DNA of 64,000 nt from Mesonia phycicola (GTDB lineage: Bacteria > Bacteroidota > Bacteroidia > Flavobacteriales > Flavobacteriaceae), in assembly GCF_900141885.1 (NCBI RefSeq), contig NZ_FQYY01000003.1, positions 62,001 to 126,000 of the forward strand, written 5' to 3'. A program made the translations under genes and the position numbers. The notes under the pieces were generated by a model. The model searched no databases and had not been told where the DNA came from. It was given only the letters and a program-made list of their open reading frames with translations. Positions 1 to 64,000 of this stretch are shown in pieces (the first letter of the stretch is position 1; each line of letters starts with the position of its first letter).

Positions 1-2
1 AT

Positions 3-755
3 ACTTTAGATTTAACTGGTGGCGCACCAGAGATGAACCCCAACTTTAGGTGGTTTGTAGAAGAAGCTTCTAAAGCTGGAATCAAAGATTTTATTGTACG
101 CTCTAACCTTACCATTATTGTGGCCAATAAAAAATACTACGATTTACCAGAGTTTTTTAAAAAACATAATGTGCACGTAGTTTCATCTCTACCATTTTAT
201 AAAAGAGAAAAAACCGACAAGCAGCGTGGCAAAGGCGTTTTTGACAAATCTATACAAGCCTTACAAATGTTAAATGCTGTAGGTTATGGTAAAGAAGGTA
301 GCGGTTTAAAATTAGACTTAGTTTATAACCCTTCTGGAGCTTTTTTACCTAAAGACCAAACTGCGATGGAAAGTGATTTTAAAACTGCTTTAAAAGAAGA
401 TTTCGATATCGAATTTAATAGTCTTTTTGCAATCACTAATTTGCCTATTAGTCGATTTTTAGAGTATTTAATAGCTTCTGATAATTATGAAGATTATATG
501 TATGAGCTGGTAAATGCCTACAACCCTACTGCGGTACAAAATGTAATGTGCAGAAACACCCTTTCTGTTAGTTGGGACGGTTGGCTGTACGATTGTGATT
601 TTAACCAAATGCTAGAGCTAAAAGTAAACAGCAAGGTAAAACATATTAGTAATTATAATGAAGAAGCTGTACAAAACAGAAATATAATTGTTTCTCAACA
701 TTGTTACGGTTGCACTGCTGGTGCAGGAAGTAGTTGTCAAGGTACTGTAGCATAA
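3..755 (+). CDS. arsS: Arsenosugar biosynthesis radical SAM protein ArsS (C-terminal part)
   Basis: The gene is cut by the left window edge; the reading frame is open from the first bases, giving TLDLTGGAPEMNPNF before the first internal Met, so the CxxxCxxC radical SAM cluster lies outside the window. The visible part has the TGGAPE strand typical of radical SAM barrels and a Cys-rich C-terminus (MCRNTLSVSWDGWLYDCDFN, then HCYGCTAGAGSSCQ), the hallmark of the ArsS/DUF3641 family. Family knowledge: ArsS transfers the 5'-deoxyadenosyl group of SAM to a dimethylated arsenical on the way to arsenosugars. It is followed 1 bp later by a rhodanese gene and ends an operon with arsM, which supports the call strongly. 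Confidence 0.9.
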   Translation, partial: TLDLTGGAPEMNPNFRWFVEEASKAGIKDFIVRSNLTIIVANKKYYDLPEFFKKHNVHVVSSLPFYKREKTDKQRGKGVFDKSIQALQMLNAVGYGKEGSGLKLDLVYNPSGAFLPKDQTAMESDFKTALKEDFDIEFNSLFAITNLPISRFLEYLIASDNYEDYMYELVNAYNPTAVQNVMCRNTLSVSWDGWLYDCDFNQMLELKVNSKVKHISNYNEEAVQNRNIIVSQHCYGCTAGAGSSCQGTVA

Positions 756-756
756 T

Positions 757-1251
757 ATGAAACTCTTTAAAATTTTAATTCTCTTTATAAGTATTACTAG
801 TACCGCACAAAAATCTGTGCAAGATGTGCTAGAAAAATACAATTCTCATTCTATACCTTATATTTCTGTAGAGCAACTAAAAGCTATTCAGCAAAAAGAC
901 AGCGTAATTTTATTAGATGCTCGCGAACCCGAAGAATTTCAGGTAAGTCATTTAAAAAATGCCAAATACGTTGGATTTAAAAATTTTTCTTCAGAAGAAA
1001 TTCAGCAACAATTTCCAGATAAAAATCAACCTATTGTAGTGTATTGCTCTTTAGGCGTTCGATCAGAAAAAATTGGAGAAAAGCTTCAAAAGTTAGGTTA
1101 TAAAAATATTCAGAATTTATACGGCGGAATTTTTGAATGGACCAACAATTATTACCCTGTATACAACTCTACCAATAAAGAAACCGACACCGTACACGCA
1201 TTTAACAAAAAATGGTCTAAATGGCTTAAAAACGCTGAAAAAGTTTACTAA
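757..1251 (+). CDS. Secreted rhodanese-like sulfurtransferase
   Basis: This 164-residue protein has a single rhodanese domain. The N-terminus (MKLFKILILFISITSTAQ) looks like an export signal, so the domain probably acts in the periplasm. The substrate-binding DARE motif is at about residue 54 and the active-site loop CSLGVRS starts at Cys97, so the catalytic Cys is present. The gene begins 1 bp after arsS and ends directly against the glycosyltransferase start, so it is an integral member of the arsenic operon. Family knowledge gives sulfane-sulfur transfer; a role in thio-arsenical chemistry or redox protection is my inference. It could also simply be a passenger. Confidence 0.85.
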   Translation: MKLFKILILFISITSTAQKSVQDVLEKYNSHSIPYISVEQLKAIQQKDSVILLDAREPEEFQVSHLKNAKYVGFKNFSSEEIQQQFPDKNQPIVVYCSLGVRSEKIGEKLQKLGYKNIQNLYGGIFEWTNNYYPVYNSTNKETDTVHAFNKKWSKWLKNAEKVY

Positions 1252-1860
1252 ATGAAATCGAAAAACCTGTTAATTATATTTACTAAAAACCCAGAATTGG
1301 GTAAATGTAAAACCAGATTAGCTAAAAGTATAGGAGATATTTCTGCCTTAGAAATATATAAATATTTATTACAGCATACCGCAACAGTAACTAAAAAAAT
1401 AGAAGCTGAAAAAGAAGTTTTTTATAGCCAAGCACCTATAGAAAATGACAATTTCTCTTCTACTTATTTTTTAAAGAAAACCCAAACAGGTGCAGATTTA
1501 GGCGAAAAGATGAGTAACGCCTTTCTACAAGGTTTCTCAAACAAATATGAGAAAGTAGTGATTATAGGTAGTGATTTATATGATCTTGAAACTGCAGATA
1601 TACAAGAGGCTTTTCTTCAATTAGAAAAATTAGACTACGTAATAGGACCAGCAAAAGATGGCGGCTATTATTTATTAGGAATGAATAAATTTACGCCTGA
1701 AATTTTTCAGCAAATCAACTGGAGTACTTCTACAGTTTTAGAAGAAACCCTTCAATTATTAAAAAATAAAAAAGTAGTTTTATTACAAGAAAAAAACGAT
1801 ATAGATACCATAGAAGATATTAAACATATTAATGTCTTTCAACAATACATAAACAAATGA
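1252..1860 (+). CDS. TIGR04282-type arsenosugar-cluster glycosyltransferase (DUF2064)
   Basis: The 202-residue protein has the GT-A-like nucleotide-binding start LLIIFTKNPELGKCKTRLA (residues 5-23), the conserved DLGEKMSNAF region, a central GSDLYDL acidic motif and DGGYYLLGM near residue 140, all typical of the DUF2064/TIGR04282 family that is repeatedly found beside arsS. It is predicted to act on a nucleotide sugar or related substrate in the cytoplasm. It directly abuts the rhodanese gene and overlaps the next gene by 4 bp (ATGA), consistent with translational coupling. The exact donor and acceptor have not been read from sequence; a sugar-forming or sugar-modifying step in arsenosugar synthesis is the best inference. 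Confidence 0.85.
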   Translation: MKSKNLLIIFTKNPELGKCKTRLAKSIGDISALEIYKYLLQHTATVTKKIEAEKEVFYSQAPIENDNFSSTYFLKKTQTGADLGEKMSNAFLQGFSNKYEKVVIIGSDLYDLETADIQEAFLQLEKLDYVIGPAKDGGYYLLGMNKFTPEIFQQINWSTSTVLEETLQLLKNKKVVLLQEKNDIDTIEDIKHINVFQQYINK

Positions 1861-2672
1861 GATATATAGAACAAACTGTAAAATACCTTAAAAATAAAGG
1901 TTTTGAAAACCCAGAAGTGGGTATAATTTTGGGTACTGGATTAGGTAAATTACTAAATGAAGTAAATATTATTGCTGAAGTAAGCTACAACCACATTCCT
2001 AACTTTCCTACGGCAACGGTAGAGTTTCATAAAGGCCATTTAATTTTTGGTGAGCTTGCAGATAAAAAAGTAGTAATTATGCAAGGGCGCTTTCATTTAT
2101 ACGAAGGTTACACCTTGCAAGATGTCACCTTTCCCGTAAGAATTATGCATCGTCTTGGTATTAAAAAACTCTTAGTTTCTAACGCATCTGGCGCTATAAA
2201 TCCAAACTTTAAAAAGGGTGAGTTAATGATGATTGACGACCATATTAACCTACAAGGCGGCTCTCCACTTGCTTTTAAAGGGGTGTCTCAATATGGCGAA
2301 CGTTTTGTAGATATGAGTGAACCATACAACAAACAGATTTGTGATAAAATTGAAAAAATTGCAGAAGAAAAAAACATTAAACTTCACAAAGGGGTTTACG
2401 CTTCTGTAGTGGGACCTCAACTAGAAACTAGAGCAGAGTATAGAATGCTTAAAATTATTGGTGCAGATGCTGTAGGTATGAGTACCGTGCCAGAGGTTAT
2501 TGTTGCCAACCATTTAAATTTACCCGTAGCGGCCGTTTCTGTATTAACCGATGAGTGCAACCCAGATCATTTAAAACCGGTAGACATTAAAGAAATTATA
2601 GCTATGGCAGAGAAAGCTGAGCCTGATATGATTGTTCTATTTAAAGAACTTATAAAAGCAGTAGAGGTATGA
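1857..2672 (+). CDS. Trimeric-type purine nucleoside phosphorylase
   Basis: At 271 residues this fits the PNP/MTAP family: phosphate loop GTGLGK (26-31), RFHLYEGY (78-85), the SNASGAINP strand (108-116), and GPQLETRAEY with VGMSTVPE. Aligning by these motifs to human PNP (constant offset of 11) places Glu190 at Glu201, Met208 at Met219 and Asp232 at Asn243. An Asp at that last position is seen in adenine-specific methylthioadenosine phosphorylases, so this enzyme may cleave adenine nucleosides. In this operon it could phosphorolyse the deoxyadenosyl-arsenical made by ArsS and release adenine. It overlaps both neighbours by 4 bp. A general purine salvage role is the alternative. Confidence 0.88.
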   Translation: MRYIEQTVKYLKNKGFENPEVGIILGTGLGKLLNEVNIIAEVSYNHIPNFPTATVEFHKGHLIFGELADKKVVIMQGRFHLYEGYTLQDVTFPVRIMHRLGIKKLLVSNASGAINPNFKKGELMMIDDHINLQGGSPLAFKGVSQYGERFVDMSEPYNKQICDKIEKIAEEKNIKLHKGVYASVVGPQLETRAEYRMLKIIGADAVGMSTVPEVIVANHLNLPVAAVSVLTDECNPDHLKPVDIKEIIAMAEKAEPDMIVLFKELIKAVEV

Positions 2673-3637
2673 GCTATTTAGAAACTACTAAAGATGTGTA
2701 TAAGCAAGCTGCTTTAACACCAGATGTTGGTCTTTGCTGTACAACCAATCCTATTTGGGAATTGCCTGGATTAAAAATCCCAAAAATAATGCAGGAGATG
2801 AATTATGGCTGCGGAAGCACCGTACATGCAAGAGACTTAGTAAACAACCCAAAAACACTTTATGTAGGAGTTGGCGGCGGAATGGAGCTTTTGCAATTTG
2901 CCTATTTTTCTAGACAAAAAAACGCCGTAGTTGGGATAGATGTGGTAGATGAAATGCTAGAAGCTTCTCGTAAAAACTTTCAAGAAGCAGAAGAGATGAA
3001 TTCTTGGTTTAAATCAGAATTTGTAGATCTAAAAAAAGGAGATGCATTAAACCTTCCTGTAGAAGACAACTCTATCGATGTGGCTGCCCAAAACTGTCTC
3101 TTCAATATTTTTAAAACTGAAGAATTAAAAAAAGCTATTGCAGAAATGTACCGCGTCTTAAAACCTCATGGTAGATTAGTAATGAGTGATCCTATTTGTG
3201 AGCAGAAGATGAACGATACCCTGCGTAATGATGAGCGTTTACGTGCTCTTTGCTTAAGCGGAAGTTTACCTCTAAATGAATATGTAAAAATGCTAACCGA
3301 TGCTGGATTTGGTACTATAGAAATTAGAGCTAAAAAACCTTACCGAATTCTAGACCCTAAAAACTATCCTACAGAAGAGTTAATTTATATTGAAAGTATA
3401 GAAGTAGCTGCTATTAAAGACCCTATGCCAGAAGATGGACCTTGTATTTTTACAGGAAAAGCAGCTATTTATTATGGTGCAGAAGATTTTTTTGATGATA
3501 AAAAAGGACATATTCTTTTAAAAAATCAACCCTTAGCCGTTTGTGATAAAACTGCTGCTGCATTAGCTAGTTTAAACCGAGAAGATATTTTTATTAGTGA
3601 ATCTACTTACCACTATGATGGTGGCGGTTGTTGCTAA
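2669..3637 (+). CDS. arsM: Arsenosugar-cluster arsenite methyltransferase ArsM
   Basis: The 322-residue protein is a class I SAM-dependent methyltransferase: SAM-binding glycine loop VGVGGGMELLQF, acidic GIDVVDEM after strand 2, and the post-motif region PVEDNSIDVAAQNCLFNIF. Several Cys residues are placed as expected for As(III) binding (Cys23-Cys24, Cys48, and the DPICE and LCLSG cysteines), and the protein ends in a GGGCC tail. ArsM converts arsenite to mono- and dimethylated arsenicals using SAM and thiols. It is the last gene of the operon and is followed by a strong terminator at 3651-3686. The combination with arsS makes the family call firm. Confidence 0.93.
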   Translation: MSYLETTKDVYKQAALTPDVGLCCTTNPIWELPGLKIPKIMQEMNYGCGSTVHARDLVNNPKTLYVGVGGGMELLQFAYFSRQKNAVVGIDVVDEMLEASRKNFQEAEEMNSWFKSEFVDLKKGDALNLPVEDNSIDVAAQNCLFNIFKTEELKKAIAEMYRVLKPHGRLVMSDPICEQKMNDTLRNDERLRALCLSGSLPLNEYVKMLTDAGFGTIEIRAKKPYRILDPKNYPTEELIYIESIEVAAIKDPMPEDGPCIFTGKAAIYYGAEDFFDDKKGHILLKNQPLAVCDKTAAALASLNREDIFISESTYHYDGGGCC

Positions 3638-3650
3638 AATATAATATCAA

Positions 3651-3686
3651 AAAAAAAAGCCTCTTTCCAAGAAAGAGGCTTTTTTA
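3651..3686. terminator. Bidirectional intrinsic terminator between arsM and greA
   Basis: A 9-bp perfect stem (gcctctttc at 3659-3667, gaaagaggc at 3671-3679) is flanked by an A-run on the left and a T-run on the right, so it can terminate both the arsenic operon and the convergent greA transcript. Confidence 0.9.
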
Positions 3687-3698
3687 TAAGTTAATTTT

Positions 3699-4175
3699 TT
3701 AATCTCTAGAAATTTCTAAAATCTCGAAAGTCATGGTACCATTTGGCACCTGAATATCTGCAGTATCTCCCACCTTTTTTCCTAATAAACCTTTACCAAT
3801 TGGAGAATCTACAGATATTTTACCCGTTTTTAAATCGGCTTCACTTTGCGCTACCAATTTATACTTCACCTCCATACCATTAGTAGTGTTTTTAATTTTA
3901 ACGCTACTATGTATTAACACTTTAGAAGTATCTAGTTGAGACTCATCTATAACCCTAGCATTTGCCACAACTTCTTCTAACTTAGAAATTTTCATTTCTA
4001 ACAAACCTTGAGCCTCTTTTGCAGCATCATATTCGGCATTCTCACTTAAATCTCCTTTGTCTCTAGCTTCAGCAATGGCTTGTGAAGCTGCAGGACGCTC
4101 AACATCTTTTAGTTGATTTAATTCGTCTCTTAACTTTTTAAGTCCTTCTTCAGTATAATAAGATACTTTACTCAT
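3699..4175 (-). CDS. greA: Transcription elongation factor GreA
   Basis: From the ATG at 4175 the product is 158 residues, the normal GreA size, starting MSKVSYYTEEGLKKL. The N-terminal coiled coil carries the acidic tip signature (GDLSENAEYDAAKEAQG) that reaches into the RNA polymerase secondary channel, and the C-terminal FKBP-like domain has the SPIGKGLLGKKVGD motif. It stimulates transcript cleavage to rescue backtracked RNA polymerase. A longer frame begins at 4262 but its extra 29 residues do not resemble GreA and I reject it. The gene is transcribed divergently from the Rieske-like lipoprotein gene. Confidence 0.97.
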   Translation of the reverse strand: MSKVSYYTEEGLKKLRDELNQLKDVERPAASQAIAEARDKGDLSENAEYDAAKEAQGLLEMKISKLEEVVANARVIDESQLDTSKVLIHSSVKIKNTTNGMEVKYKLVAQSEADLKTGKISVDSPIGKGLLGKKVGDTADIQVPNGTMTFEILEISRD

Positions 4176-4292
4176 AACTTCATCGTTTATATATACAAAA
4201 AGAACCCCATTCTCATGAGATTCTATTATAACAAATATAATAAATTTTAACAAGCTTAGCAATTATGTTACCTTCCGCCCTCAAAAAATTTA

Positions 4293-4730
4293 ATGATGAA
4301 TAGATATTTTACAGCATTGGTCAGTATTTTATTATTAATCGCTTGTAGTAGTGATAATATTAATCAAAATAACCCTTATTTACTAGATGTTAATGTAAGC
4401 TTTACTGTAAATACGAGTTTACCTCAATATACGAGTTTAAACTTCCCTAGTGACCCTGTTTATGTGAGTAATTACGGTAACGGTGGTATTGTAATTATAA
4501 ATACTGGTAGCGGATACGTTGCTTGGGATGCTACTGATCCCAACCATATAAGAAATACAGATTGTACCTCTATGAGTATTAACGGTCTTACCTTAGTATG
4601 TTCTTGTGAAGATAATACCTATGATTTATTTACTGGTAATTTTATAAAAGGAGATGAACTTGAATATACTTTATACAATTACAGAGTGACAGAAGTAGGA
4701 GAAGGGGTATTAAAAGTATCTAATAATTAA
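4293..4730 (+). CDS. Rieske-fold lipoprotein lacking cluster ligands
   Basis: This 145-residue protein begins with a lipoprotein signal and lipobox (LLLIACSSD, Cys18), so it is predicted to be membrane anchored outside the cytoplasm. The C-terminal half (VAWDATDPNH, then CTSMSINGLTLVCSCEDN, then YDLFTGNF) follows the outline of flavobacterial Rieske-like proteins. The CxH pair is replaced by a PNH stretch and the CxxH pair by CSC, so a canonical [2Fe-2S] cluster with two Cys and two His is not expected. It is divergent to greA. ATG codons at 4293 and 4296 are both possible starts. The function is unknown; the fold assignment is by motif resemblance only. Confidence 0.65.
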   Translation: MMNRYFTALVSILLLIACSSDNINQNNPYLLDVNVSFTVNTSLPQYTSLNFPSDPVYVSNYGNGGIVIINTGSGYVAWDATDPNHIRNTDCTSMSINGLTLVCSCEDNTYDLFTGNFIKGDELEYTLYNYRVTEVGEGVLKVSNN

Positions 4731-4736
4731 ATAAAA

Positions 4737-4764
4737 AAGACTCTCTAAAAGTAGAGAGTCTTTT
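4737..4764. terminator. Bidirectional intrinsic terminator
   Basis: An 8-bp perfect stem (gactctct at 4739-4746, agagagtc at 4753-4760) has A-runs before and T-runs after it, between the convergent Rieske-like gene and the TonB receptor gene. Confidence 0.85.
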
Positions 4765-4784
4765 GATAGATTGGTTAGTGATTT

Positions 4785-7187
4785 TTAAAACTTTAGAGTT
4801 ACCCCTGCTAAGAAATTGATAGTTGCTTGTGGGTAATACCCAGCGCCACCGATAGTTTCTACGCCGTTTGGTAAATCTAAATTTTCAATATTGTAAGTGT
4901 AGTAATAACCATTAGAAACATAGTTTACATTAAAAATATTATTAACTAAACCTGTAAACACTACTTGTTTAAACCAAGGTGCAGTGTCCCAAACATACTG
5001 TATATTAAGATCATTCACAAAATATGAGTCTAATTTAGACCCTTTTGCCTCATAATTACTCATGTATTGCTCTCCAACAAATTTAGACAAGAAGTTTACT
5101 TGTAAGTTTTTTAATGGTTTTACCACAATCATATTTCCTAATACTAAGTTTGGTGAGTATGCTATATCTGTATCTTCAAAAGTTACAGCCTCTCCATTTA
5201 AAATAGTACTGTACTCTCTATTTTTATTTTGACTTAATGCTACGTTTGGTCGAATATTTAGATACTTATTAATTTTAAAAGTAGCATCTATCTCTAAACC
5301 TAAACGATAACTTTCTCCACTATTTCTTCTTATTGCAGCACCTTCATCATCTATTTCTCCTGTTAAAACTAATTGATCTTGATAATTCATCAAATAGAAG
5401 TTAGTATTAATCTGAGTTTTCTGGGTTTTAAAACGCCAACCTAATTCATAATCTACTAATTTTTCTTCTGTTGGTGCATCCTCTCCATTTTCAAAAGCAT
5501 CTTCATAATCAGATCTTACAGGCTCTCTATATGCTACCGCTACAGAACCATAAAATTGATTTACCTCATCTAATTGATAGGTTAACCCTCCTTTTGGATT
5601 AAAGAAAGTAAAGTTTGCATCTATAGGAAAATTAGCTACATCTTCTGTTGGGCCCTCCCCTTCATAATTAATAGTTCTAAGCTGAAGGTCACCAAAAGCT
5701 GCCAGTTTATCTGTCAAAGAAACTGTAGCTTTTGCATATACATTAAAATCTGTTTTTATCGCATTGTTCTCGTAAAATGGCTCGTACGGATCATTATTTT
5801 GTGCAAATCTTGTATAAATCACCTCTCCAAAATGGTCTCCATCATAACGGTTCCAGCCTCCACCAAGTATAACATCTACTTTAGAGTTTTGGTAATTAGC
5901 ACTAAATGTAGTACCATAAAAGTGGTTATCTAACCAACTTGTGTTTACTAAATCTGATGTGGTAATTAAACTTCCGTTTGCAGTAAAAGGGTTTAAACCA
6001 AAATCTTCTAAATTACCATCTTCTTCAAACTCTTCATAATAACCTTTACCTCTTGTATAATGAAATGCTAAGTTAGTAGACCAATTATTATCGTATTTTT
6101 GATTCCAAAGTAATTGATAGTGGTCTTGTTGGTAATTATCTGTTTGATTGTTATAAAACTTTTCGTTTCCATTTTCATCTTCATAAACACCTGCAGGATT
6201 GTAAGTTCTGTTATCTCTTAAAGTAGTTGCATCTATACCGTACCAAGCTTGATATGTACGCTCTTTACCACCAAACATAATTGCTTTTATTCTTGTACCA
6301 TTATTTACATAACTACCTTGCACGAAATAAGATTTTAAATCTGATTCTGCACGATCTATATAACCATCACTTTTAATTTGAGAAGCTCTTGCTATAAAAG
6401 ACCAGTGATTATTAATTAAACCTGTACTAAATTTAGCAGTATGTTTATGGGTGTTAAAAGAACCGTAACTGTTTGATATTTCTGCATACGCCTCATCACT
6501 ATATTTATCTGTAGAAATATTTATACTTGCCCCAAAAGCACCTGCACCGTTGGTAGAAGTACCTACCCCTCTTTGCAATTGTATATTTTCTACAGAAGAA
6601 GCAAAATCTCCCATATTTACCCAAAATGTACCTTGACTTTCTGAGTCGTTAATAGGAATGCCATTAACTGTAACGTTGGTTCTAGTTGCGTCACTACCAC
6701 GTACTCTAATACCGGTATAACCAACTCCGTTTCCTGCATCTGTAGTAGTAACCACAGATGGCAAATAATTCATAAGCACAGGAATATCTTGCCCTAAATT
6801 ACGTTCTGCAATCTCTTCGTTTGTTAAATTACTGTAAGTAATAGGTGAGTCTGCATCTACTCTAATAGAAGATAAAAATACTTCTCCCAAGGTTTCTTGA
6901 GCATGAGTTAAATCTATATCTAAAGTTTGGTTTTCTGTTAAATTTACTTGCACTTCTTTTTTGTTTCCGTAGCTAAAAACAATAGTATAATTACCTTCTG
7001 GAAGCTGTATACTATAATTTCCATCTGCATCGGTAATAGTAGTAGTATTACTATTTTTTACTACCACTTGCGCGCTAGCAACAGACTGCTGATTTAAGGT
7101 TACTTTTCCGCTTAGCGTGTAATTTTGCTGAGCAAAAGTTACTAGACTTACTAAGAATAAGCCTATTACAAATAATACGTTTTTCAT
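4785..7187 (-). CDS. TonB-dependent outer membrane receptor, TPP-riboswitch controlled (probable thiamin uptake)
   Basis: An 800-residue receptor: signal peptide (ending VTFAQ), a CarboxypepD-reg domain (about residues 22-95, LSGKVTLNQQSVASAQVVVK), a plug domain with GIRVRGSDATRTNVTVNGIP and GTSTNGAGAFGASINIST, then a 22-strand barrel ending in the aromatic GVTLKF terminus. Its leader carries a TPP riboswitch and a terminator, so expression should fall when thiamin diphosphate is plentiful. Family knowledge: Thi-box regulated TonB receptors in Bacteroidota are assigned to thiamin uptake. The TBDR family and riboswitch are direct reads; the substrate is inferred. No thi biosynthesis genes are seen nearby. 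Confidence 0.9.
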   Translation of the reverse strand: MKNVLFVIGLFLVSLVTFAQQNYTLSGKVTLNQQSVASAQVVVKNSNTTTITDADGNYSIQLPEGNYTIVFSYGNKKEVQVNLTENQTLDIDLTHAQETLGEVFLSSIRVDADSPITYSNLTNEEIAERNLGQDIPVLMNYLPSVVTTTDAGNGVGYTGIRVRGSDATRTNVTVNGIPINDSESQGTFWVNMGDFASSVENIQLQRGVGTSTNGAGAFGASINISTDKYSDEAYAEISNSYGSFNTHKHTAKFSTGLINNHWSFIARASQIKSDGYIDRAESDLKSYFVQGSYVNNGTRIKAIMFGGKERTYQAWYGIDATTLRDNRTYNPAGVYEDENGNEKFYNNQTDNYQQDHYQLLWNQKYDNNWSTNLAFHYTRGKGYYEEFEEDGNLEDFGLNPFTANGSLITTSDLVNTSWLDNHFYGTTFSANYQNSKVDVILGGGWNRYDGDHFGEVIYTRFAQNNDPYEPFYENNAIKTDFNVYAKATVSLTDKLAAFGDLQLRTINYEGEGPTEDVANFPIDANFTFFNPKGGLTYQLDEVNQFYGSVAVAYREPVRSDYEDAFENGEDAPTEEKLVDYELGWRFKTQKTQINTNFYLMNYQDQLVLTGEIDDEGAAIRRNSGESYRLGLEIDATFKINKYLNIRPNVALSQNKNREYSTILNGEAVTFEDTDIAYSPNLVLGNMIVVKPLKNLQVNFLSKFVGEQYMSNYEAKGSKLDSYFVNDLNIQYVWDTAPWFKQVVFTGLVNNIFNVNYVSNGYYYTYNIENLDLPNGVETIGGAGYYPQATINFLAGVTLKF

Positions 7188-7244
7188 TCGTAATATAAAT
7201 TTTACGAATAAAAGGGGCGATTATTCTTAAGTTAGATTAATGAT

Positions 7245-7289
7245 AAAAAAAAATCCTGAAAAACTTATTAAATAAAGCTTTATCAGGAG
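7245..7289 (-). terminator. Attenuator hairpin downstream of the TPP riboswitch
   Basis: Read on the minus strand, TCCTGA and TCAGGA arms (7283-7288 and 7254-7259), with partial pairing inside, precede an uninterrupted run of nine T residues. It lies between the TPP aptamer and the receptor start, as expected for a transcription attenuator. A separate 9-bp hairpin (7300-7308 with 7314-7322) joins it to the aptamer. Confidence 0.75.
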
Positions 7290-7322
7290 TGTACACAAAA
7301 ATAAAAGTAAAAAACTTTTATT

Positions 7323-7392
7323 ATCCCTTGGCAGCATTACCCGCCCAGGTTCTTTGGGTATGATCTCAGCCTTGCGGCACCCCTTTGAGATT
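7323..7392 (-). promoter_or_regulatory. TPP (THI-box) riboswitch
   Basis: The minus strand shows the conserved aptamer elements in order: GGGGTGC, GCTGAGA, ACCC, GAACCTG, GGGTAATGCTG and the closing AGGGA. These are the invariant bases of the thiamin diphosphate aptamer. It sits about 135 bp before the receptor start and is followed by an intrinsic terminator, which fits ligand-induced premature termination. Confidence 0.95.
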
Positions 7393-7397
7393 AGGAG

Positions 7398-7405
7398 CAA
7401 AACTA
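7398..7405 (-). promoter_or_regulatory. Probable -7 element for the riboswitch transcript
   Basis: The minus strand reads TAGTTTTG, a match to the Bacteroidota TAnnTTTG element, placed so that transcription would begin at or just before the aptamer. No good TTTG -33 element is visible at the usual spacing. Confidence 0.5.
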
Positions 7406-7458
7406 TAAGTTATTTTTTAATTTACCATAATTTTAAGGAGATTTATCTACAGACTATT

Positions 7459-7466
7459 TATTTTTG
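7459..7466 (+). promoter_or_regulatory. Probable -7 element for the hybrid kinase gene
   Basis: TATTTTTG matches TAnnTTTG and ends only 8 bp before the GTG start of the kinase gene, so a transcript from here would have almost no 5' leader. Confidence 0.4.
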
Positions 7467-7474
7467 GTTTTACC

Positions 7475-9919
7475 GTGAAAAACACAAAAAAATCTATCAC
7501 CTACAAAGTACTATTTGGGTACATTTTGCTTACCGTATTTGCGGTAATTACTGTTTGGTTTATCTATGGTAAGGTTGAAAGTTTAACGCAATCTAACAAA
7601 ATAGGTAATACCAATAACCAACGTTTAATTTTAATGAGTGAAGCGGTTACTTATTTATATACCGCAGAAGGAATTAGTAGAAACATTATTCAAAATCAAC
7701 GGCCAGAAAAAATTAAAGATTTTAATACACAGCTAGATACTATTTCTGTATTACTGTCTTCTTTAAAAGAAACATACCCAAAAAGCGACTCTACCATTAT
7801 TGATTTAGATAGTATTAATCAATTACTTACCTTAAAAAAACAAAACCTTTTAGAGTTATTAAACCTAAGAAAGAAAAATGGCAGTCAAAATTATTATGAC
7901 AGAGTATTGGGTGAGTTAGAAAAAACCAACTCTATTTTTGAAGATGATAATTATGAAGAAAGATTAAAGGGCTATAAACCACACGTAAGAGCAGTATTGG
8001 TAAAATACTTAGAGTATGCAAAAGAAGATAATGCTAATAGACTAACCCAACAATCTGCAGATTCTCTTATTAATACTATGAAAAATGTATTAAGTAGGTT
8101 AGAGAGTGAAGAGATAGAATACCAAAACTCTGTTATTTCTAAAGAAAATGAATTATTAGAAAACGACAGAAACCTATCTATTCAGCTTAGAAAATTAAGA
8201 TCTCAAATAGAACAAGAAGAGGTTCAAAAATCTGTAGCACAAGTAGCATCTGCACAAAAAACCTTAAATGATACTTCTAACCTAATTATTGTATTAGGTA
8301 TTGCCTGCGTTATAACTATTTTGTTCTTTGTAATATTAATTATTAAAGACACCAATAAAAGCCAGAAATACAGAAGTGAGTTAGAAGAATCTAAAGCATA
8401 TGCAGAGTTATTGCTTAAAAGAAGAGAGCAATTTATGGCCGCTGTCACCCATGATTTAAGATCTCCGTTAACCACCATTACAGGTTATTCTGATTTGCTA
8501 AAAAAAACCATTCTTTCTGAAAAACAACAACATTATTTAGAAAAACTCCAAAAATCTTCTGAATATATTTTACACTTGGTAAACGATTTGCTAGACTTCT
8601 CTAAGTTAGAGTCTGGTAAAATGACCATAGAAAAATTACCATTTACTCCTGCTAACCTGATAAAAGACAGTATAGATGGTATAATCCCATCTGAAGATCC
8701 TAAAAATTTAGAAATAGATTTACAGTTAGAAGAAGCTTTACAACAATCTTATTTATGTGACCCATTTAGAATTCAGCAAATACTAATGAATTTAATTGGT
8801 AATGCGTACAAGTTTACAGAAAAAGGAAAAATCACTATTAAAGGAGAATTAGACACCTCTTCTATTACTACTAATAAATTAAAAATAGTGATTGAAGACT
8901 CTGGTATTGGTATCTCTAAAGAGCAAGAAAAAGTAATTTTTAAAGAGTTCTCTCAGGCCAAATCATCTATAGAAAAAAAATATGGCGGTTCTGGACTTGG
9001 TTTGGCAATTACCAAACAATTGGTTAATTTATTAGATGGTGAAATATACTTAGAAAGTAAACTTGGCATTGGTAGCCGTTTTATTTTATTTATTCCTGTA
9101 GAGAATGCTAAACATATTTCTACCAGCAACCCTAATAAAGAAATTATAATTAATGGTAACACAGAACAAAAAAAGGTTTTTATCTTAGATGATGAGGCTA
9201 CTCAACTTGCTCTTACCAACGAAATTATGAGTCAATCCGGTTTTAACATTACCACTTCTAACCAACCAGAAAATGCTATTAGAGATCTTAAAAAAGATAA
9301 TTATGATTTAATTCTTACAGATATTCAAATGCCTGTTTTAAACGGTTTTGAATTAATTAGAAAAATAAAAAACAACAAAAAATTAAAACATATACCAGTT
9401 ATTGCATTATCTGGAAGAACCGAAATTAGAAGAAAGTTTTATATAGAAAAAGGGTTTGAAACAAATATTATTAAACCATTTCACGCTAATGAGCTTCTTT
9501 TAAAAGTAGCTAAAATTTTAAATCTAGAATACCAAGAAGTATCTTCTAAAACACCTATAGAAACAGAAACCGATATAAAAAAATCTGATTTATATGATTT
9601 ACATGATATTCTCGTTTTTACAGATGGTGATAAAGAATCACTAAGAGTATTATTAAATACATTTATAGAAAGTTCCTCTATCAACCTTGCTAAATTAGAG
9701 AGTGCAAAAGACCAAGAAAACTTAAAAGAAATAGCATTTATAGCTCATAAAATGTTGCCTATGTTTAGACAAATAAAAGCAGAAAGTGTAGTAAATATTA
9801 TAGAGCAGTTAGAGAAACAAAACGAGTTAAAATTAGAAACTATAGAAATAAAAGCTTTAGTTAAAAAAGCAGTTATTAAAACTAATTTGGTATTAACAGA
9901 TTTAAAAGAAAATTTATAA
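7475..9919 (+). CDS. Hybrid sensor histidine kinase with receiver and HPt domains
   Basis: The 814-residue protein starts at GTG. It has a membrane segment at about 12-31, an extracytoplasmic helical sensor region, coiled coil, a second membrane segment at about 268-290, HisKA with His326 (AVTHDLRSP), HATPase_c with N-box NLIGNAYKF (439-447), DSGIGI and GGSGLGL, a receiver with phospho-acceptor Asp616 (LILTDIQMP) and Lys667, and a C-terminal HPt domain with His758 (IAHKM). All phosphorelay residues are present. It overlaps by 6 bp, tail to tail, with a sigma-54 regulator gene. The signal is unknown. Family identity is secure; the partner regulator is inferred from adjacency only. Confidence 0.95.
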   Translation: MKNTKKSITYKVLFGYILLTVFAVITVWFIYGKVESLTQSNKIGNTNNQRLILMSEAVTYLYTAEGISRNIIQNQRPEKIKDFNTQLDTISVLLSSLKETYPKSDSTIIDLDSINQLLTLKKQNLLELLNLRKKNGSQNYYDRVLGELEKTNSIFEDDNYEERLKGYKPHVRAVLVKYLEYAKEDNANRLTQQSADSLINTMKNVLSRLESEEIEYQNSVISKENELLENDRNLSIQLRKLRSQIEQEEVQKSVAQVASAQKTLNDTSNLIIVLGIACVITILFFVILIIKDTNKSQKYRSELEESKAYAELLLKRREQFMAAVTHDLRSPLTTITGYSDLLKKTILSEKQQHYLEKLQKSSEYILHLVNDLLDFSKLESGKMTIEKLPFTPANLIKDSIDGIIPSEDPKNLEIDLQLEEALQQSYLCDPFRIQQILMNLIGNAYKFTEKGKITIKGELDTSSITTNKLKIVIEDSGIGISKEQEKVIFKEFSQAKSSIEKKYGGSGLGLAITKQLVNLLDGEIYLESKLGIGSRFILFIPVENAKHISTSNPNKEIIINGNTEQKKVFILDDEATQLALTNEIMSQSGFNITTSNQPENAIRDLKKDNYDLILTDIQMPVLNGFELIRKIKNNKKLKHIPVIALSGRTEIRRKFYIEKGFETNIIKPFHANELLLKVAKILNLEYQEVSSKTPIETETDIKKSDLYDLHDILVFTDGDKESLRVLLNTFIESSSINLAKLESAKDQENLKEIAFIAHKMLPMFRQIKAESVVNIIEQLEKQNELKLETIEIKALVKKAVIKTNLVLTDLKENL

Positions 9920-11272
9920 TTTAATATCGTATTGCTTCAATTTATTGTAAAGTGTTTTTCTATCTATATTTAATAAACGAGCTGCCTTACTTTTATTTCC
10001 ATTAGCTTCTTCTAAGGCGTCTAAAATTAACTCTTGTTCATTTTTATTTTTAAACAAACCGTAGTTGCTTTTTTCTTCTGGTTTATCGGTATGCATTTGC
10101 ATAGGTAACTCTTCTGTATGTATTAACTTATCTTGAGTAAGTAAGACAGAGCGCTTAATTATATTTTGCATTTCTCTTAAATTACCTGGCCAAGAATAGC
10201 TTTGAAACAGCTCTAAAGCATCATCAGAAAAACCTACTACTTCTTTCTCAAGCTCATTATTTGCTTTCTCTAAAAAGTAATTAGCAAATAACATTAAATC
10301 TTCTTTTCGCTTTTTAAGAGCAGGCACTTGTATACTAAACTCATTAAGCCTGTGAAAAAGGTCTTCTCTAAAATCTCCTTCTTCTACTGCCTTTTTCAAA
10401 TCTTCATTGGTTGCAGCAATAACTCTAATATCTACTTTAATTTCTTCGTTACTACCCACAGGTTTAATCTTACGTTCTTGTAAAGCTCTTAGCAATTGTA
10501 CTTGTAACTCGTAATTTAGGTTTCCTATTTCATCTAAAAACAAAGTACCACCGTTAGCAGCTTCAAAGTGACCTGTTTTATCATTTACCGCTCCAGTAAA
10601 AGAACCTTTTATATGCCCAAAAAACTCACTAGAAGCAATTTCTTTAGGTATAGCACCACAATCTACAGCTATAAAAGGCTTACCAACTCTTTTACTTTGA
10701 TCGTGTATATTTTTAGCTACATACTCTTTACCCGTACCGCTATCGCCTATAATTAAAACAGACATATTGGTTGGCGCTACTAATTTTATATAATCATTTA
10801 ATTTTTTAGAAGCATCACTTACTCCTGCAACATAACTAGAAACTGTAGTAGATTCACTTACTTTATTAGAAGACTTAGTAGAAACTGTTTTAGGTTTTTC
10901 TGAAATTTCTTTTGCAGACTCTAATGCTTTCTGAATTATTTGAAGCATTTTTTCTGGGTTAATTGGTTTTGAAATATAATCAAAAGCTCCCGTTTTTATA
11001 GCATTTACAGCTAAATCTACCTCTGCATACCCCGTCATTAAAATGACTTTTACCTCTGGGTTATTTTCTGTTACACTCTTTAAAATTTCATTACCATCTT
11101 TATCTGGCAGCCTAACATCTGTGAGTACAATTTGAAAATTATTATTCTTTATTTTAGATAACGCATCATTCCCTGAGTGAGAGATCATCACATCAAATCC
11201 TTTTTTCTTTAAAAAGGTTTCTAGCATTTGGCAAAAAGCCACATCATCTTCAACAATTAGAATTTTAGCCAT
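9914..11272 (-). CDS. Sigma-54-dependent response regulator, NtrC family
   Basis: The 452-residue protein has a receiver domain (Asp52 in LTDVRLPDKDG, Lys102), an AAA+ domain with Walker A GDSGTGKE (176-183), the sigma-54 contact loop GSFTGA (223-228; the usual GAFTGA with Ser in place of Ala), Walker B GGTLFLDEIGN, and a C-terminal Fis-type helix-turn-helix (ANGNKSKAARLLNIDRKTLY). It activates transcription from sigma-54 promoters after phosphorylation. The gene converges with and overlaps the hybrid kinase gene by 6 bp. Its targets cannot be read from the window. Confidence 0.96.
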   Translation of the reverse strand: MAKILIVEDDVAFCQMLETFLKKKGFDVMISHSGNDALSKIKNNNFQIVLTDVRLPDKDGNEILKSVTENNPEVKVILMTGYAEVDLAVNAIKTGAFDYISKPINPEKMLQIIQKALESAKEISEKPKTVSTKSSNKVSESTTVSSYVAGVSDASKKLNDYIKLVAPTNMSVLIIGDSGTGKEYVAKNIHDQSKRVGKPFIAVDCGAIPKEIASSEFFGHIKGSFTGAVNDKTGHFEAANGGTLFLDEIGNLNYELQVQLLRALQERKIKPVGSNEEIKVDIRVIAATNEDLKKAVEEGDFREDLFHRLNEFSIQVPALKKRKEDLMLFANYFLEKANNELEKEVVGFSDDALELFQSYSWPGNLREMQNIIKRSVLLTQDKLIHTEELPMQMHTDKPEEKSNYGLFKNKNEQELILDALEEANGNKSKAARLLNIDRKTLYNKLKQYDIKL

Positions 11273-11337
11273 AAATAAAGATCTACTTAATTACACAAAA
11301 TTATAAAATATGATGAGCTGTGGTGCAAAAAAATCAT

Positions 11338-11371
11338 AAAAAAAGAGGCCTATTACAGACCTCTTTTTAAA
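11338..11371. terminator. Hairpin with A/T flanks upstream of the regulator gene
   Basis: AAAAAGAGG and CCTCTTTTT form a 9-bp stem around an 11-base loop, with A-rich sequence to the left and T-rich to the right. It lies upstream of the NtrC-type gene, so it would terminate transcription arriving from either side. Its left arm can alternatively pair with bases near 11590. Confidence 0.6.
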
Positions 11372-11600
11372 ATGCAGTAAAATTACTATAAAGGGTAACC
11401 TTAGACTGGTTAAGAACAAACGTTTAGTTATAGTACAAAACAAAATATTAAAAAATCACGCTTAACTACCTGAAATTGTACTATAAAAATATCTGGTTAC
11501 CCCTGTAAAAAACTACTCAACTCTACTCAACTTATACGACTAGAATTTTACTGCAATTTTACCTTTAGTAAACGCCAATTAACTAAAGGCCTCTCATTTA
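11372..11600. other. Non-coding stretch with nested inverted repeats
   Basis: No coding frame is visible here. Four inverted-repeat pairs are arranged one inside another: agaggcct 11344-11351 with 11587-11594, gcagtaaaatt 11374-11384 with 11544-11554, gggtaacc 11393-11400 with 11495-11502, and an 11-base pair 11428-11438 with 11476-11486. A perfect tandem 10-mer (ctactcaact, 11513-11532) and a local 8-bp hairpin (11562-11569 with 11582-11589) also lie here. The nesting suggests a folded RNA or the remains of a palindromic element; I cannot assign a family. Confidence 0.55.
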
Positions 11601-11611
11601 TGGATAAAGAT

Positions 11612-11917
11612 TTATTTGGTTGGTTTAATCCACTCCCCTTCAGAATTTGTAAAAACAGTTCTAGAAGATGATTCTGAGCTTTTTATTTCTAATTTATATT
11701 CTTTATAACTATTAATATAAGCGTTTACTATAATTGCTTTAAAATCATTTTTAACAGCATTTATTACTGATGGCGGTACTTCTTGTAACTCTATTTTTTT
11801 AAATGAGCTAGTTGTTTTTTGCAACTTAACTTTTTTAGAAAAATTATTTTGAGCTATAGTTTTACTATTAACAACCATACCACATATAAACACAACTAAC
11901 ATTACTATCTTTTTCAT
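11612..11917 (-). CDS. Small secreted PepSY-like protein
   Basis: The 101-residue product has a signal peptide (MKKIVMLVVFICGMVVNSKT, cleavage near IAQ). The mature part (VPPSVINAVKNDFKA, then YKLEIKSS, ending EGEWIK) follows the pattern of small periplasmic PepSY-like proteins common in flavobacteria, with an amphipathic helix and a short beta-sheet. No catalytic residues are apparent. It sits alone between a structured non-coding region and arfB. The role is unknown; the family assignment is by pattern resemblance. Confidence 0.6.
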   Translation of the reverse strand: MKKIVMLVVFICGMVVNSKTIAQNNFSKKVKLQKTTSSFKKIELQEVPPSVINAVKNDFKAIIVNAYINSYKEYKLEIKSSESSSRTVFTNSEGEWIKPTK

Positions 11918-12063
11918 AATTAGAATATTAATTATAAATAAGTATATAGAAATATCTATGCCATTAATTTATATGTAGATGAAAAATCTTCAATACACTG
12001 GATATAAAGAAGTTTACAGACAATAAAGAGAAGAAAACAAAAATTAATAACTGTAGAAAACAA

Positions 12064-12092
12064 AAAAATCTACAGGTATACTGTAGATTTTC
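12064..12092 (-). terminator. Intrinsic terminator after arfB
   Basis: A 10-bp stem (aaatctacag 12066-12075, ctgtagattt 12081-12090) is followed on the minus strand by a T-run, 20 bp past the arfB stop codon. Confidence 0.75.
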
Positions 12093-12112
12093 AACACACT
12101 TTAATGAGCTTG

Positions 12113-12520
12113 TTATTGTAAGGGATTTCTTCTATTTAATTTTTTATCTGATTGTATTTTCTTTTGTTTCAACCTTTTTAGCTTAGATAATTTAGAGGGC
12201 TTTGTTTTTTTTCTTGGTTTTTGTACAATTAAGGCATCTTCTAAAATTTTAATAAATCGCTTTATTAGTAGTTCTTTATTTTTATGTTGGCTACGAGTGT
12301 GATCTGCACTTATTTGAAGTACGTTTTCTTTAGTCAGCCTATTTTTTAGTTTAAATGCTAAACGTTCTTTTTGCTCTTCAGAAAAAATATTTGAGTTAAT
12401 TAAACTCCAATCTAAAACTACTTTAGTACTGGTTTTATTAGCATGTTGCCCTCCTGGTCCAGAACTTAAAACAGCTTTAAATTCTACTTCTTGAAGTAGC
12501 TCATCTACATTATTAATCAT
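12113..12520 (-). CDS. arfB: Ribosome rescue factor ArfB (peptidyl-tRNA hydrolase)
   Basis: The 135-residue protein carries the class I release factor catalytic GGQ within SGPGGQHANKTSTKV, but has no codon-recognition domain, and ends in a long basic tail (KPRKKTKPSKLSKLKRLKQK). This architecture is that of ArfB/YaeJ, whose tail enters the empty mRNA channel of stalled ribosomes while GGQ releases the nascent chain. Its start overlaps the DUF4301 stop by 1 bp, so the two are probably cotranscribed. Size and motifs fit well. Confidence 0.93.
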   Translation of the reverse strand: MINNVDELLQEVEFKAVLSSGPGGQHANKTSTKVVLDWSLINSNIFSEEQKERLAFKLKNRLTKENVLQISADHTRSQHKNKELLIKRFIKILEDALIVQKPRKKTKPSKLSKLKRLKQKKIQSDKKLNRRNPLQ

Positions 12521-14049
12521 TACACTTGGTGATTTTCATTTAGCAAGTCTACCACATTTTTAACAGGGTTAAATGTGATTACTGGTACCTCTACAAAAAT
12601 AGTGTTCCAATAAGCCATAGCACCGTTCCACAAACCAGGTAATTCTAAAGCTTTTACATTTCTACCAAATTTAGATTTTTTGGTAATAAAGCCTTTTTTA
12701 GGATTTACATAATCTTTAAGATTAAACTTCTCTCCCTTATAATTTTTAACGCTACAAACTAAATCTACGGGATTAAAATGTGTGGCGTTCTGTACAATTT
12801 CTTGTTGTTGAGGGTCTTCATTATCCATTTGTGCCCCTTCTACAATTTGTAATGAAATATTACCTTCTCCGTCTTTCACCCAAAAAGGACCTCCACCAGG
12901 GGCTCCTTGATTTTCTACCATACCACAAATACGAATAGGCCTATTTAGTACAGATCTTACTTCTTCTTCATTAGTTAAAGTGGTTTTTACACTTAGCTTT
13001 TCATCTAACAAATTATTAGCTGCACGTAGAATGTGCTCGTTAAAACCGTCTTTATCAATTCTATTTAAAATTTCAAAGATTCGTTCTTGCACGTTTATTA
13101 GCTCTCCTGCTAAAGCTTTTTTATATCTAGCTACGGTATCTAAATGCTCTTGTTTAATAACATTATCTATGTTTTTAATAAATATAATGTCTGCATTAAT
13201 ATCATTTAAATTTTCAATTAAAGCACCGTGACCTCCTGGTCTAAATAAAATTTTCCCTTCGTTGTCTCTAAATGGGTTATTATCAAAATCTACAGCAATA
13301 GTATCTGTAGATTTTTTCTGAAAAGAATAATCTACTTCAAAACAAACACCTGTTGTTTTTTCTACGCGGTCTTTAATTGATGCAAAAGTTTCTTTAAATT
13401 TATTTAAATGATCTTCTGTAACTGTAAAATGTAATCTTGCTTTGCCATTTACACTTGCGTATTTAGCTGCCTCTACTAAATGCTCTTCAAAAGCGGTTGC
13501 ATAATTAGTGTTGTAATTATGAAAAGGCACTAAGCCTTTTGGTAAATTAGAGTAATTAAGACCTTCTTCTTTTAATAGGGTTTTTACAAAAATGTAATGC
13601 TGCTCATCTATAGATAATTCTTTATAATTATTTACAGATTTTTCTATTTCTTGCATTACTTCTTCATAAAAAGCAAAGTTTTTATACCCTTTGAAAAAGC
13701 CTTTAAGCACTTCAGATTTTTCTTTAGCTAAAAACTCTTCTACAGATTGTTGTTCTGGATTGTATTTTGCTAAAAACTGATGCAATGCTTTAAACATTCT
13801 AGTAGCAGCACCACTAGCAGGCACAAACTTTATTACATCTACTTTAGAATCTTCATATTTTCTAAAAAACAATTCAACCTCTTCTTCGCTAAAAGATTGT
13901 ATCCCACAATTAATGTTAGCTGCACTTACCAATTCTACTTTAGGTATACCTTCTTTAAAAGTTTTTAATTGTTCTCTTACAGTATCTAAATTTAATTGAT
14001 GCTTTTCTATTTGAGTAATATCTTCTTTACTTAAATCTATATCTAACAT
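12520..14049 (-). CDS. DUF4301 family protein
   Basis: A 509-residue cytoplasmic protein of the Bacteroidota DUF4301 family. Near residues 75-87 it has VPASGAATRMFK, which recalls the G-x-G-T-R signature of nucleotidyltransferases, and a later FRPGGHGALIENLNDINAD stretch with KNIDNV is also characteristic. This suggests a sugar-nucleotide or related transferase fold, but that is inference from motifs. No signal peptide or membrane segment. It overlaps arfB by 1 bp. The biochemical role is not known to me. Confidence 0.8.
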   Translation of the reverse strand: MLDIDLSKEDITQIEKHQLNLDTVREQLKTFKEGIPKVELVSAANINCGIQSFSEEEVELFFRKYEDSKVDVIKFVPASGAATRMFKALHQFLAKYNPEQQSVEEFLAKEKSEVLKGFFKGYKNFAFYEEVMQEIEKSVNNYKELSIDEQHYIFVKTLLKEEGLNYSNLPKGLVPFHNYNTNYATAFEEHLVEAAKYASVNGKARLHFTVTEDHLNKFKETFASIKDRVEKTTGVCFEVDYSFQKKSTDTIAVDFDNNPFRDNEGKILFRPGGHGALIENLNDINADIIFIKNIDNVIKQEHLDTVARYKKALAGELINVQERIFEILNRIDKDGFNEHILRAANNLLDEKLSVKTTLTNEEEVRSVLNRPIRICGMVENQGAPGGGPFWVKDGEGNISLQIVEGAQMDNEDPQQQEIVQNATHFNPVDLVCSVKNYKGEKFNLKDYVNPKKGFITKKSKFGRNVKALELPGLWNGAMAYWNTIFVEVPVITFNPVKNVVDLLNENHQV

Positions 14050-14313
14050 TATTGATTGAGTTATTTGCTTGATTTGTACTATTAATAAAGTGCTTTAAAC
14101 TTTAGCTTTTGCCTTACCATCACCCTGCTAAAATTTTAAAGCTAATTAACATAAAATATAAATATTATCTCATACCCTATGTTAATTTGTATTTTTTTAC
14201 TTATAAAAATTTAAAAATACAATTTACTTAAAAATCTAAATTGCATTTACCAAAAGATTAATAAACAGATGTGTATTTTTTACATTTTTTTTAGAACTTA
14301 ATTGTATATAAAA

Positions 14314-14949
14314 CTAAGTTATATCTTCTATGGGTTGATTAAGTAGTTTTTTCCACGCTAAATAACCATAAATTGCTAAAATAGTCATTACTAAATATAA
14401 AATAGCGCTAAACATTAATCCTTTGTAAAAGTAAAGCGGTACAGATATAATATCTCCTACAATCCATAACAACCAATTTTCTATTTTCTTTTTTGCCATA
14501 AGCCACATACCTACAAAAAAGATAGCAGTTGTTAATATATCTGTATAAGAATACCAAGCTTGCCATTTATTAAATAATTCATACACTAATATTATACTTA
14601 CTAATGTGGCAATAAAAATTATAACACAGGTTTTTTTCTCAGATATGGTAGTTTTTGTAATTGGGGTAAGATGTTCTCCATCCGTTTTAAGAGTCCATAC
14701 ATACCAACCATATATACTCATAGAAAAGTAATAAACATTAATAAGCATATCTCCCAATAATCCATAATGAGTGAGTATGTACACAAAAAGTAATGTGCTT
14801 ATCATCCCCGTTGGATATACCCAAATTTTATTCATTTTTGAAAAAACAACGCTTAGTACTCCAAAAATTACCCCTATAAACTCTAATACAATTAAATGAG
14901 TAGGAGTACCTTCATATTGAGCAAATAGCCAGTCTATAATTTCATTCAT
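14314..14949 (-). CDS. pnuC: PnuC-family nicotinamide riboside (vitamin) transporter
   Basis: The 211-residue protein is almost entirely membrane segments (about seven) and carries the PnuC pattern FIGVIFGVLSVVFSKMNKIW, then GMISTLLFVYI, NVYYFSMSIYGWYVW and a C-terminal LLWIVGDIISVPLYFYKG with the conserved W and Y residues. PnuC proteins bring in nicotinamide riboside by facilitated diffusion, trapped by phosphorylation inside; PnuT relatives carry thiamin. No riboswitch is seen before this gene. It follows the GGGP synthase gene in the same direction 33 bp later. Confidence 0.9.
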   Translation of the reverse strand: MNEIIDWLFAQYEGTPTHLIVLEFIGVIFGVLSVVFSKMNKIWVYPTGMISTLLFVYILTHYGLLGDMLINVYYFSMSIYGWYVWTLKTDGEHLTPITKTTISEKKTCVIIFIATLVSIILVYELFNKWQAWYSYTDILTTAIFFVGMWLMAKKKIENWLLWIVGDIISVPLYFYKGLMFSAILYLVMTILAIYGYLAWKKLLNQPIEDIT

Positions 14950-14982
14950 AATTAAAATATTATCTGTAAGTAATATAGGGTT

Positions 14983-15720
14983 TTATTTTATTGCAATTAT
15001 TTCTTCTGAACTAGTATTAAGAAAGCTAGGGTTATTTTCAAAAGCTGTCCCTATTACTACCATAGTAGCTCCTGCTTGGTAAGCTTCATCTATTGCTTTT
15101 TTAGATCTAATGCCGCCTCCCACTATTATAGGTATAGAAACTTCTTTTTTTACTGCAGAAATTATTTTTGGAGAAACTCTATTTTTTGCGCCACTTCCTG
15201 CTTCTAGGTATAAAAGTTGTTTTCCAGAATATTCTCCTGCTAAAGCGGTATTTACTATTTCTTGAATATTATTTTGACTTATAGGTAAAGTTTTACTTAC
15301 TCGTTGCACAGAGGTTTCTTTACCTCCATCTATCAATAGATATGCTGTAGGAATAATTTCTAATGAAGTAGTTTTGAGTATTTCTATAGATTTTACTTGT
15401 TGCTCTATTAAAAACTCTGGATTTCTACCCGAAAGTAAAGACAAAAATAAAAGTGCATCTGCTTTATTAGTAATCTGCGTAAAATCACCAGGAAAAATTA
15501 TTATAGGTAGAGTAGTATTCTTTTTTAAAAGGTTTACTAATTGCTCGGTTAAGTTTTCTTTCACTGTACTACCGCCTACTAATAAATGAGAGGTGTTTTT
15601 TGGCAGCTTGCTTATCAAGACATCTATTTCAGAAAAATTTACCTTATCGGGATCTATTAAAATAGCCAACAACTTGGTAGAGGTTTTTATATGCTGCAGT
15701 AAATTAGTTTTTCTTTTCAT
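14983..15720 (-). CDS. Geranylgeranylglyceryl phosphate synthase family protein
   Basis: The 245-residue TIM-barrel protein starts its first strand with AILIDPDKV, followed by LLVGGST, the LSLLSGRNPEFLIEQQ region, AYLLIDGGKETSVQRV, LYLEAGSGAKNRVSP and the phosphate-binding IIVGGGIRSKKA and ATMVVIGTAFE. These are hallmarks of the GGGPS/PcrB family. It joins a polyprenyl diphosphate to sn-glycerol-1-phosphate, a reaction best known from archaeal lipids; Bacteroidota homologues form their own group. It lies 3 bp after the phosphopantetheinyl transferase stop codon, so the two are likely one transcript. The product lipid in this organism is not deducible here. Confidence 0.92.
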   Translation of the reverse strand: MKRKTNLLQHIKTSTKLLAILIDPDKVNFSEIDVLISKLPKNTSHLLVGGSTVKENLTEQLVNLLKKNTTLPIIIFPGDFTQITNKADALLFLSLLSGRNPEFLIEQQVKSIEILKTTSLEIIPTAYLLIDGGKETSVQRVSKTLPISQNNIQEIVNTALAGEYSGKQLLYLEAGSGAKNRVSPKIISAVKKEVSIPIIVGGGIRSKKAIDEAYQAGATMVVIGTAFENNPSFLNTSSEEIIAIK

Positions 15721-15723
15721 TAT

Positions 15724-16356
15724 TTATTCTGCTAAAAGCGTATAGACACACGTAAAACCTTCAAACTCTAAATAGTTTAATTTAAAATTAGTTTGCTCTC
15801 CTTGATAATTTAAACGAGCAGATAACTCTTCTTCATCAAAAGAAAAATCTTCTACATATATATGGTGTAAAAACAACAAACCAGGTATACCCACTAATTT
15901 GTAAATACCTTCTTTTGCTCCCCACACAATTGTTAACTTTCTAATAATTGCTTCTTCATTAGCCAAGGTGTGGTATTCTTCTAAAGGAGTAAACTTATTA
16001 GCTATTTTTAAAATTTTATCTCTTTGTTTTTCTATATCAATACCTATGGGTTTATTGCTCACTATAATCCCTGAAAACTCAAAAGAATGTGTAATAGAAA
16101 TATATTTCCCGTCGTTTAAATGTGGTTTTCCTTTTTCGTCATAAAATAAATCAAAGTCTGTATAACCAGCTTCTGCCAACAAATGTCTAATACTCATAAA
16201 ACCACGTTTATGAATTTCAGATTTCATTCCGTCTACTCGTTTTTGGCAGTGATCTGTTAGTTTTACATCTTTAGATAACCACTCAAACGACTCTTCAATC
16301 TTCCAAATGAAGACTTTAGTAAGTTCATCAACTGTTATAGTTTTATAAAGAGCCAT
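15724..16356 (-). CDS. 4'-phosphopantetheinyl transferase superfamily protein
   Basis: The 210-residue protein has the Sfp/AcpS-type signature: ISITHSF for the coenzyme A site, IGIDIEK with the Mg2+-binding Asp and Glu, and LTIVWGAKEGIYK with the catalytic WxxKE. It transfers 4'-phosphopantetheine from coenzyme A to carrier protein serines. It is divergent to ahcY with a short shared spacer and cotranscribed with the GGGP synthase gene. No polyketide or peptide synthetase genes are in the window, so fatty-acid ACP is the simplest substrate. Confidence 0.92.
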   Translation of the reverse strand: MALYKTITVDELTKVFIWKIEESFEWLSKDVKLTDHCQKRVDGMKSEIHKRGFMSIRHLLAEAGYTDFDLFYDEKGKPHLNDGKYISITHSFEFSGIIVSNKPIGIDIEKQRDKILKIANKFTPLEEYHTLANEEAIIRKLTIVWGAKEGIYKLVGIPGLLFLHHIYVEDFSFDEEELSARLNYQGEQTNFKLNYLEFEGFTCVYTLLAE

Positions 16357-16376
16357 AAAATTTATTAGATATTATG

Positions 16377-16384
16377 TATTTTTG
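16377..16384 (+). promoter_or_regulatory. Probable -7 promoter element of ahcY
   Basis: TATTTTTG matches the TAnnTTTG element 35 bp before the ahcY ATG. No clear -33 TTTG is seen. Confidence 0.5.
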
Positions 16385-16419
16385 CGCTAGAAAAATTGCG
16401 AATAAACAAATATAAGAAT

Positions 16420-17736
16420 ATGAGTACGAAAACAGTGCCTTACACGGCTTATAAAGTAAAAGATATTACCCTTGCAGATTGGGGTAGAAAAGAAATTGAA
16501 CTTGCCGAAGCAGAAATGCCTGGGCTTATGTCACTTCGTGAAGAATATAAAGATGAACAACCGTTAAAAGGAGCTCGTATTGCAGGATGTTTACATATGA
16601 CTATACAAACTGCGGTTCTTATTGAAACTTTAGTAGCTCTTGGTGCTGAAGTTACTTGGAGTTCTTGTAACATATTTTCTACTCAAGATCAAGCTGCTGC
16701 TGCAATTGCTGCTGCAGGAATACCTGTTTATGCCTGGAAAGGGATGAATGAAGAAGAATTTGAATGGTGTATTGAACAAACACTTTTCTTTGGAGAAGAC
16801 CGCAAGCCTCTAAATATGATTTTAGATGATGGTGGAGATTTAACCAATATGGTGTTTGATAAATACCCAGAATTAGCAGAAGGTATTAATGGTCTTTCTG
16901 AAGAAACTACTACTGGAGTTCACCGTTTATACGAGCGTATGAAAAACGGAACTTTAGTTATGCCAGCTATTAATGTAAACGATTCTGTTACCAAATCTAA
17001 ATTTGATAACAAATATGGTTGTCGTGAAAGTGCCGTAGATGCTATTAGACGTGCTACAGATGTAATGCTTGCTGGTAAACGTGTGGTTGTTTGTGGTTAT
17101 GGTGATGTTGGTAAAGGTACTGCTGCTTCTTTTAGAGGTGCTGGTAGTATTGTTACCGTTACAGAAATTGACCCAATTTGTGCTCTACAAGCTGCAATGG
17201 ACGGTTTTGAAGTAAAGAAACTAGAAAATGTATTACATAAAGCAGATATTGTTATTACTACTACAGGAAACAAAGATATTGTACGTGGTGAGCATTTTGA
17301 AGCTATGAAAGACAAAACTATTGTTTGTAACATTGGTCATTTTGATAATGAAATTGCCGTTGCTTGGTTAAATGAAAAATATGGAGACTCTAAAGTTGAA
17401 ATTAAACCACAAGTAGACAAGTATACTATTAATGGTAACGACATTATTCTTCTTGCAGAAGGACGTTTAGTAAACCTTGGTTGTGCTACTGGTCACCCTA
17501 GTTTTGTAATGAGTAACTCATTTACTAACCAAACTTTAGCACAAATTGAACTTTGGAAACATGCAGATAAGTACGAAAACAAAGTTTACATGCTACCAAA
17601 ACATTTAGATGAAAAAGTTGCTGCTTTACACTTAGAGAAAATTGGGGTAGAGTTAACAGATTTATCTAAAGAGCAAGCAGAGTACATTGGTGTAGAAGTA
17701 AAAGGTCCTTTTAAACCAGAATACTACAGATACTAA
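16420..17736 (+). CDS. ahcY: S-adenosylhomocysteine hydrolase
   Basis: From the ATG at 16420 the protein is 438 residues ([15 protein letters not shown]). It shows the family's substrate region with the [15 protein letters not shown] motif, [11 protein letters not shown], the central [13 protein letters not shown] motif, and the NAD-binding [10 protein letters not shown] Rossmann loop, ending in the conserved KPEYYRY that reaches into the neighbouring subunit. The enzyme reversibly splits S-adenosylhomocysteine to adenosine and homocysteine and so relieves methyltransferase inhibition, including that by ArsM. A TTG upstream at 16396 would add eight residues; I prefer the ATG, which aligns with family starts. 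Confidence 0.98.
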
Positions 17737-17764
17737 ACCAGCTTTATGCTTACATATAAAATCG

Positions 17765-17792
17765 AAAAATCCCGCTTTAGGCGGGATTTTTC
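17765..17792. terminator. Intrinsic terminator after ahcY
   Basis: A strong stem (aaaaatcccgc at 17765-17775, gcgggattttt from 17781) around a five-base loop, with a T-run on the plus strand and an A-run that gives a T-run on the minus strand for the convergent phosphatase gene. Confidence 0.9.
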
Positions 17793-17820
17793 TTGAAAAG
17801 AAAACTTGATTTGAGATTTA

Positions 17821-18804
17821 TTATTTGGGTATCTCATATTTATAGGTTATTTCTCCTTTCCAGTTTACGGCTTGTACCAGCATTTTGGTAGGCAATAAAC
17901 TAACAATCAAAAAACCTTGTTCAGATTTTGAGAATTGGGTAAAGTCTGACTCTCCTGTAGGCCTAACATCTGAACCTGCACCTGATATAAAATGATGCGT
18001 AAACACCTTTTTAGGTTTTAAATGCTGGATGTCATGCTCATGGCCTGCAAAGTAAGCAGGAACTTTGTATTTTTCAAATATTTTTTCTAAATGATTTCGC
18101 ACATAAGGTTCATCATTTACTCTTTTGCCAGAAGTATAAAGCGGATGGTGCCCAATTACAATATTCCAATCTGCAGTAGAGTTTTTCAAAGTCTTTTCTA
18201 ACCACTTTTTTTGTTTTGAAGAGTCTTGCTCTTTTACTTTGGCATATTTTTCTGACTCGTAATAATCATCTTCAAAAGTATTAGTATCTAAAAAAATAAA
18301 TTTTGCGGTGGTTTTATCATCTTCTAAAGTTTTTTCTACTTTAAAATAACGGTCTGGCATTGTCCATCGTTGACTTATTTTTGAATAATCTATTTGCGCT
18401 TGTACATTACCACGGTAACCGTGGTTACCTATAGCTACATACCATGGGCAAAATAGATTTGAACCATAGTAAATATCTTCAAAACTACTTTTTAAATATG
18501 GGTCGTTAACAGAAGCTATCCCGTTAGGGTAAAAATTATCTCCTACAGAAATAATAAATTCTGGTTCTAAAATAAAACCTGCCTGTTGCATAATATCTGC
18601 TACTTCAGCTTGTTTAAAATGACCATTTCTACCCCAATCACCAATTACATAAAAGTGTAAGCCATCTTCTTCTACTTGCAATTCTTTTAAATTACTATTT
18701 TCATTATCGTTATAATATTTTTTTTGCGCCAAAATATTTAACGAACATAAAAACACACCTATAAATAAGAAACTATTTAGTTTCAATAATCTTTGATAAA
18801 TCAT
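17821..18804 (-). CDS. Secreted purple acid phosphatase-like metallophosphoesterase
   Basis: From the ATG at 18804 the product is 327 residues with a signal peptide (SFLFIGVFLCSLNILAQ). The metallophosphoesterase metal ligands are all visible: GDWG, SVGDNFYPNG, AIGNHGY, VIGHHPLY and FAGHEHD. The overall pattern resembles tartrate-resistant (type 5) acid phosphatases, acting on phosphomonoesters outside the cytoplasm. It overlaps the phytase gene by 32 bp, so it is translationally linked to it and likely strips the remaining phosphates from phytate breakdown products. A frame start at 18828 is possible but gives a poorer signal sequence. Confidence 0.88.
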   Translation of the reverse strand: MIYQRLLKLNSFLFIGVFLCSLNILAQKKYYNDNENSNLKELQVEEDGLHFYVIGDWGRNGHFKQAEVADIMQQAGFILEPEFIISVGDNFYPNGIASVNDPYLKSSFEDIYYGSNLFCPWYVAIGNHGYRGNVQAQIDYSKISQRWTMPDRYFKVEKTLEDDKTTAKFIFLDTNTFEDDYYESEKYAKVKEQDSSKQKKWLEKTLKNSTADWNIVIGHHPLYTSGKRVNDEPYVRNHLEKIFEKYKVPAYFAGHEHDIQHLKPKKVFTHHFISGAGSDVRPTGESDFTQFSKSEQGFLIVSLLPTKMLVQAVNWKGEITYKYEIPK

Positions 18805-19786
18805 AGAAATAGAAATTTTTATTATCATTCATTGCAACAAAAAGTCCGTTAGGGAATTTTTCATTTAAATAACCCGTGTACACTTCACAACCATCTGTTT
18901 CTACTGTACCTAAATTTTTAGCGTATAAAAATTGATTGGTTTTTCTGTCAAAAAAATTAAAGGTTCCTTCTTGTTGATTAGAAACTATAATGTAACCTTC
19001 TTGGTTATTATACTTTGCTATAGCAATACCTTCTATATCTCTATTAAAATACTCACCTCCAAAACAAGAAAGCTCTTCGTTACTTGCATCTGGCTCTGCA
19101 TTGTATTTTCTTACACAAACCATTTCATCTGAATAATAAATGTAGCCTAACTCTTCATCTACTGCAATTGCTTCAATTTCTTTTTCTGCGCTAAACTTAC
19201 CAAACTCTCTTACTAATTTAAATTCTATATGATCTCCTGCTGGCACTAATTCAAATTGTTGTAAGTAATTAATTTTAGGTCCGTTTTTTCTACCTACAAT
19301 TGCATAGGTTTTATCTGTTTTTGGAGATTTATAGATAGATATACCCATAGGGAGGTTCCACTCATTTTCTCTTTTTTCTTGAAAAACTTTAAAGCCACCT
19401 TGATCTAAAGGTTTCATATCTGGTACAGAAAATAACCTAATCTGCTCTCGTTCTCTCTCTGTAAACATTAAAATATCTGTAGTAACAGAGTCATTTAATT
19501 TTACATTATACTCTACATCTACATTATTAGGCCGCTTCATCCCATGAAGAGTTTTCTCTTCTATAATTTTACCATCTAAATTAAAAGCATAGATAGCTCC
19601 ATCTGTTTCTTTATCTGTTCCAAAAACAATACTTTCTTGGGTGTTTTGGGCATTTACCCATATTGCAGGATCATCTGTGTCGTGCAAGGTAAATTCTGTA
19701 ATTATATCTGGTTTAATTTCTGGTAGATTTTCACCACAAGAAATAAAACCAATAGTAGTTAAAATTACTAAGGCTTTTCTTATCAT
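18773..19786 (-). CDS. Beta-propeller phytase lipoprotein
   Basis: The 337-residue protein starts with a lipoprotein signal (LVILTTIGFISCGEN; lipobox Cys17). The mature part follows the six-bladed phytase pattern: HDTDDPAIWVN, DGAIYAFNLDGK, KRPNNVDVEYN, a YYSDEMVCVRKY blade, and DIEGIAIAKY, rich in the acidic residues that bind Ca2+ and phytate. It hydrolyses phytate (myo-inositol hexakisphosphate). The downstream acid phosphatase gene overlaps it, and a TonB receptor gene lies 70 bp upstream. Together they make a phosphate-scavenging set. The family call is secure; surface anchoring is predicted from the lipobox. Confidence 0.93.
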   Translation of the reverse strand: MIRKALVILTTIGFISCGENLPEIKPDIITEFTLHDTDDPAIWVNAQNTQESIVFGTDKETDGAIYAFNLDGKIIEEKTLHGMKRPNNVDVEYNVKLNDSVTTDILMFTEREREQIRLFSVPDMKPLDQGGFKVFQEKRENEWNLPMGISIYKSPKTDKTYAIVGRKNGPKINYLQQFELVPAGDHIEFKLVREFGKFSAEKEIEAIAVDEELGYIYYSDEMVCVRKYNAEPDASNEELSCFGGEYFNRDIEGIAIAKYNNQEGYIIVSNQQEGTFNFFDRKTNQFLYAKNLGTVETDGCEVYTGYLNEKFPNGLFVAMNDNKNFYFYDLSKIIETK

Positions 19787-19856
19787 TATTATAGGGTTAA
19801 AAAGAGAGTGTTTAGTAAAAAATTACAAAACACTCTCTTGTTAGATTTTTGTAGGT

Positions 19857-22691
19857 TTAGTATAAGTTATATTTAAGACCAAAGGTTAGTCTTCTCTCAT
19901 AATACTCCATTTGCATAGTTCTGTTTTTAGAACCTTGATAGTATCTTAATGGCTGGTTGGTAATGTTATTTAAACTACCATAAACACTTAAGTTTTTATT
20001 AATAGAGTAGTTAACATTAAAGTCTAAGAAAAATTGCTGATCGTAATAACGGTCTTCAAAATCGTTACCTCCTAATTCATCTAAATAAGCATCAGAAAAA
20101 TTACCAGATAGTCTTGTGCTAAAACGCTTATCTGAATATGAAAGTGATGCATTAAACATATTTGGAGAAGATCCAGGTAAATCTAAATCTCCACGCTCAT
20201 CTCCATCTTCATTTCTAATTCCGCTTGCGGTAGAATGTAAAAACGTGTAATTGGTGTAGATACTTAAGTTTTTAGCAAAACCTGGTAAAAAATCTAATTG
20301 ACGTTGAAAAGATATTTCTGCTCCATAAATTTTAGCATTATCACCATTTAATGGCTGATAAATTTCAAAGTTAGTACCTTCTTCTTCTAATACATATGTA
20401 TAAACAAAGTCATTAATATCTTTATAAAAAACACCTCCTGAAAGTATACCAACAGAACTAAAATAATGCTCTGCCATAAAATCAAAATTCATAGAAGTTG
20501 TAGGGTTTAAGTCTGGGTTACCTATAGAGATTTCATCATCTTCAATTTGACGGTACGGAATTAAATCTACGTAGTTTGGTCTAGCCAAAGTGTTAGTCCA
20601 CGCAAAACGTAAAACTGTTTTATCTGTTGCATCATACTTTAAATGCACACCTGGCAATACATTTGTATAATTGCTAGTTTCTTCTATTTGTGTAACTATA
20701 GAAGTATCATCTACATCAAACTCGTTTCCTTTACTTTCTATTTGAGTAGCTTCTACACGAATACCAACTAAAGCGCTTAACTTATCTGTAAGCTTTTGGT
20801 TAGCCATAATGTAACCAGCATAGACGTTCTCTTTTACTTCAAAATTTTCACCTAAATACTCATCTAACACAGCTTCTTTTTCAAACAACTCTGCGTTATT
20901 AAGGTTTAAGTTTCCTAAGAAATTAGCAGAAGTAAAAATTCCTGGTTCATATTTATCATCTACAATAAAATCATTACTACCATAAAATTTGGTATTAACA
21001 CTACTCAAGTTATCTAAATCACCAGATTCTGGAGAATACTCGAAGAAATCATTATCTCTGGTTTTTGTTTTAAACCTTCCTCTTAAACCAGCTTTAATTA
21101 TTCCGTCTCCTTTTCCAAAAAAGTCTGCAGGCATTTCTGCATTTGCAAAAAAGTTAAAATCTTTCTCTTCTGTATATTGATTTTCTTCCGTAAGTTCATC
21201 TAATTCAAAATCACTTAAATCGGGATTTGTTACTGCGGTATGTAAAGGTTTTCTTGTATCTGACACGTCATTATTAACTTCATATTCAGATGCATAAACA
21301 ATATACCTTTCTTGCGGTCTATCTTCTGAAGCTTTTGCAAAAGATCCCATCCAATCTAACTTAATGTTTCCTAATAAGTGATCTCCTCCCAAGCTGTAGT
21401 TTTGCATACGTTGGTCTTCTAATCTTCTGCTTTGCGTTCTACCACCTGCAACACCACCTTTTGTTTCTCTTTTCACTTCTGTAGGAAAACGAGTTAAATT
21501 TCCGTTTTGGATATCAAAGTCACCTATTTGTATGTCTTCTCCGTCTAAAATTTCTGAAGAATAAGCAAAACGATTTTCTCTATCGTCTCTCCAATTATAC
21601 ATACTCTTTACGTAGATAGAGTTGTTTTCATTAAAACGATAATCAAAATTAGCAGAAAAACTACGTCTTATACGTTGAACTAAGTATTTTCTAATTTCAA
21701 AAGTTTTAGCAAAAGGATTTACATCTAATTCTTCTAAAATATCTTCTCCGTCTTCATCTTGTTCTCCTGTATTATATTCAAACTCATTACCCCACTCTGC
21801 CTCTACATTATCTGAACCAAAATCATTATCATTTATAGATGCAGAAAGCATATAACCAAATTTTCCGTTTTTAGTACGGTCTCCAATTAAAAAAGAACCG
21901 TTTAAAATTCTTTTATCACTAATAAAATTTAAACCAGAACCTACTGTTGCAGAGAGTCTGAAGCTTTCTGGTGCAGATCTTGTTACTAAATTAACAGACC
22001 CACCAAGTGCATCTCCATCCATATCTGGAGTTACAGCTTTGCTTACCTCTATGGTTTGAATCATATCAGACGGGATTAAATCCATCTGTACATTACGGTT
22101 ATCTCCTTCTGCAGATGGTATTCTACTACCGTTTAATGTTACCGAGTTTAATTGCGGTGCTAAACCTCTAACAATAATATTTCTTGCTTCCCCTTGGTCT
22201 ACCTGCATAGTAATACCAGGAATACGCTTAGCTGCATCACCTATATTGGCATCTGGAAATTTACCAATCTGCTCTGTAGAAACAATATTGGTAATGTTAG
22301 TTTTATTTTTTTGTGAGTTTAAAGCTTTTGCTTGCGCACTTAACCCACTACCTATAATTTGTACCGTACCTAAGGTGGTTTCTGCAGAATTTAAAATTAA
22401 TTTTACAGAGCTAGTTTTATTAGCACTTACTTCTACCTCTTGCGTAATGGTACTATAACCTAAATATTTTACAGATAATTGATGTGTACCTTCTGGTATT
22501 TCTAGTAAAGTAAACTCACCATCAAAGTTGGTTACCGTTCCCTTATTTAGTTCTTCTATCATTACAGATGCTCCAGGTACGTAAAGTCCGTTTTCATCAG
22601 TAATTGTTCCTCTTACCGCTCCTTCTTGAGCGTACAAAAAGCTAAAATTCACAGCAACAAATAATGTTACAAGTGCTAGTTTTAAGTTCAT
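19857..22691 (-). CDS. TonB-dependent receptor of the phytate/phosphate cluster
   Basis: This 944-residue receptor has a signal peptide (ending FLYAQ), a CarboxypepD-reg domain (GTITDENGLYVPGASVMIEE), a plug domain with IPGITMQVDQGEARNIIVRG and the VTPDMDGDALGGSVNL signature of the long Xanthomonas/Caulobacter-type (TIGR01782) receptors, and a large barrel. Its place directly before phytase and phosphatase genes suggests it takes up phytate, an inositol phosphate or another organic phosphate; this is inference from neighbourhood. No SusD-like partner is present. A -7 element (TAGATTTG, minus strand 22726-22733) lies 35 bp upstream. Confidence 0.9.
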   Translation of the reverse strand: MNLKLALVTLFVAVNFSFLYAQEGAVRGTITDENGLYVPGASVMIEELNKGTVTNFDGEFTLLEIPEGTHQLSVKYLGYSTITQEVEVSANKTSSVKLILNSAETTLGTVQIIGSGLSAQAKALNSQKNKTNITNIVSTEQIGKFPDANIGDAAKRIPGITMQVDQGEARNIIVRGLAPQLNSVTLNGSRIPSAEGDNRNVQMDLIPSDMIQTIEVSKAVTPDMDGDALGGSVNLVTRSAPESFRLSATVGSGLNFISDKRILNGSFLIGDRTKNGKFGYMLSASINDNDFGSDNVEAEWGNEFEYNTGEQDEDGEDILEELDVNPFAKTFEIRKYLVQRIRRSFSANFDYRFNENNSIYVKSMYNWRDDRENRFAYSSEILDGEDIQIGDFDIQNGNLTRFPTEVKRETKGGVAGGRTQSRRLEDQRMQNYSLGGDHLLGNIKLDWMGSFAKASEDRPQERYIVYASEYEVNNDVSDTRKPLHTAVTNPDLSDFELDELTEENQYTEEKDFNFFANAEMPADFFGKGDGIIKAGLRGRFKTKTRDNDFFEYSPESGDLDNLSSVNTKFYGSNDFIVDDKYEPGIFTSANFLGNLNLNNAELFEKEAVLDEYLGENFEVKENVYAGYIMANQKLTDKLSALVGIRVEATQIESKGNEFDVDDTSIVTQIEETSNYTNVLPGVHLKYDATDKTVLRFAWTNTLARPNYVDLIPYRQIEDDEISIGNPDLNPTTSMNFDFMAEHYFSSVGILSGGVFYKDINDFVYTYVLEEEGTNFEIYQPLNGDNAKIYGAEISFQRQLDFLPGFAKNLSIYTNYTFLHSTASGIRNEDGDERGDLDLPGSSPNMFNASLSYSDKRFSTRLSGNFSDAYLDELGGNDFEDRYYDQQFFLDFNVNYSINKNLSVYGSLNNITNQPLRYYQGSKNRTMQMEYYERRLTFGLKYNLY

Positions 22692-22725
22692 AAAAAATTT
22701 AGTTTGGTTGTTTTATTATTTACAG

Positions 22726-22733
22726 CAAATCTA
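22726..22733 (-). promoter_or_regulatory. Probable -7 element of the phosphate-cluster receptor
   Basis: The minus strand reads TAGATTTG, a match to TAnnTTTG, 35 bp before the receptor ATG. No strong -33 element is visible. Confidence 0.45.
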
Positions 22734-22869
22734 TATTTAACAGAAGGTTAGCCCTAAATTTACTAAGCAACAAAGAGTGAACAACACGTCTTTTTTATAG
22801 CTACTTTAAGGCAACAATTAAGATTTCTTTACATTACACTAACACTAATAACAAACAGGGTGGTTTTTT

Positions 22870-24453
22870 CTATAAATTCATAAAAAAATGCACTAATTCT
22901 TGCTTAGAATTAATAGGAAGTTTTTTTCTTAGGCGGTATCTTGCTACTCTAACACTATCTGGAGTAACTCTTAAAATAGATGCTATTTCTTTAGAAGAAA
23001 GATTTAAACGAAGTAGCATTGCCAAGCGCAACTCTGAAGATGTTAGTTTAGAATTAGCCTTTTTAGACAGTTCTTTAAAAAATTGCGGATGTACATCTTC
23101 AAAAAAGCTCATAAACTCATCCCACTCATCTTCTTGCTGCAATGCAAAATCTAATTCTTTAGCTAATTCTTTGAGTTTTGCTTGGGTATCCATTTTAGAA
23201 CGCGTACTCATTTTCTTTAATGTTGAAGACAAATCTGTAATCAACTTATTTTTCTGAGCAATGTTTAAGCTATATTTAGAAAGTGATGCCGTTTTTAATT
23301 GTATAGCATCTTGAAGTTTTTTTTCTTCTATTTCTTTTTTATCTAACTCTGCTTGCAGCATACGCTGTTTGTAATTTTGCAACTTAGATTTCTCTTTTCT
23401 TTTTCTATTTATAAAGAAAAAAGAAACCCCTATTAAAAATAGTAAAGCCACCCCTCCCAATAACATGAAATTGTGGTTAGCCTCATTAATTGTGTTTTGC
23501 TTGGTTAACAATTCTATTTGCGTTTCTTTTTGTTCTGTCTCGTAAATAGTTTGTAAAACATTAAGCTGCCTAAAATTTTGTTTTAAAAATTGCTCTTCTT
23601 TTAAATCACTATACATAGAAAGATGCAGATAAGCTTTTGCGTGGTTTTGTTGTAACGCATAGGTTTTAGCTAAGTCTCTGTGCGCACTCTCTATTTGGTG
23701 ATGATCTTTATATGCTTCTGCCAGAGTCAGTGCTTTTTCTGTATAACTTAAAGCTTTTTTATACTCTCCTGTTTTTCTGTAAACATCACCTATATTATTG
23801 AGTACATTTATTTGCTGTACCCCATTTTGTGTTTCAAAATAACGGAGTGATTTTTCAAAATACTCGTGAGCTAAATTAAACTGAGTTAAATCTTCATAAA
23901 TACTTCCTATATTCTCGTTTACAACCGCTATACCTTCTTGGTCTTTAATTTCTTCAAAGAGCTTTAAACTATTTTTTTGATGTGTTAATGCTTCTAAGTA
24001 ATTCCCCTCTTTCTCTAAGCAACTACCAAAAATACCTTCTGCTACTGCTTCAGATTTTGTTTGTTTAACCTGTTGTGCTTTATCTATATTATTAAGCAGA
24101 ATATTTTTTGCTTTCTCGTAATTTTTTAATGTAAGGTAGATATGAGCTATTCTATTATTTAATAAAATATTTAAAGAATCTTGATTGTTTTTAGTGGTGA
24201 TTTTTAAAGCTAAATTGTATTGCTCTATAGCCTCTCCATAAACTTCTGAAAGTTGAAAATAATCACCCAATTGAATGTATTTTTCAGAGATTAAAATAGA
24301 ATCAGATTTTTTCTTTGCAATTTCTAATTGATCTTTAAAGAGATAAAAAATAGAATCTTGAAACTCATGGTTATTTGCCACCTTTTCTCTTTCTTGAGCT
24401 ACTAAAAAAAATGAGTAAAAAACACAAAAAAAGAAAGTGATTTCTCTTCGCAT
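22870..24453 (-). CDS. Membrane-anchored TPR protein with LuxR-type HTH
   Basis: The 527-residue protein has a signal-like N-terminus, at least six tetratricopeptide repeats (about residues 50-310; for example EKYIQLGDYFQLSEVYGEAIE and VNENIGSIYEDLTQFNLA), one membrane helix (about 333-350, LLGGVALLFLIGVSFFFI), a coiled coil, and a C-terminal helix-turn-helix (LSSKEIASILRVTPDSVRVA) of the LuxR/sigma-4 kind. This layout puts sensor repeats outside and the DNA-binding domain inside the cytoplasm. It lies upstream of, and in the same direction as, the phosphate-cluster receptor and may regulate it. Targets and ligand are unknown. Confidence 0.88.
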   Translation of the reverse strand: MRREITFFFCVFYSFFLVAQEREKVANNHEFQDSIFYLFKDQLEIAKKKSDSILISEKYIQLGDYFQLSEVYGEAIEQYNLALKITTKNNQDSLNILLNNRIAHIYLTLKNYEKAKNILLNNIDKAQQVKQTKSEAVAEGIFGSCLEKEGNYLEALTHQKNSLKLFEEIKDQEGIAVVNENIGSIYEDLTQFNLAHEYFEKSLRYFETQNGVQQINVLNNIGDVYRKTGEYKKALSYTEKALTLAEAYKDHHQIESAHRDLAKTYALQQNHAKAYLHLSMYSDLKEEQFLKQNFRQLNVLQTIYETEQKETQIELLTKQNTINEANHNFMLLGGVALLFLIGVSFFFINRKRKEKSKLQNYKQRMLQAELDKKEIEEKKLQDAIQLKTASLSKYSLNIAQKNKLITDLSSTLKKMSTRSKMDTQAKLKELAKELDFALQQEDEWDEFMSFFEDVHPQFFKELSKKANSKLTSSELRLAMLLRLNLSSKEIASILRVTPDSVRVARYRLRKKLPINSKQELVHFFMNL

Positions 24454-24757
24454 AAACGCCTATATATGTAGTGAAAATTGTAATCGATAAACATATACAC
24501 AACATGTTAATTAAAGATTAGCTAGATGTTATAGTTACTTTATTAAAATCTACATTAATTTTCAATCACTTAAAAATCAACCTATTAACAACATGTTAAT
24601 AACCTCTTAGATTTTTTTTCATCTTTTGCAATTTGTAAAGCAATCATCCATTAATTTAGTAAACCGGTTTTTATCGATTCTATTTTTATACATAGTCTTG
24701 ATATCAAAAGCGTTATCAAATAAAGCGAGAAAAATAATCTAAAATCTACATATAGTT
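24454..24757. promoter_or_regulatory. Intergenic region before nrdB with paired AACATGTT repeats
   Basis: No gene is visible. A 13-base direct repeat acaacatgttaat, holding the palindrome AACATGTT, occurs at 24499-24511 and 24588-24600, a separation of 89 bp. This region is shared by the divergent regulator and ribonucleotide reductase genes, so the repeats are candidate operator sites. They do not match the NrdR box that I know. Confidence 0.45.
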
Positions 24758-25732
24758 ATGGGCATTTTTGACAAGAGAGTTAACTACAAACCGTTTGAAT
24801 ATCCAGAGGTATTAACATTTACTGAAGCTATAAATAAAGCTTATTGGGTACATAGTGAAATAGATTTTACAGCAGATACACAAGATTTTCATTCTCACCT
24901 AAACATAGGAGAAAGAACGGCTATAAAAAACAGTTTATTAGCTATTGCACAAATAGAAGTTGCAGTGAAATCTTTTTGGGGTAAAATTTATGATCATTTC
25001 CCTAAACCAGAATTTAACGGGTTAGGAAGTACTTTTGCAGAGTGTGAGTTTAGACACTCTGAAGCTTACTCAAGACTTTTAGAAGTATTAGGTTATAATG
25101 ATGAATTTAAAGATTTACTAGACGTCCCTGTAATTAAAGAACGTGTAGACTACTTATCTAAAGCATTACAAAACGCCAATTCAGAAGATAAAAAACAGTA
25201 CGTAGTGTCTTTAATTATGTTCTCTATTTTAATAGAAAACGTATCTCTTTTTAGTCAATTTGCCATCATTTTATCTTTTACTCGTTTTAAAGGATTAATG
25301 AAAAATGTAAGTAATATTATTGCTTGGACATCTGTAGATGAACAAATTCACGCAAATGGAGGCATCTATATTATCAACAAAATAAAAGAAGAATACCCAG
25401 ACTTTTTTGACCAAGAAACACTAGACCATATTAAAGAAACAGTAAAGCATTCTTTAGACGTAGAAAGCAAAATTTTAGACTGGATTTTTGAAAATGGTGA
25501 ACTAGAAAATGTAAAAAAGAAAGATTTACTAAACTTCATGAAATTCCGTATTGACGATAGTATGGAAAAAATTGGAATGGAGAAAATTTACAATATCTCT
25601 GCAGAAGATTACGCACCGTTAAGATGGTTTGAAGAAGAAGTTTTTGCAAACAGCCTTGATGATTTTTTTGCAAAAAGACCCGTAGATTACACCAAGCATG
25701 ACAAAAGTATCACTGCAGACGATTTATTTTAA
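24758..25732 (+). CDS. nrdB: Class I ribonucleotide reductase beta subunit
   Basis: The 324-residue protein has the dimetal ligands of class I R2 proteins: Glu67 (IAQIEVA), Glu97 and His100 (CEFRHSEAY), Glu160 (SILIENVS), and Glu195 and His198 (VDEQIH). Tyr104 sits at the usual radical position. The C-terminus (SITADDLF) would dock to NrdA. The first ligand is Glu rather than the Asp of class Ia, and the placing resembles the manganese class Id enzyme described from Flavobacterium johnsoniae as I recall it. There is no N-terminal ATP-cone. It is followed by nrdA after 25 bp, in one operon. Confidence 0.95.
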   Translation: MGIFDKRVNYKPFEYPEVLTFTEAINKAYWVHSEIDFTADTQDFHSHLNIGERTAIKNSLLAIAQIEVAVKSFWGKIYDHFPKPEFNGLGSTFAECEFRHSEAYSRLLEVLGYNDEFKDLLDVPVIKERVDYLSKALQNANSEDKKQYVVSLIMFSILIENVSLFSQFAIILSFTRFKGLMKNVSNIIAWTSVDEQIHANGGIYIINKIKEEYPDFFDQETLDHIKETVKHSLDVESKILDWIFENGELENVKKKDLLNFMKFRIDDSMEKIGMEKIYNISAEDYAPLRWFEEEVFANSLDDFFAKRPVDYTKHDKSITADDLF

Positions 25733-25757
25733 AAATTAAAAAAACTGACAAACTCAA

Positions 25758-27449
25758 ATGTTCACAAGCGAATTACCTTTAATAAACGATAATGATTCCC
25801 TAAGAAAAAAACTTTGGTGGAAAAATGAAGAAAGCGAACAAATACTTAATCGTGGTTATCTTTTAAAAGGAGAAACCGTAGAAGGAGCTATAGATAGAAT
25901 TACTACAGCTGCCGCAAAGAGATTATACAAGCCAGAACTTAAAGAATCTTTCCAAGAGATGATAGAGCGCGGTTGGATGAGTTTAAGCTCTCCAATTTGG
26001 GCAAATATGGGTACAGAAAGAGGTTTACCTATATCTTGCTTTAACGTGCATATACCAGATAATATTGAAGGCATTACTCACAAATTAGGTGAGGTAATTA
26101 TGCAAACCAAAATTGGTGGAGGTACGTCTGGATATTTTGGAGGTTTGAGAGCAAGAGGTAGCGCAGTAACAGATAATGGTAAAAGTAGTGGTGCGGTAAG
26201 TTTTATGAAACTTTTTGACACGGCAATGGACACTATTTCTCAAGGAGGAGTTCGTCGTGGTGCATTTGCTACTTATCTAGATATTGACCACCCAGATATT
26301 GAAGAGTTTTTAAAAATTAAAAATATAGGTAACCCTATTCAAAACCTATTCAATGCAGTTTGTGTACCAGATTATTGGATGCAAGAAATGATTGATGGAG
26401 ATGGAGATAAAAGAAAAATATGGGCTAAAGTTTTAGAAAGTAGACAACAAAAAGGTTTGCCATATATTTTCTTCTCAGACAACGTAAACAGAAATAAACC
26501 TCAAGTTTACAAAGATTTAGGAATGCAAATTAATGCAAGTAACTTATGTTCAGAAATTATGCTTCCTTCTTCTGAAGAAGAATCTTTTATCTGTTGCCTA
26601 TCTTCTATGAATTTAGAATTGTATGATGAATGGAAAGATACAGAAGCCGTTAAACTAGCTATTTTCTTTTTAGATGCAGTTCTACAAGAATTTATAGAAA
26701 AAACAGAAGGTAACTACTACCTAGCTTCTGCTAACCGTTTTGCAAAAAGACACAGAGCACTAGGTCTAGGTGTTTTAGGATGGCATTCTTATTTACAGAA
26801 AAACAATATTCCGTTTGAAGGGATGGATGCTAAAATGAGAACAACAGAGATCTTTAAGCATATTCAAAATAAAGCAGACAAAGCTTCTGAAGAGTTATCT
26901 AGAATTTATGGAGAACCAGAAGTACTTAAAGGCTACGGAAGAAGAAACACCACAACATTAGCTATTGCTCCTACCACCTCATCTTCTGCTATTTTAGGGC
27001 AAACCTCACCAGGTATTGAGCCATTTAGCAGTAATTACTACAAAGCAGGATTATCTAAAGGAAACTTTATTAGAAAAAATAAATACCTTAAGCAATTACT
27101 GCAAGAAAAAGGTATTGACAATGAAGATACCTGGAGAAATATAATGTTAGATAATGGTAGTGTACAAAAGTTAGATGAACTTACCGCGCATGAAAAAGCA
27201 GTATTTAAAACTTTTAAAGAAATAAGCCAATTAGAGATCATTCAACAAGCTTCTATTAGACAAAAGTATGTTGACCAATCTCAGAGCTTAAACCTTAATA
27301 TACCTTCTGCAATACCGATTAAAGAGGTTAATAATCTTTTGATTGAAGCTTGGAAACTTGGTGTAAAAACACTTTACTACCAAAGAAGCCAAAGTGTATC
27401 TAAAGAAATGGTAAACAACCTAGTAAACTGTAGTAGTTGTGAGTCATAA
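25758..27449 (+). CDS. nrdA: Class I ribonucleotide reductase alpha subunit, short form
   Basis: The 563-residue catalytic subunit contains the redox Cys94 (PISCFN), the thiyl radical Cys264 with Glu266 (NLCSEI), the partner Cys279 (CCLSSMNL), the radical-transfer tyrosine pair (KTLYYQRSQS), and the C-terminal Cys558/Cys561 pair (NCSSCES). All catalytic residues are therefore present. It is about 130 residues shorter before the first Cys than E. coli NrdA, so the ATP-cone that senses overall activity is missing. It reduces ribonucleoside diphosphates with NrdB. A strong terminator follows at 27471. Confidence 0.95.
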   Translation: MFTSELPLINDNDSLRKKLWWKNEESEQILNRGYLLKGETVEGAIDRITTAAAKRLYKPELKESFQEMIERGWMSLSSPIWANMGTERGLPISCFNVHIPDNIEGITHKLGEVIMQTKIGGGTSGYFGGLRARGSAVTDNGKSSGAVSFMKLFDTAMDTISQGGVRRGAFATYLDIDHPDIEEFLKIKNIGNPIQNLFNAVCVPDYWMQEMIDGDGDKRKIWAKVLESRQQKGLPYIFFSDNVNRNKPQVYKDLGMQINASNLCSEIMLPSSEEESFICCLSSMNLELYDEWKDTEAVKLAIFFLDAVLQEFIEKTEGNYYLASANRFAKRHRALGLGVLGWHSYLQKNNIPFEGMDAKMRTTEIFKHIQNKADKASEELSRIYGEPEVLKGYGRRNTTTLAIAPTTSSSAILGQTSPGIEPFSSNYYKAGLSKGNFIRKNKYLKQLLQEKGIDNEDTWRNIMLDNGSVQKLDELTAHEKAVFKTFKEISQLEIIQQASIRQKYVDQSQSLNLNIPSAIPIKEVNNLLIEAWKLGVKTLYYQRSQSVSKEMVNNLVNCSSCES

Positions 27450-27470
27450 AACTTATTATTAAAACAAAAG

Positions 27471-27508
27471 AAAAAAGAGCCTTTGAAAAATTTCAAAGGC
27501 TCTTTTTT
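27471..27508. terminator. Bidirectional terminator after nrdA
   Basis: A long perfect stem (gagcctttgaaa with tttcaaaggctc, 27477-27502) with A-run and T-run flanks lies between convergent nrdA and the DUF3332 gene. Confidence 0.92.
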
Positions 27509-27527
27509 TGTTATGATTAGCTTATTT

Positions 27528-28106
27528 TTAATTCGCAACAGCAAAAGCTTCACACTCATTTTTATACATATGAGTTTCAATTACCGCTAAACCAGTTTCT
27601 CTAGACGCTTGCGGATCTACTTTTACATCTTTAGTTGGTAAATGAACAATATACATACCATCTTTAAAAGAAGATAATTTAATCTCTTCCCCATTATCTT
27701 TTACAGCCGTCCAAGATTTTTCTTCAGGACTATAAACTAAATCTACTTTTTTCCCTTTTTTAGGACCATCTAAAACTTCAATATTCATTTTGTTTTTAGT
27801 AGCTGTTAGACGCATCTTATTTCCTTCGTGCTCAATAGTTTGTGTTTCTATCTCGCCCTCAGACATTGCAATTGGGTTAGATCCAGACCAAAATTCAATT
27901 ACGTTAAAAATAATGGCATCCCCAAAAAAGAAAAGCCCATAAACCGGTACTATATTTAAACCCCAGAACAATAAGTTATTTACAAACTTATTATCTGTTA
28001 CTTGCTCGTTCCAATCTTTAAGATTATTAAACGCGCTAAAAGACCCCAAACAACTAGAACATAGTAAGCTTAAAGACAACACAGAACAAATTAAAATTTT
28101 TCTCAT
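27528..28106 (-). CDS. DUF3332 family lipoprotein
   Basis: The 192-residue protein has a lipoprotein-type signal (SLSLLCSSCLGS), then a conserved Bacteroidota stretch (FNNLKDWNEQVTDNKFVNN) with a hydrophobic segment (LLFWGLNIVPVYGLFFFGDA), and a C-terminal beta-rich domain. This matches the DUF3332 family, which has no known function. It stands alone in its own transcription unit, between the nrd terminator and the rpmA terminator. Confidence 0.8.
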   Translation of the reverse strand: MRKILICSVLSLSLLCSSCLGSFSAFNNLKDWNEQVTDNKFVNNLLFWGLNIVPVYGLFFFGDAIIFNVIEFWSGSNPIAMSEGEIETQTIEHEGNKMRLTATKNKMNIEVLDGPKKGKKVDLVYSPEEKSWTAVKDNGEEIKLSSFKDGMYIVHLPTKDVKVDPQASRETGLAVIETHMYKNECEAFAVAN

Positions 28107-28206
28107 AATTAAAAAGTTATTTTGATTAGTTTTTAAATCTATAAAATACTTTTAAGTACTTGTGTTTAAAACTTGTTAAATACTTAATAATCATAAATTT
28201 CTAAAA

Positions 28207-28246
28207 CAAAAAAAGTCGTAACAACTAAATGTTACGACTTTAAATT
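28207..28246 (-). terminator. Intrinsic terminator after rpmA
   Basis: An 11-bp stem (aaagtcgtaac 28212-28222, gttacgacttt 28231-28241) is followed on the minus strand by a T-run, 19 bp beyond the rpmA stop. Confidence 0.88.
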
Positions 28247-28264
28247 TTAAACTAGAAAAGTATC

Positions 28265-28525
28265 TTAAGCTTCAAAAGGCTCTATAGATACATAAGATTT
28301 GTTATCTTTTTTCTTAGTAAATTTTACAAGACCATCTACCTTAGCGTGTAATGTATGATCTTTTCCAGCATACACATTCTCTCCAGGATTATGTGCAGTA
28401 CCTCTTTGTCTTACGATGATATTTCCAGCAATAGCAGCTTGACCACCAAAAATCTTAACACCTAAACGTTTTGATTCTGATTCTCTACCATTCTTAGAAC
28501 TACCTACTCCTTTTTTGTGAGCCAT
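28265..28525 (-). CDS. rpmA: 50S ribosomal protein L27
   Basis: The 86-residue protein matches bL27 from start to end: [51 protein letters not shown]. The N-terminus starts directly at AHKK, without the cleavable extension found in Firmicutes. L27 reaches the peptidyl transferase centre of the large subunit. It follows rplU after 40 bp in the usual rplU-rpmA order. Confidence 0.98.
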
Positions 28526-28565
28526 TGTCTTAAGGTTTTATTGTTATACTTAAGTAGTTTAGCAA

Positions 28566-29177
28566 TTAAGCTTTACCACCATCTAATTCGTCTTGCCATT
28601 TCTTTAACTCATCCCACTTACCATCAGCAGCTAATTGAGCTTGTGCTGGCCAAGTATCTGTTACGTGACTACCACGAACACCTGCAATAATTTCAGAAAT
28701 TTTTGCAGCATCAGTTTTAGCTAATTCAGCAAAAGTGCTAACACCTGCTTCTACTAAAGTTTCAGCAATTTTAGGACCTATACCTTCAATTTTCTTTAAA
28801 TCATCAGCTTTTCCTGTTGCTTTTTTAGCAGTAGTTTTTTTAGCTGGTGCAGCTTTTTTTCCACCTTTAAGAGTAATATCTTCAATAAGAATTTCTGTTA
28901 AAGATTGACGGTGACCGTTTTTCTTACGGTAACCTTTACGTCTTTTCTTTTTGAAAACAATCACTTTGTCTCCTTTTAAATGACGTGTAATTTTAGCTCC
29001 AACAAGAGCTCCTTCTATAGCCGGGGCGCCCAAAGTAATATTTTCACCATCACCTGTTAGAAGAACTTTATCAAAAGAGATACTATCTCCTTCTTCTCCT
29101 GCTAAACGATGAACAAAAACCTTTTGGTCTTTTGCAACTTTAAATTGCTGCCCTGCTATCTCTACAATTGCGTACAT
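28566..29177 (-). CDS. rplU: 50S ribosomal protein L21 with C-terminal helix-hairpin-helix extension
   Basis: Residues 1-105 are an ordinary bL21 (MYAIVEIAGQQFKV, then KKKRRKGYRKKNGHRQ). After a Lys/Ala-rich linker (residues 106-122) comes a second domain of about 80 residues starting DDLKKIEGIGPKIAETLVEAG, a helix-hairpin-helix motif of the kind found in DNA/RNA-binding proteins, followed by TFAELAKTDAAKISEII. The full length of 203 residues is about double a standard L21. I have seen such fusions as a feature of flavobacteria, so it is likely lineage-typical, but what the extra domain binds is unknown. A very good promoter lies at 29214-29244. Confidence 0.96.
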   Translation of the reverse strand: MYAIVEIAGQQFKVAKDQKVFVHRLAGEEGDSISFDKVLLTGDGENITLGAPAIEGALVGAKITRHLKGDKVIVFKKKRRKGYRKKNGHRQSLTEILIEDITLKGGKKAAPAKKTTAKKATGKADDLKKIEGIGPKIAETLVEAGVSTFAELAKTDAAKISEIIAGVRGSHVTDTWPAQAQLAADGKWDELKKWQDELDGGKA

Positions 29178-29213
29178 AGCGTAACGTATTAATTAATTAT
29201 TTAAAATCGGATG

Positions 29214-29244
29214 CAAATATACTTCTAAATAATTAAAATACAAA
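29214..29244 (-). promoter_or_regulatory. Promoter of rplU-rpmA
   Basis: The minus strand has TTTG (29244-29241), exactly 19 bases, then TATATTTG (29221-29214), the consensus Bacteroidota primary sigma factor promoter. Transcription would start about 30 bases before the rplU ATG. Confidence 0.78.
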
Positions 29245-29298
29245 TGTTTCAGTTTAAATTACTTTAATGTTTAAGTATTTCATTTTCAGCACTAAAAA

Positions 29299-29763
29299 CT
29301 ATCTATTTTTTTTAGTATTCCAACTATCTTTCATTAGCTGCATTACAGCTAGACTCATAACTACGGTGGTTGCCAATCCCATTAACGCCACAATAAAACT
29401 TACTGTACCTACACCTACTTTGTAACCAACATCAAAACTGCCCATCATTTTATCTACAAAACCTGGTTCTATATTACTAGCATAGATAGCAAAGAAAATT
29501 GTAAAAATTATGGTAGAGATAAAGCCTGAAGCCACCCCTACTCCAAAACCGCTTCCGTAGGTAAATTTTTTAAGTGCATTGTTTTTAGAGTGTTGCTTAT
29601 AGCTCTTAATTGCAAAAAATAGACCTACACCTACAATTATTAAATTTATTGCACTTACGTATGGCTTTAAATGAAGATTAAATATTGTAAGTAGTAAAAA
29701 AACTAAAATTAACAAAACGCCTATACCCAAACCATACTTAACTGAAATTGATTGATTTTTCAT
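29299..29763 (-). CDS. DUF4199 family membrane protein
   Basis: The 154-residue protein has four hydrophobic helices, with KKFTYGSGFGVGVASGFIST in the middle, matching the DUF4199 family common in Bacteroidota. It is an integral inner membrane protein of unknown role. It stands between rplU and the divergent M16 peptidase genes. Confidence 0.8.
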   Translation of the reverse strand: MKNQSISVKYGLGIGVLLILVFLLLTIFNLHLKPYVSAINLIIVGVGLFFAIKSYKQHSKNNALKKFTYGSGFGVGVASGFISTIIFTIFFAIYASNIEPGFVDKMMGSFDVGYKVGVGTVSFIVALMGLATTVVMSLAVMQLMKDSWNTKKNR

Positions 29764-29921
29764 GATATTATATTTTTTTCTTTATAATTTCAGAAAAATC
29801 AACTTAATACTATGATAAGAACCTGTTAATTTTACATTTTATAACATTTATCTCATGTTTGATGTAACAAATAATTATTTTTGAAGTCAAACATTTAGAA
29901 CAAATCAAAATCTAATTAAAC

Positions 29922-31247
29922 ATGATTAAAAGAATTAGCTTAGCTGCTTTTACTCTTTTAGCAACTTATGCTGGCTTTGCACAACAAGTAGAGTTTACAG
30001 AGTACAAACTAGACAATGGCTTAGATGTTATTTTACATCAAGATAATACAGCTCCAGTAGTTACTGTAGGTGTAATGTATCACGTAGGAGCTAAAGATGA
30101 AGAAAAAGGAAGAACTGGTTTTGCCCATTTCTTTGAGCATCTTTTATTTGAAGGTACAGAAAATATTGAACGTGGAGAGTGGTTTAATATTGTTGCTTCT
30201 AACGGAGGTAGCAATAACGCCAACACTACACAAGATAGAACTTATTACTACGAGACTTTTCCTTCGAATAAATTAAAATTAGGTTTATGGATGGAGTCTG
30301 AGCGTATGCTTCACCCAGTAATTAACCAAATTGGAGTAGATACTCAAAACGAAGTTGTAAAAGAAGAAAAACGTACTCGTATAGACAATTCTCCTTACGG
30401 TAAAATTATTTACAGCACTGGTATTAGCCCTTACATGTTTAAAGAGCACCCTTACAAAAATTCTGTAATTGGTACTATGGAAGATTTAGATGCTGCTCAA
30501 TTAGACGAGTTTAAAGCTTTTTTTGATAAATATTACGGACCAAACAACGCTACTTTAGTTGTTGCGGGTGATATTGATTTAAAAGAAGCTAAAGAATGGA
30601 TTGAAACATACTTTAAAGATATACCTGCACAACCAGCTGTTGAGCGTGTAAATATTAAAGAAGCACCTATTACTTCAGAAATTGTTGCTACAGAATATGA
30701 TGATAACATTCAAATTCCTGCAAAACTTTATGTTTACAGAACACCTTCTATGAAAGATAGAGACGCATATGTTTTAGATATGATCTCTTCTATTTTAACT
30801 GACGGGAAAAGTTCACGTATGTACAAAAAAATGGTAGATGAAAACAAAGAAGCTCTTCAAGTATTAGCTTTCCCTAGATCTCAAGAAGATTATGGTATGT
30901 ATGTTATGGGTGCTCTTGCAATGGGAGAAACCCCTTTATCTACGCTAGGTAAATCTATGGATGAAGAAATTGCTAAGCTACAAACAGAATTAATTTCTGA
31001 AAACGAATACCAAAAACTACAAAACAAATTTGAAAACAGATTTGTAAACTCTAATAGTAGTATTCAAGGTATTGCATCATCATTAGCTACTTACCATATG
31101 CTTTACGGTAACGTAAACTTAATTAATGATGAAATAGAAATCTACAGAAGTATCACTAGAGAAGATATTAAAAATGTAGCTAACAAATACCTTAAAAAGA
31201 ACCAACGTTTAAATTTAGATTACTTACCAACTCCAGAGTCTAAATAA
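29922..31247 (+). CDS. M16 family zinc peptidase (active subunit)
   Basis: The 441-residue protein has a signal peptide (ending AGFAQQ) and the inverted zinc motif HxxEH at His69-Glu72-His73 (HFFEHLLFEG), with a later conserved Glu at about 148 (NEVVKEEKR). This is the catalytic member of the M16 insulinase/processing peptidase family, exported to the periplasm. It is followed after 23 bp by a second M16-type gene without the zinc motif, the usual active/inactive pairing. Start, length and domain order fit flavobacterial relatives. Substrates are unknown. Confidence 0.94.
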   Translation: MIKRISLAAFTLLATYAGFAQQVEFTEYKLDNGLDVILHQDNTAPVVTVGVMYHVGAKDEEKGRTGFAHFFEHLLFEGTENIERGEWFNIVASNGGSNNANTTQDRTYYYETFPSNKLKLGLWMESERMLHPVINQIGVDTQNEVVKEEKRTRIDNSPYGKIIYSTGISPYMFKEHPYKNSVIGTMEDLDAAQLDEFKAFFDKYYGPNNATLVVAGDIDLKEAKEWIETYFKDIPAQPAVERVNIKEAPITSEIVATEYDDNIQIPAKLYVYRTPSMKDRDAYVLDMISSILTDGKSSRMYKKMVDENKEALQVLAFPRSQEDYGMYVMGALAMGETPLSTLGKSMDEEIAKLQTELISENEYQKLQNKFENRFVNSNSSIQGIASSLATYHMLYGNVNLINDEIEIYRSITREDIKNVANKYLKKNQRLNLDYLPTPESK

Positions 31248-31270
31248 TAACTGAAAAAACAGCTTTAAAG

Positions 31271-33337
31271 ATGAAAATTAAAATATTATCAATTTTTATA
31301 ATGTGCCTAATGGTAGTGGGTGCGCAAGCACAGATTGACAGATCTAAACAACCAGAAGCAGGACCGGCACCAAAAATAAATTTAGGCTCTCCAAAAACTT
31401 ACAAACTAAGTAACGGATTGCAAATAATGGTAGTAGAAAACCATAAATTACCAAGAGTAAGAGCTAGTTTAATTATAGATAACAAACCTCATTCTGAAGG
31501 AAGCAAAGTAGGTGTAAAATCTATTTATAGCGCAATGATGGGTAACGGAACCTCTTCTATGACCAAAGACGAGTACAACGAAAGAATAGACTTTTTAGGT
31601 GCTAACGTTGGTTTTGGTCAAGAGAGTGCCTTTGCTAGTTCTCTTTCAAAATTTTTCCCAGAAGTAATGGAGCTAATGGCAGACGGCCTATTAAATCCAA
31701 AATTTACAGAAGAAGAATTTAAAGACCAGAAAGACAGAATAATGGAAGGTCTTAAAGCAGAAGCTAAAAGCGCTAGTAGTATTGCCAGCAATGTAAGCGG
31801 AAAATTAGCTTACGGTGGCAGCCACCCTTACGGAGAGTTTGCTACAGAAGAAACTGTTGAAGCAGTTACACTTGCAGATGTAAAAGCTTACTATAATAAC
31901 TACATCTCTCCTAAAAATGCTTACCTAGTAGTTGTAGGAGATGTAGAAGCATCTGACGTTAAAAAACTAGTTAAAAAATACTTAGGAGATTGGAAAGAAA
32001 GCACTCCTCCAGGAGCGTCTTTACCAGGCTTACCAAAAGTACAATACACACAAGTAAACTTTATAGATGTACCTAACGCTGTACAAAGTGAGCTACGTGT
32101 ACAAAACACGGTTAACCTTAAAATGGCAGACGAAGATTACTTCCCTGTTTTGGTTGCAAACCAAATTTTAGGTGGTGGTTTTGGTAGTTACTTAAACATG
32201 AATTTACGTGAAGAGCACGGTTATACTTACGGTGCACGTTCTTACACTGGTGCTGATAAATATGCAAGTAGATTTTCTGCTAGCTCAAGCGTAAGAAACG
32301 CAGTTACAGATAGTGCTGTAGTAGAAATGCTAAAAGAAATTGACAGAATTAAAGTTGAAAAAGTTTCTTTTGAAGACTTAAATAACGCAAAAAATAAATT
32401 TGCAGGAGATTTTGTATTAAAATTAGAAAGCCCTTCTACTATTGCAAATTACGCTTTGAGTATAAAAACTAACGATCTTGAGAAAGATTTCTACGAGACT
32501 TTCTTAAAGAAAATCAACGCAGTAACTCAAGAAGACATTTTACGTGTTGCAAACAAGTACTTTAAAACAAATGCAATGCAAATTGTAATAGCAGGTAAAG
32601 GAAGTGAAATTGTTGAAAACATTGAAAATATTAGCTACAACGGAAAAACAATTCCTGTATTTTATTTCAATAAAGATGGTGAAAAAATAGAGAAACCAGA
32701 ATACACGAAAGAGATTCCAGAAGGTACAACTGTTAATACGGTTTACGATGCTTACATCAAAGCAATTGGAGGAAAAGAAGCTGTTGAAAAAGTGAATACT
32801 GTTGCGATGACAGGAAGTGCTTCTGTACAAGGAATGAACCTTTCATTTAATATGAAGCAAACTAACGACGGAAAAAGCGCTCAATTAGTTTCTATGAATG
32901 GTATGACTTTAAGTAAAAATATTTTTGATGGTAAAACTGGTTACCAAGAAAGACAAGGTCAAAAAATAAACTTTACAGAAGAGCAAATTGCAGATGCAAA
33001 AGCTAGCGCTGGATTGTTCCCTGAGTTAAACCCTGCAGCAGAAGCAAAACTAATTGCTATTGAAAAAGTAAACGGTAAAGATGCTTATGTAGTTCAATCT
33101 TCAGAAAAAACAAAAGATTACTACGATACTGAAACTGGTTTAAAAGTTCAATCATCTACTTCAGTTAGCCAAGCAGGACAAACAATGACCAACACTACTG
33201 GTTTTGAAGATTACAAAGAAGTGAAAGGAGTTAAATTTCCTCACGTAACGAAAGTAAGCTTCGGACCACAAGAAGTTGAAATTAAGATGTCTGAAATTAA
33301 AATTAATGAAGGTGTAACTGACGCTGACTTTAAATAA
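31271..33337 (+). CDS. M16 family protein, inactive-type subunit with extra C-terminal domain
   Basis: The 688-residue protein has a signal peptide (ending GAQAQ) and two M16-like halves, but where the zinc motif should be (residues 80-105, KSIYSAMMGNGTSS) there is no HxxEH. The R/Y-containing GGGFGSYLNMNLREEHGYTYG substrate-binding region is kept. From about residue 475 there is an additional beta-rich domain (YDAYIKAIGGKEAVEKVNTV) resembling LolA-like lipoprotein carriers. It probably forms a heterodimer with the preceding active peptidase. A terminator follows at 33356. Confidence 0.9.
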   Translation: MKIKILSIFIMCLMVVGAQAQIDRSKQPEAGPAPKINLGSPKTYKLSNGLQIMVVENHKLPRVRASLIIDNKPHSEGSKVGVKSIYSAMMGNGTSSMTKDEYNERIDFLGANVGFGQESAFASSLSKFFPEVMELMADGLLNPKFTEEEFKDQKDRIMEGLKAEAKSASSIASNVSGKLAYGGSHPYGEFATEETVEAVTLADVKAYYNNYISPKNAYLVVVGDVEASDVKKLVKKYLGDWKESTPPGASLPGLPKVQYTQVNFIDVPNAVQSELRVQNTVNLKMADEDYFPVLVANQILGGGFGSYLNMNLREEHGYTYGARSYTGADKYASRFSASSSVRNAVTDSAVVEMLKEIDRIKVEKVSFEDLNNAKNKFAGDFVLKLESPSTIANYALSIKTNDLEKDFYETFLKKINAVTQEDILRVANKYFKTNAMQIVIAGKGSEIVENIENISYNGKTIPVFYFNKDGEKIEKPEYTKEIPEGTTVNTVYDAYIKAIGGKEAVEKVNTVAMTGSASVQGMNLSFNMKQTNDGKSAQLVSMNGMTLSKNIFDGKTGYQERQGQKINFTEEQIADAKASAGLFPELNPAAEAKLIAIEKVNGKDAYVVQSSEKTKDYYDTETGLKVQSSTSVSQAGQTMTNTTGFEDYKEVKGVKFPHVTKVSFGPQEVEIKMSEIKINEGVTDADFK

Positions 33338-33355
33338 TTTCTTTTTAATATATTT

Positions 33356-33387
33356 TAAAGCCGACTCTATTAGAGTCGGCTTTTTTA
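33356..33387. terminator. Bidirectional terminator after the M16 genes
   Basis: An 11-bp stem (agccgactcta 33359-33369 with tagagtcggct 33371-33381) has A/T flanks and ends at the convergent EamA gene's stop codon. Confidence 0.85.
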
Positions 33388-34263
33388 TTTATTTTTTCTA
33401 TTAGACATATAAACACCAAACAATATAATTGCCCCAGAAACCACTTGCATTATACCAAACTTCTCTCCATCTAAAATTCCCCAAGTAAATGCCACTACAG
33501 GAATTAAGTAAGTAACAGAAGTTGAAAAAACAGGATTTGAAATTTGCACCAATCTATTAAATAGAATTTTAGCAATACCAGTACCAACTACAGATAAGAT
33601 AGCGATATACCCAATAGCAGTTTGAGTGGAAGAGTCATTTAAATTTTCAGCAGTAAAAAAATCAGCAAAAAACAATACCAAAGTTGCGGGTATCATTAAA
33701 ATAGAAAAACAACCTGTAGTAATACTTAACGCAGGTATTTCTTGTAAATGGCGTTTAATAATATGTACGTTAATAGCATACATTGTAGTAGCTAAAAGCG
33801 GTAAAAATGCATACAATAAATCTTCAGGACTATCCATTTTAGCTCCGCTACTAATAAGCAATACAGAGCCTATCAAACCAATTATTACCCCTATAATTTG
33901 ATTTTGCGTACTTTTTATTCTGAAAATAATAAACCCAAATACAATAGATAAAATAGGAACGGTGGAGTTTAAAATAGAAACTATAGCACTGTTAATTTTC
34001 AATTCTGCAAACGCGAAAAGGAAAGCAGGAAAAAAAGTTCCTAAAAAGGCAGAAACTGCAATCCATTTCCATTGGTGCTTTTCTATATTTTTTAAACTTT
34101 TAAAACCAATAAGTAGCAGAAAAATACCTGCCATAAAGGTTCTTAAAGCCCCCAATTGAAGTGGCGTTAAACCTAGTAGTCCTTTTTTAATTAAAATAAA
34201 AGAACTCCCCCACACTAAAGAAAGAGAAACTAAATAAACCCATTTAAGTTGCTGACTACTCAT
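33385..34263 (-). CDS. EamA family (DMT superfamily) transporter
   Basis: The 292-residue protein has about ten membrane segments in two EamA repeats: the N-terminal SLVWGSSFILIKKGL and SILNSTVPILSIVFG motifs and the equivalent SVTYLIPVVAFTWGIL in the second half. Members export or import small metabolites, often amino acids. The substrate cannot be read from sequence. It follows gldD in the same direction with 51 bp between them. Confidence 0.9.
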   Translation of the reverse strand: MSSQQLKWVYLVSLSLVWGSSFILIKKGLLGLTPLQLGALRTFMAGIFLLLIGFKSLKNIEKHQWKWIAVSAFLGTFFPAFLFAFAELKINSAIVSILNSTVPILSIVFGFIIFRIKSTQNQIIGVIIGLIGSVLLISSGAKMDSPEDLLYAFLPLLATTMYAINVHIIKRHLQEIPALSITTGCFSILMIPATLVLFFADFFTAENLNDSSTQTAIGYIAILSVVGTGIAKILFNRLVQISNPVFSTSVTYLIPVVAFTWGILDGEKFGIMQVVSGAIILFGVYMSNRKNK

Positions 34264-34314
34264 TGTTAGATTTTTTGCAAAAGTCTAACTATTTATTGAA
34301 AACAACTAAATAAT

Positions 34315-34890
34315 TTATTCTTGAATGGTAGCCCATTTCATTGTTTCCATAATATGACGAATATCGTTAGAAAGATAATCTGCCGCAGGCACAATACTAT
34401 CAAAATTTGGTTGCGCTTTAAAATAAATAGAACCTGTCACAAAATGATTTACGCTATCTGTTAAATAAAACTGAGCTTGAGAAGCTGCATCGCCTCTAAC
34501 TTGATAAAAAGTACCGTAAGCTTTATTTTCTACATTAATATAAGTATCTCCCTCTATTTCATCAGCCTTTATAGTGTGCTGCAATGGTAATTTTTGCGCA
34601 TCTATTAACAGTTTTTCTAAGTTGTTATTCACCTGTTTATAGGTAATAAAAATTGTTCCGTTTAATAGAGGATACTCTAAGTCTACCCAACAAGGCGTAT
34701 TTGTTCTAGATGCCTTTACTTGCACTTGGTTATTAATCTCAAACTGATAAGGACACGGTAATTGAATTTTTTTATAAATGGGCTCAGAATAATTTAGCGC
34801 CAAAAAAGCTTTAGGTTTTGGTTGGTACCCCTTATCACAACCAACCAAGAGAAGAAAAACCACACTAATTATCACTAACCTCATACCCAA
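34315..34890 (-). CDS. gldD: Gliding motility lipoprotein GldD
   Basis: The 191-residue lipoprotein (signal VVFLLLVGCDKG) has the GldD features PYQFEINNQ, CWVDLEYPLLNGTIFITY and a C-terminal RHIMETMKWATIQE. GldD is needed for flavobacterial gliding and for the T9SS motor in genetic studies, although its precise function is not known. Its start overlaps the gldE stop by about 26 bp (a second ATG lies two codons in). The gldE-gldD order after ssb and mutY is conserved in this family. Confidence 0.92.
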   Translation of the reverse strand: MGMRLVIISVVFLLLVGCDKGYQPKPKAFLALNYSEPIYKKIQLPCPYQFEINNQVQVKASRTNTPCWVDLEYPLLNGTIFITYKQVNNNLEKLLIDAQKLPLQHTIKADEIEGDTYINVENKAYGTFYQVRGDAASQAQFYLTDSVNHFVTGSIYFKAQPNFDSIVPAADYLSNDIRHIMETMKWATIQE

Positions 34891-36211
34891 TATTTAATTT
34901 TACTTGTTTAATACGTTTGCCCTCAATAGCTTCTATAGTAAACGTATATGTTTCAAATATTATTTTTTGATTTACCTGCGGAAATGCACCAGAAATTTCT
35001 AACAAGAAGCCAGCTAAGGTTTCGGCCTCTCCCTTTTTCTCTTCAAAATAAGTTGTATCTTCCAATTTAATAACTCTATAAAAATCTTTCATAGAAGTTT
35101 TACCTTCAAAGACGTAATTATAATCATCTAGTTTTGAAAATATTAAACCTTCATCATCAAACTCATCACTTATATCTCCAACTATTTCTTCAATAATATC
35201 TTCTAAAGATATTAATCCGCTAGTACCACCATATTCATCTACTACAATTGCTAAGTGATTTTTTTTAATTTTAAAATCATTCAACAAATCATCTAGCTTT
35301 TTATTTTCTGGCACAAAATAAGGTTCTCTCAATAAAGACTGCCATTCAAAATTAGTTTTATCTAAATAAGGCAAAAGATCTTTAATATAAAGTATACCTT
35401 TTACATTATCTATATTTTCCTCATAAACAGGTATTCTAGAATATCCGTTTTCTGTTACCTCTGTAATTACCTCTTTAAAACTTTGGTCTATGCTAAGTGC
35501 AAACATATCTATACGAGGCTTCATAACTTGTTTGGTTTCTGTATTACCAAAAGACACAATCCCTTGTAAAATTTTTTGCTCTTCTTTTGTGGTATCTTCT
35601 TCTGAAGTTAGCTCTAAAGCTTGAGATAATTGATCTACACTTAAACCATAACGCTGCCTACCTAACTTACTATGTATTAGCACTGTTACCTGCCTCATAG
35701 GAATACTAAATACACTTAATAGTTTATCTAAAACTGAAAGAGGGTAAGCCATAAAATTAGAAAAGCTCACCTTATTTCTATTGGCGTAAATTTTAGGTAA
35801 AATTTCACCAAATAGTAAGATTAGAAAAGTGACCACAATTACTTTTAAAAAGAAAACTAGATCTAATTGAAAATAATAAAAATTAATACTAGAGTTTATA
35901 TTAGCAAACCAAACATCACTTAAAGACTCAAAAAGCAGAACTACCGCAATATTTAAAAAATTATTAGCCACCAAAATAGTTGCCAATAATTTCTTAGGTC
36001 TATCTAATAAGCGTACTAAAATTTGTTGCTTAGCTGTAACTCCACCATCATTAACATCAAAATCTGAAGGTGTTAAAGAAAACAATGCCACCTCTGAGCC
36101 TGAAATTAATGCAGAGCAGATTAAAAGTAACACAAGAACAACTATACCCATAATATGGGAAAAATCTATAATAGAAAAAATTATATATAAACTGGGAGGT
36201 TCGAGATCCAA
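34865..36211 (-). CDS. gldE: Gliding-associated membrane protein GldE
   Basis: The 448-residue protein has a DUF21/CNNM membrane domain with about four helices (residues 20-170, CSALISGSEVALFSLTPSD), two CBS domains (region 210-330, YSRIPVYEENIDNVKGI and HLAIVVDEYGGTSG) and a C-terminal CorC/HlyC domain. This is the CNNM/CorC architecture of magnesium transporters; GldE is the gliding-associated member that overlaps gldD. It follows ssb after 20 bp. The ion it handles, if any, is not established from sequence. Confidence 0.92.
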   Translation of the reverse strand: MDLEPPSLYIIFSIIDFSHIMGIVVLVLLLICSALISGSEVALFSLTPSDFDVNDGGVTAKQQILVRLLDRPKKLLATILVANNFLNIAVVLLFESLSDVWFANINSSINFYYFQLDLVFFLKVIVVTFLILLFGEILPKIYANRNKVSFSNFMAYPLSVLDKLLSVFSIPMRQVTVLIHSKLGRQRYGLSVDQLSQALELTSEEDTTKEEQKILQGIVSFGNTETKQVMKPRIDMFALSIDQSFKEVITEVTENGYSRIPVYEENIDNVKGILYIKDLLPYLDKTNFEWQSLLREPYFVPENKKLDDLLNDFKIKKNHLAIVVDEYGGTSGLISLEDIIEEIVGDISDEFDDEGLIFSKLDDYNYVFEGKTSMKDFYRVIKLEDTTYFEEKKGEAETLAGFLLEISGAFPQVNQKIIFETYTFTIEAIEGKRIKQVKLNIGYEVSDN

Positions 36212-36231
36212 ATTCTTTGTTTTAGTTTAAC

Positions 36232-36702
36232 TTAAAATGGAAGGTCATCATCATTATCATCTGGTGCCTGAGATGGTTTTGCTACTGCTGGCTGTTGTTG
36301 AGCTGGTGTACTCACTCCACTCATTTGGCCTTGAGGCTGCGCACCACCACCTTGGCTTTGCTCTTTAGGTGTTAAAAAAGTAAAATCTAAACACTGTATT
36401 TCTGTAGAATAACGATCCATACCCTTATCGTCTGTCCATTTTCTAGTTTTTATTCTACCTTCAATGTAAACTTTATCTCCTTTATTTAAATATTTTTCAC
36501 AAACTTCTGCAGCTTTATTACGCACTACAATGTTATGCCACTCCGTATTACTAACACGCTCACCAGTAGTTCTGTTTACATATTCTTCATTAGTAGCAAG
36601 CGGAAAACGACCAATACAACCGCCTCCTTCAAAATAATGCATTTTCACTTCATCTCCTGTATGCCCAATAAGCATAACTTTATTTAATGTACCTGATGCC
36701 AT
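36232..36702 (-). CDS. ssb: Single-stranded DNA-binding protein
   Basis: The 156-residue protein has the OB-fold of bacterial SSB (TLNKVMLIGHTGDEVKMHYF, then NTEWHNIVVRNKAAEVCEKY, GDKVYIEGRI), a Gln/Gly/Pro-rich linker, and the acidic tip DDNDDDLPF that recruits partner proteins. It coats single-stranded DNA in replication and repair. Placed 36 bp after mutY. Confidence 0.97.
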   Translation of the reverse strand: MASGTLNKVMLIGHTGDEVKMHYFEGGGCIGRFPLATNEEYVNRTTGERVSNTEWHNIVVRNKAAEVCEKYLNKGDKVYIEGRIKTRKWTDDKGMDRYSTEIQCLDFTFLTPKEQSQGGGAQPQGQMSGVSTPAQQQPAVAKPSQAPDDNDDDLPF

Positions 36703-36738
36703 TTTTCTTTGCTTTTAAGTAAATGTAAGAAAAAACTC

Positions 36739-37803
36739 TTATTTGGTAAAATTGAAATTCTCTAAAAATTTTTGAATTAAAACAGGAACAGGATAGAGTT
36801 TTAAATCACTATTATCGATAACCCTGAAGTCGTTTTTCTTAAAATTATCAGGAATTTCTTCTAATTGAATCACCCAAAATTTCACCATTAATTTACGGTG
36901 CGAAAGTACGTGTTTTATAGGTTTTTTATTAAATAAATTTATATTTTTAAAATCGTCTTTTACATAAGCCTTAAATTCAGCATTATCAAGTAATTCTTCT
37001 TTACTAATTTCTATCTCTGTCTCTATTAATGGAAATTGATATAGGTTTTCCCAAATTCCACTTCCTTTTCTTTGCTGAATTACCGTTTGATCTTTAGCCA
37101 AAACCACTAAATAATTAAAGTTTTTAGTAACTACCTTCGTTTTTTTCAACTTAACAGGCAGTTTATCTATTAATCCTTGCTGAAATGCCTTACACCTAAC
37201 CTGAAAGGGACAAGAAATACAATAGGGATTTTTAGGTTTACAATGCAGGGCACCAAACTCCATAATAGCTTGATTATATAAACCAGGTCTTTTTACATCT
37301 ATTAAAGACTGAGCTAATTCTTTAAATTTTTTAATTCCTTCTGTAGAGTTGATTGCTAAATCTATACCAAACACACGAGAAAGCACTCTATACACATTAC
37401 CATCTACTACCGCAACAGGCTCTTTAAAACAAAAAGAAGCAATTGCGCTGGCAGTATAATCTCCCACCCCTTTAAGTTTCTTCAAATCTTTATAATTGTC
37501 TGGGAATTCACCTTTTAACGTATCACTCACATACTTAGCCGTAAAATGAAGACTTCGTGCACGTGAATAATACCCTAATCCTTGCCAAAGTTTAAGAACT
37601 TTTTCTTCAGAAGCATTTGCCAAATCTTTTACCGTAGTAAATTCTTCTACAAACTTTAAATAATAAGGTAATCCCTGAGTTACTTTTGTTTGTTGCAGCA
37701 TAATTTCACTCAACCAAATATAGTATGGGTTCTTTGTCTCACGCCAAGGTAGCTCACGCTTGTTAGATAAATACCAATCAATCAGTAAATTATAAAATTT
37801 CAT
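36739..37803 (-). CDS. mutY: A/G-specific adenine glycosylase
   Basis: The 354-residue enzyme has the HhH-GPD repair fold: catalytic-face Glu in SEIMLQQTKV, the HhH LKGVGDYTASAIASF, catalytic Asp in VVDGNVYRVLSRV, and the [4Fe-4S] ligands C-x6-C-x2-C-x5-C in CKPKNPYCISCPFQVRC. The C-terminal half is the MutT-like domain recognising 8-oxoguanine. It removes adenine mispaired with oxidised guanine. It is the first gene of mutY-ssb-gldE-gldD. Confidence 0.97.
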   Translation of the reverse strand: MKFYNLLIDWYLSNKRELPWRETKNPYYIWLSEIMLQQTKVTQGLPYYLKFVEEFTTVKDLANASEEKVLKLWQGLGYYSRARSLHFTAKYVSDTLKGEFPDNYKDLKKLKGVGDYTASAIASFCFKEPVAVVDGNVYRVLSRVFGIDLAINSTEGIKKFKELAQSLIDVKRPGLYNQAIMEFGALHCKPKNPYCISCPFQVRCKAFQQGLIDKLPVKLKKTKVVTKNFNYLVVLAKDQTVIQQRKGSGIWENLYQFPLIETEIEISKEELLDNAEFKAYVKDDFKNINLFNKKPIKHVLSHRKLMVKFWVIQLEEIPDNFKKNDFRVIDNSDLKLYPVPVLIQKFLENFNFTK

Positions 37804-37864
37804 TCCTATATTTGTTAAATTACAATGATAAAAGTTTATTTCATTACTATTTAAAGGATTAGGC

Positions 37865-37896
37865 TTGATTAATTGAATATTAAATTAGTATATTTG
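37865..37896 (+). promoter_or_regulatory. Promoter of the HU gene
   Basis: TTG at 37865-37867, 21 bases, then TATATTTG at 37889-37896 matches the Bacteroidota promoter. The HU ATG lies 46 bp further on. Confidence 0.6.
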
Positions 37897-37942
37897 CGCC
37901 CTTGAAAAATGTAACCCTATTTATAACAAAAATAATTGTAAA

Positions 37943-38233
37943 ATGACGAAAGCAGATATCGTAGCGAATATTTCAGAGAAATTAGGAATGGAAAAAGGTG
38001 ATGTTCAAGCTACAATTGAGACTTTTATGGAAGAAGTAAAAACTTCTTTAGAAAGCGGAGATAATGTTTATTTGAGAGGTTTCGGAAGTTTTATTATTAA
38101 AACTCGTGCAGAGAAAACCGGTAGAAACATATCTAAAAACACTACAATTAAAATACCTGCACATAATATACCTGCATTCAAACCTGCAAAAGTTTTTGTT
38201 GAAGGTGTAAAAACAAACGTAGAAGTAAAATAA
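37943..38233 (+). CDS. HU family DNA-binding protein
   Basis: The 96-residue protein is a typical HU: MTKADIVANISEKLGM, then LRGFGSFIIKTRAEKTGRNI with the flexible arm ending in KIPAHNIPAFKPAK. It is slightly longer and more variable at the C-terminus than E. coli HU. It bends DNA as a dimer. It is followed after 31 bp by a tiny basic protein gene, likely in the same transcript. Confidence 0.95.
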   Translation: MTKADIVANISEKLGMEKGDVQATIETFMEEVKTSLESGDNVYLRGFGSFIIKTRAEKTGRNISKNTTIKIPAHNIPAFKPAKVFVEGVKTNVEVK

Positions 38234-38264
38234 AACGAATTATTAATTTTTAAAATCTTGATTT

Positions 38265-38354
38265 ATGCCAAGTGGTAAAAAGAGAAAAAGACATAAGGTA
38301 GCTACGCATAAGCGTAAGAAAAGAAGAAGAGCTAACCGTCACAAGAAAAAGTAG
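38265..38354 (+). CDS. 29-residue hyperbasic protein (ribosomal THX-like candidate)
   Basis: A complete small frame (MPSGKKRKRHKVATHKRK, ending RRANRHKKK) has 19 Lys or Arg residues among 29 and no acidic residue. Similar short proteins precede the RNase G gene in many flavobacteria, and the composition is that of a ribosomal protein of the THX/bS22 type or another small ribosome component. The stop codon lies inside the left arm of a terminator hairpin. Expression and ribosome binding are inference; a chance frame with this composition and conserved position is unlikely. Confidence 0.75.
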   Translation: MPSGKKRKRHKVATHKRKKRRRANRHKKK

Positions 38355-38372
38355 TTTTAAACTACTTTTTCT
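38346..38372 (+). terminator. Terminator after the small basic protein gene
   Basis: A 9-bp stem (aaaaagtag 38346-38354 with ctacttttt 38362-38370) ends in a T-run. It overlaps the last codons of the small gene and separates it from rng. Confidence 0.75.
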
Positions 38373-38477
38373 GTTTAAAAAGTTCATTGACATGGAAGTG
38401 AAAACAACACTTCTTCAGGATTCAAAAACCTGTGATAAATTTTGTTTAATCCATCTATACCTACCACCTGTGTAAGT

Positions 38478-40037
38478 ATGGATAAAAATCTAATACGGAT
38501 GAATAAGGAGTTAATTATTAGATCCAATTCTTCTGCTATTGATTTTGCCTTATTAAAAGATGGAAAACTAATTGAATTACATAAAGAAGATAATGATAGT
38601 AATTTTGCTGTTGGAGATATTTATATAGCCAAAATTAGAAAAGCTATCCCTGGTCTTAACGCAGCCTTCGTGAATGTTGGTTACGAAAAAGATGGTTTTT
38701 TACACTATCATGACTTAGGGCCACAAGTGTCTTCTTTATTAAAATTCATCAAACGTGTAAGCACAGGTAAACAAAAAGATTATTCTTTAAAGAACTATCA
38801 TTTTGAAGATGATATTGATAAAGACGGAAGTATTACCGATGTCTTAAAATCAAATCAATCGATTTTGGTACAAATCGTTAAAGAACCTATATCTACCAAA
38901 GGCCCAAGAATTAGCAGTGAACTTTCTTTTGCAGGAAGATACATTGTACTTGTCCCTTTCTCTAACCGTATTTCAGTTTCACAAAAAATTGAAAACAAAG
39001 AAGAAAAAGACCGTCTTAAAAGACTCGTTAAGAGCATAAGACCTAAAGGTTTTGGTATTATAGTTCGTACCGTTGCAGAAGGCAAAAAAGTAGCAGACCT
39101 TGACAAAGATCTTCAAAATTTGATGAATCGCTGGACAGGGATGTGTAAAAAATTACATAAAGCAAGCACTCCATCTAAAGTACTAGGAGAACTTAATAGA
39201 GCAAATTCTCTATTAAGAGATATGTTTAACGACACATTTACCTCTATTTGTACAGATGAAGAAGCTCTTTATACACAAATTAAAGATTATGTTAGTGAGA
39301 TTTCTCCTGACAGAGAGTCTATTGTAAAACAATATCAATCTAATGTTCCAATCTTTGAAAAATTTGGTATCGAAAGGCAAATAAAAACTGGTTTTGGTAA
39401 AACCGTATCAATAAGCAAAGGTGCTTATTTGGTAATCGAGCATACAGAAGCTATGCACGTTATAGATGTAAATAGTGGTAACAGAAGCAATAAAGCCAAG
39501 AACCAAGAAGAAACTGCTTTAGAAGTAAACCTTATTAGCGCTACAGAAGTTGCTAGACAATTACGCCTTAGAGATATGGGTGGTATTATTGTGGTTGATT
39601 TTATTGACATGAGCAAAGCCGAGAACAGAAAAGCTCTTTTTAACCATCTTAGAGATGAGATGAGTGACGATAGAGCCAAACACAAAATTTTACCTCCCAC
39701 TAAATTTGGGTTGATACAAATTACAAGACAACGTGTTAGGCCAGAAATGAATATTAAAACTCGAGAAAAAAACCCTAACGGAAATGGAGAAATTGAAGCT
39801 CCTATCGTAGTTATTAATAAAATTAACGCTGACTTACAAAAACTTATTAAAAAAGATCACAAAAAGCTGTCTATTACAGCACATCCTTTTGTGGCCGCCT
39901 ATTTAACAAAAGGTATTCCATCACCCCGAAGTAAATGGTTTTTTGACCATAAACGATGGGTAAAAATTTTACCTAGAGATGCTTACACGTATTTAGAATA
40001 TCACTTTCACGATCAAAATGGTGACGTGATTATTTAA
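38478..40037 (+). CDS. rng: Ribonuclease G (Rne/Rng family)
   Basis: From the ATG at 38478 the protein is 519 residues. It has the N-terminal S1 domain (VGDIYIAKIRKAIPGLNAAF, GYEKDGFLHYHDLG), the 5'-sensor region, and the catalytic domain with the metal-binding aspartates in HVIDVNSGNRS and IIVVDFIDMSK. The enzyme cleaves rRNA precursors and mRNA. A second ATG at 38499 (MNKELIIRSN) is equally plausible as start because the conserved homology begins there. A terminator follows the stop. Confidence 0.94.
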   Translation: MDKNLIRMNKELIIRSNSSAIDFALLKDGKLIELHKEDNDSNFAVGDIYIAKIRKAIPGLNAAFVNVGYEKDGFLHYHDLGPQVSSLLKFIKRVSTGKQKDYSLKNYHFEDDIDKDGSITDVLKSNQSILVQIVKEPISTKGPRISSELSFAGRYIVLVPFSNRISVSQKIENKEEKDRLKRLVKSIRPKGFGIIVRTVAEGKKVADLDKDLQNLMNRWTGMCKKLHKASTPSKVLGELNRANSLLRDMFNDTFTSICTDEEALYTQIKDYVSEISPDRESIVKQYQSNVPIFEKFGIERQIKTGFGKTVSISKGAYLVIEHTEAMHVIDVNSGNRSNKAKNQEETALEVNLISATEVARQLRLRDMGGIIVVDFIDMSKAENRKALFNHLRDEMSDDRAKHKILPPTKFGLIQITRQRVRPEMNIKTREKNPNGNGEIEAPIVVINKINADLQKLIKKDHKKLSITAHPFVAAYLTKGIPSPRSKWFFDHKRWVKILPRDAYTYLEYHFHDQNGDVII

Positions 40038-40041
40038 AATT

Positions 40042-40082
40042 TTATAAAACGCCTTTCATTAATTTGAAAGGCGTTTTTTTTA
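40042..40082 (+). terminator. Intrinsic terminator after rng
   Basis: A 12-bp stem (aaaacgcctttc 40046-40057 with gaaaggcgtttt 40066-40077) followed by a T-run. Confidence 0.9.
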
Positions 40083-40119
40083 TTTACAAAACTCTCTATT
40101 TTCTTTACTTTTACTCACC

Positions 40120-40599
40120 ATGAAAAAAGAAAAACAAACCTCTTATACTTTAAAAGAAGCTACCGCAAAACTAATGAAGTTTTGTGCTTACCAAGACAGG
40201 TGCCATAAAGAAGTAGAAAGTAAATTAAGAGAAATGAATATGATACCTGAAGCCAGGCAAGAAATTATATATCAACTCATACAAGAAAATTTTTTAAACG
40301 AAGAACGATTCGCTAAAAGCTACGCAAGAGGAAAATTCAACATAAAAAAGTGGGGGAAAATTAGAATAATTAGAGAATTAAAGCTTAGAAATATATCTAG
40401 ATTTAATATAGAAAGCGCAATTAGAGAGATACCTGAAAATGAATACTTATCTACCTTTCATGCTCTAGCAGAAAAAAAATGGAACAATACTAATGAAAAC
40501 TCTACCATCAAAAAAAAGAAAAAAGTGGCAGATTATTTATTTTATAGAGGTTGGGAAAGTAATTTAGTTTACGAAAAACTAAATGAGTTAGAAGAGTAA
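40120..40599 (+). CDS. recX: RecX regulatory protein
   Basis: The 159-residue protein has the RecX three-helix repeats: LMKFCAYQDRCHKEVESKL, LIQENFLNEERFAKSYARGK, then KWGKIRIIRELKLRNIS. RecX binds the RecA filament and dampens its activity. It lies 82 bp after rng and is convergent with the T9SS cargo gene. Length and the conserved FxNEERFAxSYxxGK motif make the call firm. Confidence 0.93.
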   Translation: MKKEKQTSYTLKEATAKLMKFCAYQDRCHKEVESKLREMNMIPEARQEIIYQLIQENFLNEERFAKSYARGKFNIKKWGKIRIIRELKLRNISRFNIESAIREIPENEYLSTFHALAEKKWNNTNENSTIKKKKKVADYLFYRGWESNLVYEKLNELEE

Positions 40600-40608
40600 A
40601 CTACTCAA

Positions 40609-40641
40609 TAAAAAAAGGCTATCTAAAATAGATAGCCTTAT
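40609..40641. terminator. Bidirectional terminator between recX and the LamG gene
   Basis: A 10-bp stem (aaggctatct 40615-40624 with agatagcctt 40630-40639) lies between the convergent stops with A-run on the left. Confidence 0.8.
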
Positions 40642-40665
40642 ATATTACTCTTAAAAAGTCTAAAG

Positions 40666-42462
40666 TTATTCTTTTATAACTTTAAAAGTTTTGTAATTGT
40701 TATTTAATTTCGCTTTTACAAAGAAAATACCTGACTGTAAACTAGAAATATCTACACTTACATTCTCTTTGCTAGGCACGTAAGTCATCATTTTTTGCCC
40801 TAACATATTATATACTACCAACTCATCCATCAAAACATTAGATTTTAAATTGATTACGTTATTAGCAGGGTTAGGATACAACTCTATATTATTTAAAATT
40901 TCATTGTCTACAGATAATACTTCTGTAGTTGTAAAAGTTTCTGCATCAGACCAGTCACTAGCCTCTCCTGCACCACAATATGATCGAACTCTAAACTCAT
41001 AAGTAGTTTCACTTTGTAAAGAAATTACGCTTACTCCAGGGACACCGTCGTTATCTGTTATTTGCTGACCGCTTGTATCTGGATCAAATCCTACTCCGCC
41101 ATACTTAACTATCCAAGTACCTGAAGTTCCATTTTCCACCCAAGTAAGATCAACTGAATTATCTGTTATATTGCTTGCTGCAAGCCCAGTAACATCTGGA
41201 CACGGATCTTGAGCTAACGTTGTAAAAGTTAAAACGTTTGACCAGTTGCTCTCAAAATCTACATCACAAATAGAACGAACATAAACGTCATACGCTGTAT
41301 TATTTGTTAAACCTGTTAATAAATACTGGGATGTACCAGAAACTAATACAGAAGTACCAGTTGCTGCATCTGGATTAAAACCAGAAACACCGTACATTAA
41401 TTCCCAATCTGTTGACATACCATTCTCTATCCATGATAAATCAACAGATTCATGGTCAAAACTTGAATAAACCAAACTTGAAGGAACACTACAAATAGTC
41501 ATCATAACACAGCTACTCATATAAACACAAGTTCCTTCTGTAATTTCTACTGCATAATTACCCTCTATAGTAGGAGAAAAACTTTGACCTGTTTCACCAG
41601 CTATAGGAACGTTAGCGTTATCACAATCTACCCATTGGTAAGTTGCTCCAGTCTGATTAGCAGTAAGAGTAGAAGCGGTTACGGTCAATGTATTATCAAA
41701 ACCTCCAGTAGAAGCACTTAATGCAGCCCCTGTAACAAAGTTTGAAGAAGTACCTGTTAAAGCAAAATTATTAAGAATTCCATCATTTCCATTACCAGAA
41801 TTATCACTTACAACAATTAAACCTGTATTTGTACCATCTGCCACACCATCATTTAATTTATAGTATGCAACTAAATTTGCTGTGCTTGGACAAAGCTCTG
41901 CATTCATATCTGCTTGTATTTCTGCTTGCGTACGAGCTACGTCCCACACACGAACTTCATCTATGATACCGTCAAAAGGAATATTCCCCCCACTTACACG
42001 TTGGCCTATTTTTAAATTTTCACCAGTAGAAGGAGTATTTACCGCACTTAAATTACCCGTTGCTACTTGCACACCATCAACATAGGTATAACCTACCCCA
42101 TTATCAATAACAAATGCCGCGTGCACCCACTGTCCGATAGGAACAGAATTTACGGGAGACGAAAGGTTACCATTTGTTCCCCCTGAAAGAAAATTAAGTT
42201 TAGCTGAAGGATCTACAATCCAAGTATTTCTAGAACCTGTAGCCGAGTTTCCGTAATCTAATATTGTGATATTACTAGAAGGCATAGCGCTTACATAAAT
42301 CCAAGCCTCAAATGTTCTAGAATTAGTACCTAACACCCCCGGATAGGAAGTTTGAATATAGTCATCTGTTCCGTCAAAATCTAAGCCTACTTGTGCTTGC
42401 GAATAATTGAAAAGAAAAAGTGTTAAAAACAACACACTAAAATTGAGTAATGTTTTTTTCAT
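40666..42462 (-). CDS. LamG and fibronectin type III protein with T9SS sorting domain
   Basis: The 598-residue secreted protein has a signal peptide (ending SQAQ), a LamG/concanavalin-like domain (about 24-200; VHAAFVIDNGVGYTYVDGVQ, FDGIIDEVRVWDVARTQAE), a short beta domain with CxxC-like cysteines, two FN3 domains (about 330-420 and 425-510; SVDLTWVENGTSGTWIVKYG) and a type A T9SS C-terminal domain (YPNPANNVINLKS, then LSSLQSGIFFVKAK-like ending). It is therefore exported by the gliding-linked type IX system and may be a surface adhesin. No enzyme motif is visible. Confidence 0.92.
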   Translation of the reverse strand: MKKTLLNFSVLFLTLFLFNYSQAQVGLDFDGTDDYIQTSYPGVLGTNSRTFEAWIYVSAMPSSNITILDYGNSATGSRNTWIVDPSAKLNFLSGGTNGNLSSPVNSVPIGQWVHAAFVIDNGVGYTYVDGVQVATGNLSAVNTPSTGENLKIGQRVSGGNIPFDGIIDEVRVWDVARTQAEIQADMNAELCPSTANLVAYYKLNDGVADGTNTGLIVVSDNSGNGNDGILNNFALTGTSSNFVTGAALSASTGGFDNTLTVTASTLTANQTGATYQWVDCDNANVPIAGETGQSFSPTIEGNYAVEITEGTCVYMSSCVMMTICSVPSSLVYSSFDHESVDLSWIENGMSTDWELMYGVSGFNPDAATGTSVLVSGTSQYLLTGLTNNTAYDVYVRSICDVDFESNWSNVLTFTTLAQDPCPDVTGLAASNITDNSVDLTWVENGTSGTWIVKYGGVGFDPDTSGQQITDNDGVPGVSVISLQSETTYEFRVRSYCGAGEASDWSDAETFTTTEVLSVDNEILNNIELYPNPANNVINLKSNVLMDELVVYNMLGQKMMTYVPSKENVSVDISSLQSGIFFVKAKLNNNYKTFKVIKE

Positions 42463-42654
42463 AAAAATATTGATTTAGTCATTAAATGTCGGCACTAAAT
42501 TTATGTAAAAATTAACAAAAACCACACTAAATTAACATAAAAATAAACCAAATTAACCTTGGAGCTATTTTTTGTCGTATTAAAAGTTTAAAATATGCAA
42601 AAACTTACACGTTTCATAAAAAAATTAAATCTACTTAAAGACAAAAAATAAACA

Positions 42655-42685
42655 AAAAAACCAAGCCATAAAGGCTTGGTTTTAC
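42655..42685 (-). terminator. Intrinsic terminator after bioB
   Basis: A stem (aaaaccaagcc 42657-42667 with ggcttggtttt 42673-42683) lies 22 bp past the bioB stop; on the minus strand it ends in a T-run. Confidence 0.88.
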
Positions 42686-42707
42686 ACAATAATTTATATA
42701 AAATACT

Positions 42708-43799
42708 TTAAGCTTTTACCTTTCCTTTAGCTTGAGCTTCTAAGTTTTTCTCTATTTTATGTCCTGGTCTAGACCATCTAGGCTTTTCGCCTAAAGCATC
42801 TATTTTAGAGTCTTCTTTTTCTACAGATTTACGCTGAGGATGCTTTTCAAAAGGTTTTTGAACGTTTAAACCTAACTCTTTAAACATAATCATGTCTTCA
42901 TTAACATCTGGATTAGGGGTAGTTAACAACTTATCTCCCGCAAAAATTGAATTTGCTCCTGCAAAGAAACACATTGCCTGACCCTCTCTACTCATATCTG
43001 TTCTACCTGCAGACAATCTAACTTGAGTTTTTGGCATAATTATTCTTGTTGTAGCTACCATTCTTACCATTTCCCATATAGAAACTTTTTGTTGTTCTTC
43101 TAACGGGGTACCTTCTACAGGAACTAAAGCGTTGATTGGCACAGATTCTGGTTGCGGATTTAACCTAGCTAAAGCTACTAACATTCCTGCACGATCTTCT
43201 TTACTTTCTCCCATACCAATAATACCACCACTACAAACGGTTACATTGGTTTTTCTAACATTGTCTAACGTTTCAAGTCTATCTTCATAACCTCTTGTAG
43301 AAATTACTTCTTTATAATAATCTTCAGAAGTATCTAAGTTATGATTATACGCATATAAACCTGCCTCTTCTAAACGTTTAGCTTGATTTTCTGTTACCAT
43401 ACCTAAAGTACAGCAAACTTCCATATCTAGCTTATTAATGGTTCTTACCATTTCTAAAACACTATCAAACTCAGGACCGTCTTTAACGTTTCTCCAGGCT
43501 GCTCCCATACATACACGAGAACTACCAGATGCTTTTGCTCTAAGAGCTTGTGCTTTAACTTGGTTTACACTCATTAAATCATTCCCTTCAATATCGGTAT
43601 GATATCTTGCAGCTTGTGGGCAATAGCCACAATCTTCAGGACAGCCACCTGTTTTTATAGAAAGTAATGTTGAAACCTGAACTGTATTTGGGTCATGAAA
43701 TTCTCTATGAACTGTAGCAGCCTCATAAAGCAATTCCATAAAAGGTTTATTATATATCTCTAAAATTTCTTCTTTTGTCCAATTATGTTTTGTTGCCAT
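42708..43799 (-). CDS. bioB: Biotin synthase
   Basis: From the ATG at 43799 the protein is 363 residues. It is a radical SAM enzyme with the [4Fe-4S] cysteines Cys53, Cys57 and Cys60 (GGCPEDCGYCPQAARY), the CMGAAWRNVKDGPEF and VCCTLGMVTENQA motifs, the NLDTSEDYY turn and the RLSAGRTDMS region with the [2Fe-2S] Arg. It inserts sulfur into dethiobiotin. An upstream in-frame start at 43820 is less likely because a -7 element (TATTTTTG on the minus strand, 43818-43825) lies across it. Confidence 0.97.
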   Translation of the reverse strand: MATKHNWTKEEILEIYNKPFMELLYEAATVHREFHDPNTVQVSTLLSIKTGGCPEDCGYCPQAARYHTDIEGNDLMSVNQVKAQALRAKASGSSRVCMGAAWRNVKDGPEFDSVLEMVRTINKLDMEVCCTLGMVTENQAKRLEEAGLYAYNHNLDTSEDYYKEVISTRGYEDRLETLDNVRKTNVTVCSGGIIGMGESKEDRAGMLVALARLNPQPESVPINALVPVEGTPLEEQQKVSIWEMVRMVATTRIIMPKTQVRLSAGRTDMSREGQAMCFFAGANSIFAGDKLLTTPNPDVNEDMIMFKELGLNVQKPFEKHPQRKSVEKEDSKIDALGEKPRWSRPGHKIEKNLEAQAKGKVKA

Positions 43800-43817
43800 A
43801 AAATGTAAATTGTTAAT

Positions 43818-43825
43818 CAAAAATA
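43818..43825 (-). promoter_or_regulatory. Probable -7 element of bioB
   Basis: The minus strand reads TATTTTTG, giving a transcript start about 10 bases before the bioB ATG. So bioB may have its own promoter besides any read-through from the ketosynthase gene. No clear -33 element. Confidence 0.45.
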
Positions 43826-43900
43826 CTAAATCAGGTTGGTTTAAAATACTCCTTTTAAAAAGTTTTTAATACTTCTTATAAATCTAAAGGGCAAATTATT

Positions 43901-45061
43901 CTATTTTGAGATAATTACACTTACTGCATTCCCACCAAATCCTACTGCATTTATCATAATAGTTTTTAAAATTTTTGTTGAATTTTTATCATTTTCATAA
44001 AACGGATTTTCTATGAAATGGTTATTTTGAAGCATAAGTAAAGCCATTTCTAAACTCATAGCTCCTGAAGCTCCAAAGGTATGACCTATTAAAAACTTAT
44101 TAGAAGTTATTAATGGAAGTTTACTTTTAAATACTTTCTTTATAGCATTTATCTCTGCCCAATCTCCTTTTCTTGTACCCGGAGCGTGCGTAACAATAGC
44201 GTCTACATTTTCTATTCCTGCTGTTTTTAAAGCCATTTTCATAGACTGTTGAAGACATTGAGCATCTTTAGATATAGATATGTTATGCACTAATTTTTCT
44301 GTACCATAACCTAAACCTAATATCTCTGCTTTTGCATTAGTAGATTGCTTTTCTAAACAAAAAATAGAGGCGCCTTCACCTAAAATCATAGTATTGGAAG
44401 ACTTATCTATTTCTAAACTTCTATTAGGCCATTGTTCTTCTTTATTATATTTTGCATATAATTTTACCGCATTCATCTGGGCAATGGTAAATGGAGTTAA
44501 AGGAGCTTCACTACCCCCTACTAAAAAGCGATTTGCCATACCGCTATTTAACCAAGCAGCCCCATTTAAAATACTATGTAGAGCTGTAGAACAAGTAATG
44601 GAGTGACTTAACTCTGGCCCTTTACTACCTAAATCTTGCAATACCCAAGAAGAAACATTACCTAAAGTAGTAGTAGGTGAAGCTAATGCAGCTGTTTTTC
44701 CTTCTTCTAAATATTGTTGATGATATTTTTCAAATAATGAAGTAGCTCCTCTGGAAGAACCGATATTTACACCGAAATCGTTTTGATTCCATAAAGAATC
44801 TTTTGTAGCTTTTCTTGCTGAAGCAATAGCATACAAAACAGAATTATCTAAATCTTTGTAACGATTGTTACTAGTTTTTAAATCTTCAATAGCTAATTTA
44901 CCTTCTTTATTAAGTTGAGATACATAAGATTGCTCACCCTGAAATATTTTAGAAGTAAATAAAGGCTTCCCTTTTAAATAATTTTGCCAAACCTCATCTG
45001 AAGTATTTCCCAAAGCAGAAATAGAAGCAAATGAACTTATGAATATTTTATCTTTCAACAC
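43901..45061 (-). CDS. Beta-ketoacyl-ACP synthase (FabF-like) beside bioB
   Basis: The 386-residue protein is a FabF/KAS-II-type thiolase-fold enzyme with a full C-H-H triad: Cys157 (SITCSTALHS), His292 (IVTHAPGTRKGDWAE) and His327 with Lys322 (NKFLIGHTFGASGAMS). It condenses malonyl-ACP with an acyl primer. It lies 102 bp before bioB and after bioA, and no bioC or bioH is in the window, so a part in making the pimeloyl chain for biotin is possible; this is inference. It starts at GTG. A terminator precedes it, so it may be a separate transcript from bioA. Confidence 0.85.
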   Translation of the reverse strand: MLKDKIFISSFASISALGNTSDEVWQNYLKGKPLFTSKIFQGEQSYVSQLNKEGKLAIEDLKTSNNRYKDLDNSVLYAIASARKATKDSLWNQNDFGVNIGSSRGATSLFEKYHQQYLEEGKTAALASPTTTLGNVSSWVLQDLGSKGPELSHSITCSTALHSILNGAAWLNSGMANRFLVGGSEAPLTPFTIAQMNAVKLYAKYNKEEQWPNRSLEIDKSSNTMILGEGASIFCLEKQSTNAKAEILGLGYGTEKLVHNISISKDAQCLQQSMKMALKTAGIENVDAIVTHAPGTRKGDWAEINAIKKVFKSKLPLITSNKFLIGHTFGASGAMSLEMALLMLQNNHFIENPFYENDKNSTKILKTIMINAVGFGGNAVSVIISK

Positions 45062-45100
45062 CTAGCTTTTCTTTTATGCAAATATCTAAACTAATAGCAT

Positions 45101-45165
45101 AAAAAAAAACTTCGGAAAAATACCGAAGTTTTTTAAAATTAGGATACCCCAAACCTAATTTTACA
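45101..45165 (-). terminator. Two hairpins after bioA
   Basis: One hairpin (aacttcgg 45108-45115 with ccgaagtt 45123-45130) has a T-run on the minus strand, and a second (aaaattagg 45135-45143 with cctaatttt 45154-45162) lies just upstream. They end the long mrp-bio transcript before the ketosynthase gene. Confidence 0.82.
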
Positions 45166-45286
45166 TAACCCTTTTAAATAAAAATTACAATACAAATATT
45201 ACATTATTTTAATTAAAAATAAAAGAAAAATTTAACATTTTTTAATAAAAATAAAACATAATATCTAAAAAAAGTGAATTTAACAC

Positions 45287-46561
45287 TTATATTTCATCAA
45301 AGTTTTCTAATAAATTTAAGATACAATCGTATATTTTCTCTAATTCTTCCTTGTTAATTACATAAGGACAGGCTATGTAAATCGTTTTACCTAAGGGTCT
45401 TAAATAAATTCCGTTAGACATAAAATAATTATAAATTTTATCTCTTAAATTTCCGTAGCGAGAATTTTCTACTGCTAGATCTAAGGCATAAATTGTACCT
45501 ATACACCTTGTGCTTTCTACTAACGAATGATTTTTTACCCGATCATCAAAAGCTAAATGTTGTTCATTAATTTTTTTTATATTTTGCTGTATTTCTTCTG
45601 AAGTTAACAATTCTATCCCTGCTAAAGCGGCTGTACAAGCTAATGGGTTAGCTGTGTAGGTATGGCCATGAAAAAGTCCTTTTGCAATATCTTCATCATA
45701 AAAAGCATCAAAAACTTCTTGCGTACAAGAAGTAGCTCCCATTGGCAATAAACCTGCTGTTAATGCCTTTGACATACAAACTACATCTGGCTGTTCTTCT
45801 AAATAATGAGAAGCAAAATACTCACCTGTTTTCCCGAAACCTGTCATTACTTCATCTGCAACAAGAATAATATCTTTTTCTCTGCAAAACTTTAAAACTT
45901 GATTTAAACCTTCTACATCATGCATTTTCATTGCTGCTGCACCTTGCACTAATGGCTCATAAATAAATCCTGCTAGCGGTGTATTTTGATGTATTTTCTC
46001 TATTTTATTTAAAATTTCTTGAGTATTATTTCCGTTAGGAACTGGTATACGCTCTACTTTAATAAAATGATCTTGAAAAGCTCCATTATACACAGAAAGA
46101 TCTGAAACAGACATTGCTCCAAATGTGTCTCCGTGAAAAGCTTCTTCAAAAGCTAACATTACTTTTCTATCGTTATGTTGATTGTAATGGTATTGTAATG
46201 CTATTTTAATTCCTATTTCTGTAGCAGTAGAACCATTATCATTGAAAAATATTTTTTGCTGCTTGCTTGGTAAGATTTCTACAAGTGCTTCTGCTAATTT
46301 TATTGCGGGTTCATGTGTAAAACCACTAAACACTACTTGATCTAGCTGCTGCATTTGCTGATGTACCTTATTGGTAATATACGTATTGCAATGCCCGTAA
46401 ACCGCGGTGTACCAAGATGAAATCCCGTCTATGTATTCTTTACCTTCTTCATCTGTTAAAATTACTCCTTTTGCCTTCTTTATAGGCAACATCTCTTGTT
46501 TAATTTTATGCTGTGTTAACGGATGCCAGATGTGTTTTTGATCTCTCTTTACTAAACTCAT
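45287..46561 (-). CDS. bioA: Adenosylmethionine-8-amino-7-oxononanoate aminotransferase
   Basis: The 424-residue protein is a class III PLP aminotransferase with the BioA features IWHPLTQHK, YIDGISSWYTAVYGHCN, the pyridoxal loop NGSTATEIGIK, VADEVMTGFGKTGEYFA, and the Schiff base Lys in CMSKALTAGLLPMGA. It makes diaminopelargonate from KAPA using SAM. It overlaps bioD by 4 bp and ends the bioF-DUF2007-bioD-bioA group. Confidence 0.97.
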   Translation of the reverse strand: MSLVKRDQKHIWHPLTQHKIKQEMLPIKKAKGVILTDEEGKEYIDGISSWYTAVYGHCNTYITNKVHQQMQQLDQVVFSGFTHEPAIKLAEALVEILPSKQQKIFFNDNGSTATEIGIKIALQYHYNQHNDRKVMLAFEEAFHGDTFGAMSVSDLSVYNGAFQDHFIKVERIPVPNGNNTQEILNKIEKIHQNTPLAGFIYEPLVQGAAAMKMHDVEGLNQVLKFCREKDIILVADEVMTGFGKTGEYFASHYLEEQPDVVCMSKALTAGLLPMGATSCTQEVFDAFYDEDIAKGLFHGHTYTANPLACTAALAGIELLTSEEIQQNIKKINEQHLAFDDRVKNHSLVESTRCIGTIYALDLAVENSRYGNLRDKIYNYFMSNGIYLRPLGKTIYIACPYVINKEELEKIYDCILNLLENFDEI

Positions 46562-47181
46562 AGTTTTTTTAAATTTTCACGAAATTTATCTGCATATTCT
46601 TTCACCACATTTTCATCAAAATAAGGTTCTTCATCAATTCTACCAATTATTGGTACTTGCGTTATTTGTTTTATAATAGACTCTGTAGATGGGTTTTCTT
46701 TACCACTAAATATAATTCCGGCACAAGATAAACCTCTATTTTTTAAACTTTCTATTGTTAAAAGCGTGTGGTTTATACTACCTAAATAATGCCTAGACAC
46801 CACAATGATTTTATCTTCTGAAGAAATTAAATCTGCAATCGTTTCTTTTTTATTAATAGGCACTAATAAACCTCCTGCGCCTTCTATCACCAAATAATCA
46901 TTTTTAGAAGAAGGTCTTTTTAAATTTTTAGCCTTAATCTCTACGCCATCTATCTCTGCAGCAGCGTGTGGACTCATAGGAGTATTTAGTGCGTAGGCAT
47001 TTGGGAAGAAATTTGTTTCTCGATTACTTAATAGTTTTTCTACTTTATGTGTGTCTGAATATTCTAAATCTCCTGCCTGAATTGGTTTAAAATAATCTGC
47101 TTTCAGAGATTCTGTAACTATTGCAGAAGCAATTGTTTTTCCTACTTCTGTACTAATACCAGTAATAAAAATAGTTTTCAT
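46558..47181 (-). CDS. bioD: Dethiobiotin synthetase
   Basis: The 207-residue protein starts with the P-loop region MKTIFITGISTEVGKTIASA, has LKADYFKPIQAGD with the substrate Lys, the MSPHAAAEIDG stretch, and LVIEGAGGLLVPI. It carboxylates and closes diaminopelargonate to dethiobiotin with ATP and CO2. It overlaps bioA and DUF2007 by 4 bp each, so translation is coupled. Confidence 0.97.
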   Translation of the reverse strand: MKTIFITGISTEVGKTIASAIVTESLKADYFKPIQAGDLEYSDTHKVEKLLSNRETNFFPNAYALNTPMSPHAAAEIDGVEIKAKNLKRPSSKNDYLVIEGAGGLLVPINKKETIADLISSEDKIIVVSRHYLGSINHTLLTIESLKNRGLSCAGIIFSGKENPSTESIIKQITQVPIIGRIDEEPYFDENVVKEYADKFRENLKKL

Positions 47182-47594
47182 ATTACATTAAATTTTTCTT
47201 TACAATCTTCACAACGATATTCATATTTTGTATAGATAGGATATAAGCCTAGTAATAAAAAGTTAACAATAAAAGCTAGAAAAGCTTTTATATCGTTCAC
47301 ATTAGTAAAATAGTCTATTTTACTCCCCTTACATTTTGGACAATAAACTTCACCTCCATTATCATCTAAAGAATATGCACTTAACTCTGCCAAGACACTT
47401 TCTGCTCTTGCTTTGTCTTCTTTTAATACTAATAATTTCACACCACCAATAGCGTTACTTATTAAGGGGTCTGTATCTATCGTGTATTGATCTGTGATTA
47501 AAACGTGAATACCTTCTGCCTCTAACCTACCTTTAAAAATCTGAGCTTCAGATGAAAATTGATAGGTGGCTATTTTTATATATTTTTCTTTCAT
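47178..47594 (-). CDS. DUF2007 domain protein in the bio operon
   Basis: The 138-residue protein has a DUF2007 domain (KIATYQFSSEAQIFKGRLEA, residues 7-26, then LLVLKEDKARAESVLAEL), a zinc-ribbon-like pair of CxxC motifs (CPKCKG and the C-terminal CEDCKE), and a single hydrophobic helix (FLAFIVNFLLLGLYPIY) between them. This looks like a small membrane-tethered protein of signalling type. It overlaps bioF and bioD by 4 bp each; why it sits inside the biotin operon is not clear. Confidence 0.85.
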   Translation of the reverse strand: MKEKYIKIATYQFSSEAQIFKGRLEAEGIHVLITDQYTIDTDPLISNAIGGVKLLVLKEDKARAESVLAELSAYSLDDNGGEVYCPKCKGSKIDYFTNVNDIKAFLAFIVNFLLLGLYPIYTKYEYRCEDCKEKFNVI

Positions 47595-48736
47595 TTAATT
47601 GCTTCACTTAGTAACTGCAAAACTGAGAAAATTTCTTCTTCTGTGTTATAACTATGTAAACAAAAACGCAAACGCTCTTTACCTTTAGGCACGGTTGGAG
47701 AAAGAATAGCTTTTACCAAAAAATTTTGTTGTTGAAGTCTTTCTGCAACCAATTTAACTCTATGATTACCAGAAATAATACAAGATTGAATAGCAGAATC
47801 ACTTTTATTAAAATAGCTAGCAAGTTCCAAAACATCTAATTGATTTTTAAAGTAACAAATATTTTGCTTTAGCATTTCTATTGCTGAAGTATTTAAAAGC
47901 TCATGATATGCAGAAGATATAGTTGCAACTGCGTGTGGAGAAATAGAAGTGGTGTAAATTAAACTTCTAGCAAAATTTATTAAATATTTTTTTAATACTT
48001 CACTACCTAAAACAACAGCACCGTGAGCACCTAAACCTTTACCAAAGGTTATTATTCTAGCAAAAATTTGTGAATGCAAGTTTTTATCTTGTAGCAAGCC
48101 TTCACCTTTTTCTCCAAAAACTCCAATTGCGTGAGCTTCATCTACCACTAAAAAAACACCATTATCTTCACAAAACTGTACTAATTCTTCTAGATCTGGA
48201 GTATCCCCATCCATTGAAAAGACAGACTCTGTTACCACAAAGATATTTCCTGTTATATTTTGACGAGCAACTTTTTGTTTTAAATCGCTTAAATTATTGT
48301 GTTGATACTTATAAGAAGTAGCTAAACTTAAATTTAAACCATCTCTAATAGAGGCATGAATATGTTCATCATAAAAAATTACGTCTCCGCGCTGCGGAAC
48401 GCTAGAAAAGAAACCTAAATTAGCATCGTATCCTGAATTAAATAAAAGAGCACTTTCTGCTTGATGAAATTGAGCTATTTGTTTTTCTACTTCTTGATGA
48501 AGAATTGAATTACCAGACAATAACCTAGAGCCTGTGGAGCTATTTAACGGTAAATCTTTTTGCTCTAGTTTAGCAGATGCTTCTGTGTATATTTTTTTAT
48601 TTTTAGCAAAGCCTAAGTAATCATTAGAAAAAAAATCTACTCCAGCTTTTGGCAAAGACAAATCTCGTAAAGAGCTTTCTTTTTCCCTTCGCTCTAGTTT
48701 TTTAAGTATTCCGTTAGGGATTTGATTATTATTCAC
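47591..48736 (-). CDS. bioF: 8-amino-7-oxononanoate synthase
   Basis: The 381-residue PLP enzyme (alpha-oxoamine synthase family) has DFFSNDYLGFAKNK, GSTGSRLLSGNS-type loop (NSSTGSRLLSGN), FNSGYDANLGF, the DEAHAIGVFGEKGEG strand and the Schiff base Lys in ITFGKGLGAHGA. It joins pimeloyl thioester and alanine. It starts at GTG, placed directly after the mrpG stop codon (TAA then GTG), so it is probably read by ribosomes leaving mrpG. It overlaps DUF2007 by 4 bp. Confidence 0.96.
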   Translation of the reverse strand: MNNNQIPNGILKKLERREKESSLRDLSLPKAGVDFFSNDYLGFAKNKKIYTEASAKLEQKDLPLNSSTGSRLLSGNSILHQEVEKQIAQFHQAESALLFNSGYDANLGFFSSVPQRGDVIFYDEHIHASIRDGLNLSLATSYKYQHNNLSDLKQKVARQNITGNIFVVTESVFSMDGDTPDLEELVQFCEDNGVFLVVDEAHAIGVFGEKGEGLLQDKNLHSQIFARIITFGKGLGAHGAVVLGSEVLKKYLINFARSLIYTTSISPHAVATISSAYHELLNTSAIEMLKQNICYFKNQLDVLELASYFNKSDSAIQSCIISGNHRVKLVAERLQQQNFLVKAILSPTVPKGKERLRFCLHSYNTEEEIFSVLQLLSEAIK

Positions 48737-49153
48737 TTATAATAAATCTGATTTTTTATGCTCGGTTTTATCTTCTTCTTCATCTTCATCTTCAAACTCT
48801 TCACCGCTAGATAATTTATGTGAATTAGGTTGATATTTACCATCTAGCTCATCTGTAATAGATTTACCCCACATTTTGTTGCCTGAAAAATAAGAGGCTC
48901 TACCAATTAAATGTGCGCCTACTGGAGAAGTTAATATAATAAACAAAACTATAGCCAATACTCTAGAGGTGACAGATAAATCGTCAAAATAAACGGCTGC
49001 ACTTGCTAAAATTAAACCCACGCCTAATGTTACTGCTTTTGTAGTTACAGAAATTCTTAAATACGTATCTGGCATTCTTACAAAACCAATAGCGGCCAAT
49101 AAAATAAAAATTGCGCCTAAACTAGATAATATGATGATTAAAATATTACTCAT
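48737..49153 (-). CDS. mrpG: Mrp Na+/H+ antiporter subunit G
   Basis: The 138-residue protein has three membrane helices and the MnhG pattern LAAIGFVRMPDTYLRISVTT and ILTSPVGAHLIGRASYF. The C-terminal tail is acidic. It is the last subunit of the Mrp set; its start overlaps mrpF by 8 bp and its stop touches bioF. Confidence 0.93.
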   Translation of the reverse strand: MSNILIIILSSLGAIFILLAAIGFVRMPDTYLRISVTTKAVTLGVGLILASAAVYFDDLSVTSRVLAIVLFIILTSPVGAHLIGRASYFSGNKMWGKSITDELDGKYQPNSHKLSSGEEFEDEDEEEDKTEHKKSDLL

Positions 49154-49457
49154 CTTGTTGTTCTTCTCTTTGTTGTTTCTCTCTTTTCTTTCTATTTCTC
49201 TTCTCTAAATAATAAGAAAAGGCTACCGTACTTAAAAAGGCTATTAATCCCAAAATCATAGCGATATCGAGAAATGTAGACTGATCATAAACTATACTGT
49301 AAATTGCAATAAGAGTAATACCTATTGTAATTAACAAATCTAGCGCCACTACTCTGTCTGCTATACTTGGCCCCATAACAAATCTACAGAACACCAAGAG
49401 AACAGAAACTGCTAGTATTGGTAAAATTATATAATATAAATACTCTTCTATAATCAT
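49146..49457 (-). CDS. mrpF: Mrp Na+/H+ antiporter subunit F
   Basis: The 103-residue protein has three membrane helices with the MnhF motif GPSIADRVVALDLL and a charged C-terminus. It overlaps mrpE by 4 bp and mrpG by 8 bp. Confidence 0.92.
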   Translation of the reverse strand: MIIEEYLYYIILPILAVSVLLVFCRFVMGPSIADRVVALDLLITIGITLIAIYSIVYDQSTFLDIAMILGLIAFLSTVAFSYYLEKRNRKKREKQQREEQQDE

Positions 49458-49930
49458 CTTAAAATTTCTAACAAACGTTTTTCAAATCCGTTTTTAATAT
49501 CATCTATAAAATCTTGTTTATCTTTTAAATACATAGCGTGCACATACAATACTTTTCTATCGTCTGAAACATCTAAGCTTAATGTACCTGGCGTAAGGGT
49601 TATTAAATTTGCTAATAATGTAATTTCTAAATTTGTTTCTGCATCTAGCGGCACTCTTACAATACCTGGCGTCATGTAAAAGGTTGGAGTAACCACATCA
49701 TAAGCTACTTGTAAATTAGCTTTTAACAACTCCCACAGAAAAAAAAATATAAAACCTATAAGTTTAGGTACTATTTTAAAATACTTAGCGCTACCTCTTC
49801 CTTTAGTTATAACATACATTATAATAAAGCTGAGTATAAAACCAAACAAATAATTGGCAAACTCAAAACTACCTGTGATAGCCACCCAGATAAACGTAAG
49901 CAATATGTTAGATAAAAATCTGTTTTTCAT
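49454..49930 (-). CDS. mrpE: Mrp Na+/H+ antiporter subunit E
   Basis: The 158-residue protein has two N-terminal helix hairpins and the MnhE core (LWELLKANLQVAYDVVTP, then TLLANLITLTPGTLSLDVSD). Overlap with mrpF is 4 bp; it is separated from mrpD by 1 bp. Confidence 0.94.
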   Translation of the reverse strand: MKNRFLSNILLTFIWVAITGSFEFANYLFGFILSFIIMYVITKGRGSAKYFKIVPKLIGFIFFFLWELLKANLQVAYDVVTPTFYMTPGIVRVPLDAETNLEITLLANLITLTPGTLSLDVSDDRKVLYVHAMYLKDKQDFIDDIKNGFEKRLLEILR

Positions 49931-49931
49931 C

Positions 49932-51446
49932 TTAATTATTTTGTGGCATTACCGCATCTATGTATTGCTGATTATTTATTAACTCTGATGCTATTCTATT
50001 AGATAATTGTTGCATATGTTCTGCACCAAAACCTATATACAAAGAAACTCCTGCTAACATCACTATGGGCGCAAGAAATTGAAACTTTCTTGCTTTATCC
50101 ATTTGTTTAAAGTACAAGAAATGTTTTCTTACTGGTAACTCTTCTCCTTTTTTCCAAAAAACTTCAGACCATAGTTTGGCAACTACCAATAAGGTTAACA
50201 AACTACCTAATATAATTGCTCCCAACAGCACATAATTCTTCTCATTTAATGTTGCTATAATTAGAGAAACTTTTGGCCAAAAACCAGAAAATGGTGGCAC
50301 CCCAATTAACGATAGTAACGGAATAAACATTAACAAACTTAACTTTGGATATTTATCATATAAATCTCCTAAAAGCTTTACATTATTAGTCCCTTTAATT
50401 CTATAAATTAAACCACTAATCATAAACAAGTTAGTTTTCACCATAATATCATGTATTAAGTAAAACACCATTCCTGCCAAAGCTACTTTGGTAAACATCC
50501 CCAAACCACCTATCATAAAACCGATGTGACAAATTATTAAGTATGAAAATATTTTTCTTACATTTTTTTGCACCAAAGCACCTATTGCTCCACTAAATAA
50601 GGTGAGTACAGCAATCACAATTAATAAATCGTTTAAAAATTCATTATCTAGAAAAATAAGACTAAATATTCTAATTAGCGCATACACTCCTACTTTGGTT
50701 AGTAACCCTCCAAATATTGCAGCAACAGCAGATGGCGGAGTATGGTAAGAGGCTGGTAACCAAAAATACAATGGGAATACTGCAGATTTAATTCCGAAAC
50801 CTACTAAAAATAAAATGGCCGTTACTTCTACTAAGTGTCTGTTTTTTAATTGCGGTACCAAGACTGCCAGATCTGCCATATTTAAAGATCCTGCTAAACC
50901 ATACAATACAGCTATAGCAGTTAAAAATATAATGGACGCTAGAATATTTAAAGTAAAATATTTTACTGCACCTTCTATCTGTGCTTTTTCTCCCCCAAGT
51001 GTTATTAACACAAACGAAGAAATGATAATAATCTCAAACCATACGTAGAGATTAAATATATCTCCTGTTAAAAAAGCGCCTGTTAAACCCAATAATAAAA
51101 AATGGTATATAGGAAAATAACCAAACCTTAGTCTTGCTGGAATTACAGAGGCTGCTGAAAAGAAAGAAACTGCCATCCCTGCAATAGCGGTTAATAACAC
51201 TAAAGTTGCAGAAAGCGTATCTGCTACAAAAGTGATACCGTAAGGAGCCTCCCAGTTTGCTGCTTGCACTGTTTGCGTACCGTAATGCCAAACCTTATAA
51301 AACAATAAAGCCGACAGAAAAACACCTATAAAACCACCAACTATACTTATTATTTTTTGCGTCTCTATCTTTTTCCAAAAGAACATTAGTAAGATGCTCA
51401 AAAACAATTGAAACAATAGCGGATATAGTAAAAGTTGCTGAGTCAT
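49932..51446 (-). CDS. mrpD: Mrp Na+/H+ antiporter subunit D
   Basis: The 504-residue protein has about 14 membrane helices and belongs to the NuoL/M/N-MrpA/D family. The conserved Glu in the helix FNLYVWFEIIIIS and the Lys in LVGFGIKSAVFPLYFWLPAS, followed by AYHTPPSAVAAIFGG-type sequence, form the proton path. One subunit of the hetero-oligomeric secondary antiporter. Confidence 0.95.
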   Translation of the reverse strand: MTQQLLLYPLLFQLFLSILLMFFWKKIETQKIISIVGGFIGVFLSALLFYKVWHYGTQTVQAANWEAPYGITFVADTLSATLVLLTAIAGMAVSFFSAASVIPARLRFGYFPIYHFLLLGLTGAFLTGDIFNLYVWFEIIIISSFVLITLGGEKAQIEGAVKYFTLNILASIIFLTAIAVLYGLAGSLNMADLAVLVPQLKNRHLVEVTAILFLVGFGIKSAVFPLYFWLPASYHTPPSAVAAIFGGLLTKVGVYALIRIFSLIFLDNEFLNDLLIVIAVLTLFSGAIGALVQKNVRKIFSYLIICHIGFMIGGLGMFTKVALAGMVFYLIHDIMVKTNLFMISGLIYRIKGTNNVKLLGDLYDKYPKLSLLMFIPLLSLIGVPPFSGFWPKVSLIIATLNEKNYVLLGAIILGSLLTLLVVAKLWSEVFWKKGEELPVRKHFLYFKQMDKARKFQFLAPIVMLAGVSLYIGFGAEHMQQLSNRIASELINNQQYIDAVMPQNN

Positions 51447-51803
51447 TTATTTAATTTCTTCTTCAATAGTGTTCATTTCATCTAAATCATCTGTTTTCAC
51501 AGCTTGATAAGCCCTTTTTATTAAAATAATAGCAAAAGACTGTAACCCAAAACTTATTACAATTGCAGTTAATATTAATGCCTGCGGAACAGGGTCTGCA
51601 TATATTTCTGTAAAAACTTTAGAACCATCTGGTATAATTGGCGGATGCCCTTTAGTAATTCTTCCTAATAGAAATATTAATAAGTTAGCACCATTACTAA
51701 TAATAATTAAACCTATAATTAATTTTACCATACTTCTTCGCAACATCATATATAGACCTGCCGCATAAAGTAATCCTGTTATAATAGCTAGTAAAAACTC
51801 CAT
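51447..51803 (-). CDS. mrpC: Mrp Na+/H+ antiporter subunit C
   Basis: The 118-residue protein is NuoK-like with three membrane helices ([54 protein letters not shown]). Gene ends abut mrpD and mrpB with no gap. Confidence 0.94.
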
Positions 51804-51804
51804 A

Positions 51805-52218
51805 TTATGCAGATTCTGAAATTGTAAAAATAATGGTAAGTGTTACACCTTGTACCACTATATAAACACCAATATCAAAAAACATTGCTGTACCTAAAGC
51901 ACCTAAAACTGGTATGGTGTCGTGCATCCAAAGACCCGTCATAAAAGGTTCATCAAAACCAATTACAGGTAATAGTCCTGCTAAAAATGAAACAGCTAAA
52001 CCTATTGGCATTAAAAAACCTGGGTGAAATTTTAATAGTTTTTTGGTGTCTTTTAATCCGTTAGCAAATGCGTGCAATACAAATGCTATAGATGCAATTA
52101 AACCGCCTACAAAACCACCTCCTGGCAAATAGTGCCCTCTCAATAAAATAAAAATAGAGAACAAGAGTAATATAGGCAATAAGTAATTAGATGCTGTTCT
52201 TAATATAAGTGTCTTCAT
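51805..52218 (-). CDS. mrpB: Mrp Na+/H+ antiporter subunit B
   Basis: The 137-residue protein is the MnhB domain with [20 protein letters not shown] and [13 protein letters not shown], and about four membrane helices. Separate gene after mrpA. Confidence 0.94.
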
Positions 52219-52230
52219 AAGTCTACTTCA

Positions 52231-54546
52231 TTATTTTTGAAAACGTTCTACACTCTTCAACCTTAATTTTAATAGTCCAAATACCCCAATTGCAGATATA
52301 GCCAATACAGAAATCTCTACCATAGTATCTGCCCCTCTAAAGTCTACTAAAATTACATTTACTACATTTTTTCCGTGTGCTAACAAGTAAGAGTTTTTGG
52401 CATAAAAATCACTTATCTCACTATTTACAGGCTGAGCTAAAACTTCTAAAGCTAAAATGGAAATTAAACCCCCAAATGCAATTGAAAGTATACCATCTCT
52501 AATTCTCATTTTATAATCAGAAAGGTTTAAATACTTCGGAAGTTTATATAACACCAACACAAATAAAATTACAGTTAATGTGTCTATTGCAAATTGGGTC
52601 ATTGCTAAATCTGGTGCGCTATAAAAAACAAACAACAAACAAATTGAATATCCCATAATCCCTGTAGAAACTACAGCTGCCAATCTAGATTTGGCAAAAA
52701 CTATTAACCCTATAGATAGTACTAAAATGGTTAAAATAACCACCTCATAAACTGTTATTCTTGCAAAAGAAGAATAATCTACCTTATAAGTGGTTCCGTC
52801 TAAGAGCGTGAAACCCATTAAAGAAATTAAAAACAGAACAATTATGGAAATATAATTTCTAAGGTATCCGCTTTGAAAAGTGCTGGTCCAAAAACCAGAA
52901 AAATTAGTAAATCCTAAAACTACATTTTCTATAATAGACTTAGGTGACAGCTTATCAAATTTGGCAATAAATTGCTCTAACTTTTTAGAAGGCTTCAGTA
53001 AAAAATAAAGTAGTAAACCAGAACCTATAGTAAGTGCACTTAATCCTAAAACTGGAGTAAATCCGTGCCAAAGTTTTAAATGAATTTCTGAAGTATTTAA
53101 ACCCGTAGTTTGCACTATTGGTTTTACTAAAGAATCTTGAAGTAAAAAGGGAAAAACACCAAAAACAAAACCTGCTACCGCTAATAAAACAGGAGGAAAC
53201 CATAATAAAAAATGAGGAAACTTCACTTTTTCAAACTTTTCTGGTAGTTTTCCTACAAATGGTTTAACACCCGCAACATATCCTGCATACGAGATTAAAA
53301 CATTGGTGATAATAGCAAATGCTGTTAATAATATGGCAGAATTCTCTAAATGAAGAGTACCCTCGTAAATTAAATCTTTTCCTACAAAACCTATACTTGG
53401 CGGAATACCAGCATTAGATATTGCTGCTAAAATACCTGCTATTGCAACTGGTAACATTACTTTTCTTAATCCTGATAATTGTGTGATATCTCTAGTACCT
53501 GCTTGATGGTCTACTACTCCTGTTACCATAAAAAGCGTTGCTTTATACAAAGCGTGAACAATAATAAATACCCCTGCAGCAAGAAAAGATTCTTGAGTAC
53601 CTAACCCAATTAAGAACACCAAAATACCTAAAGCAGATATTGTAGAATATGCTAATACTCCTTTCATATCTGTTCTAAAAAGACAGTGAAACGCAGAGTA
53701 AACCATAGTTATTAAACCTACAATAGTTAAAGTAGTATTCCAAAAATTAGTAGACCCCATTAGCGGACTTAGCCTAAACAACAAATAAATACCAGCTTTT
53801 ACCATAGTTGCAGAATGTAGATAGGTAGAAACGGGAGTTGGCGCTTTCATTGCACCTGGTAACCAGAAATGAAACGGAAATTGAGCAGATTTTGTAAAGG
53901 CCGCTCCAAAAATTAAACAACCTACTAGTAAATAATAATCACTATTAGCTATTAAATCTTTATGCTGCAGCATTTCAGAAATATCATAAGTACCAGTTAT
54001 ACTCCCTAAAACCAAACCTCCGGCTAATAACAACAAGCCTCCTAAACCAGTTATCCCTAGTGCTGTAAAAGCAGATTTTCTAGAGGCTAAACTTGTATTA
54101 TTAAAACCAATTAAGAAGAATGAGCTTATGCTTGTTAACTCCCAAAAAACAAAGAGAGATATTAGGTTATCAGAAAGTACTAAACCTAACATTGCCGCCA
54201 TAAATACAGCTAAGTAGCCGTAAAATCTATCTAAGTAATTATTCCCTTTTAAATATGCAGATGTGTAAGCAAATACCAAAGTACCAATACCCGTAATCAT
54301 TAAACTAAATAATAAAGACAGACCATCTAGTGTAAAACTTAAATTAATACCTAAAGACGGAATCCACTCATAAGTTTTATGTACAATCTCATTGTTCGAA
54401 ATATCTTTTATAAATCGAACAAAATAAATAAATAGGCTTAATGGAATAAGCGCAGGCAGTAATGCAAGTTTGCCGCTTACAATGTTTTTTCCTCCAAAAA
54501 ATAGGAGTATAGCAAAGACAAAACCTGTTAATATAGCTATTAGCAT
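52231..54546 (-). CDS. mrpA: Mrp Na+/H+ antiporter subunit A
   Basis: The 771-residue protein is the large NuoL-like subunit: LFVFWELTSISSFFLIGF with the key Glu, TKSAQFPFHFWLPGAMKAPTPV, SYLHSATMVKAGIYLL, then the C-terminal MnhB-like extension (DLAMTQFAIDTLTVILFV and DFRGADTMVEISVLAISAIG). Together with B-G it exchanges Na+ for H+ and supports sodium and pH tolerance, typical for a marine habitat. A TATATTTG -7 element lies 19 bp upstream. Confidence 0.96.
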   Translation of the reverse strand: MLIAILTGFVFAILLFFGGKNIVSGKLALLPALIPLSLFIYFVRFIKDISNNEIVHKTYEWIPSLGINLSFTLDGLSLLFSLMITGIGTLVFAYTSAYLKGNNYLDRFYGYLAVFMAAMLGLVLSDNLISLFVFWELTSISSFFLIGFNNTSLASRKSAFTALGITGLGGLLLLAGGLVLGSITGTYDISEMLQHKDLIANSDYYLLVGCLIFGAAFTKSAQFPFHFWLPGAMKAPTPVSTYLHSATMVKAGIYLLFRLSPLMGSTNFWNTTLTIVGLITMVYSAFHCLFRTDMKGVLAYSTISALGILVFLIGLGTQESFLAAGVFIIVHALYKATLFMVTGVVDHQAGTRDITQLSGLRKVMLPVAIAGILAAISNAGIPPSIGFVGKDLIYEGTLHLENSAILLTAFAIITNVLISYAGYVAGVKPFVGKLPEKFEKVKFPHFLLWFPPVLLAVAGFVFGVFPFLLQDSLVKPIVQTTGLNTSEIHLKLWHGFTPVLGLSALTIGSGLLLYFLLKPSKKLEQFIAKFDKLSPKSIIENVVLGFTNFSGFWTSTFQSGYLRNYISIIVLFLISLMGFTLLDGTTYKVDYSSFARITVYEVVILTILVLSIGLIVFAKSRLAAVVSTGIMGYSICLLFVFYSAPDLAMTQFAIDTLTVILFVLVLYKLPKYLNLSDYKMRIRDGILSIAFGGLISILALEVLAQPVNSEISDFYAKNSYLLAHGKNVVNVILVDFRGADTMVEISVLAISAIGVFGLLKLRLKSVERFQK

Positions 54547-54564
54547 AATTTTTTAGTAGGATAA

Positions 54565-54572
54565 CAAATATA
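54565..54572 (-). promoter_or_regulatory. Probable -7 element of the mrp-bio operon
   Basis: The minus strand has TATATTTG 19 bp before the mrpA ATG. No TTTG at the usual -33 spacing. Confidence 0.5.
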
Positions 54573-54722
54573 ATGGTAATAATTGATTTAACCGTACCTA
54601 AACGCCTTATACACTATGGGTTTAACAACATCATAACATTTTAAATGTTAATGCTTTTTTAAAATTTTAACAACTATTAACCTTTAGATATAAGATTAAC
54701 ATTATCTATAAAATTACTAGGA

Positions 54723-54748
54723 CTTTTCTTCTAAATAAAGAAGAAAAG
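54723..54748. terminator. Hairpin after the small membrane protein gene
   Basis: A 9-bp stem (cttttcttc 54723-54731 with gaagaaaag 54740-54748) between the small membrane gene and mrpA. T-run support is weak, so the terminator role is tentative. Confidence 0.4.
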
Positions 54749-54817
54749 CCCTAATTGTATATTTTGCTATTCCATGTATTTTAATACATCAAACAGACAT
54801 AAAGAATTTCCAGAAAA

Positions 54818-55258
54818 TTAAAACCAAGCAGCCCAAGGAATCATTGCTAACATTGCTATTAATGCTAGAGGGTAAAAAATAGCTAATGTTTTAAATTTTG
54901 GAGCTGAAGACAATTTCTTTTTATGCTTAGAATAACCTATTGTAATTAATGCGATTGCTACAATCATTAATAAAGGATGCTCTACGTTGTAAAGTCTTAA
55001 AACACTATCTCCCATTATATCTTTTACAGGAATACCTTCTGTAAACCAAACAATTTTTGGAGAAAGGAAAAATAAAATTATCCCTATAAGCAATTGAATA
55101 TGCGTACATATTAATGCAAACAAAGAAACTCTAAAATCTTTTGGCGCATAAGATCTTTTGGTAACTGCACCTACTATAGCATTTAAGGTTGCTAAAACAA
55201 CTACTAATAATACTAAATATGCCCAATAAGAGTGAAGGTGATAAATTGCTGTATACAT
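54818..55258 (-). CDS. Small four-helix membrane protein, cytochrome b-like
   Basis: The 146-residue protein has about four membrane helices with histidines at HLHSYWAYL, CTHIQLLIG and VEHPLLMIV that could bind haem, which is why flavobacterial relatives are sometimes labelled cytochrome b. The conserved KIVWFTEG loop is typical of the family. No haem binding is proved by sequence. It stands alone between mrpA and the third TonB receptor. Confidence 0.7.
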   Translation of the reverse strand: MYTAIYHLHSYWAYLVLLVVVLATLNAIVGAVTKRSYAPKDFRVSLFALICTHIQLLIGIILFFLSPKIVWFTEGIPVKDIMGDSVLRLYNVEHPLLMIVAIALITIGYSKHKKKLSSAPKFKTLAIFYPLALIAMLAMIPWAAWF

Positions 55259-55303
55259 AACTTTATTTTTTTTGAAGTGTAAAGATAATTTTTTTACACA
55301 AAA

Positions 55304-55332
55304 AAACCGCTACTATTAGTAGCGGTTTTTAG
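55304..55332 (-). terminator. Terminator after the TonB receptor's upstream neighbour region
   Basis: A stem (accgctacta 55307-55316 with tagtagcggt 55318-55327) with A-run and T-run flanks, 26 bp past the receptor stop codon on the minus strand, ends the receptor transcript. Confidence 0.85.
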
Positions 55333-55357
55333 AAGATATATTATAATGTTATACTTC

Positions 55358-57982
55358 TTAGAATGAATACTTCACTGCAAAATTCCAAGTAAGACCATTA
55401 CCATAATAGTAACCGTAGTTATCTTTAATTGAAATATATTCGTGATCTAACACATTGTATATGTTAGCAGATAACTGAACTTTGTTATCTCCTAAGTTCA
55501 GGTTGTAAGAACCTCCTAAATCAAATAATGAATAAGGATTTAATTTTTCAGTTTCATAATCATCACCAACTGCAACAGCTAAACCTAAATCTTCTACATC
55601 AACTTGACCATACATATCTGCATAGTAGTTCCAGTTTACGTACATTGAAAATTTGTTAGCAATAATATCGTAATTAGCACCTAAACCTGCACTAGTTTGA
55701 GGAGCTCTACCTACTTTAACACCAGATAAGTCTCCAGAAATCTCATCTACAAATTCTGATGTATCATCATTTCTAATTCTAATTGGGGTACTACCATCAT
55801 ACTCCCAGTTACCTGCAGTTGCATAACCTGTTAAAGTTAAGTCTTCCATAACTCTCCACTTAGCATCAATCTCTAAACCTTTATGTAATTGAGCGATATC
55901 TGAAAATAAGAAAGTTGCATTTTCTATATCTTGGTAAGAACCAGATGCATTTAAGAATCTATTTTCCCATTTAGTATGGTAAGCATTTAAGTTAACTTGG
56001 AAGTTTCCAGTTTCAAAACGGTAACCTGCTTCAAAACCAACAATCTCTTCGTTATCTACTTCTGGATCTGCTAATTCTGTATTATCACTATAGCTTGGGT
56101 AGATATTATCTAAAAATGGTTGTCTAGAATATTTTCCTGCATTAGCAAAAATTGTATTTCCTTCCATAAACGCCCAAGACGCCCCACCTTTTACATTGTA
56201 TCCTGTTTTGTTTACAGTTTTAGATTCTCTAGTTTCTGCAAAGTTACCTCTATCTTCTCTCTTATATGATTGGTTAGAAAGAGACCCTTGTGCAAATACA
56301 GAGAATTCATCGTTAGCCCACTCTACTTGACCAAAACCTCCTTGGTAATTAATATTTTCAGAGTAATCGTAGTCAACTCTTTCTCCTTCATCTGCATAGT
56401 TAAATAATGCTGACCAAGGGTCTGGGTTAAATGTTTCTGTTACCGTATGGTTTTCATCACCTCCAAAGTTCTCGATTCTACCTTGAAGACCTAACAAGTC
56501 TGTTAATTGTCTAAAGTGATCTCCTCTATAAAATCTAATATCTGCACCTACATTAAATGTTAAGTTTTTTAATGTATCATACTCGTAGTTAACTACAGAA
56601 CCATACCAAGCGTGATTGTTTACAGATGCTCTTAATAACGCTCCGTTATAACCTTGACTGTAACCACCTTCTATTGTTTGGTTGTATTCTTCTACATATG
56701 TCCAGTCTATTAAACCGTTATGCGTATCATAAGCTCCGTCTAGATTATCACCTTCAACGTCTCCTGGGTAGTCTATATAACTAGGACTGTTTCCGTAAGT
56801 TCCTGTTCCTCCACCTCTACCAAAAGAAGCATAAACAACTGTAGATAGGTTAGAGTTTTCAGAAATATCCCAATCCCAGTTTAAGTTCATCACTGGTTTA
56901 TGGTAGTAATTTCTTCTAGAAGTTAAATACTCTCCGTTATTAAAACCGTAGTTATCGTTATATCTTGTTCCATATTCATCATACAATTCTAAATCTTTTG
57001 AATAGTTTTGATCGTGCCATTGTGGAGCTCCAGTAACTAAGAAGTTGAAATTGTGATCTCCTGCTTTTTTACCAACTGAAAAGAAATAGTTTTGACCTTC
57101 ACCTTTAGTACCATTAGCGTATTTGCTATGAGCTTTCCAGTAATCTACTAAGAAAGAAAATCCCCATCCGTTATCATTCATTCCTGTATCGTAAGAAACA
57201 GTTCCTTTCATGTAACTACCGTTACCTACCATAACTCTAGCAAAACCACCTTCTGTTCTATTAGTTGCTTTAGTTACTATGTTAACCGTACCTCCAACTG
57301 AAGATATTGCTAATTTTGAAGAACCTAAACCTCTTTGTACTTGAACAGCATTTGCTATATCTGTAATACCTGCCCAGTTAGACCAGTACATATTACCATC
57401 TTCCATTCCGTTAATTGGCTGACCATTTAATAAGAAAGCAGTATTTGACTGACCAAAACCTCTAACAAACATTTGAGAATCTCCAAAACCTCCAGAAGCA
57501 CCAGCTACATAAATGTTTGGAGTGTTTTTTAATACTTGAGGAAACTCTACGTTACCAACAGCTCTCTGCTGAATTTCTGCTCTTGTTATTGTAGAAGCAG
57601 CAATTGGAGTTTTTCTATCTTGTTGTAAATCAATAACCCCTCTACCAACCACAACAATCTCGTTAAGAGCATTATCATCTGCAGTTAAGTTAATTTGTCC
57701 TAGCTCAACAGTTTCTCCATCTTTTACACTAAAAGAAACTTTTTGTTTAGCAAAACCTATATAGGTAATTACTATTTCTCCTTCTAGATTCCCTTCACCT
57801 ACATTTAGGGTGAACATTCCATCAAAATCTGTAGTGGTACCATTAGAGGTTCCAGCTACCATTACGTTTGCTCCCAATAAAGGAGTACCATTTTCAGAAT
57901 CTACAACAGACCCTTTAATAGTACCTTGAGCAAAAATTACACTCGTTGCTAAAAGCAACAACATTGTAAACAGTTTTTTCAT
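55358..57982 (-). CDS. TonB-dependent receptor with carboxypeptidase-like N-terminus
   Basis: From the ATG at 57982 the protein is 874 residues with a signal peptide (LLLLATSVIFAQ), a CarboxypepD-reg domain (GSVVDSENGTPLLGANVMVA), a plug domain (QMFVRGFGQSNTAFLLNGQ; GLGSSKLAISSVGGTVNIVT) and a large barrel. A longer frame from 58027 adds 15 residues without signal character and is rejected. There is no SusD partner and no riboswitch, so the ligand cannot be told from context. Confidence 0.9.
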   Translation of the reverse strand: MKKLFTMLLLLATSVIFAQGTIKGSVVDSENGTPLLGANVMVAGTSNGTTTDFDGMFTLNVGEGNLEGEIVITYIGFAKQKVSFSVKDGETVELGQINLTADDNALNEIVVVGRGVIDLQQDRKTPIAASTITRAEIQQRAVGNVEFPQVLKNTPNIYVAGASGGFGDSQMFVRGFGQSNTAFLLNGQPINGMEDGNMYWSNWAGITDIANAVQVQRGLGSSKLAISSVGGTVNIVTKATNRTEGGFARVMVGNGSYMKGTVSYDTGMNDNGWGFSFLVDYWKAHSKYANGTKGEGQNYFFSVGKKAGDHNFNFLVTGAPQWHDQNYSKDLELYDEYGTRYNDNYGFNNGEYLTSRRNYYHKPVMNLNWDWDISENSNLSTVVYASFGRGGGTGTYGNSPSYIDYPGDVEGDNLDGAYDTHNGLIDWTYVEEYNQTIEGGYSQGYNGALLRASVNNHAWYGSVVNYEYDTLKNLTFNVGADIRFYRGDHFRQLTDLLGLQGRIENFGGDENHTVTETFNPDPWSALFNYADEGERVDYDYSENINYQGGFGQVEWANDEFSVFAQGSLSNQSYKREDRGNFAETRESKTVNKTGYNVKGGASWAFMEGNTIFANAGKYSRQPFLDNIYPSYSDNTELADPEVDNEEIVGFEAGYRFETGNFQVNLNAYHTKWENRFLNASGSYQDIENATFLFSDIAQLHKGLEIDAKWRVMEDLTLTGYATAGNWEYDGSTPIRIRNDDTSEFVDEISGDLSGVKVGRAPQTSAGLGANYDIIANKFSMYVNWNYYADMYGQVDVEDLGLAVAVGDDYETEKLNPYSLFDLGGSYNLNLGDNKVQLSANIYNVLDHEYISIKDNYGYYYGNGLTWNFAVKYSF

Positions 57983-58139
57983 TTTGCAGTTATGTTTAGT
58001 ATTTGATTTGCCGTGCAAAAAAAACAATTACTTAGCTATTAAGTTTTAACTCGCCATTAACAGTCAATCTTCAATGTTAAGGAATTGTTATGCACGCACA
58101 ATAGTTAGCGTTGCAATATATACAGAAAAGTTGTAAAAC

Positions 58140-59396
58140 CTAAAGAATTTTGTTAGGTATCTTTTTAAATGGAATAGAATCTAGCTCTGATTTTAGTTTC
58201 TCTATAAAAACAAAATAGTCAGGCTTTAATATTTCTTTTAATGGTTCTGAGCTTGGTAAATCTTGTTTATAAGGGTCTACTTGCTCTCCATAAACCCAGA
58301 AACGATAACACACATGAGGACCTGTAGCTAAACCTGTACTTCCTACAAAACCTATTACATCTCCTTGCTTAACACGCTGCCCTACCTTTACATTTCTTTT
58401 AGACATGTGTAGGTATTGTGTAGTGTATTTATCGTTATGCCTTACTTTTACATAATTACCATTACCACTTGTGTAGCTAGATTTTATAACAACACCATCT
58501 GCCGTTGACCAAATTGGCGTACCAGTGGGAGCTGCATAATCTGTACCTTTATGTGCTTTCCATCTTTTTTGTACAGGATGAAATCTTCTTTTTGTATATC
58601 TAGATGATATTCTAGAAAACTTTAATGGTGCTTTTAAGAAGAAACTTTGTAGTGAATTAGCTTCTTCATCATAATACTTAGCGTAACCGCTAATACTATC
58701 ATTACCATATTCAAAAGCAAAATATGGATTTTTATAATGAGTTAATACTGCTGCTTCAATATTCTCTATTCCAGCATAAACCGTATCATTTATATATTTT
58801 TCATTATAAATTAATTTAAACTGATCTCCTTTTTGAATTTTAAAGAAATCTATCTTCCATCTATAAATATCTGCTATTTTATCTGTTAAAGCTATACTTA
58901 AACCTTCATTATCCATTGCTCCAGAAAGAGAAGAAGTAATAACTCCAGAAGCAAACTTACGTTTTATAGTTACCGGTTTTTTTGCGGTGTAGGCATTTAT
59001 TGTATCATTTAGATCTATTACAGTGTAGTTTATTCTATCATTTTCATAAATAAAAGCTTTTACTGTAGCACTTGTATCTTTTGTTTTAAGTATAGTATAT
59101 GGTTTGCCTGCTATAATTTTGGCTGGATTAAAAGTATCCATCACTTTTTCTGATATTCTAAAAACATCTCCGCGACTTACACCATTAGCATCCATAATAG
59201 CACCAAAGCTATCTCCAGATTTTATAGTATCTCTTACTACTTGGTAATTATCTAACACGTAACCATACTCTTTAACCGGAGGTGGTGTTTTTTTTACGTT
59301 AGAAATTTTATTTTTATTTTCTGATTTTTTATCATCTTGGCAAGAGTATAAAACAACAGAAAAAATAAGCGCTACTACAATATATATATTTCTCAA
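58140..59396 (-). CDS. M23 family peptidoglycan metallopeptidase lipoprotein
   Basis: The 418-residue protein starts with a lipoprotein signal (LIFSVVLYSCQDD), then a LysM/OapA-like region, and the C-terminal LytM domain with zinc ligands in HKGTDYAAPTGTPIW and QYLHMSKRNV and a last His in GPHVCYRFWVYG. It cuts peptidoglycan cross-links in the periplasm. It is downstream of the DUF3108 gene in the same direction. Confidence 0.93.
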   Translation of the reverse strand: MRNIYIVVALIFSVVLYSCQDDKKSENKNKISNVKKTPPPVKEYGYVLDNYQVVRDTIKSGDSFGAIMDANGVSRGDVFRISEKVMDTFNPAKIIAGKPYTILKTKDTSATVKAFIYENDRINYTVIDLNDTINAYTAKKPVTIKRKFASGVITSSLSGAMDNEGLSIALTDKIADIYRWKIDFFKIQKGDQFKLIYNEKYINDTVYAGIENIEAAVLTHYKNPYFAFEYGNDSISGYAKYYDEEANSLQSFFLKAPLKFSRISSRYTKRRFHPVQKRWKAHKGTDYAAPTGTPIWSTADGVVIKSSYTSGNGNYVKVRHNDKYTTQYLHMSKRNVKVGQRVKQGDVIGFVGSTGLATGPHVCYRFWVYGEQVDPYKQDLPSSEPLKEILKPDYFVFIEKLKSELDSIPFKKIPNKIL

Positions 59397-59420
59397 AAGG
59401 GTTATTATTTATAGGGTAGG

Positions 59421-59428
59421 CAAAATTA
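59421..59428 (-). promoter_or_regulatory. Probable -7 element of the M23 peptidase gene
   Basis: The minus strand reads TAATTTTG, with TTG 20 bases upstream (59451-59449), close to the Bacteroidota consensus; the ATG is 25 bp on. Confidence 0.5.
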
Positions 59429-59490
59429 TTTAAAGCAATACACCTATACAACTATAATACTTTAAAATTATTACTGAAATGAACAAGTAA

Positions 59491-60267
59491 TTAATCTACA
59501 ATTACCTTAAATGGGTGAGCTAAACCTTTAAAAGCTTCTAAATCTGCTTCTAAAGAGCCTACAGCTAGATCTGCTTTAATTTTTAAAGGAATTTTGTTTT
59601 CATCATTACTTACCCAAAATGTTAAGCTTTCTTCTTCTTTAAAAATTCTATCTGCTTGAACATAAGGCCTAAACTTAAGAGAGTTTATTTTTCCGAATTT
59701 AGTTTTGAGAACTTCATGACCTAAAAAAACAGTTTTAAATTTATAGTTTTCATTATCAAAAAATAAGTCTACAAAAATCTCATCTCCTTTTTTTAAATTA
59801 TCTATATCTATTTTGTTTCTTAAATAATAAAATACAGACAGCATATCTTGCACATTAGATTTTGTGCTAAATGTTTCTTCTTTATTATTTTCAAGGTTTT
59901 TTACTTTTGCTTTGTTTGAAGCTTGATCAAAATAAATAATTTTATTTTTTGTGTGTCCGCCTTCATTAATATCTCTTACAAATTTTAGTGGCAAATCTGT
60001 ATCTTGCTCAATATAGGTTTCATAATTATCATCTACTTTAAAAAATACATCTAACAAACCTGTAGATTTTCCTTTACCTATCACGTGATAAACTTTTTTA
60101 GATTCAAAAGTTTCACTCTTTGTTTCTAAAGTTGCATAACTAGCATTAAACCAACCGTAATGAATTCTGAATTTAAACCACTCACCACCTTGGTATGACT
60201 TTTTTTGAGCCCTTGCAGGTATTGTTAACAGTGAGCTTAAAAAAAGAAAAAAAATGATTTTTTTCAT
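59491..60267 (-). CDS. DUF3108 family exported protein
   Basis: The 258-residue protein has a signal peptide (ending TIPARAQ) and a beta-rich body: GEWFKFRIHYGWFNASYATL, KSTGLLDVFFKVDDNYET, RPYVQADRIFKEEESLTFWV. This matches DUF3108, small periplasmic proteins of unknown function, possibly lipid or polymer carriers by fold similarity to LolA-like barrels (inference). It precedes the M23 peptidase gene. Confidence 0.85.
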   Translation of the reverse strand: MKKIIFFLFLSSLLTIPARAQKKSYQGGEWFKFRIHYGWFNASYATLETKSETFESKKVYHVIGKGKSTGLLDVFFKVDDNYETYIEQDTDLPLKFVRDINEGGHTKNKIIYFDQASNKAKVKNLENNKEETFSTKSNVQDMLSVFYYLRNKIDIDNLKKGDEIFVDLFFDNENYKFKTVFLGHEVLKTKFGKINSLKFRPYVQADRIFKEEESLTFWVSNDENKIPLKIKADLAVGSLEADLEAFKGLAHPFKVIVD

Positions 60268-60571
60268 ATTGTAAAGTTAGGTTAGTATAAATATTACAAA
60301 ACATACGGTTTCAAATACTATTCCAAATATATCAAAAAGAAAAAGCCCTATCAAAAATTTGATAGGGCTTGTCCTTATTAACCAACTAAAACTTAAATTT
60401 ATGAAAAAAAATCTTTCTCAAAATCATTTTTGGTAACCACTCCAAAAATGCTGGGCAAAAGTATAACAGTAACACCTAGTACGCAACCTTAATTTTACAT
60501 TTAACTATTTACAATGTAAATAATTATAAAATTCTTGTTTTAGCTAACAATAATTTAATGATTTCTTAAAA
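60268..60571. other. Intergenic region with terminator, short frame and hairpin
   Basis: A 13-bp perfect stem at 60343-60355 with 60358-60370 forms the terminator for hppD on the minus strand (T-run beyond 60340). On the plus strand, ATG at 60401 opens a 11-codon frame (MKKNLSQNHFW) ending in TAA at 60436, followed by a 7-bp hairpin (60427-60433 with 60442-60448). It looks like the start of a secreted protein signal sequence left behind. The remainder is AT-rich without further features. Confidence 0.5.
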
Positions 60572-61732
60572 TTATAATGTTCCTCTCAAACTTTGCTCTC
60601 TTTCTATAGACTCAAAAAGGGCTTTGAAATTACCTGCGCCAAAGCCTTTTGCTCCCATTCGTTGAATTATCTCAAAGAAAAGTGTTGGTCTATCTTCTAC
60701 AGGCTTAGTAAATATTTGTAATAAATAACCTTCTTCATCGGCATCTATCATAATACCAAGACTCTTTAATTTTTCTATATCTTCTCTTAATTCGTGGTCG
60801 TGGTCTGCTAATCTTTTAGGTACAGCTTGGTAATAAGTTTCTGGTGGAGTTGATAAAAACTCTATCCCTCTTTCTCTTAATGCTGCAACGGTAGAAATAA
60901 TATCGTCTGTTGCAACGGCTATATGTTGCACTCCCGGACCTTCATAAAAATCTAAATATTCTTCAATTTGAGATTTTTTAATTCCTTCTGCTGGTTCATT
61001 AATAGGAAATTTTATTCTTCCGTTACCATTACTCATTACTTTACTCATTAAAGCTGAATAATCTGTATGTATTTGTTTATCATCAAAAGAAAGGAAATTT
61101 ACAAAACCCATTACATCTTCATACCATTTTACCCAAGTATTCATCTCTCCCCAACCTACGTTACCAACCATATGATCAATGTATTTTAAACCTACTGGTT
61201 CTGGATTGTATGGAGAATTCCACTCTACAAAACCTGGCAGAAAGGTACCTGTGTAGTTTTTTCGTTCTACAAACATATGAACCGTTTCACCATAAGTATA
61301 AATTCCTGCTCTTACTACTTCACCATGTTCATCTTTTTCTACAGTTGGCTCCATAAAAGATTTAGCTCCACGTGCGGTAGTTTCTTCCCAAGCACTTTTT
61401 GCATCTTCTACCCATAACGCAACCACTTTAACCCCATCTCCGTGCTTTACAATATGATCATTAATTGGGTTACTTGAATTTAAAGGGGTAGTTAGTACTA
61501 GTCTTATTTTGTCTTGTTTTAACACATAAGATACAGTTTCTCTACTCCCTGTCTCTAAACCTTTATACGCATAAGACTGAAAACCGAAAGCTGATTTATA
61601 AAAGTGAGCCGCTTGTTTAGCGTTACCTACATAAAACTCTACGTAATCTGTACCCATAAGCGGAAGAAAATCTTCTGCGCCTTCAAAAATTTTTTCTAAT
61701 CCGTAATCTACGTTCTTTATATCTTTACTCAT
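60572..61732 (-). CDS. hppD: 4-hydroxyphenylpyruvate dioxygenase
   Basis: The 386-residue enzyme has the iron ligands His187 (YIDHMVGN), His270 (GVQHIAVATDD) and Glu354 (TLFFEIIQRMG), with the C-terminal GNFKALFESIEREQ helix that closes over the active site. It converts 4-hydroxyphenylpyruvate to homogentisate in tyrosine breakdown. It follows hmgA after 59 bp, in one operon. Length and ligands agree with the family. Confidence 0.97.
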   Translation of the reverse strand: MSKDIKNVDYGLEKIFEGAEDFLPLMGTDYVEFYVGNAKQAAHFYKSAFGFQSYAYKGLETGSRETVSYVLKQDKIRLVLTTPLNSSNPINDHIVKHGDGVKVVALWVEDAKSAWEETTARGAKSFMEPTVEKDEHGEVVRAGIYTYGETVHMFVERKNYTGTFLPGFVEWNSPYNPEPVGLKYIDHMVGNVGWGEMNTWVKWYEDVMGFVNFLSFDDKQIHTDYSALMSKVMSNGNGRIKFPINEPAEGIKKSQIEEYLDFYEGPGVQHIAVATDDIISTVAALRERGIEFLSTPPETYYQAVPKRLADHDHELREDIEKLKSLGIMIDADEEGYLLQIFTKPVEDRPTLFFEIIQRMGAKGFGAGNFKALFESIEREQSLRGTL

Positions 61733-61791
61733 TACTTAATTTATTGGGGTTAAGTTTATTTTATAATTTTTATTAACTGTAAATTTTATAT

Positions 61792-62955
61792 TTAATCGTG
61801 ATCTACCCATGATTGGTAATATGTACCATCTGCTATTTTCATTCCTTCTTCTGTAACTTTTAAAGGTCTAAAAGTATCTACCATAACCGCTAACTCTTCT
61901 GTTTTAGATTTACCAATACTTCTTTCTACTGCTCCTGGGTGCGGACCGTGAGGTATTCCTGCTGGATGAAGAGAGATATGCCCTGCCTCAATATCATTTC
62001 TACTCATAAAATCTCCATCTACATAATATAATACCTCATCACTATCTATATTACTATGACTATATGGAGCAGGAATAGCTTCTGGATGATAATCATACAA
62101 TCTCGGACAGAAAGAACAAACTACAAAGGCATCTGTTTCAAAAGTTTGATGTACTGGTGGCGGTTGGTGTACTCTACCGGTAATTGGCTCAAAATCATGA
62201 ATAGAAAAAGCATAAGGGTAGTTGTACCCATCATACCCTACCACATCAAAAGGGTGGGTTGCATAAATAGTATCAAAAATTGCTCCTTCTTTTTTTATTT
62301 TAATTAAAAAGTCTCCTTTTTCATCGTTAGTCTCTAACTCATAAGGTTGGCGTATATCTCGCTCACAAAACGGTGAATGCTCTAACAACTGACCAAAATG
62401 ATTTCTATATCTTTTTGGCGTATAAATAGGTCTATGAGACTCTACTATAAAAAGACGATTGTTTTCATCATCAAAATCTAACTTATAAATAGTACCACGA
62501 GGAATCATTAAATAATCTCCGTACTTAAAATCTAAATTCCCTAAGTGAGTTCTTAATTTACCGCTTCCTTTATGTATAAAAATAAGCTCATCACAATCTG
62601 CATTTTTATAAAAATAATCTTGAGTAGACTCTTGAGGAGATGCTAAAATTATGGTACAATCTTGATTGGTAAGTACCGCTTTTCTACTCTCTAAATAATC
62701 TGGAGCTGGCACTACCTGAAAACCTTTAAATTTATAAGATTTTATATTTTTTTCAATAGCAATTTTTGGAGAAACATCATAACCTTCTTTTATATCTTTT
62801 ATTTGCGTTGGTCTGTGCTCGTGATATAAGTTGGATGACATTCCATCAAAACCAATGGTTCCAAAAAGTTGTTCGTAATACAAGCTACCATCTGGTTTTT
62901 TAAAAATTGTATGGCGCTTATGAGGGATCTTCCCTAATTTATGATAAAATGGCAT
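61792..62955 (-). CDS. hmgA: Homogentisate 1,2-dioxygenase
   Basis: The 387-residue protein is a cupin-type iron dioxygenase, shorter than the roughly 440-residue animal and proteobacterial enzymes but of the Bacteroidota length. It keeps EVLYYVDGDFMSRNDIEAGH and HPAGIPHGPHPGAVE with the Glu and His ligands and the RHTIFKKPDGSLYYEQLFGT start. It opens the ring of homogentisate to maleylacetoacetate. The next steps (isomerase, fumarylacetoacetase) are not in the window. Confidence 0.95.
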   Translation of the reverse strand: MPFYHKLGKIPHKRHTIFKKPDGSLYYEQLFGTIGFDGMSSNLYHEHRPTQIKDIKEGYDVSPKIAIEKNIKSYKFKGFQVVPAPDYLESRKAVLTNQDCTIILASPQESTQDYFYKNADCDELIFIHKGSGKLRTHLGNLDFKYGDYLMIPRGTIYKLDFDDENNRLFIVESHRPIYTPKRYRNHFGQLLEHSPFCERDIRQPYELETNDEKGDFLIKIKKEGAIFDTIYATHPFDVVGYDGYNYPYAFSIHDFEPITGRVHQPPPVHQTFETDAFVVCSFCPRLYDYHPEAIPAPYSHSNIDSDEVLYYVDGDFMSRNDIEAGHISLHPAGIPHGPHPGAVERSIGKSKTEELAVMVDTFRPLKVTEEGMKIADGTYYQSWVDHD

Positions 62956-63132
62956 AATTATTTAGTGCTTTTTACAAATATCGCAATTTTTTTTTGTTTT
63001 ACTGAAATGTTAAAACTACAATTCCTAAAAAATTCAACATAAATTAATAATGGCTGTTTTATAGAAAAATAAACACATTTACTGTAATGTTATTCATTAT
63101 TATTCGATTAATTAATTACTAAAAGAAAGACC

Positions 63133-64000
63133 ATGAAAAATATAAAAATAGGGATACTTGACCAGTCTATAATTAGATATGGTTCTAATGCCAGAGAAGC
63201 GCTTTTAGAAACTGCAGAAACGGTAAAACTAGCTGAAGATTTAGGTTATAATAGATTTTGGGTTTCTGAACATCACAACTCTCCAGCAATTGCAGGCTCT
63301 GCCCCAGAAATATTAATGGTTAAACTAGCAGATGCTACTAAGCACATAAAAATTGGTAGCGGCGGAATAATGCTACCTAACCATAGTGCTTTTAAAATGG
63401 CTGAAAATTTTAGAATGCTAGAAACACTTTTTCCTGGTAGAATCGAAATGGGAATGGGGCGTGCCCCTGGCGGAGATAGAATAAGCGCAATGCTATTAAA
63501 CCCCTCTAACACATTTAAAGAAGAAGATTACCTAAAACAAATAGACCATTTACAGCATTTTTTTAGAGATACCGCAGCTACAGAAAACGGAAGAATTTAT
63601 GCAATTCCGCAAGCAGAAAGTGTACCTAACCAATGGGTTTTGAGCTCTAGTGGCGGTAGTGCTAAAATTGCAGCTGAAAAAGGATTAGGGTTAGCAGTTG
63701 CTAAATTTATAAACGGAAACGTGCCTCCTGAAGTAGTAAAAATATATCGCGATAACTTTAAACCTTCTGAAAGTTTAAAAGAACCTAAAGTTTTGCTTTC
63801 TTCTTTTGTTATGTGTGGAGAGAATGAACAGATGGCTACTAACATGCGTAAGTATATGGATTATACCTTAGTGCAGTTTGAAAAAGGAAATTTTGGTAAA
63901 AGACCGAGTTTTAAAGAAGTAGAAGCATACAAGTTTGATACTTATGAAGAACAACGTATTGAAGCAAATAGCAACCGAATAATATCTGGAACTCCAGATA
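63133..64000 (+). CDS. Luciferase-like (LLM) flavin-dependent oxidoreductase, 3' end outside the window
   Basis: The frame opens at ATG 63133 and stays open to the window edge (289 codons seen). It reads MKNIKIGILDQSIIRYGSN, YNRFWVSEHHNSPAIAGSAP, IKIGSGGIMLPNHSAFKMAE, FPGRIEMGMGRAPGGDR, typical of the LLM family (MsnO8/YhbW-like) that uses FMNH2. It is divergent to hmgA. The exact substrate is unknown; no tie to tyrosine catabolism is shown. Confidence 0.92.
   Translation, partial: MKNIKIGILDQSIIRYGSNAREALLETAETVKLAEDLGYNRFWVSEHHNSPAIAGSAPEILMVKLADATKHIKIGSGGIMLPNHSAFKMAENFRMLETLFPGRIEMGMGRAPGGDRISAMLLNPSNTFKEEDYLKQIDHLQHFFRDTAATENGRIYAIPQAESVPNQWVLSSSGGSAKIAAEKGLGLAVAKFINGNVPPEVVKIYRDNFKPSESLKEPKVLLSSFVMCGENEQMATNMRKYMDYTLVQFEKGNFGKRPSFKEVEAYKFDTYEEQRIEANSNRIISGTPD

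Follow-up and report, generated by a model that had tools for sequence, protein, structure and literature searches.

A six-gene arsenosugar-type operon of Mesonia phycicola and a possible phosphorolytic route to an activated arsenic sugar

Much of the arsenic in marine algae and in food is bound in arsenosugars, which are among its main forms there. In cyanobacteria they are reportedly made by an ArsM-ArsS pathway, described by Xue in 2019 and by Cheng in 2021. To our knowledge no enzyme has been assigned to the steps that follow ArsS, and a search of the open-access literature for arsenosugars together with phosphorylase, nucleosidase or the family names gave no title on these bacterial steps. 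The fluorometabolite and salinosporamide pathways proceed from SAM to a 5'-halo-adenosine, which a PNP-type phosphorylase (FlB, SalT) converts into a 5-halo-ribose-1-phosphate. Intermediates of these pathways are named in titles cited by PMC7408626. For an algal arsenolipid, an adenosyl nucleosidase that removes adenine from an arseno-nucleoside is proposed in excerpts of PMC10456119.

The operon described here, from the flavobacterium Mesonia phycicola, resembles the cyanobacterial pathway in having relatives of ArsM and ArsS that score above curated cut-offs, but adds a purine nucleoside phosphorylase (PNP), a TIGR04282 protein, a rhodanese and a TIGR04169 protein. As with the fluorometabolite and salinosporamide pathways, a SAM-derived 5'-substituted adenosine would be passed to a phosphorylase, with arsenic in place of the halogen and with nucleotidyltransferase-like and glycosyltransferase proteins acting afterwards. 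Unlike the algal nucleosidase, at least as presented in those excerpts of PMC10456119, the proposed phosphorolysis would retain an activated sugar. The arsenosugar families of NCBIfam (TIGR04167, TIGR04169, TIGR04282, TIGR04283 and NF038099) and NF045521 are each matched above cut-off in the genome, although TIGR04282, which is named a glycosyltransferase in that set, is here proposed to be a nucleotidyltransferase.

Open reading frames and NCBIfam models delimit a tight operon of six genes running in the same direction, in the order TIGR04169, arsS, rhodanese, TIGR04282, PNP and arsM, and all six score above the cut-offs of their models. The window, which is the whole stretch of 64,000 nucleotides that was analysed, begins within the radical SAM gene arsS (TIGR04167); the 3' part of the gene occupies positions 3-755, open at the left edge, and its first 300 bases fall to the left. 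It is followed, likewise on the plus strand, by the genes for the rhodanese-domain protein (757-1251, NF045521), the TIGR04282 protein annotated as a glycosyltransferase (1252-1860), the PNP (1857-2672, NF006054) and the arsenosugar-type arsenite methyltransferase ArsM (2669-3637, NF038099). From arsS to arsM the spacing is a 1 bp gap, a 0 bp gap and two 4-bp overlaps, which agrees with the packing given in the first-pass annotation and suggests that the genes are co-transcribed. The hairpin with flanking A and T runs at 3653-3685, between arsM and the convergent greA, is listed on the minus strand only, but by its sequence could serve either strand; it is likely a terminator common to both genes. 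Five genes had been counted, which is correct within the window but not for the extent of the operon, as a TIGR04169 gene in the left flank, 60 bp upstream of arsS and in the same direction, makes six. Further left, beyond TIGR04169, is a divergent histidine kinase gene.

The whole arsS encodes 351 amino acids (L001:9700-10755) and scores 448 bits with TIGR04167 (cut-off 300); its CxxxCxxC motif and C-terminal cysteines are invariant in 12 aligned sequences, including that of M. phycicola. ArsM matches the arsenosugar-type model NF038099 with 579 bits (cut-off 400). Together with a TIGR04283 glycosyltransferase in the genome (201-202 bits, cut-off 182), these matches support an arsenosugar-type cluster, as was first claimed, with ArsS, ArsM and TIGR04282 all above curated cut-offs. 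The rhodanese (210.5 bits with NF045521, cut-off 145) has an active-site loop CSLGVRS and an N-terminus that by eye resembles a signal peptide, and relatives are found by phmmer in 47 of 80 named arsS loci. The TIGR04169 protein is peroxidase-like (199 bits, cut-off 120). TIGR04283 had been expected to the left of the window, but none occurs among the ORFs scanned there, where the start of arsS and TIGR04169 are located instead; the gene is found about 270 kb from the operon on the same contig, adjoining a DUF547 gene. In many relatives this TIGR04283-DUF547 pair lies inside the arsS cluster. For DUF547, no solved structure related by sequence was found.

We give a little under an even chance to a phosphorolytic route by which the operon would produce an arsenosugar. 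ArsM would methylate arsenite to dimethylarsenite, and ArsS would join the arsenic to adenosine from SAM, the product being 5'-deoxy-5'-dimethylarsinoyl-adenosine. With phosphate, the PNP would cleave the arseno-adenosine into adenine and 5-deoxy-5-dimethylarsino-alpha-ribose 1-phosphate, which TIGR04282 would convert into an NDP-sugar. TIGR04283, a family-2 glycosyltransferase, would then pass the arseno-sugar on to an acceptor, either of glycerol type or a lipid, inverting the linkage to give a beta-riboside. TIGR04169 and the rhodanese may be accessory, in redox or sulfur chemistry. Whilst the ArsM and ArsS steps are known from other organisms, those given to the PNP, TIGR04282 and TIGR04283 are what we infer here, and we know of no report of a nucleotide-activated arsenic sugar intermediate. 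GT2 enzymes are inverting. Phosphorolysis yields alpha-ribose-1-phosphate (excerpts of PMC7226091) and natural arsenosugars are beta-ribosides (beta in the title of PMC6656958), so that an inverting transfer from the alpha-phosphate would lead to the beta-riboside.

A family sample of 100 Flavobacteriaceae genomes, with arsS in 73 and without it in 27, indicates which genes travel with arsS. TIGR04282 and the PNP are found in 73/73 arsS-bearing genomes, against 5/27 and 15/27 of those lacking arsS, TIGR04283 in 61/73 against 3/27 and ArsM in 55/73 against 0/27. In 52 of the 73, no more than 4 kb separates the PNP from arsS, where about 0.17 such genomes would be expected, and in 63 no more than 10.5 kb; in several draft genomes the two are on separate contigs and the distance is not readable. 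The clustering of the operon genes exceeds chance by far. TIGR04282 and the PNP are same-strand neighbours, less than 1.5 kb apart, in all 76 genomes with both, which covers all 10 genomes where arsS is distant or on another contig. Three genomes (G118, G135 and G154) have the pair with neither arsS nor ArsM, and there it may act on another substrate. Because of these genomes, phosphorolysis, nucleotidyl activation and transfer by the PNP, TIGR04282 and TIGR04283 could form a general route from 5'-modified adenosines to ribosyl donors, with the nucleotide-activated arsenic sugar as one case, a broader reading that we hold more tentatively than the route itself.

Homologues in the 80 named arsS loci were counted by phmmer at bit thresholds set by ourselves. 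The PNP occurs in 59 and TIGR04282 in 60, at most 1.5 kb apart in all 57 loci with both, and 18 loci have neither. The pairing is not absolute: two loci (L197, L228) have the PNP without TIGR04282, and three have TIGR04282 without the PNP (L192, in a stretch of 21 kb, and the short contigs L187 and L218). As controls, recounted down to 40 bits, eight genes flanking the operon were sought in the same loci; six are in none of the 80, and two, a TonB receptor and a histidine kinase, are in one each. Outside the family, no PNP was found around 35 arsS loci in the stretches fetched, which for 34 of the loci reached 4 kb or more to either side. The expectation that arsS loci usually carry both a PNP and a glycosyltransferase is therefore borne out within the family but not, for the PNP, beyond it, where TIGR04282 is found at 24/35 loci and TIGR04283 at 22/35. 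Since the PNP is present throughout the arsS-bearing genomes of the family, and mostly close to arsS, but at 0/35 loci outside, its inclusion among the clustered genes is chiefly a trait of this lineage. All 35 outside genomes hold a TIGR01697-type PNP somewhere, and adenine removal there would need an enzyme in trans.

The operon PNP scores 346 bits with NF006054 (cut-off 218), barely passes the inosine/guanosine-specific TIGR01700 (295.7 against 293.35) and is under the cut-off of the methylthioadenosine (MTA) phosphorylase model TIGR01694 (96.9 against 274.85); no arsenosugar-named NCBIfam model matched it. Its pocket residues are E190, D232 and I244. Glu201 and His257 are given in human PNP numbering, the latter facing the 5'-OH in canonical PNPs. 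The inosine/guanosine-type pocket, with Asn at the Asn243 position and His at the His257 position, is replaced by D232 and I244. An aliphatic residue at the His257-type position, as in MTA phosphorylase, would suit a 5'-substituted substrate. According to excerpts of PMC5074518, an engineered Asn to Asp change gives a kcat/KM for adenosine of 2.2e6 in the Kluyveromyces (K. lactis) PNP and a 5000-fold effect in human PNP. Asp occupies the Asn243 position in 50/50 PNPs read from arsS-bearing family genomes (50 of 73 were read), and is joined by the aliphatic residue in all 50 and in 29/30 read from arsS-bearing genomes of the phylum. The very strong family linkage and the Asp in the base pocket support the earlier proposal that this PNP is the likely remover of adenine from the arseno-nucleoside.

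It is possible, if rather unlikely, that the PNP is instead an ordinary adenosine, MTA or 5'-deoxyadenosine phosphorylase, which clears by-products of SAM use by ArsS and ArsM whilst the arsenical loses its adenine through another enzyme or keeps it. The genome has two PF01048 proteins, the other being nearest to uridine phosphorylase and under every NCBIfam cut-off, and the operon PNP is the only one of its type; 72/73 arsS-bearing family genomes likewise have a single NF006054 match. The pocket is also widespread, being shared by 11/15 PNPs of arsS-less family genomes and 18/30 read from arsS-less phylum genomes, and a signature unique to arsS-linked PNPs was thus rejected. The phylum comparison searched 35 arsS-bearing and 44 arsS-less genomes, the latter hand-picked from 77 under the arsS cut-off, and read the best 30 loci of each. 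All 57 TIGR04282-linked family PNPs placed in a tree share one 65-row clade (SH-aLRT 100, long stem; a quick build without a mixture model, subject to a long-branch warning), and eight family genomes keep a PNP of this clade with neither arsS nor TIGR04282. Since the genome encodes no second PNP of this type and the clade persists in these eight, the operon PNP probably also salvages adenosine, MTA and 5'-deoxyadenosine. Salvage, however, leaves the steady partnership with TIGR04282 (76/76) unexplained, and G150, the only arsS-bearing genome to have two PNPs, keeps an operon-type one in its arsS cluster and one of a different clade elsewhere.

The TIGR04282 protein scores 213.7 bits with its own model (cut-off 134) and 35.7 bits with the CofC model TIGR03552 (E=6.6e-9), under the cut-off of 105. 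Its predicted structure (pLDDT 95.3) is matched best by 3cgx, an uncharacterised structure of its own family, and then by 3-phosphoglycerate guanylyltransferase, FbiD and a CofC-like protein; the remaining matches are mostly cytidylyl- and sugar-phosphate nucleotidyltransferases, with glycosyltransferases making up 6/50 among the matches listed. Alignment with the CofC-like 2i5e spans a DID...DL motif but is weak (E 0.13, not significant). All of this support is by resemblance, and because the model resembles nucleotidyltransferases over glycosyltransferases, the protein is more likely a CofC-like nucleotidyltransferase that activates a sugar than an enzyme that transfers one. That it is a true glycosyltransferase, as first annotated, using arseno-ribose-1-phosphate or a nucleoside as donor without an NDP-sugar, is improbable given these folds, despite the NCBIfam name, those six glycosyltransferase matches and its Pfam match to DUF2064, which we take to be grouped with GT-A folds. 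That the PNP acts as an arsenate reductase, nucleoside arsenolysis aiding thiol reduction of arsenate to arsenite for ArsM, is very improbable, for although such PNP activity is reported in vitro in excerpts of PMC12608789, these call its occurrence in vivo unknown, and it leaves both the TIGR04282 pairing and the arsS-restricted ArsM (55/73 against 0/27) unexplained.

With phosphorolysis and nucleotidyl activation as the preferred reading, the joint travel of the operon genes suggests enzymes for what follows the coupling of arsenic to adenosine, and the conserved PNP-TIGR04282 pair offers concrete candidates for making and activating arseno-ribose-1-phosphate; if this is true, the annotated family name of TIGR04282 would need correction. 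In 11 family genomes arsS and the PNP are 8.7-9.9 kb apart. Mere rearrangement was considered for this wide gap. In nine named loci, with 7.5-8.3 kb between arsS and TIGR04282, the intervening stretch is a recurring insert that encodes a SusC-like TonB receptor, SusD, a symporter and a metallophosphoesterase.

The operon belongs to a 3.28 Mb draft genome in which the window occupies bases 62001–126000 of contig C22, and a further 10 kb was examined to the left of the window start. This leftward extension reveals that arsS begins 300 bases outside the window and encodes a complete protein of 351 amino acids, preceded at 60 bp by a gene for a 111-residue arsenosugar-associated peroxidase-like protein (TIGR04169) with a CPYC motif. 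A divergent histidine kinase gene lies left of this, whilst at the other end a hairpin bordered by A and T runs comes after arsM, with convergent greA beyond it. The first-pass annotation described five genes, a set and order that stand, although the operon in fact comprises six: TIGR04169, arsS, rhodanese, TIGR04282, purine nucleoside phosphorylase (PNP; 1857–2672, + strand) and arsM. A TIGR04283 glycosyltransferase gene had been expected to the left, where the arsS start and TIGR04169 are found instead; it is located on the same contig (334335–334976), about 270 kb from the operon, adjoining a DUF547 gene. All six operon genes score above NCBIfam curated cut-offs in profile searches; for PNP the margin is just 2.4 bits over TIGR01700 (inosine/guanosine-specific), as against 128 bits over NF006054. 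The genome contains only one other PF01048 protein, most similar to uridine phosphorylase and below every NCBIfam cut-off. The rhodanese (757–1251) has an N-terminal stretch that by eye resembles a signal peptide, and it may therefore act in the periplasm, apart from the cytoplasmic enzymes.

TIGR04282 is annotated as a glycosyltransferase, but its predicted fold points rather to a nucleotidyltransferase. Against the F420 CofC model it gives a weak match of 35.7 bits (E 6.6e-9). An AlphaFold2 model built from an alignment of 30 sequences (mean pLDDT 95.3) is closest in the PDB to 3cgx, an uncharacterised structure of its own family, followed by 3-phosphoglycerate guanylyltransferase, FbiD Rv2983 and the CofC-like MM2497, with TM scores by query of 0.65–0.74. 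Later matches are mostly cytidylyl- and sugar-phosphate nucleotidyltransferases, and glycosyltransferases account for 6 among the 50 matches listed. Invariant residues of the family include K20-R22-L23, G106-D108, G132-P133-D136-G137-G138 and N182-D183-D185-D189.

The association with arsS was followed in 100 genomes of the family, representing 99 genera, where arsS is found in 73, TIGR04282 in 78, PNP in 88, the arsenosugar ArsM in 55 and TIGR04283 in 64. TIGR04282 and PNP each occur in all 73 arsS-containing genomes (for arsS with TIGR04282, Fisher p 1e-17, a value that, like all such p values here, ignores shared descent). ArsM is present in 55 of these 73 as against 0 of the 27 lacking arsS, and TIGR04283 in 61 as against 3. 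In 52 of the 73 genomes no more than 4 kb separates PNP from arsS, with the two on the same strand in 50, as against about 0.17 genomes under random placement; in 11 PNP is 8.7–9.9 kb downstream and in 10 far away or on another contig. In all 10 of the latter the adjacency of TIGR04282 and PNP is kept, and the two are same-strand neighbours in all 76 genomes having both, with less than 300 bp between the matched parts in 69. PNP and ArsM are no more than 300 bp apart in 52 of the 55 genomes carrying both. Three genomes (G118, G135 and G154) have the pair without arsS and ArsM, and two (G169 and G198) have TIGR04282 with neither PNP nor arsS. Such constant pairing with an enzyme making ribose 1-phosphate is the pattern that a sugar-1-phosphate nucleotidyltransferase would show.

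A single scan of genome contigs confirmed 593 arsS places, the best 80 of which are nearly all from Flavobacteriaceae by title, the nearest being Christiangramia, Zunongwangia and Salegentibacter. Within these 80 loci TIGR04169 is found in 80, TIGR04282 in 60, PNP in 59, rhodanese and ArsM in 47 each, DUF547 in 36 and TIGR04283 in 26. PNP and TIGR04282 occur together in 57, never more than 1.5 kb apart, PNP alone in two (L197 and L228), TIGR04282 alone in three (L192, plus L187 and L218, whose contigs are short) and neither in 18. Eight genes flanking the window's operon served as a control: at 40 bits six were found in 0 of these best 80 loci and the TonB receptor and histidine kinase in one each, and raising the threshold to 150 bits left the TonB receptor as the sole match, so the conserved unit is the cluster and not the surrounding region. 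Locus L187, from a record titled Chlorobiota MAG, has an ArsS 77% identical to the window's and a Flavobacteriaceae-type gene order, which may reflect a binning error or transfer.

Beyond the family the cluster contents differ by host. ArsS is above cut-off in 41 of 118 genomes sampled across the phylum, leaving 40 loci other than that of the window, which were fetched and annotated with the window's proteins. PNP is in each of the five from the window's own family (in one, partly inside the stretch) but in 0 of the 35 fetched stretches from other families, where TIGR04282 is found in 24, TIGR04283 in 22, TIGR04169 in 20, DUF547 in four and arsM in one. A clustered phosphorylase is thus mainly a trait of the family. 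Both TIGR04282 and TIGR04283 are absent from eight of the 35; at one locus, L077, the contig ends right at arsS. Four of 52 matching plasmid records were examined, all four from outside the family. The arsS gene is accompanied by TIGR04283, an epimerase and an SDR in Hymenobacter, by ArsM in Pseudanabaena, by a sterol desaturase, a family-2 glycosyltransferase and TIGR04282 in Thiodictyon, and by DUF547, TIGR04283 and TIGR04282 in Acinetobacter; no PNP is annotated in these four arsS stretches, whose gene tables are incomplete.

The PNP pocket carries E190, D232 and I244. In alignment with solved PNPs, D232 and I244 stand opposite the Asn and His of the canonical 8swu and 3la8, and Asp is also found at the former position in 4lna and 4m1e. 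According to PMC5074518, the Asn to Asp change raises the adenosine activity of K. lactis PNP from undetectable to a kcat/KM of 2.2e6 and the adenosine rate of human PNP 5000-fold, and PMC2799393 describes a human double mutant, E201Q:N243D, that cleaves adenosine prodrugs. Among 70 family PNPs, the 70th being a second copy from G150, E-D-[IV] is present in all 50 from arsS-containing genomes, as in 4 of 4 family members from the phylum sample, and the 15 from genomes lacking arsS divide into 11 E-D-[ILV] and four E-D-H. G150, the only arsS-containing genome with two PNPs, carries its E-D-I copy within the arsS cluster, the E-D-H copy being located elsewhere. Across the phylum E-D-aliphatic is read in 29 of 30 PNPs from arsS-containing genomes versus 18 of 30 from the others. 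An adenine nucleoside modified at its 5' end would suit this signature, which is also common where arsS is lacking and does not prove that the substrate is an arsenical. When 130 PNPs were placed in a quick tree, one clade (SH-aLRT 100, long stem of 0.59) held all 57 TIGR04282-linked family PNPs with eight stand-alone PNPs nested inside, and the four E-D-H proteins and the second G150 copy fell outside. The simplest reading of these sequences is that this PNP type has long travelled with TIGR04282 and that other genes were lost several times later, although midpoint rooting cannot prove the direction. The sole other genome of the genus in the family sample, G170, keeps an E-D-I PNP of this clade, with no arsS, TIGR04282, ArsM or TIGR04283 seen at the thresholds used.

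A route can be proposed in which the first two steps, by ArsM and ArsS, follow published work cited in PMC12159101. PNP would then yield alpha-arseno-ribose-1-phosphate, TIGR04282 would convert this to NDP-arseno-ribose and TIGR04283 would form a beta-riboside; inversion at the third step, retention of alpha at the fourth and inversion at the fifth would give the beta anomer of arsenosugars. A proposed route reported in a review of microalgal metabolites (PMC10456119) differs in placing an adenosyl nucleosidase where PNP would act. The nearest functional parallel is the biosynthesis of fluorometabolites and salinosporamide, in which SAM-derived 5'-halo-adenosine is processed via 5-halo-ribose-1-phosphate (work cited in PMC7408626). 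NCBIfam already has named arsenosugar families, but none of its arsenosugar-named models matched the operon PNP, and no title on the steps after bacterial ArsS was found in the open-access papers searched. The proposed PNP, TIGR04282 and TIGR04283 route is judged well worth testing.

Several additional genes accompany arsS clusters. A same-strand relative of fatty-acid hydroxylases and sterol desaturases is present in 21 of the best 80 of 593 loci (including L205:12760-13647; PF04116 in the one member scanned) and, with the Thiodictyon plasmid, may hint at an arsenolipid end product. Nine loci (L171, L177, L186, L189, L190, L195, L196, L203 and L209) carry, between arsS and the TIGR04282-PNP pair, genes for a SusC-like TonB receptor, SusD, a sodium:solute symporter-like protein and a metallophosphoesterase (identified from a single scanned representative of each), possibly an uptake system tied to the arsenosugar pathway. 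A PiT-type phosphate transporter lies near the cluster in eight of the same 80 (including L192:13354-14466; PF01384 in the one member scanned), which might connect it with the uptake of arsenate or with the phosphate used in phosphorolysis. Finally, a second, divergent TIGR04282-like protein scoring 109–111 bits (cut-off 134) occurs in three family genomes (G191:C22:904114-904476, G193:C1:699145-699507 and G213:C3:595355-595750), adjoining arsS in two, and a similar protein (DUF2064) is found beside arsS at L146:6865-7554.
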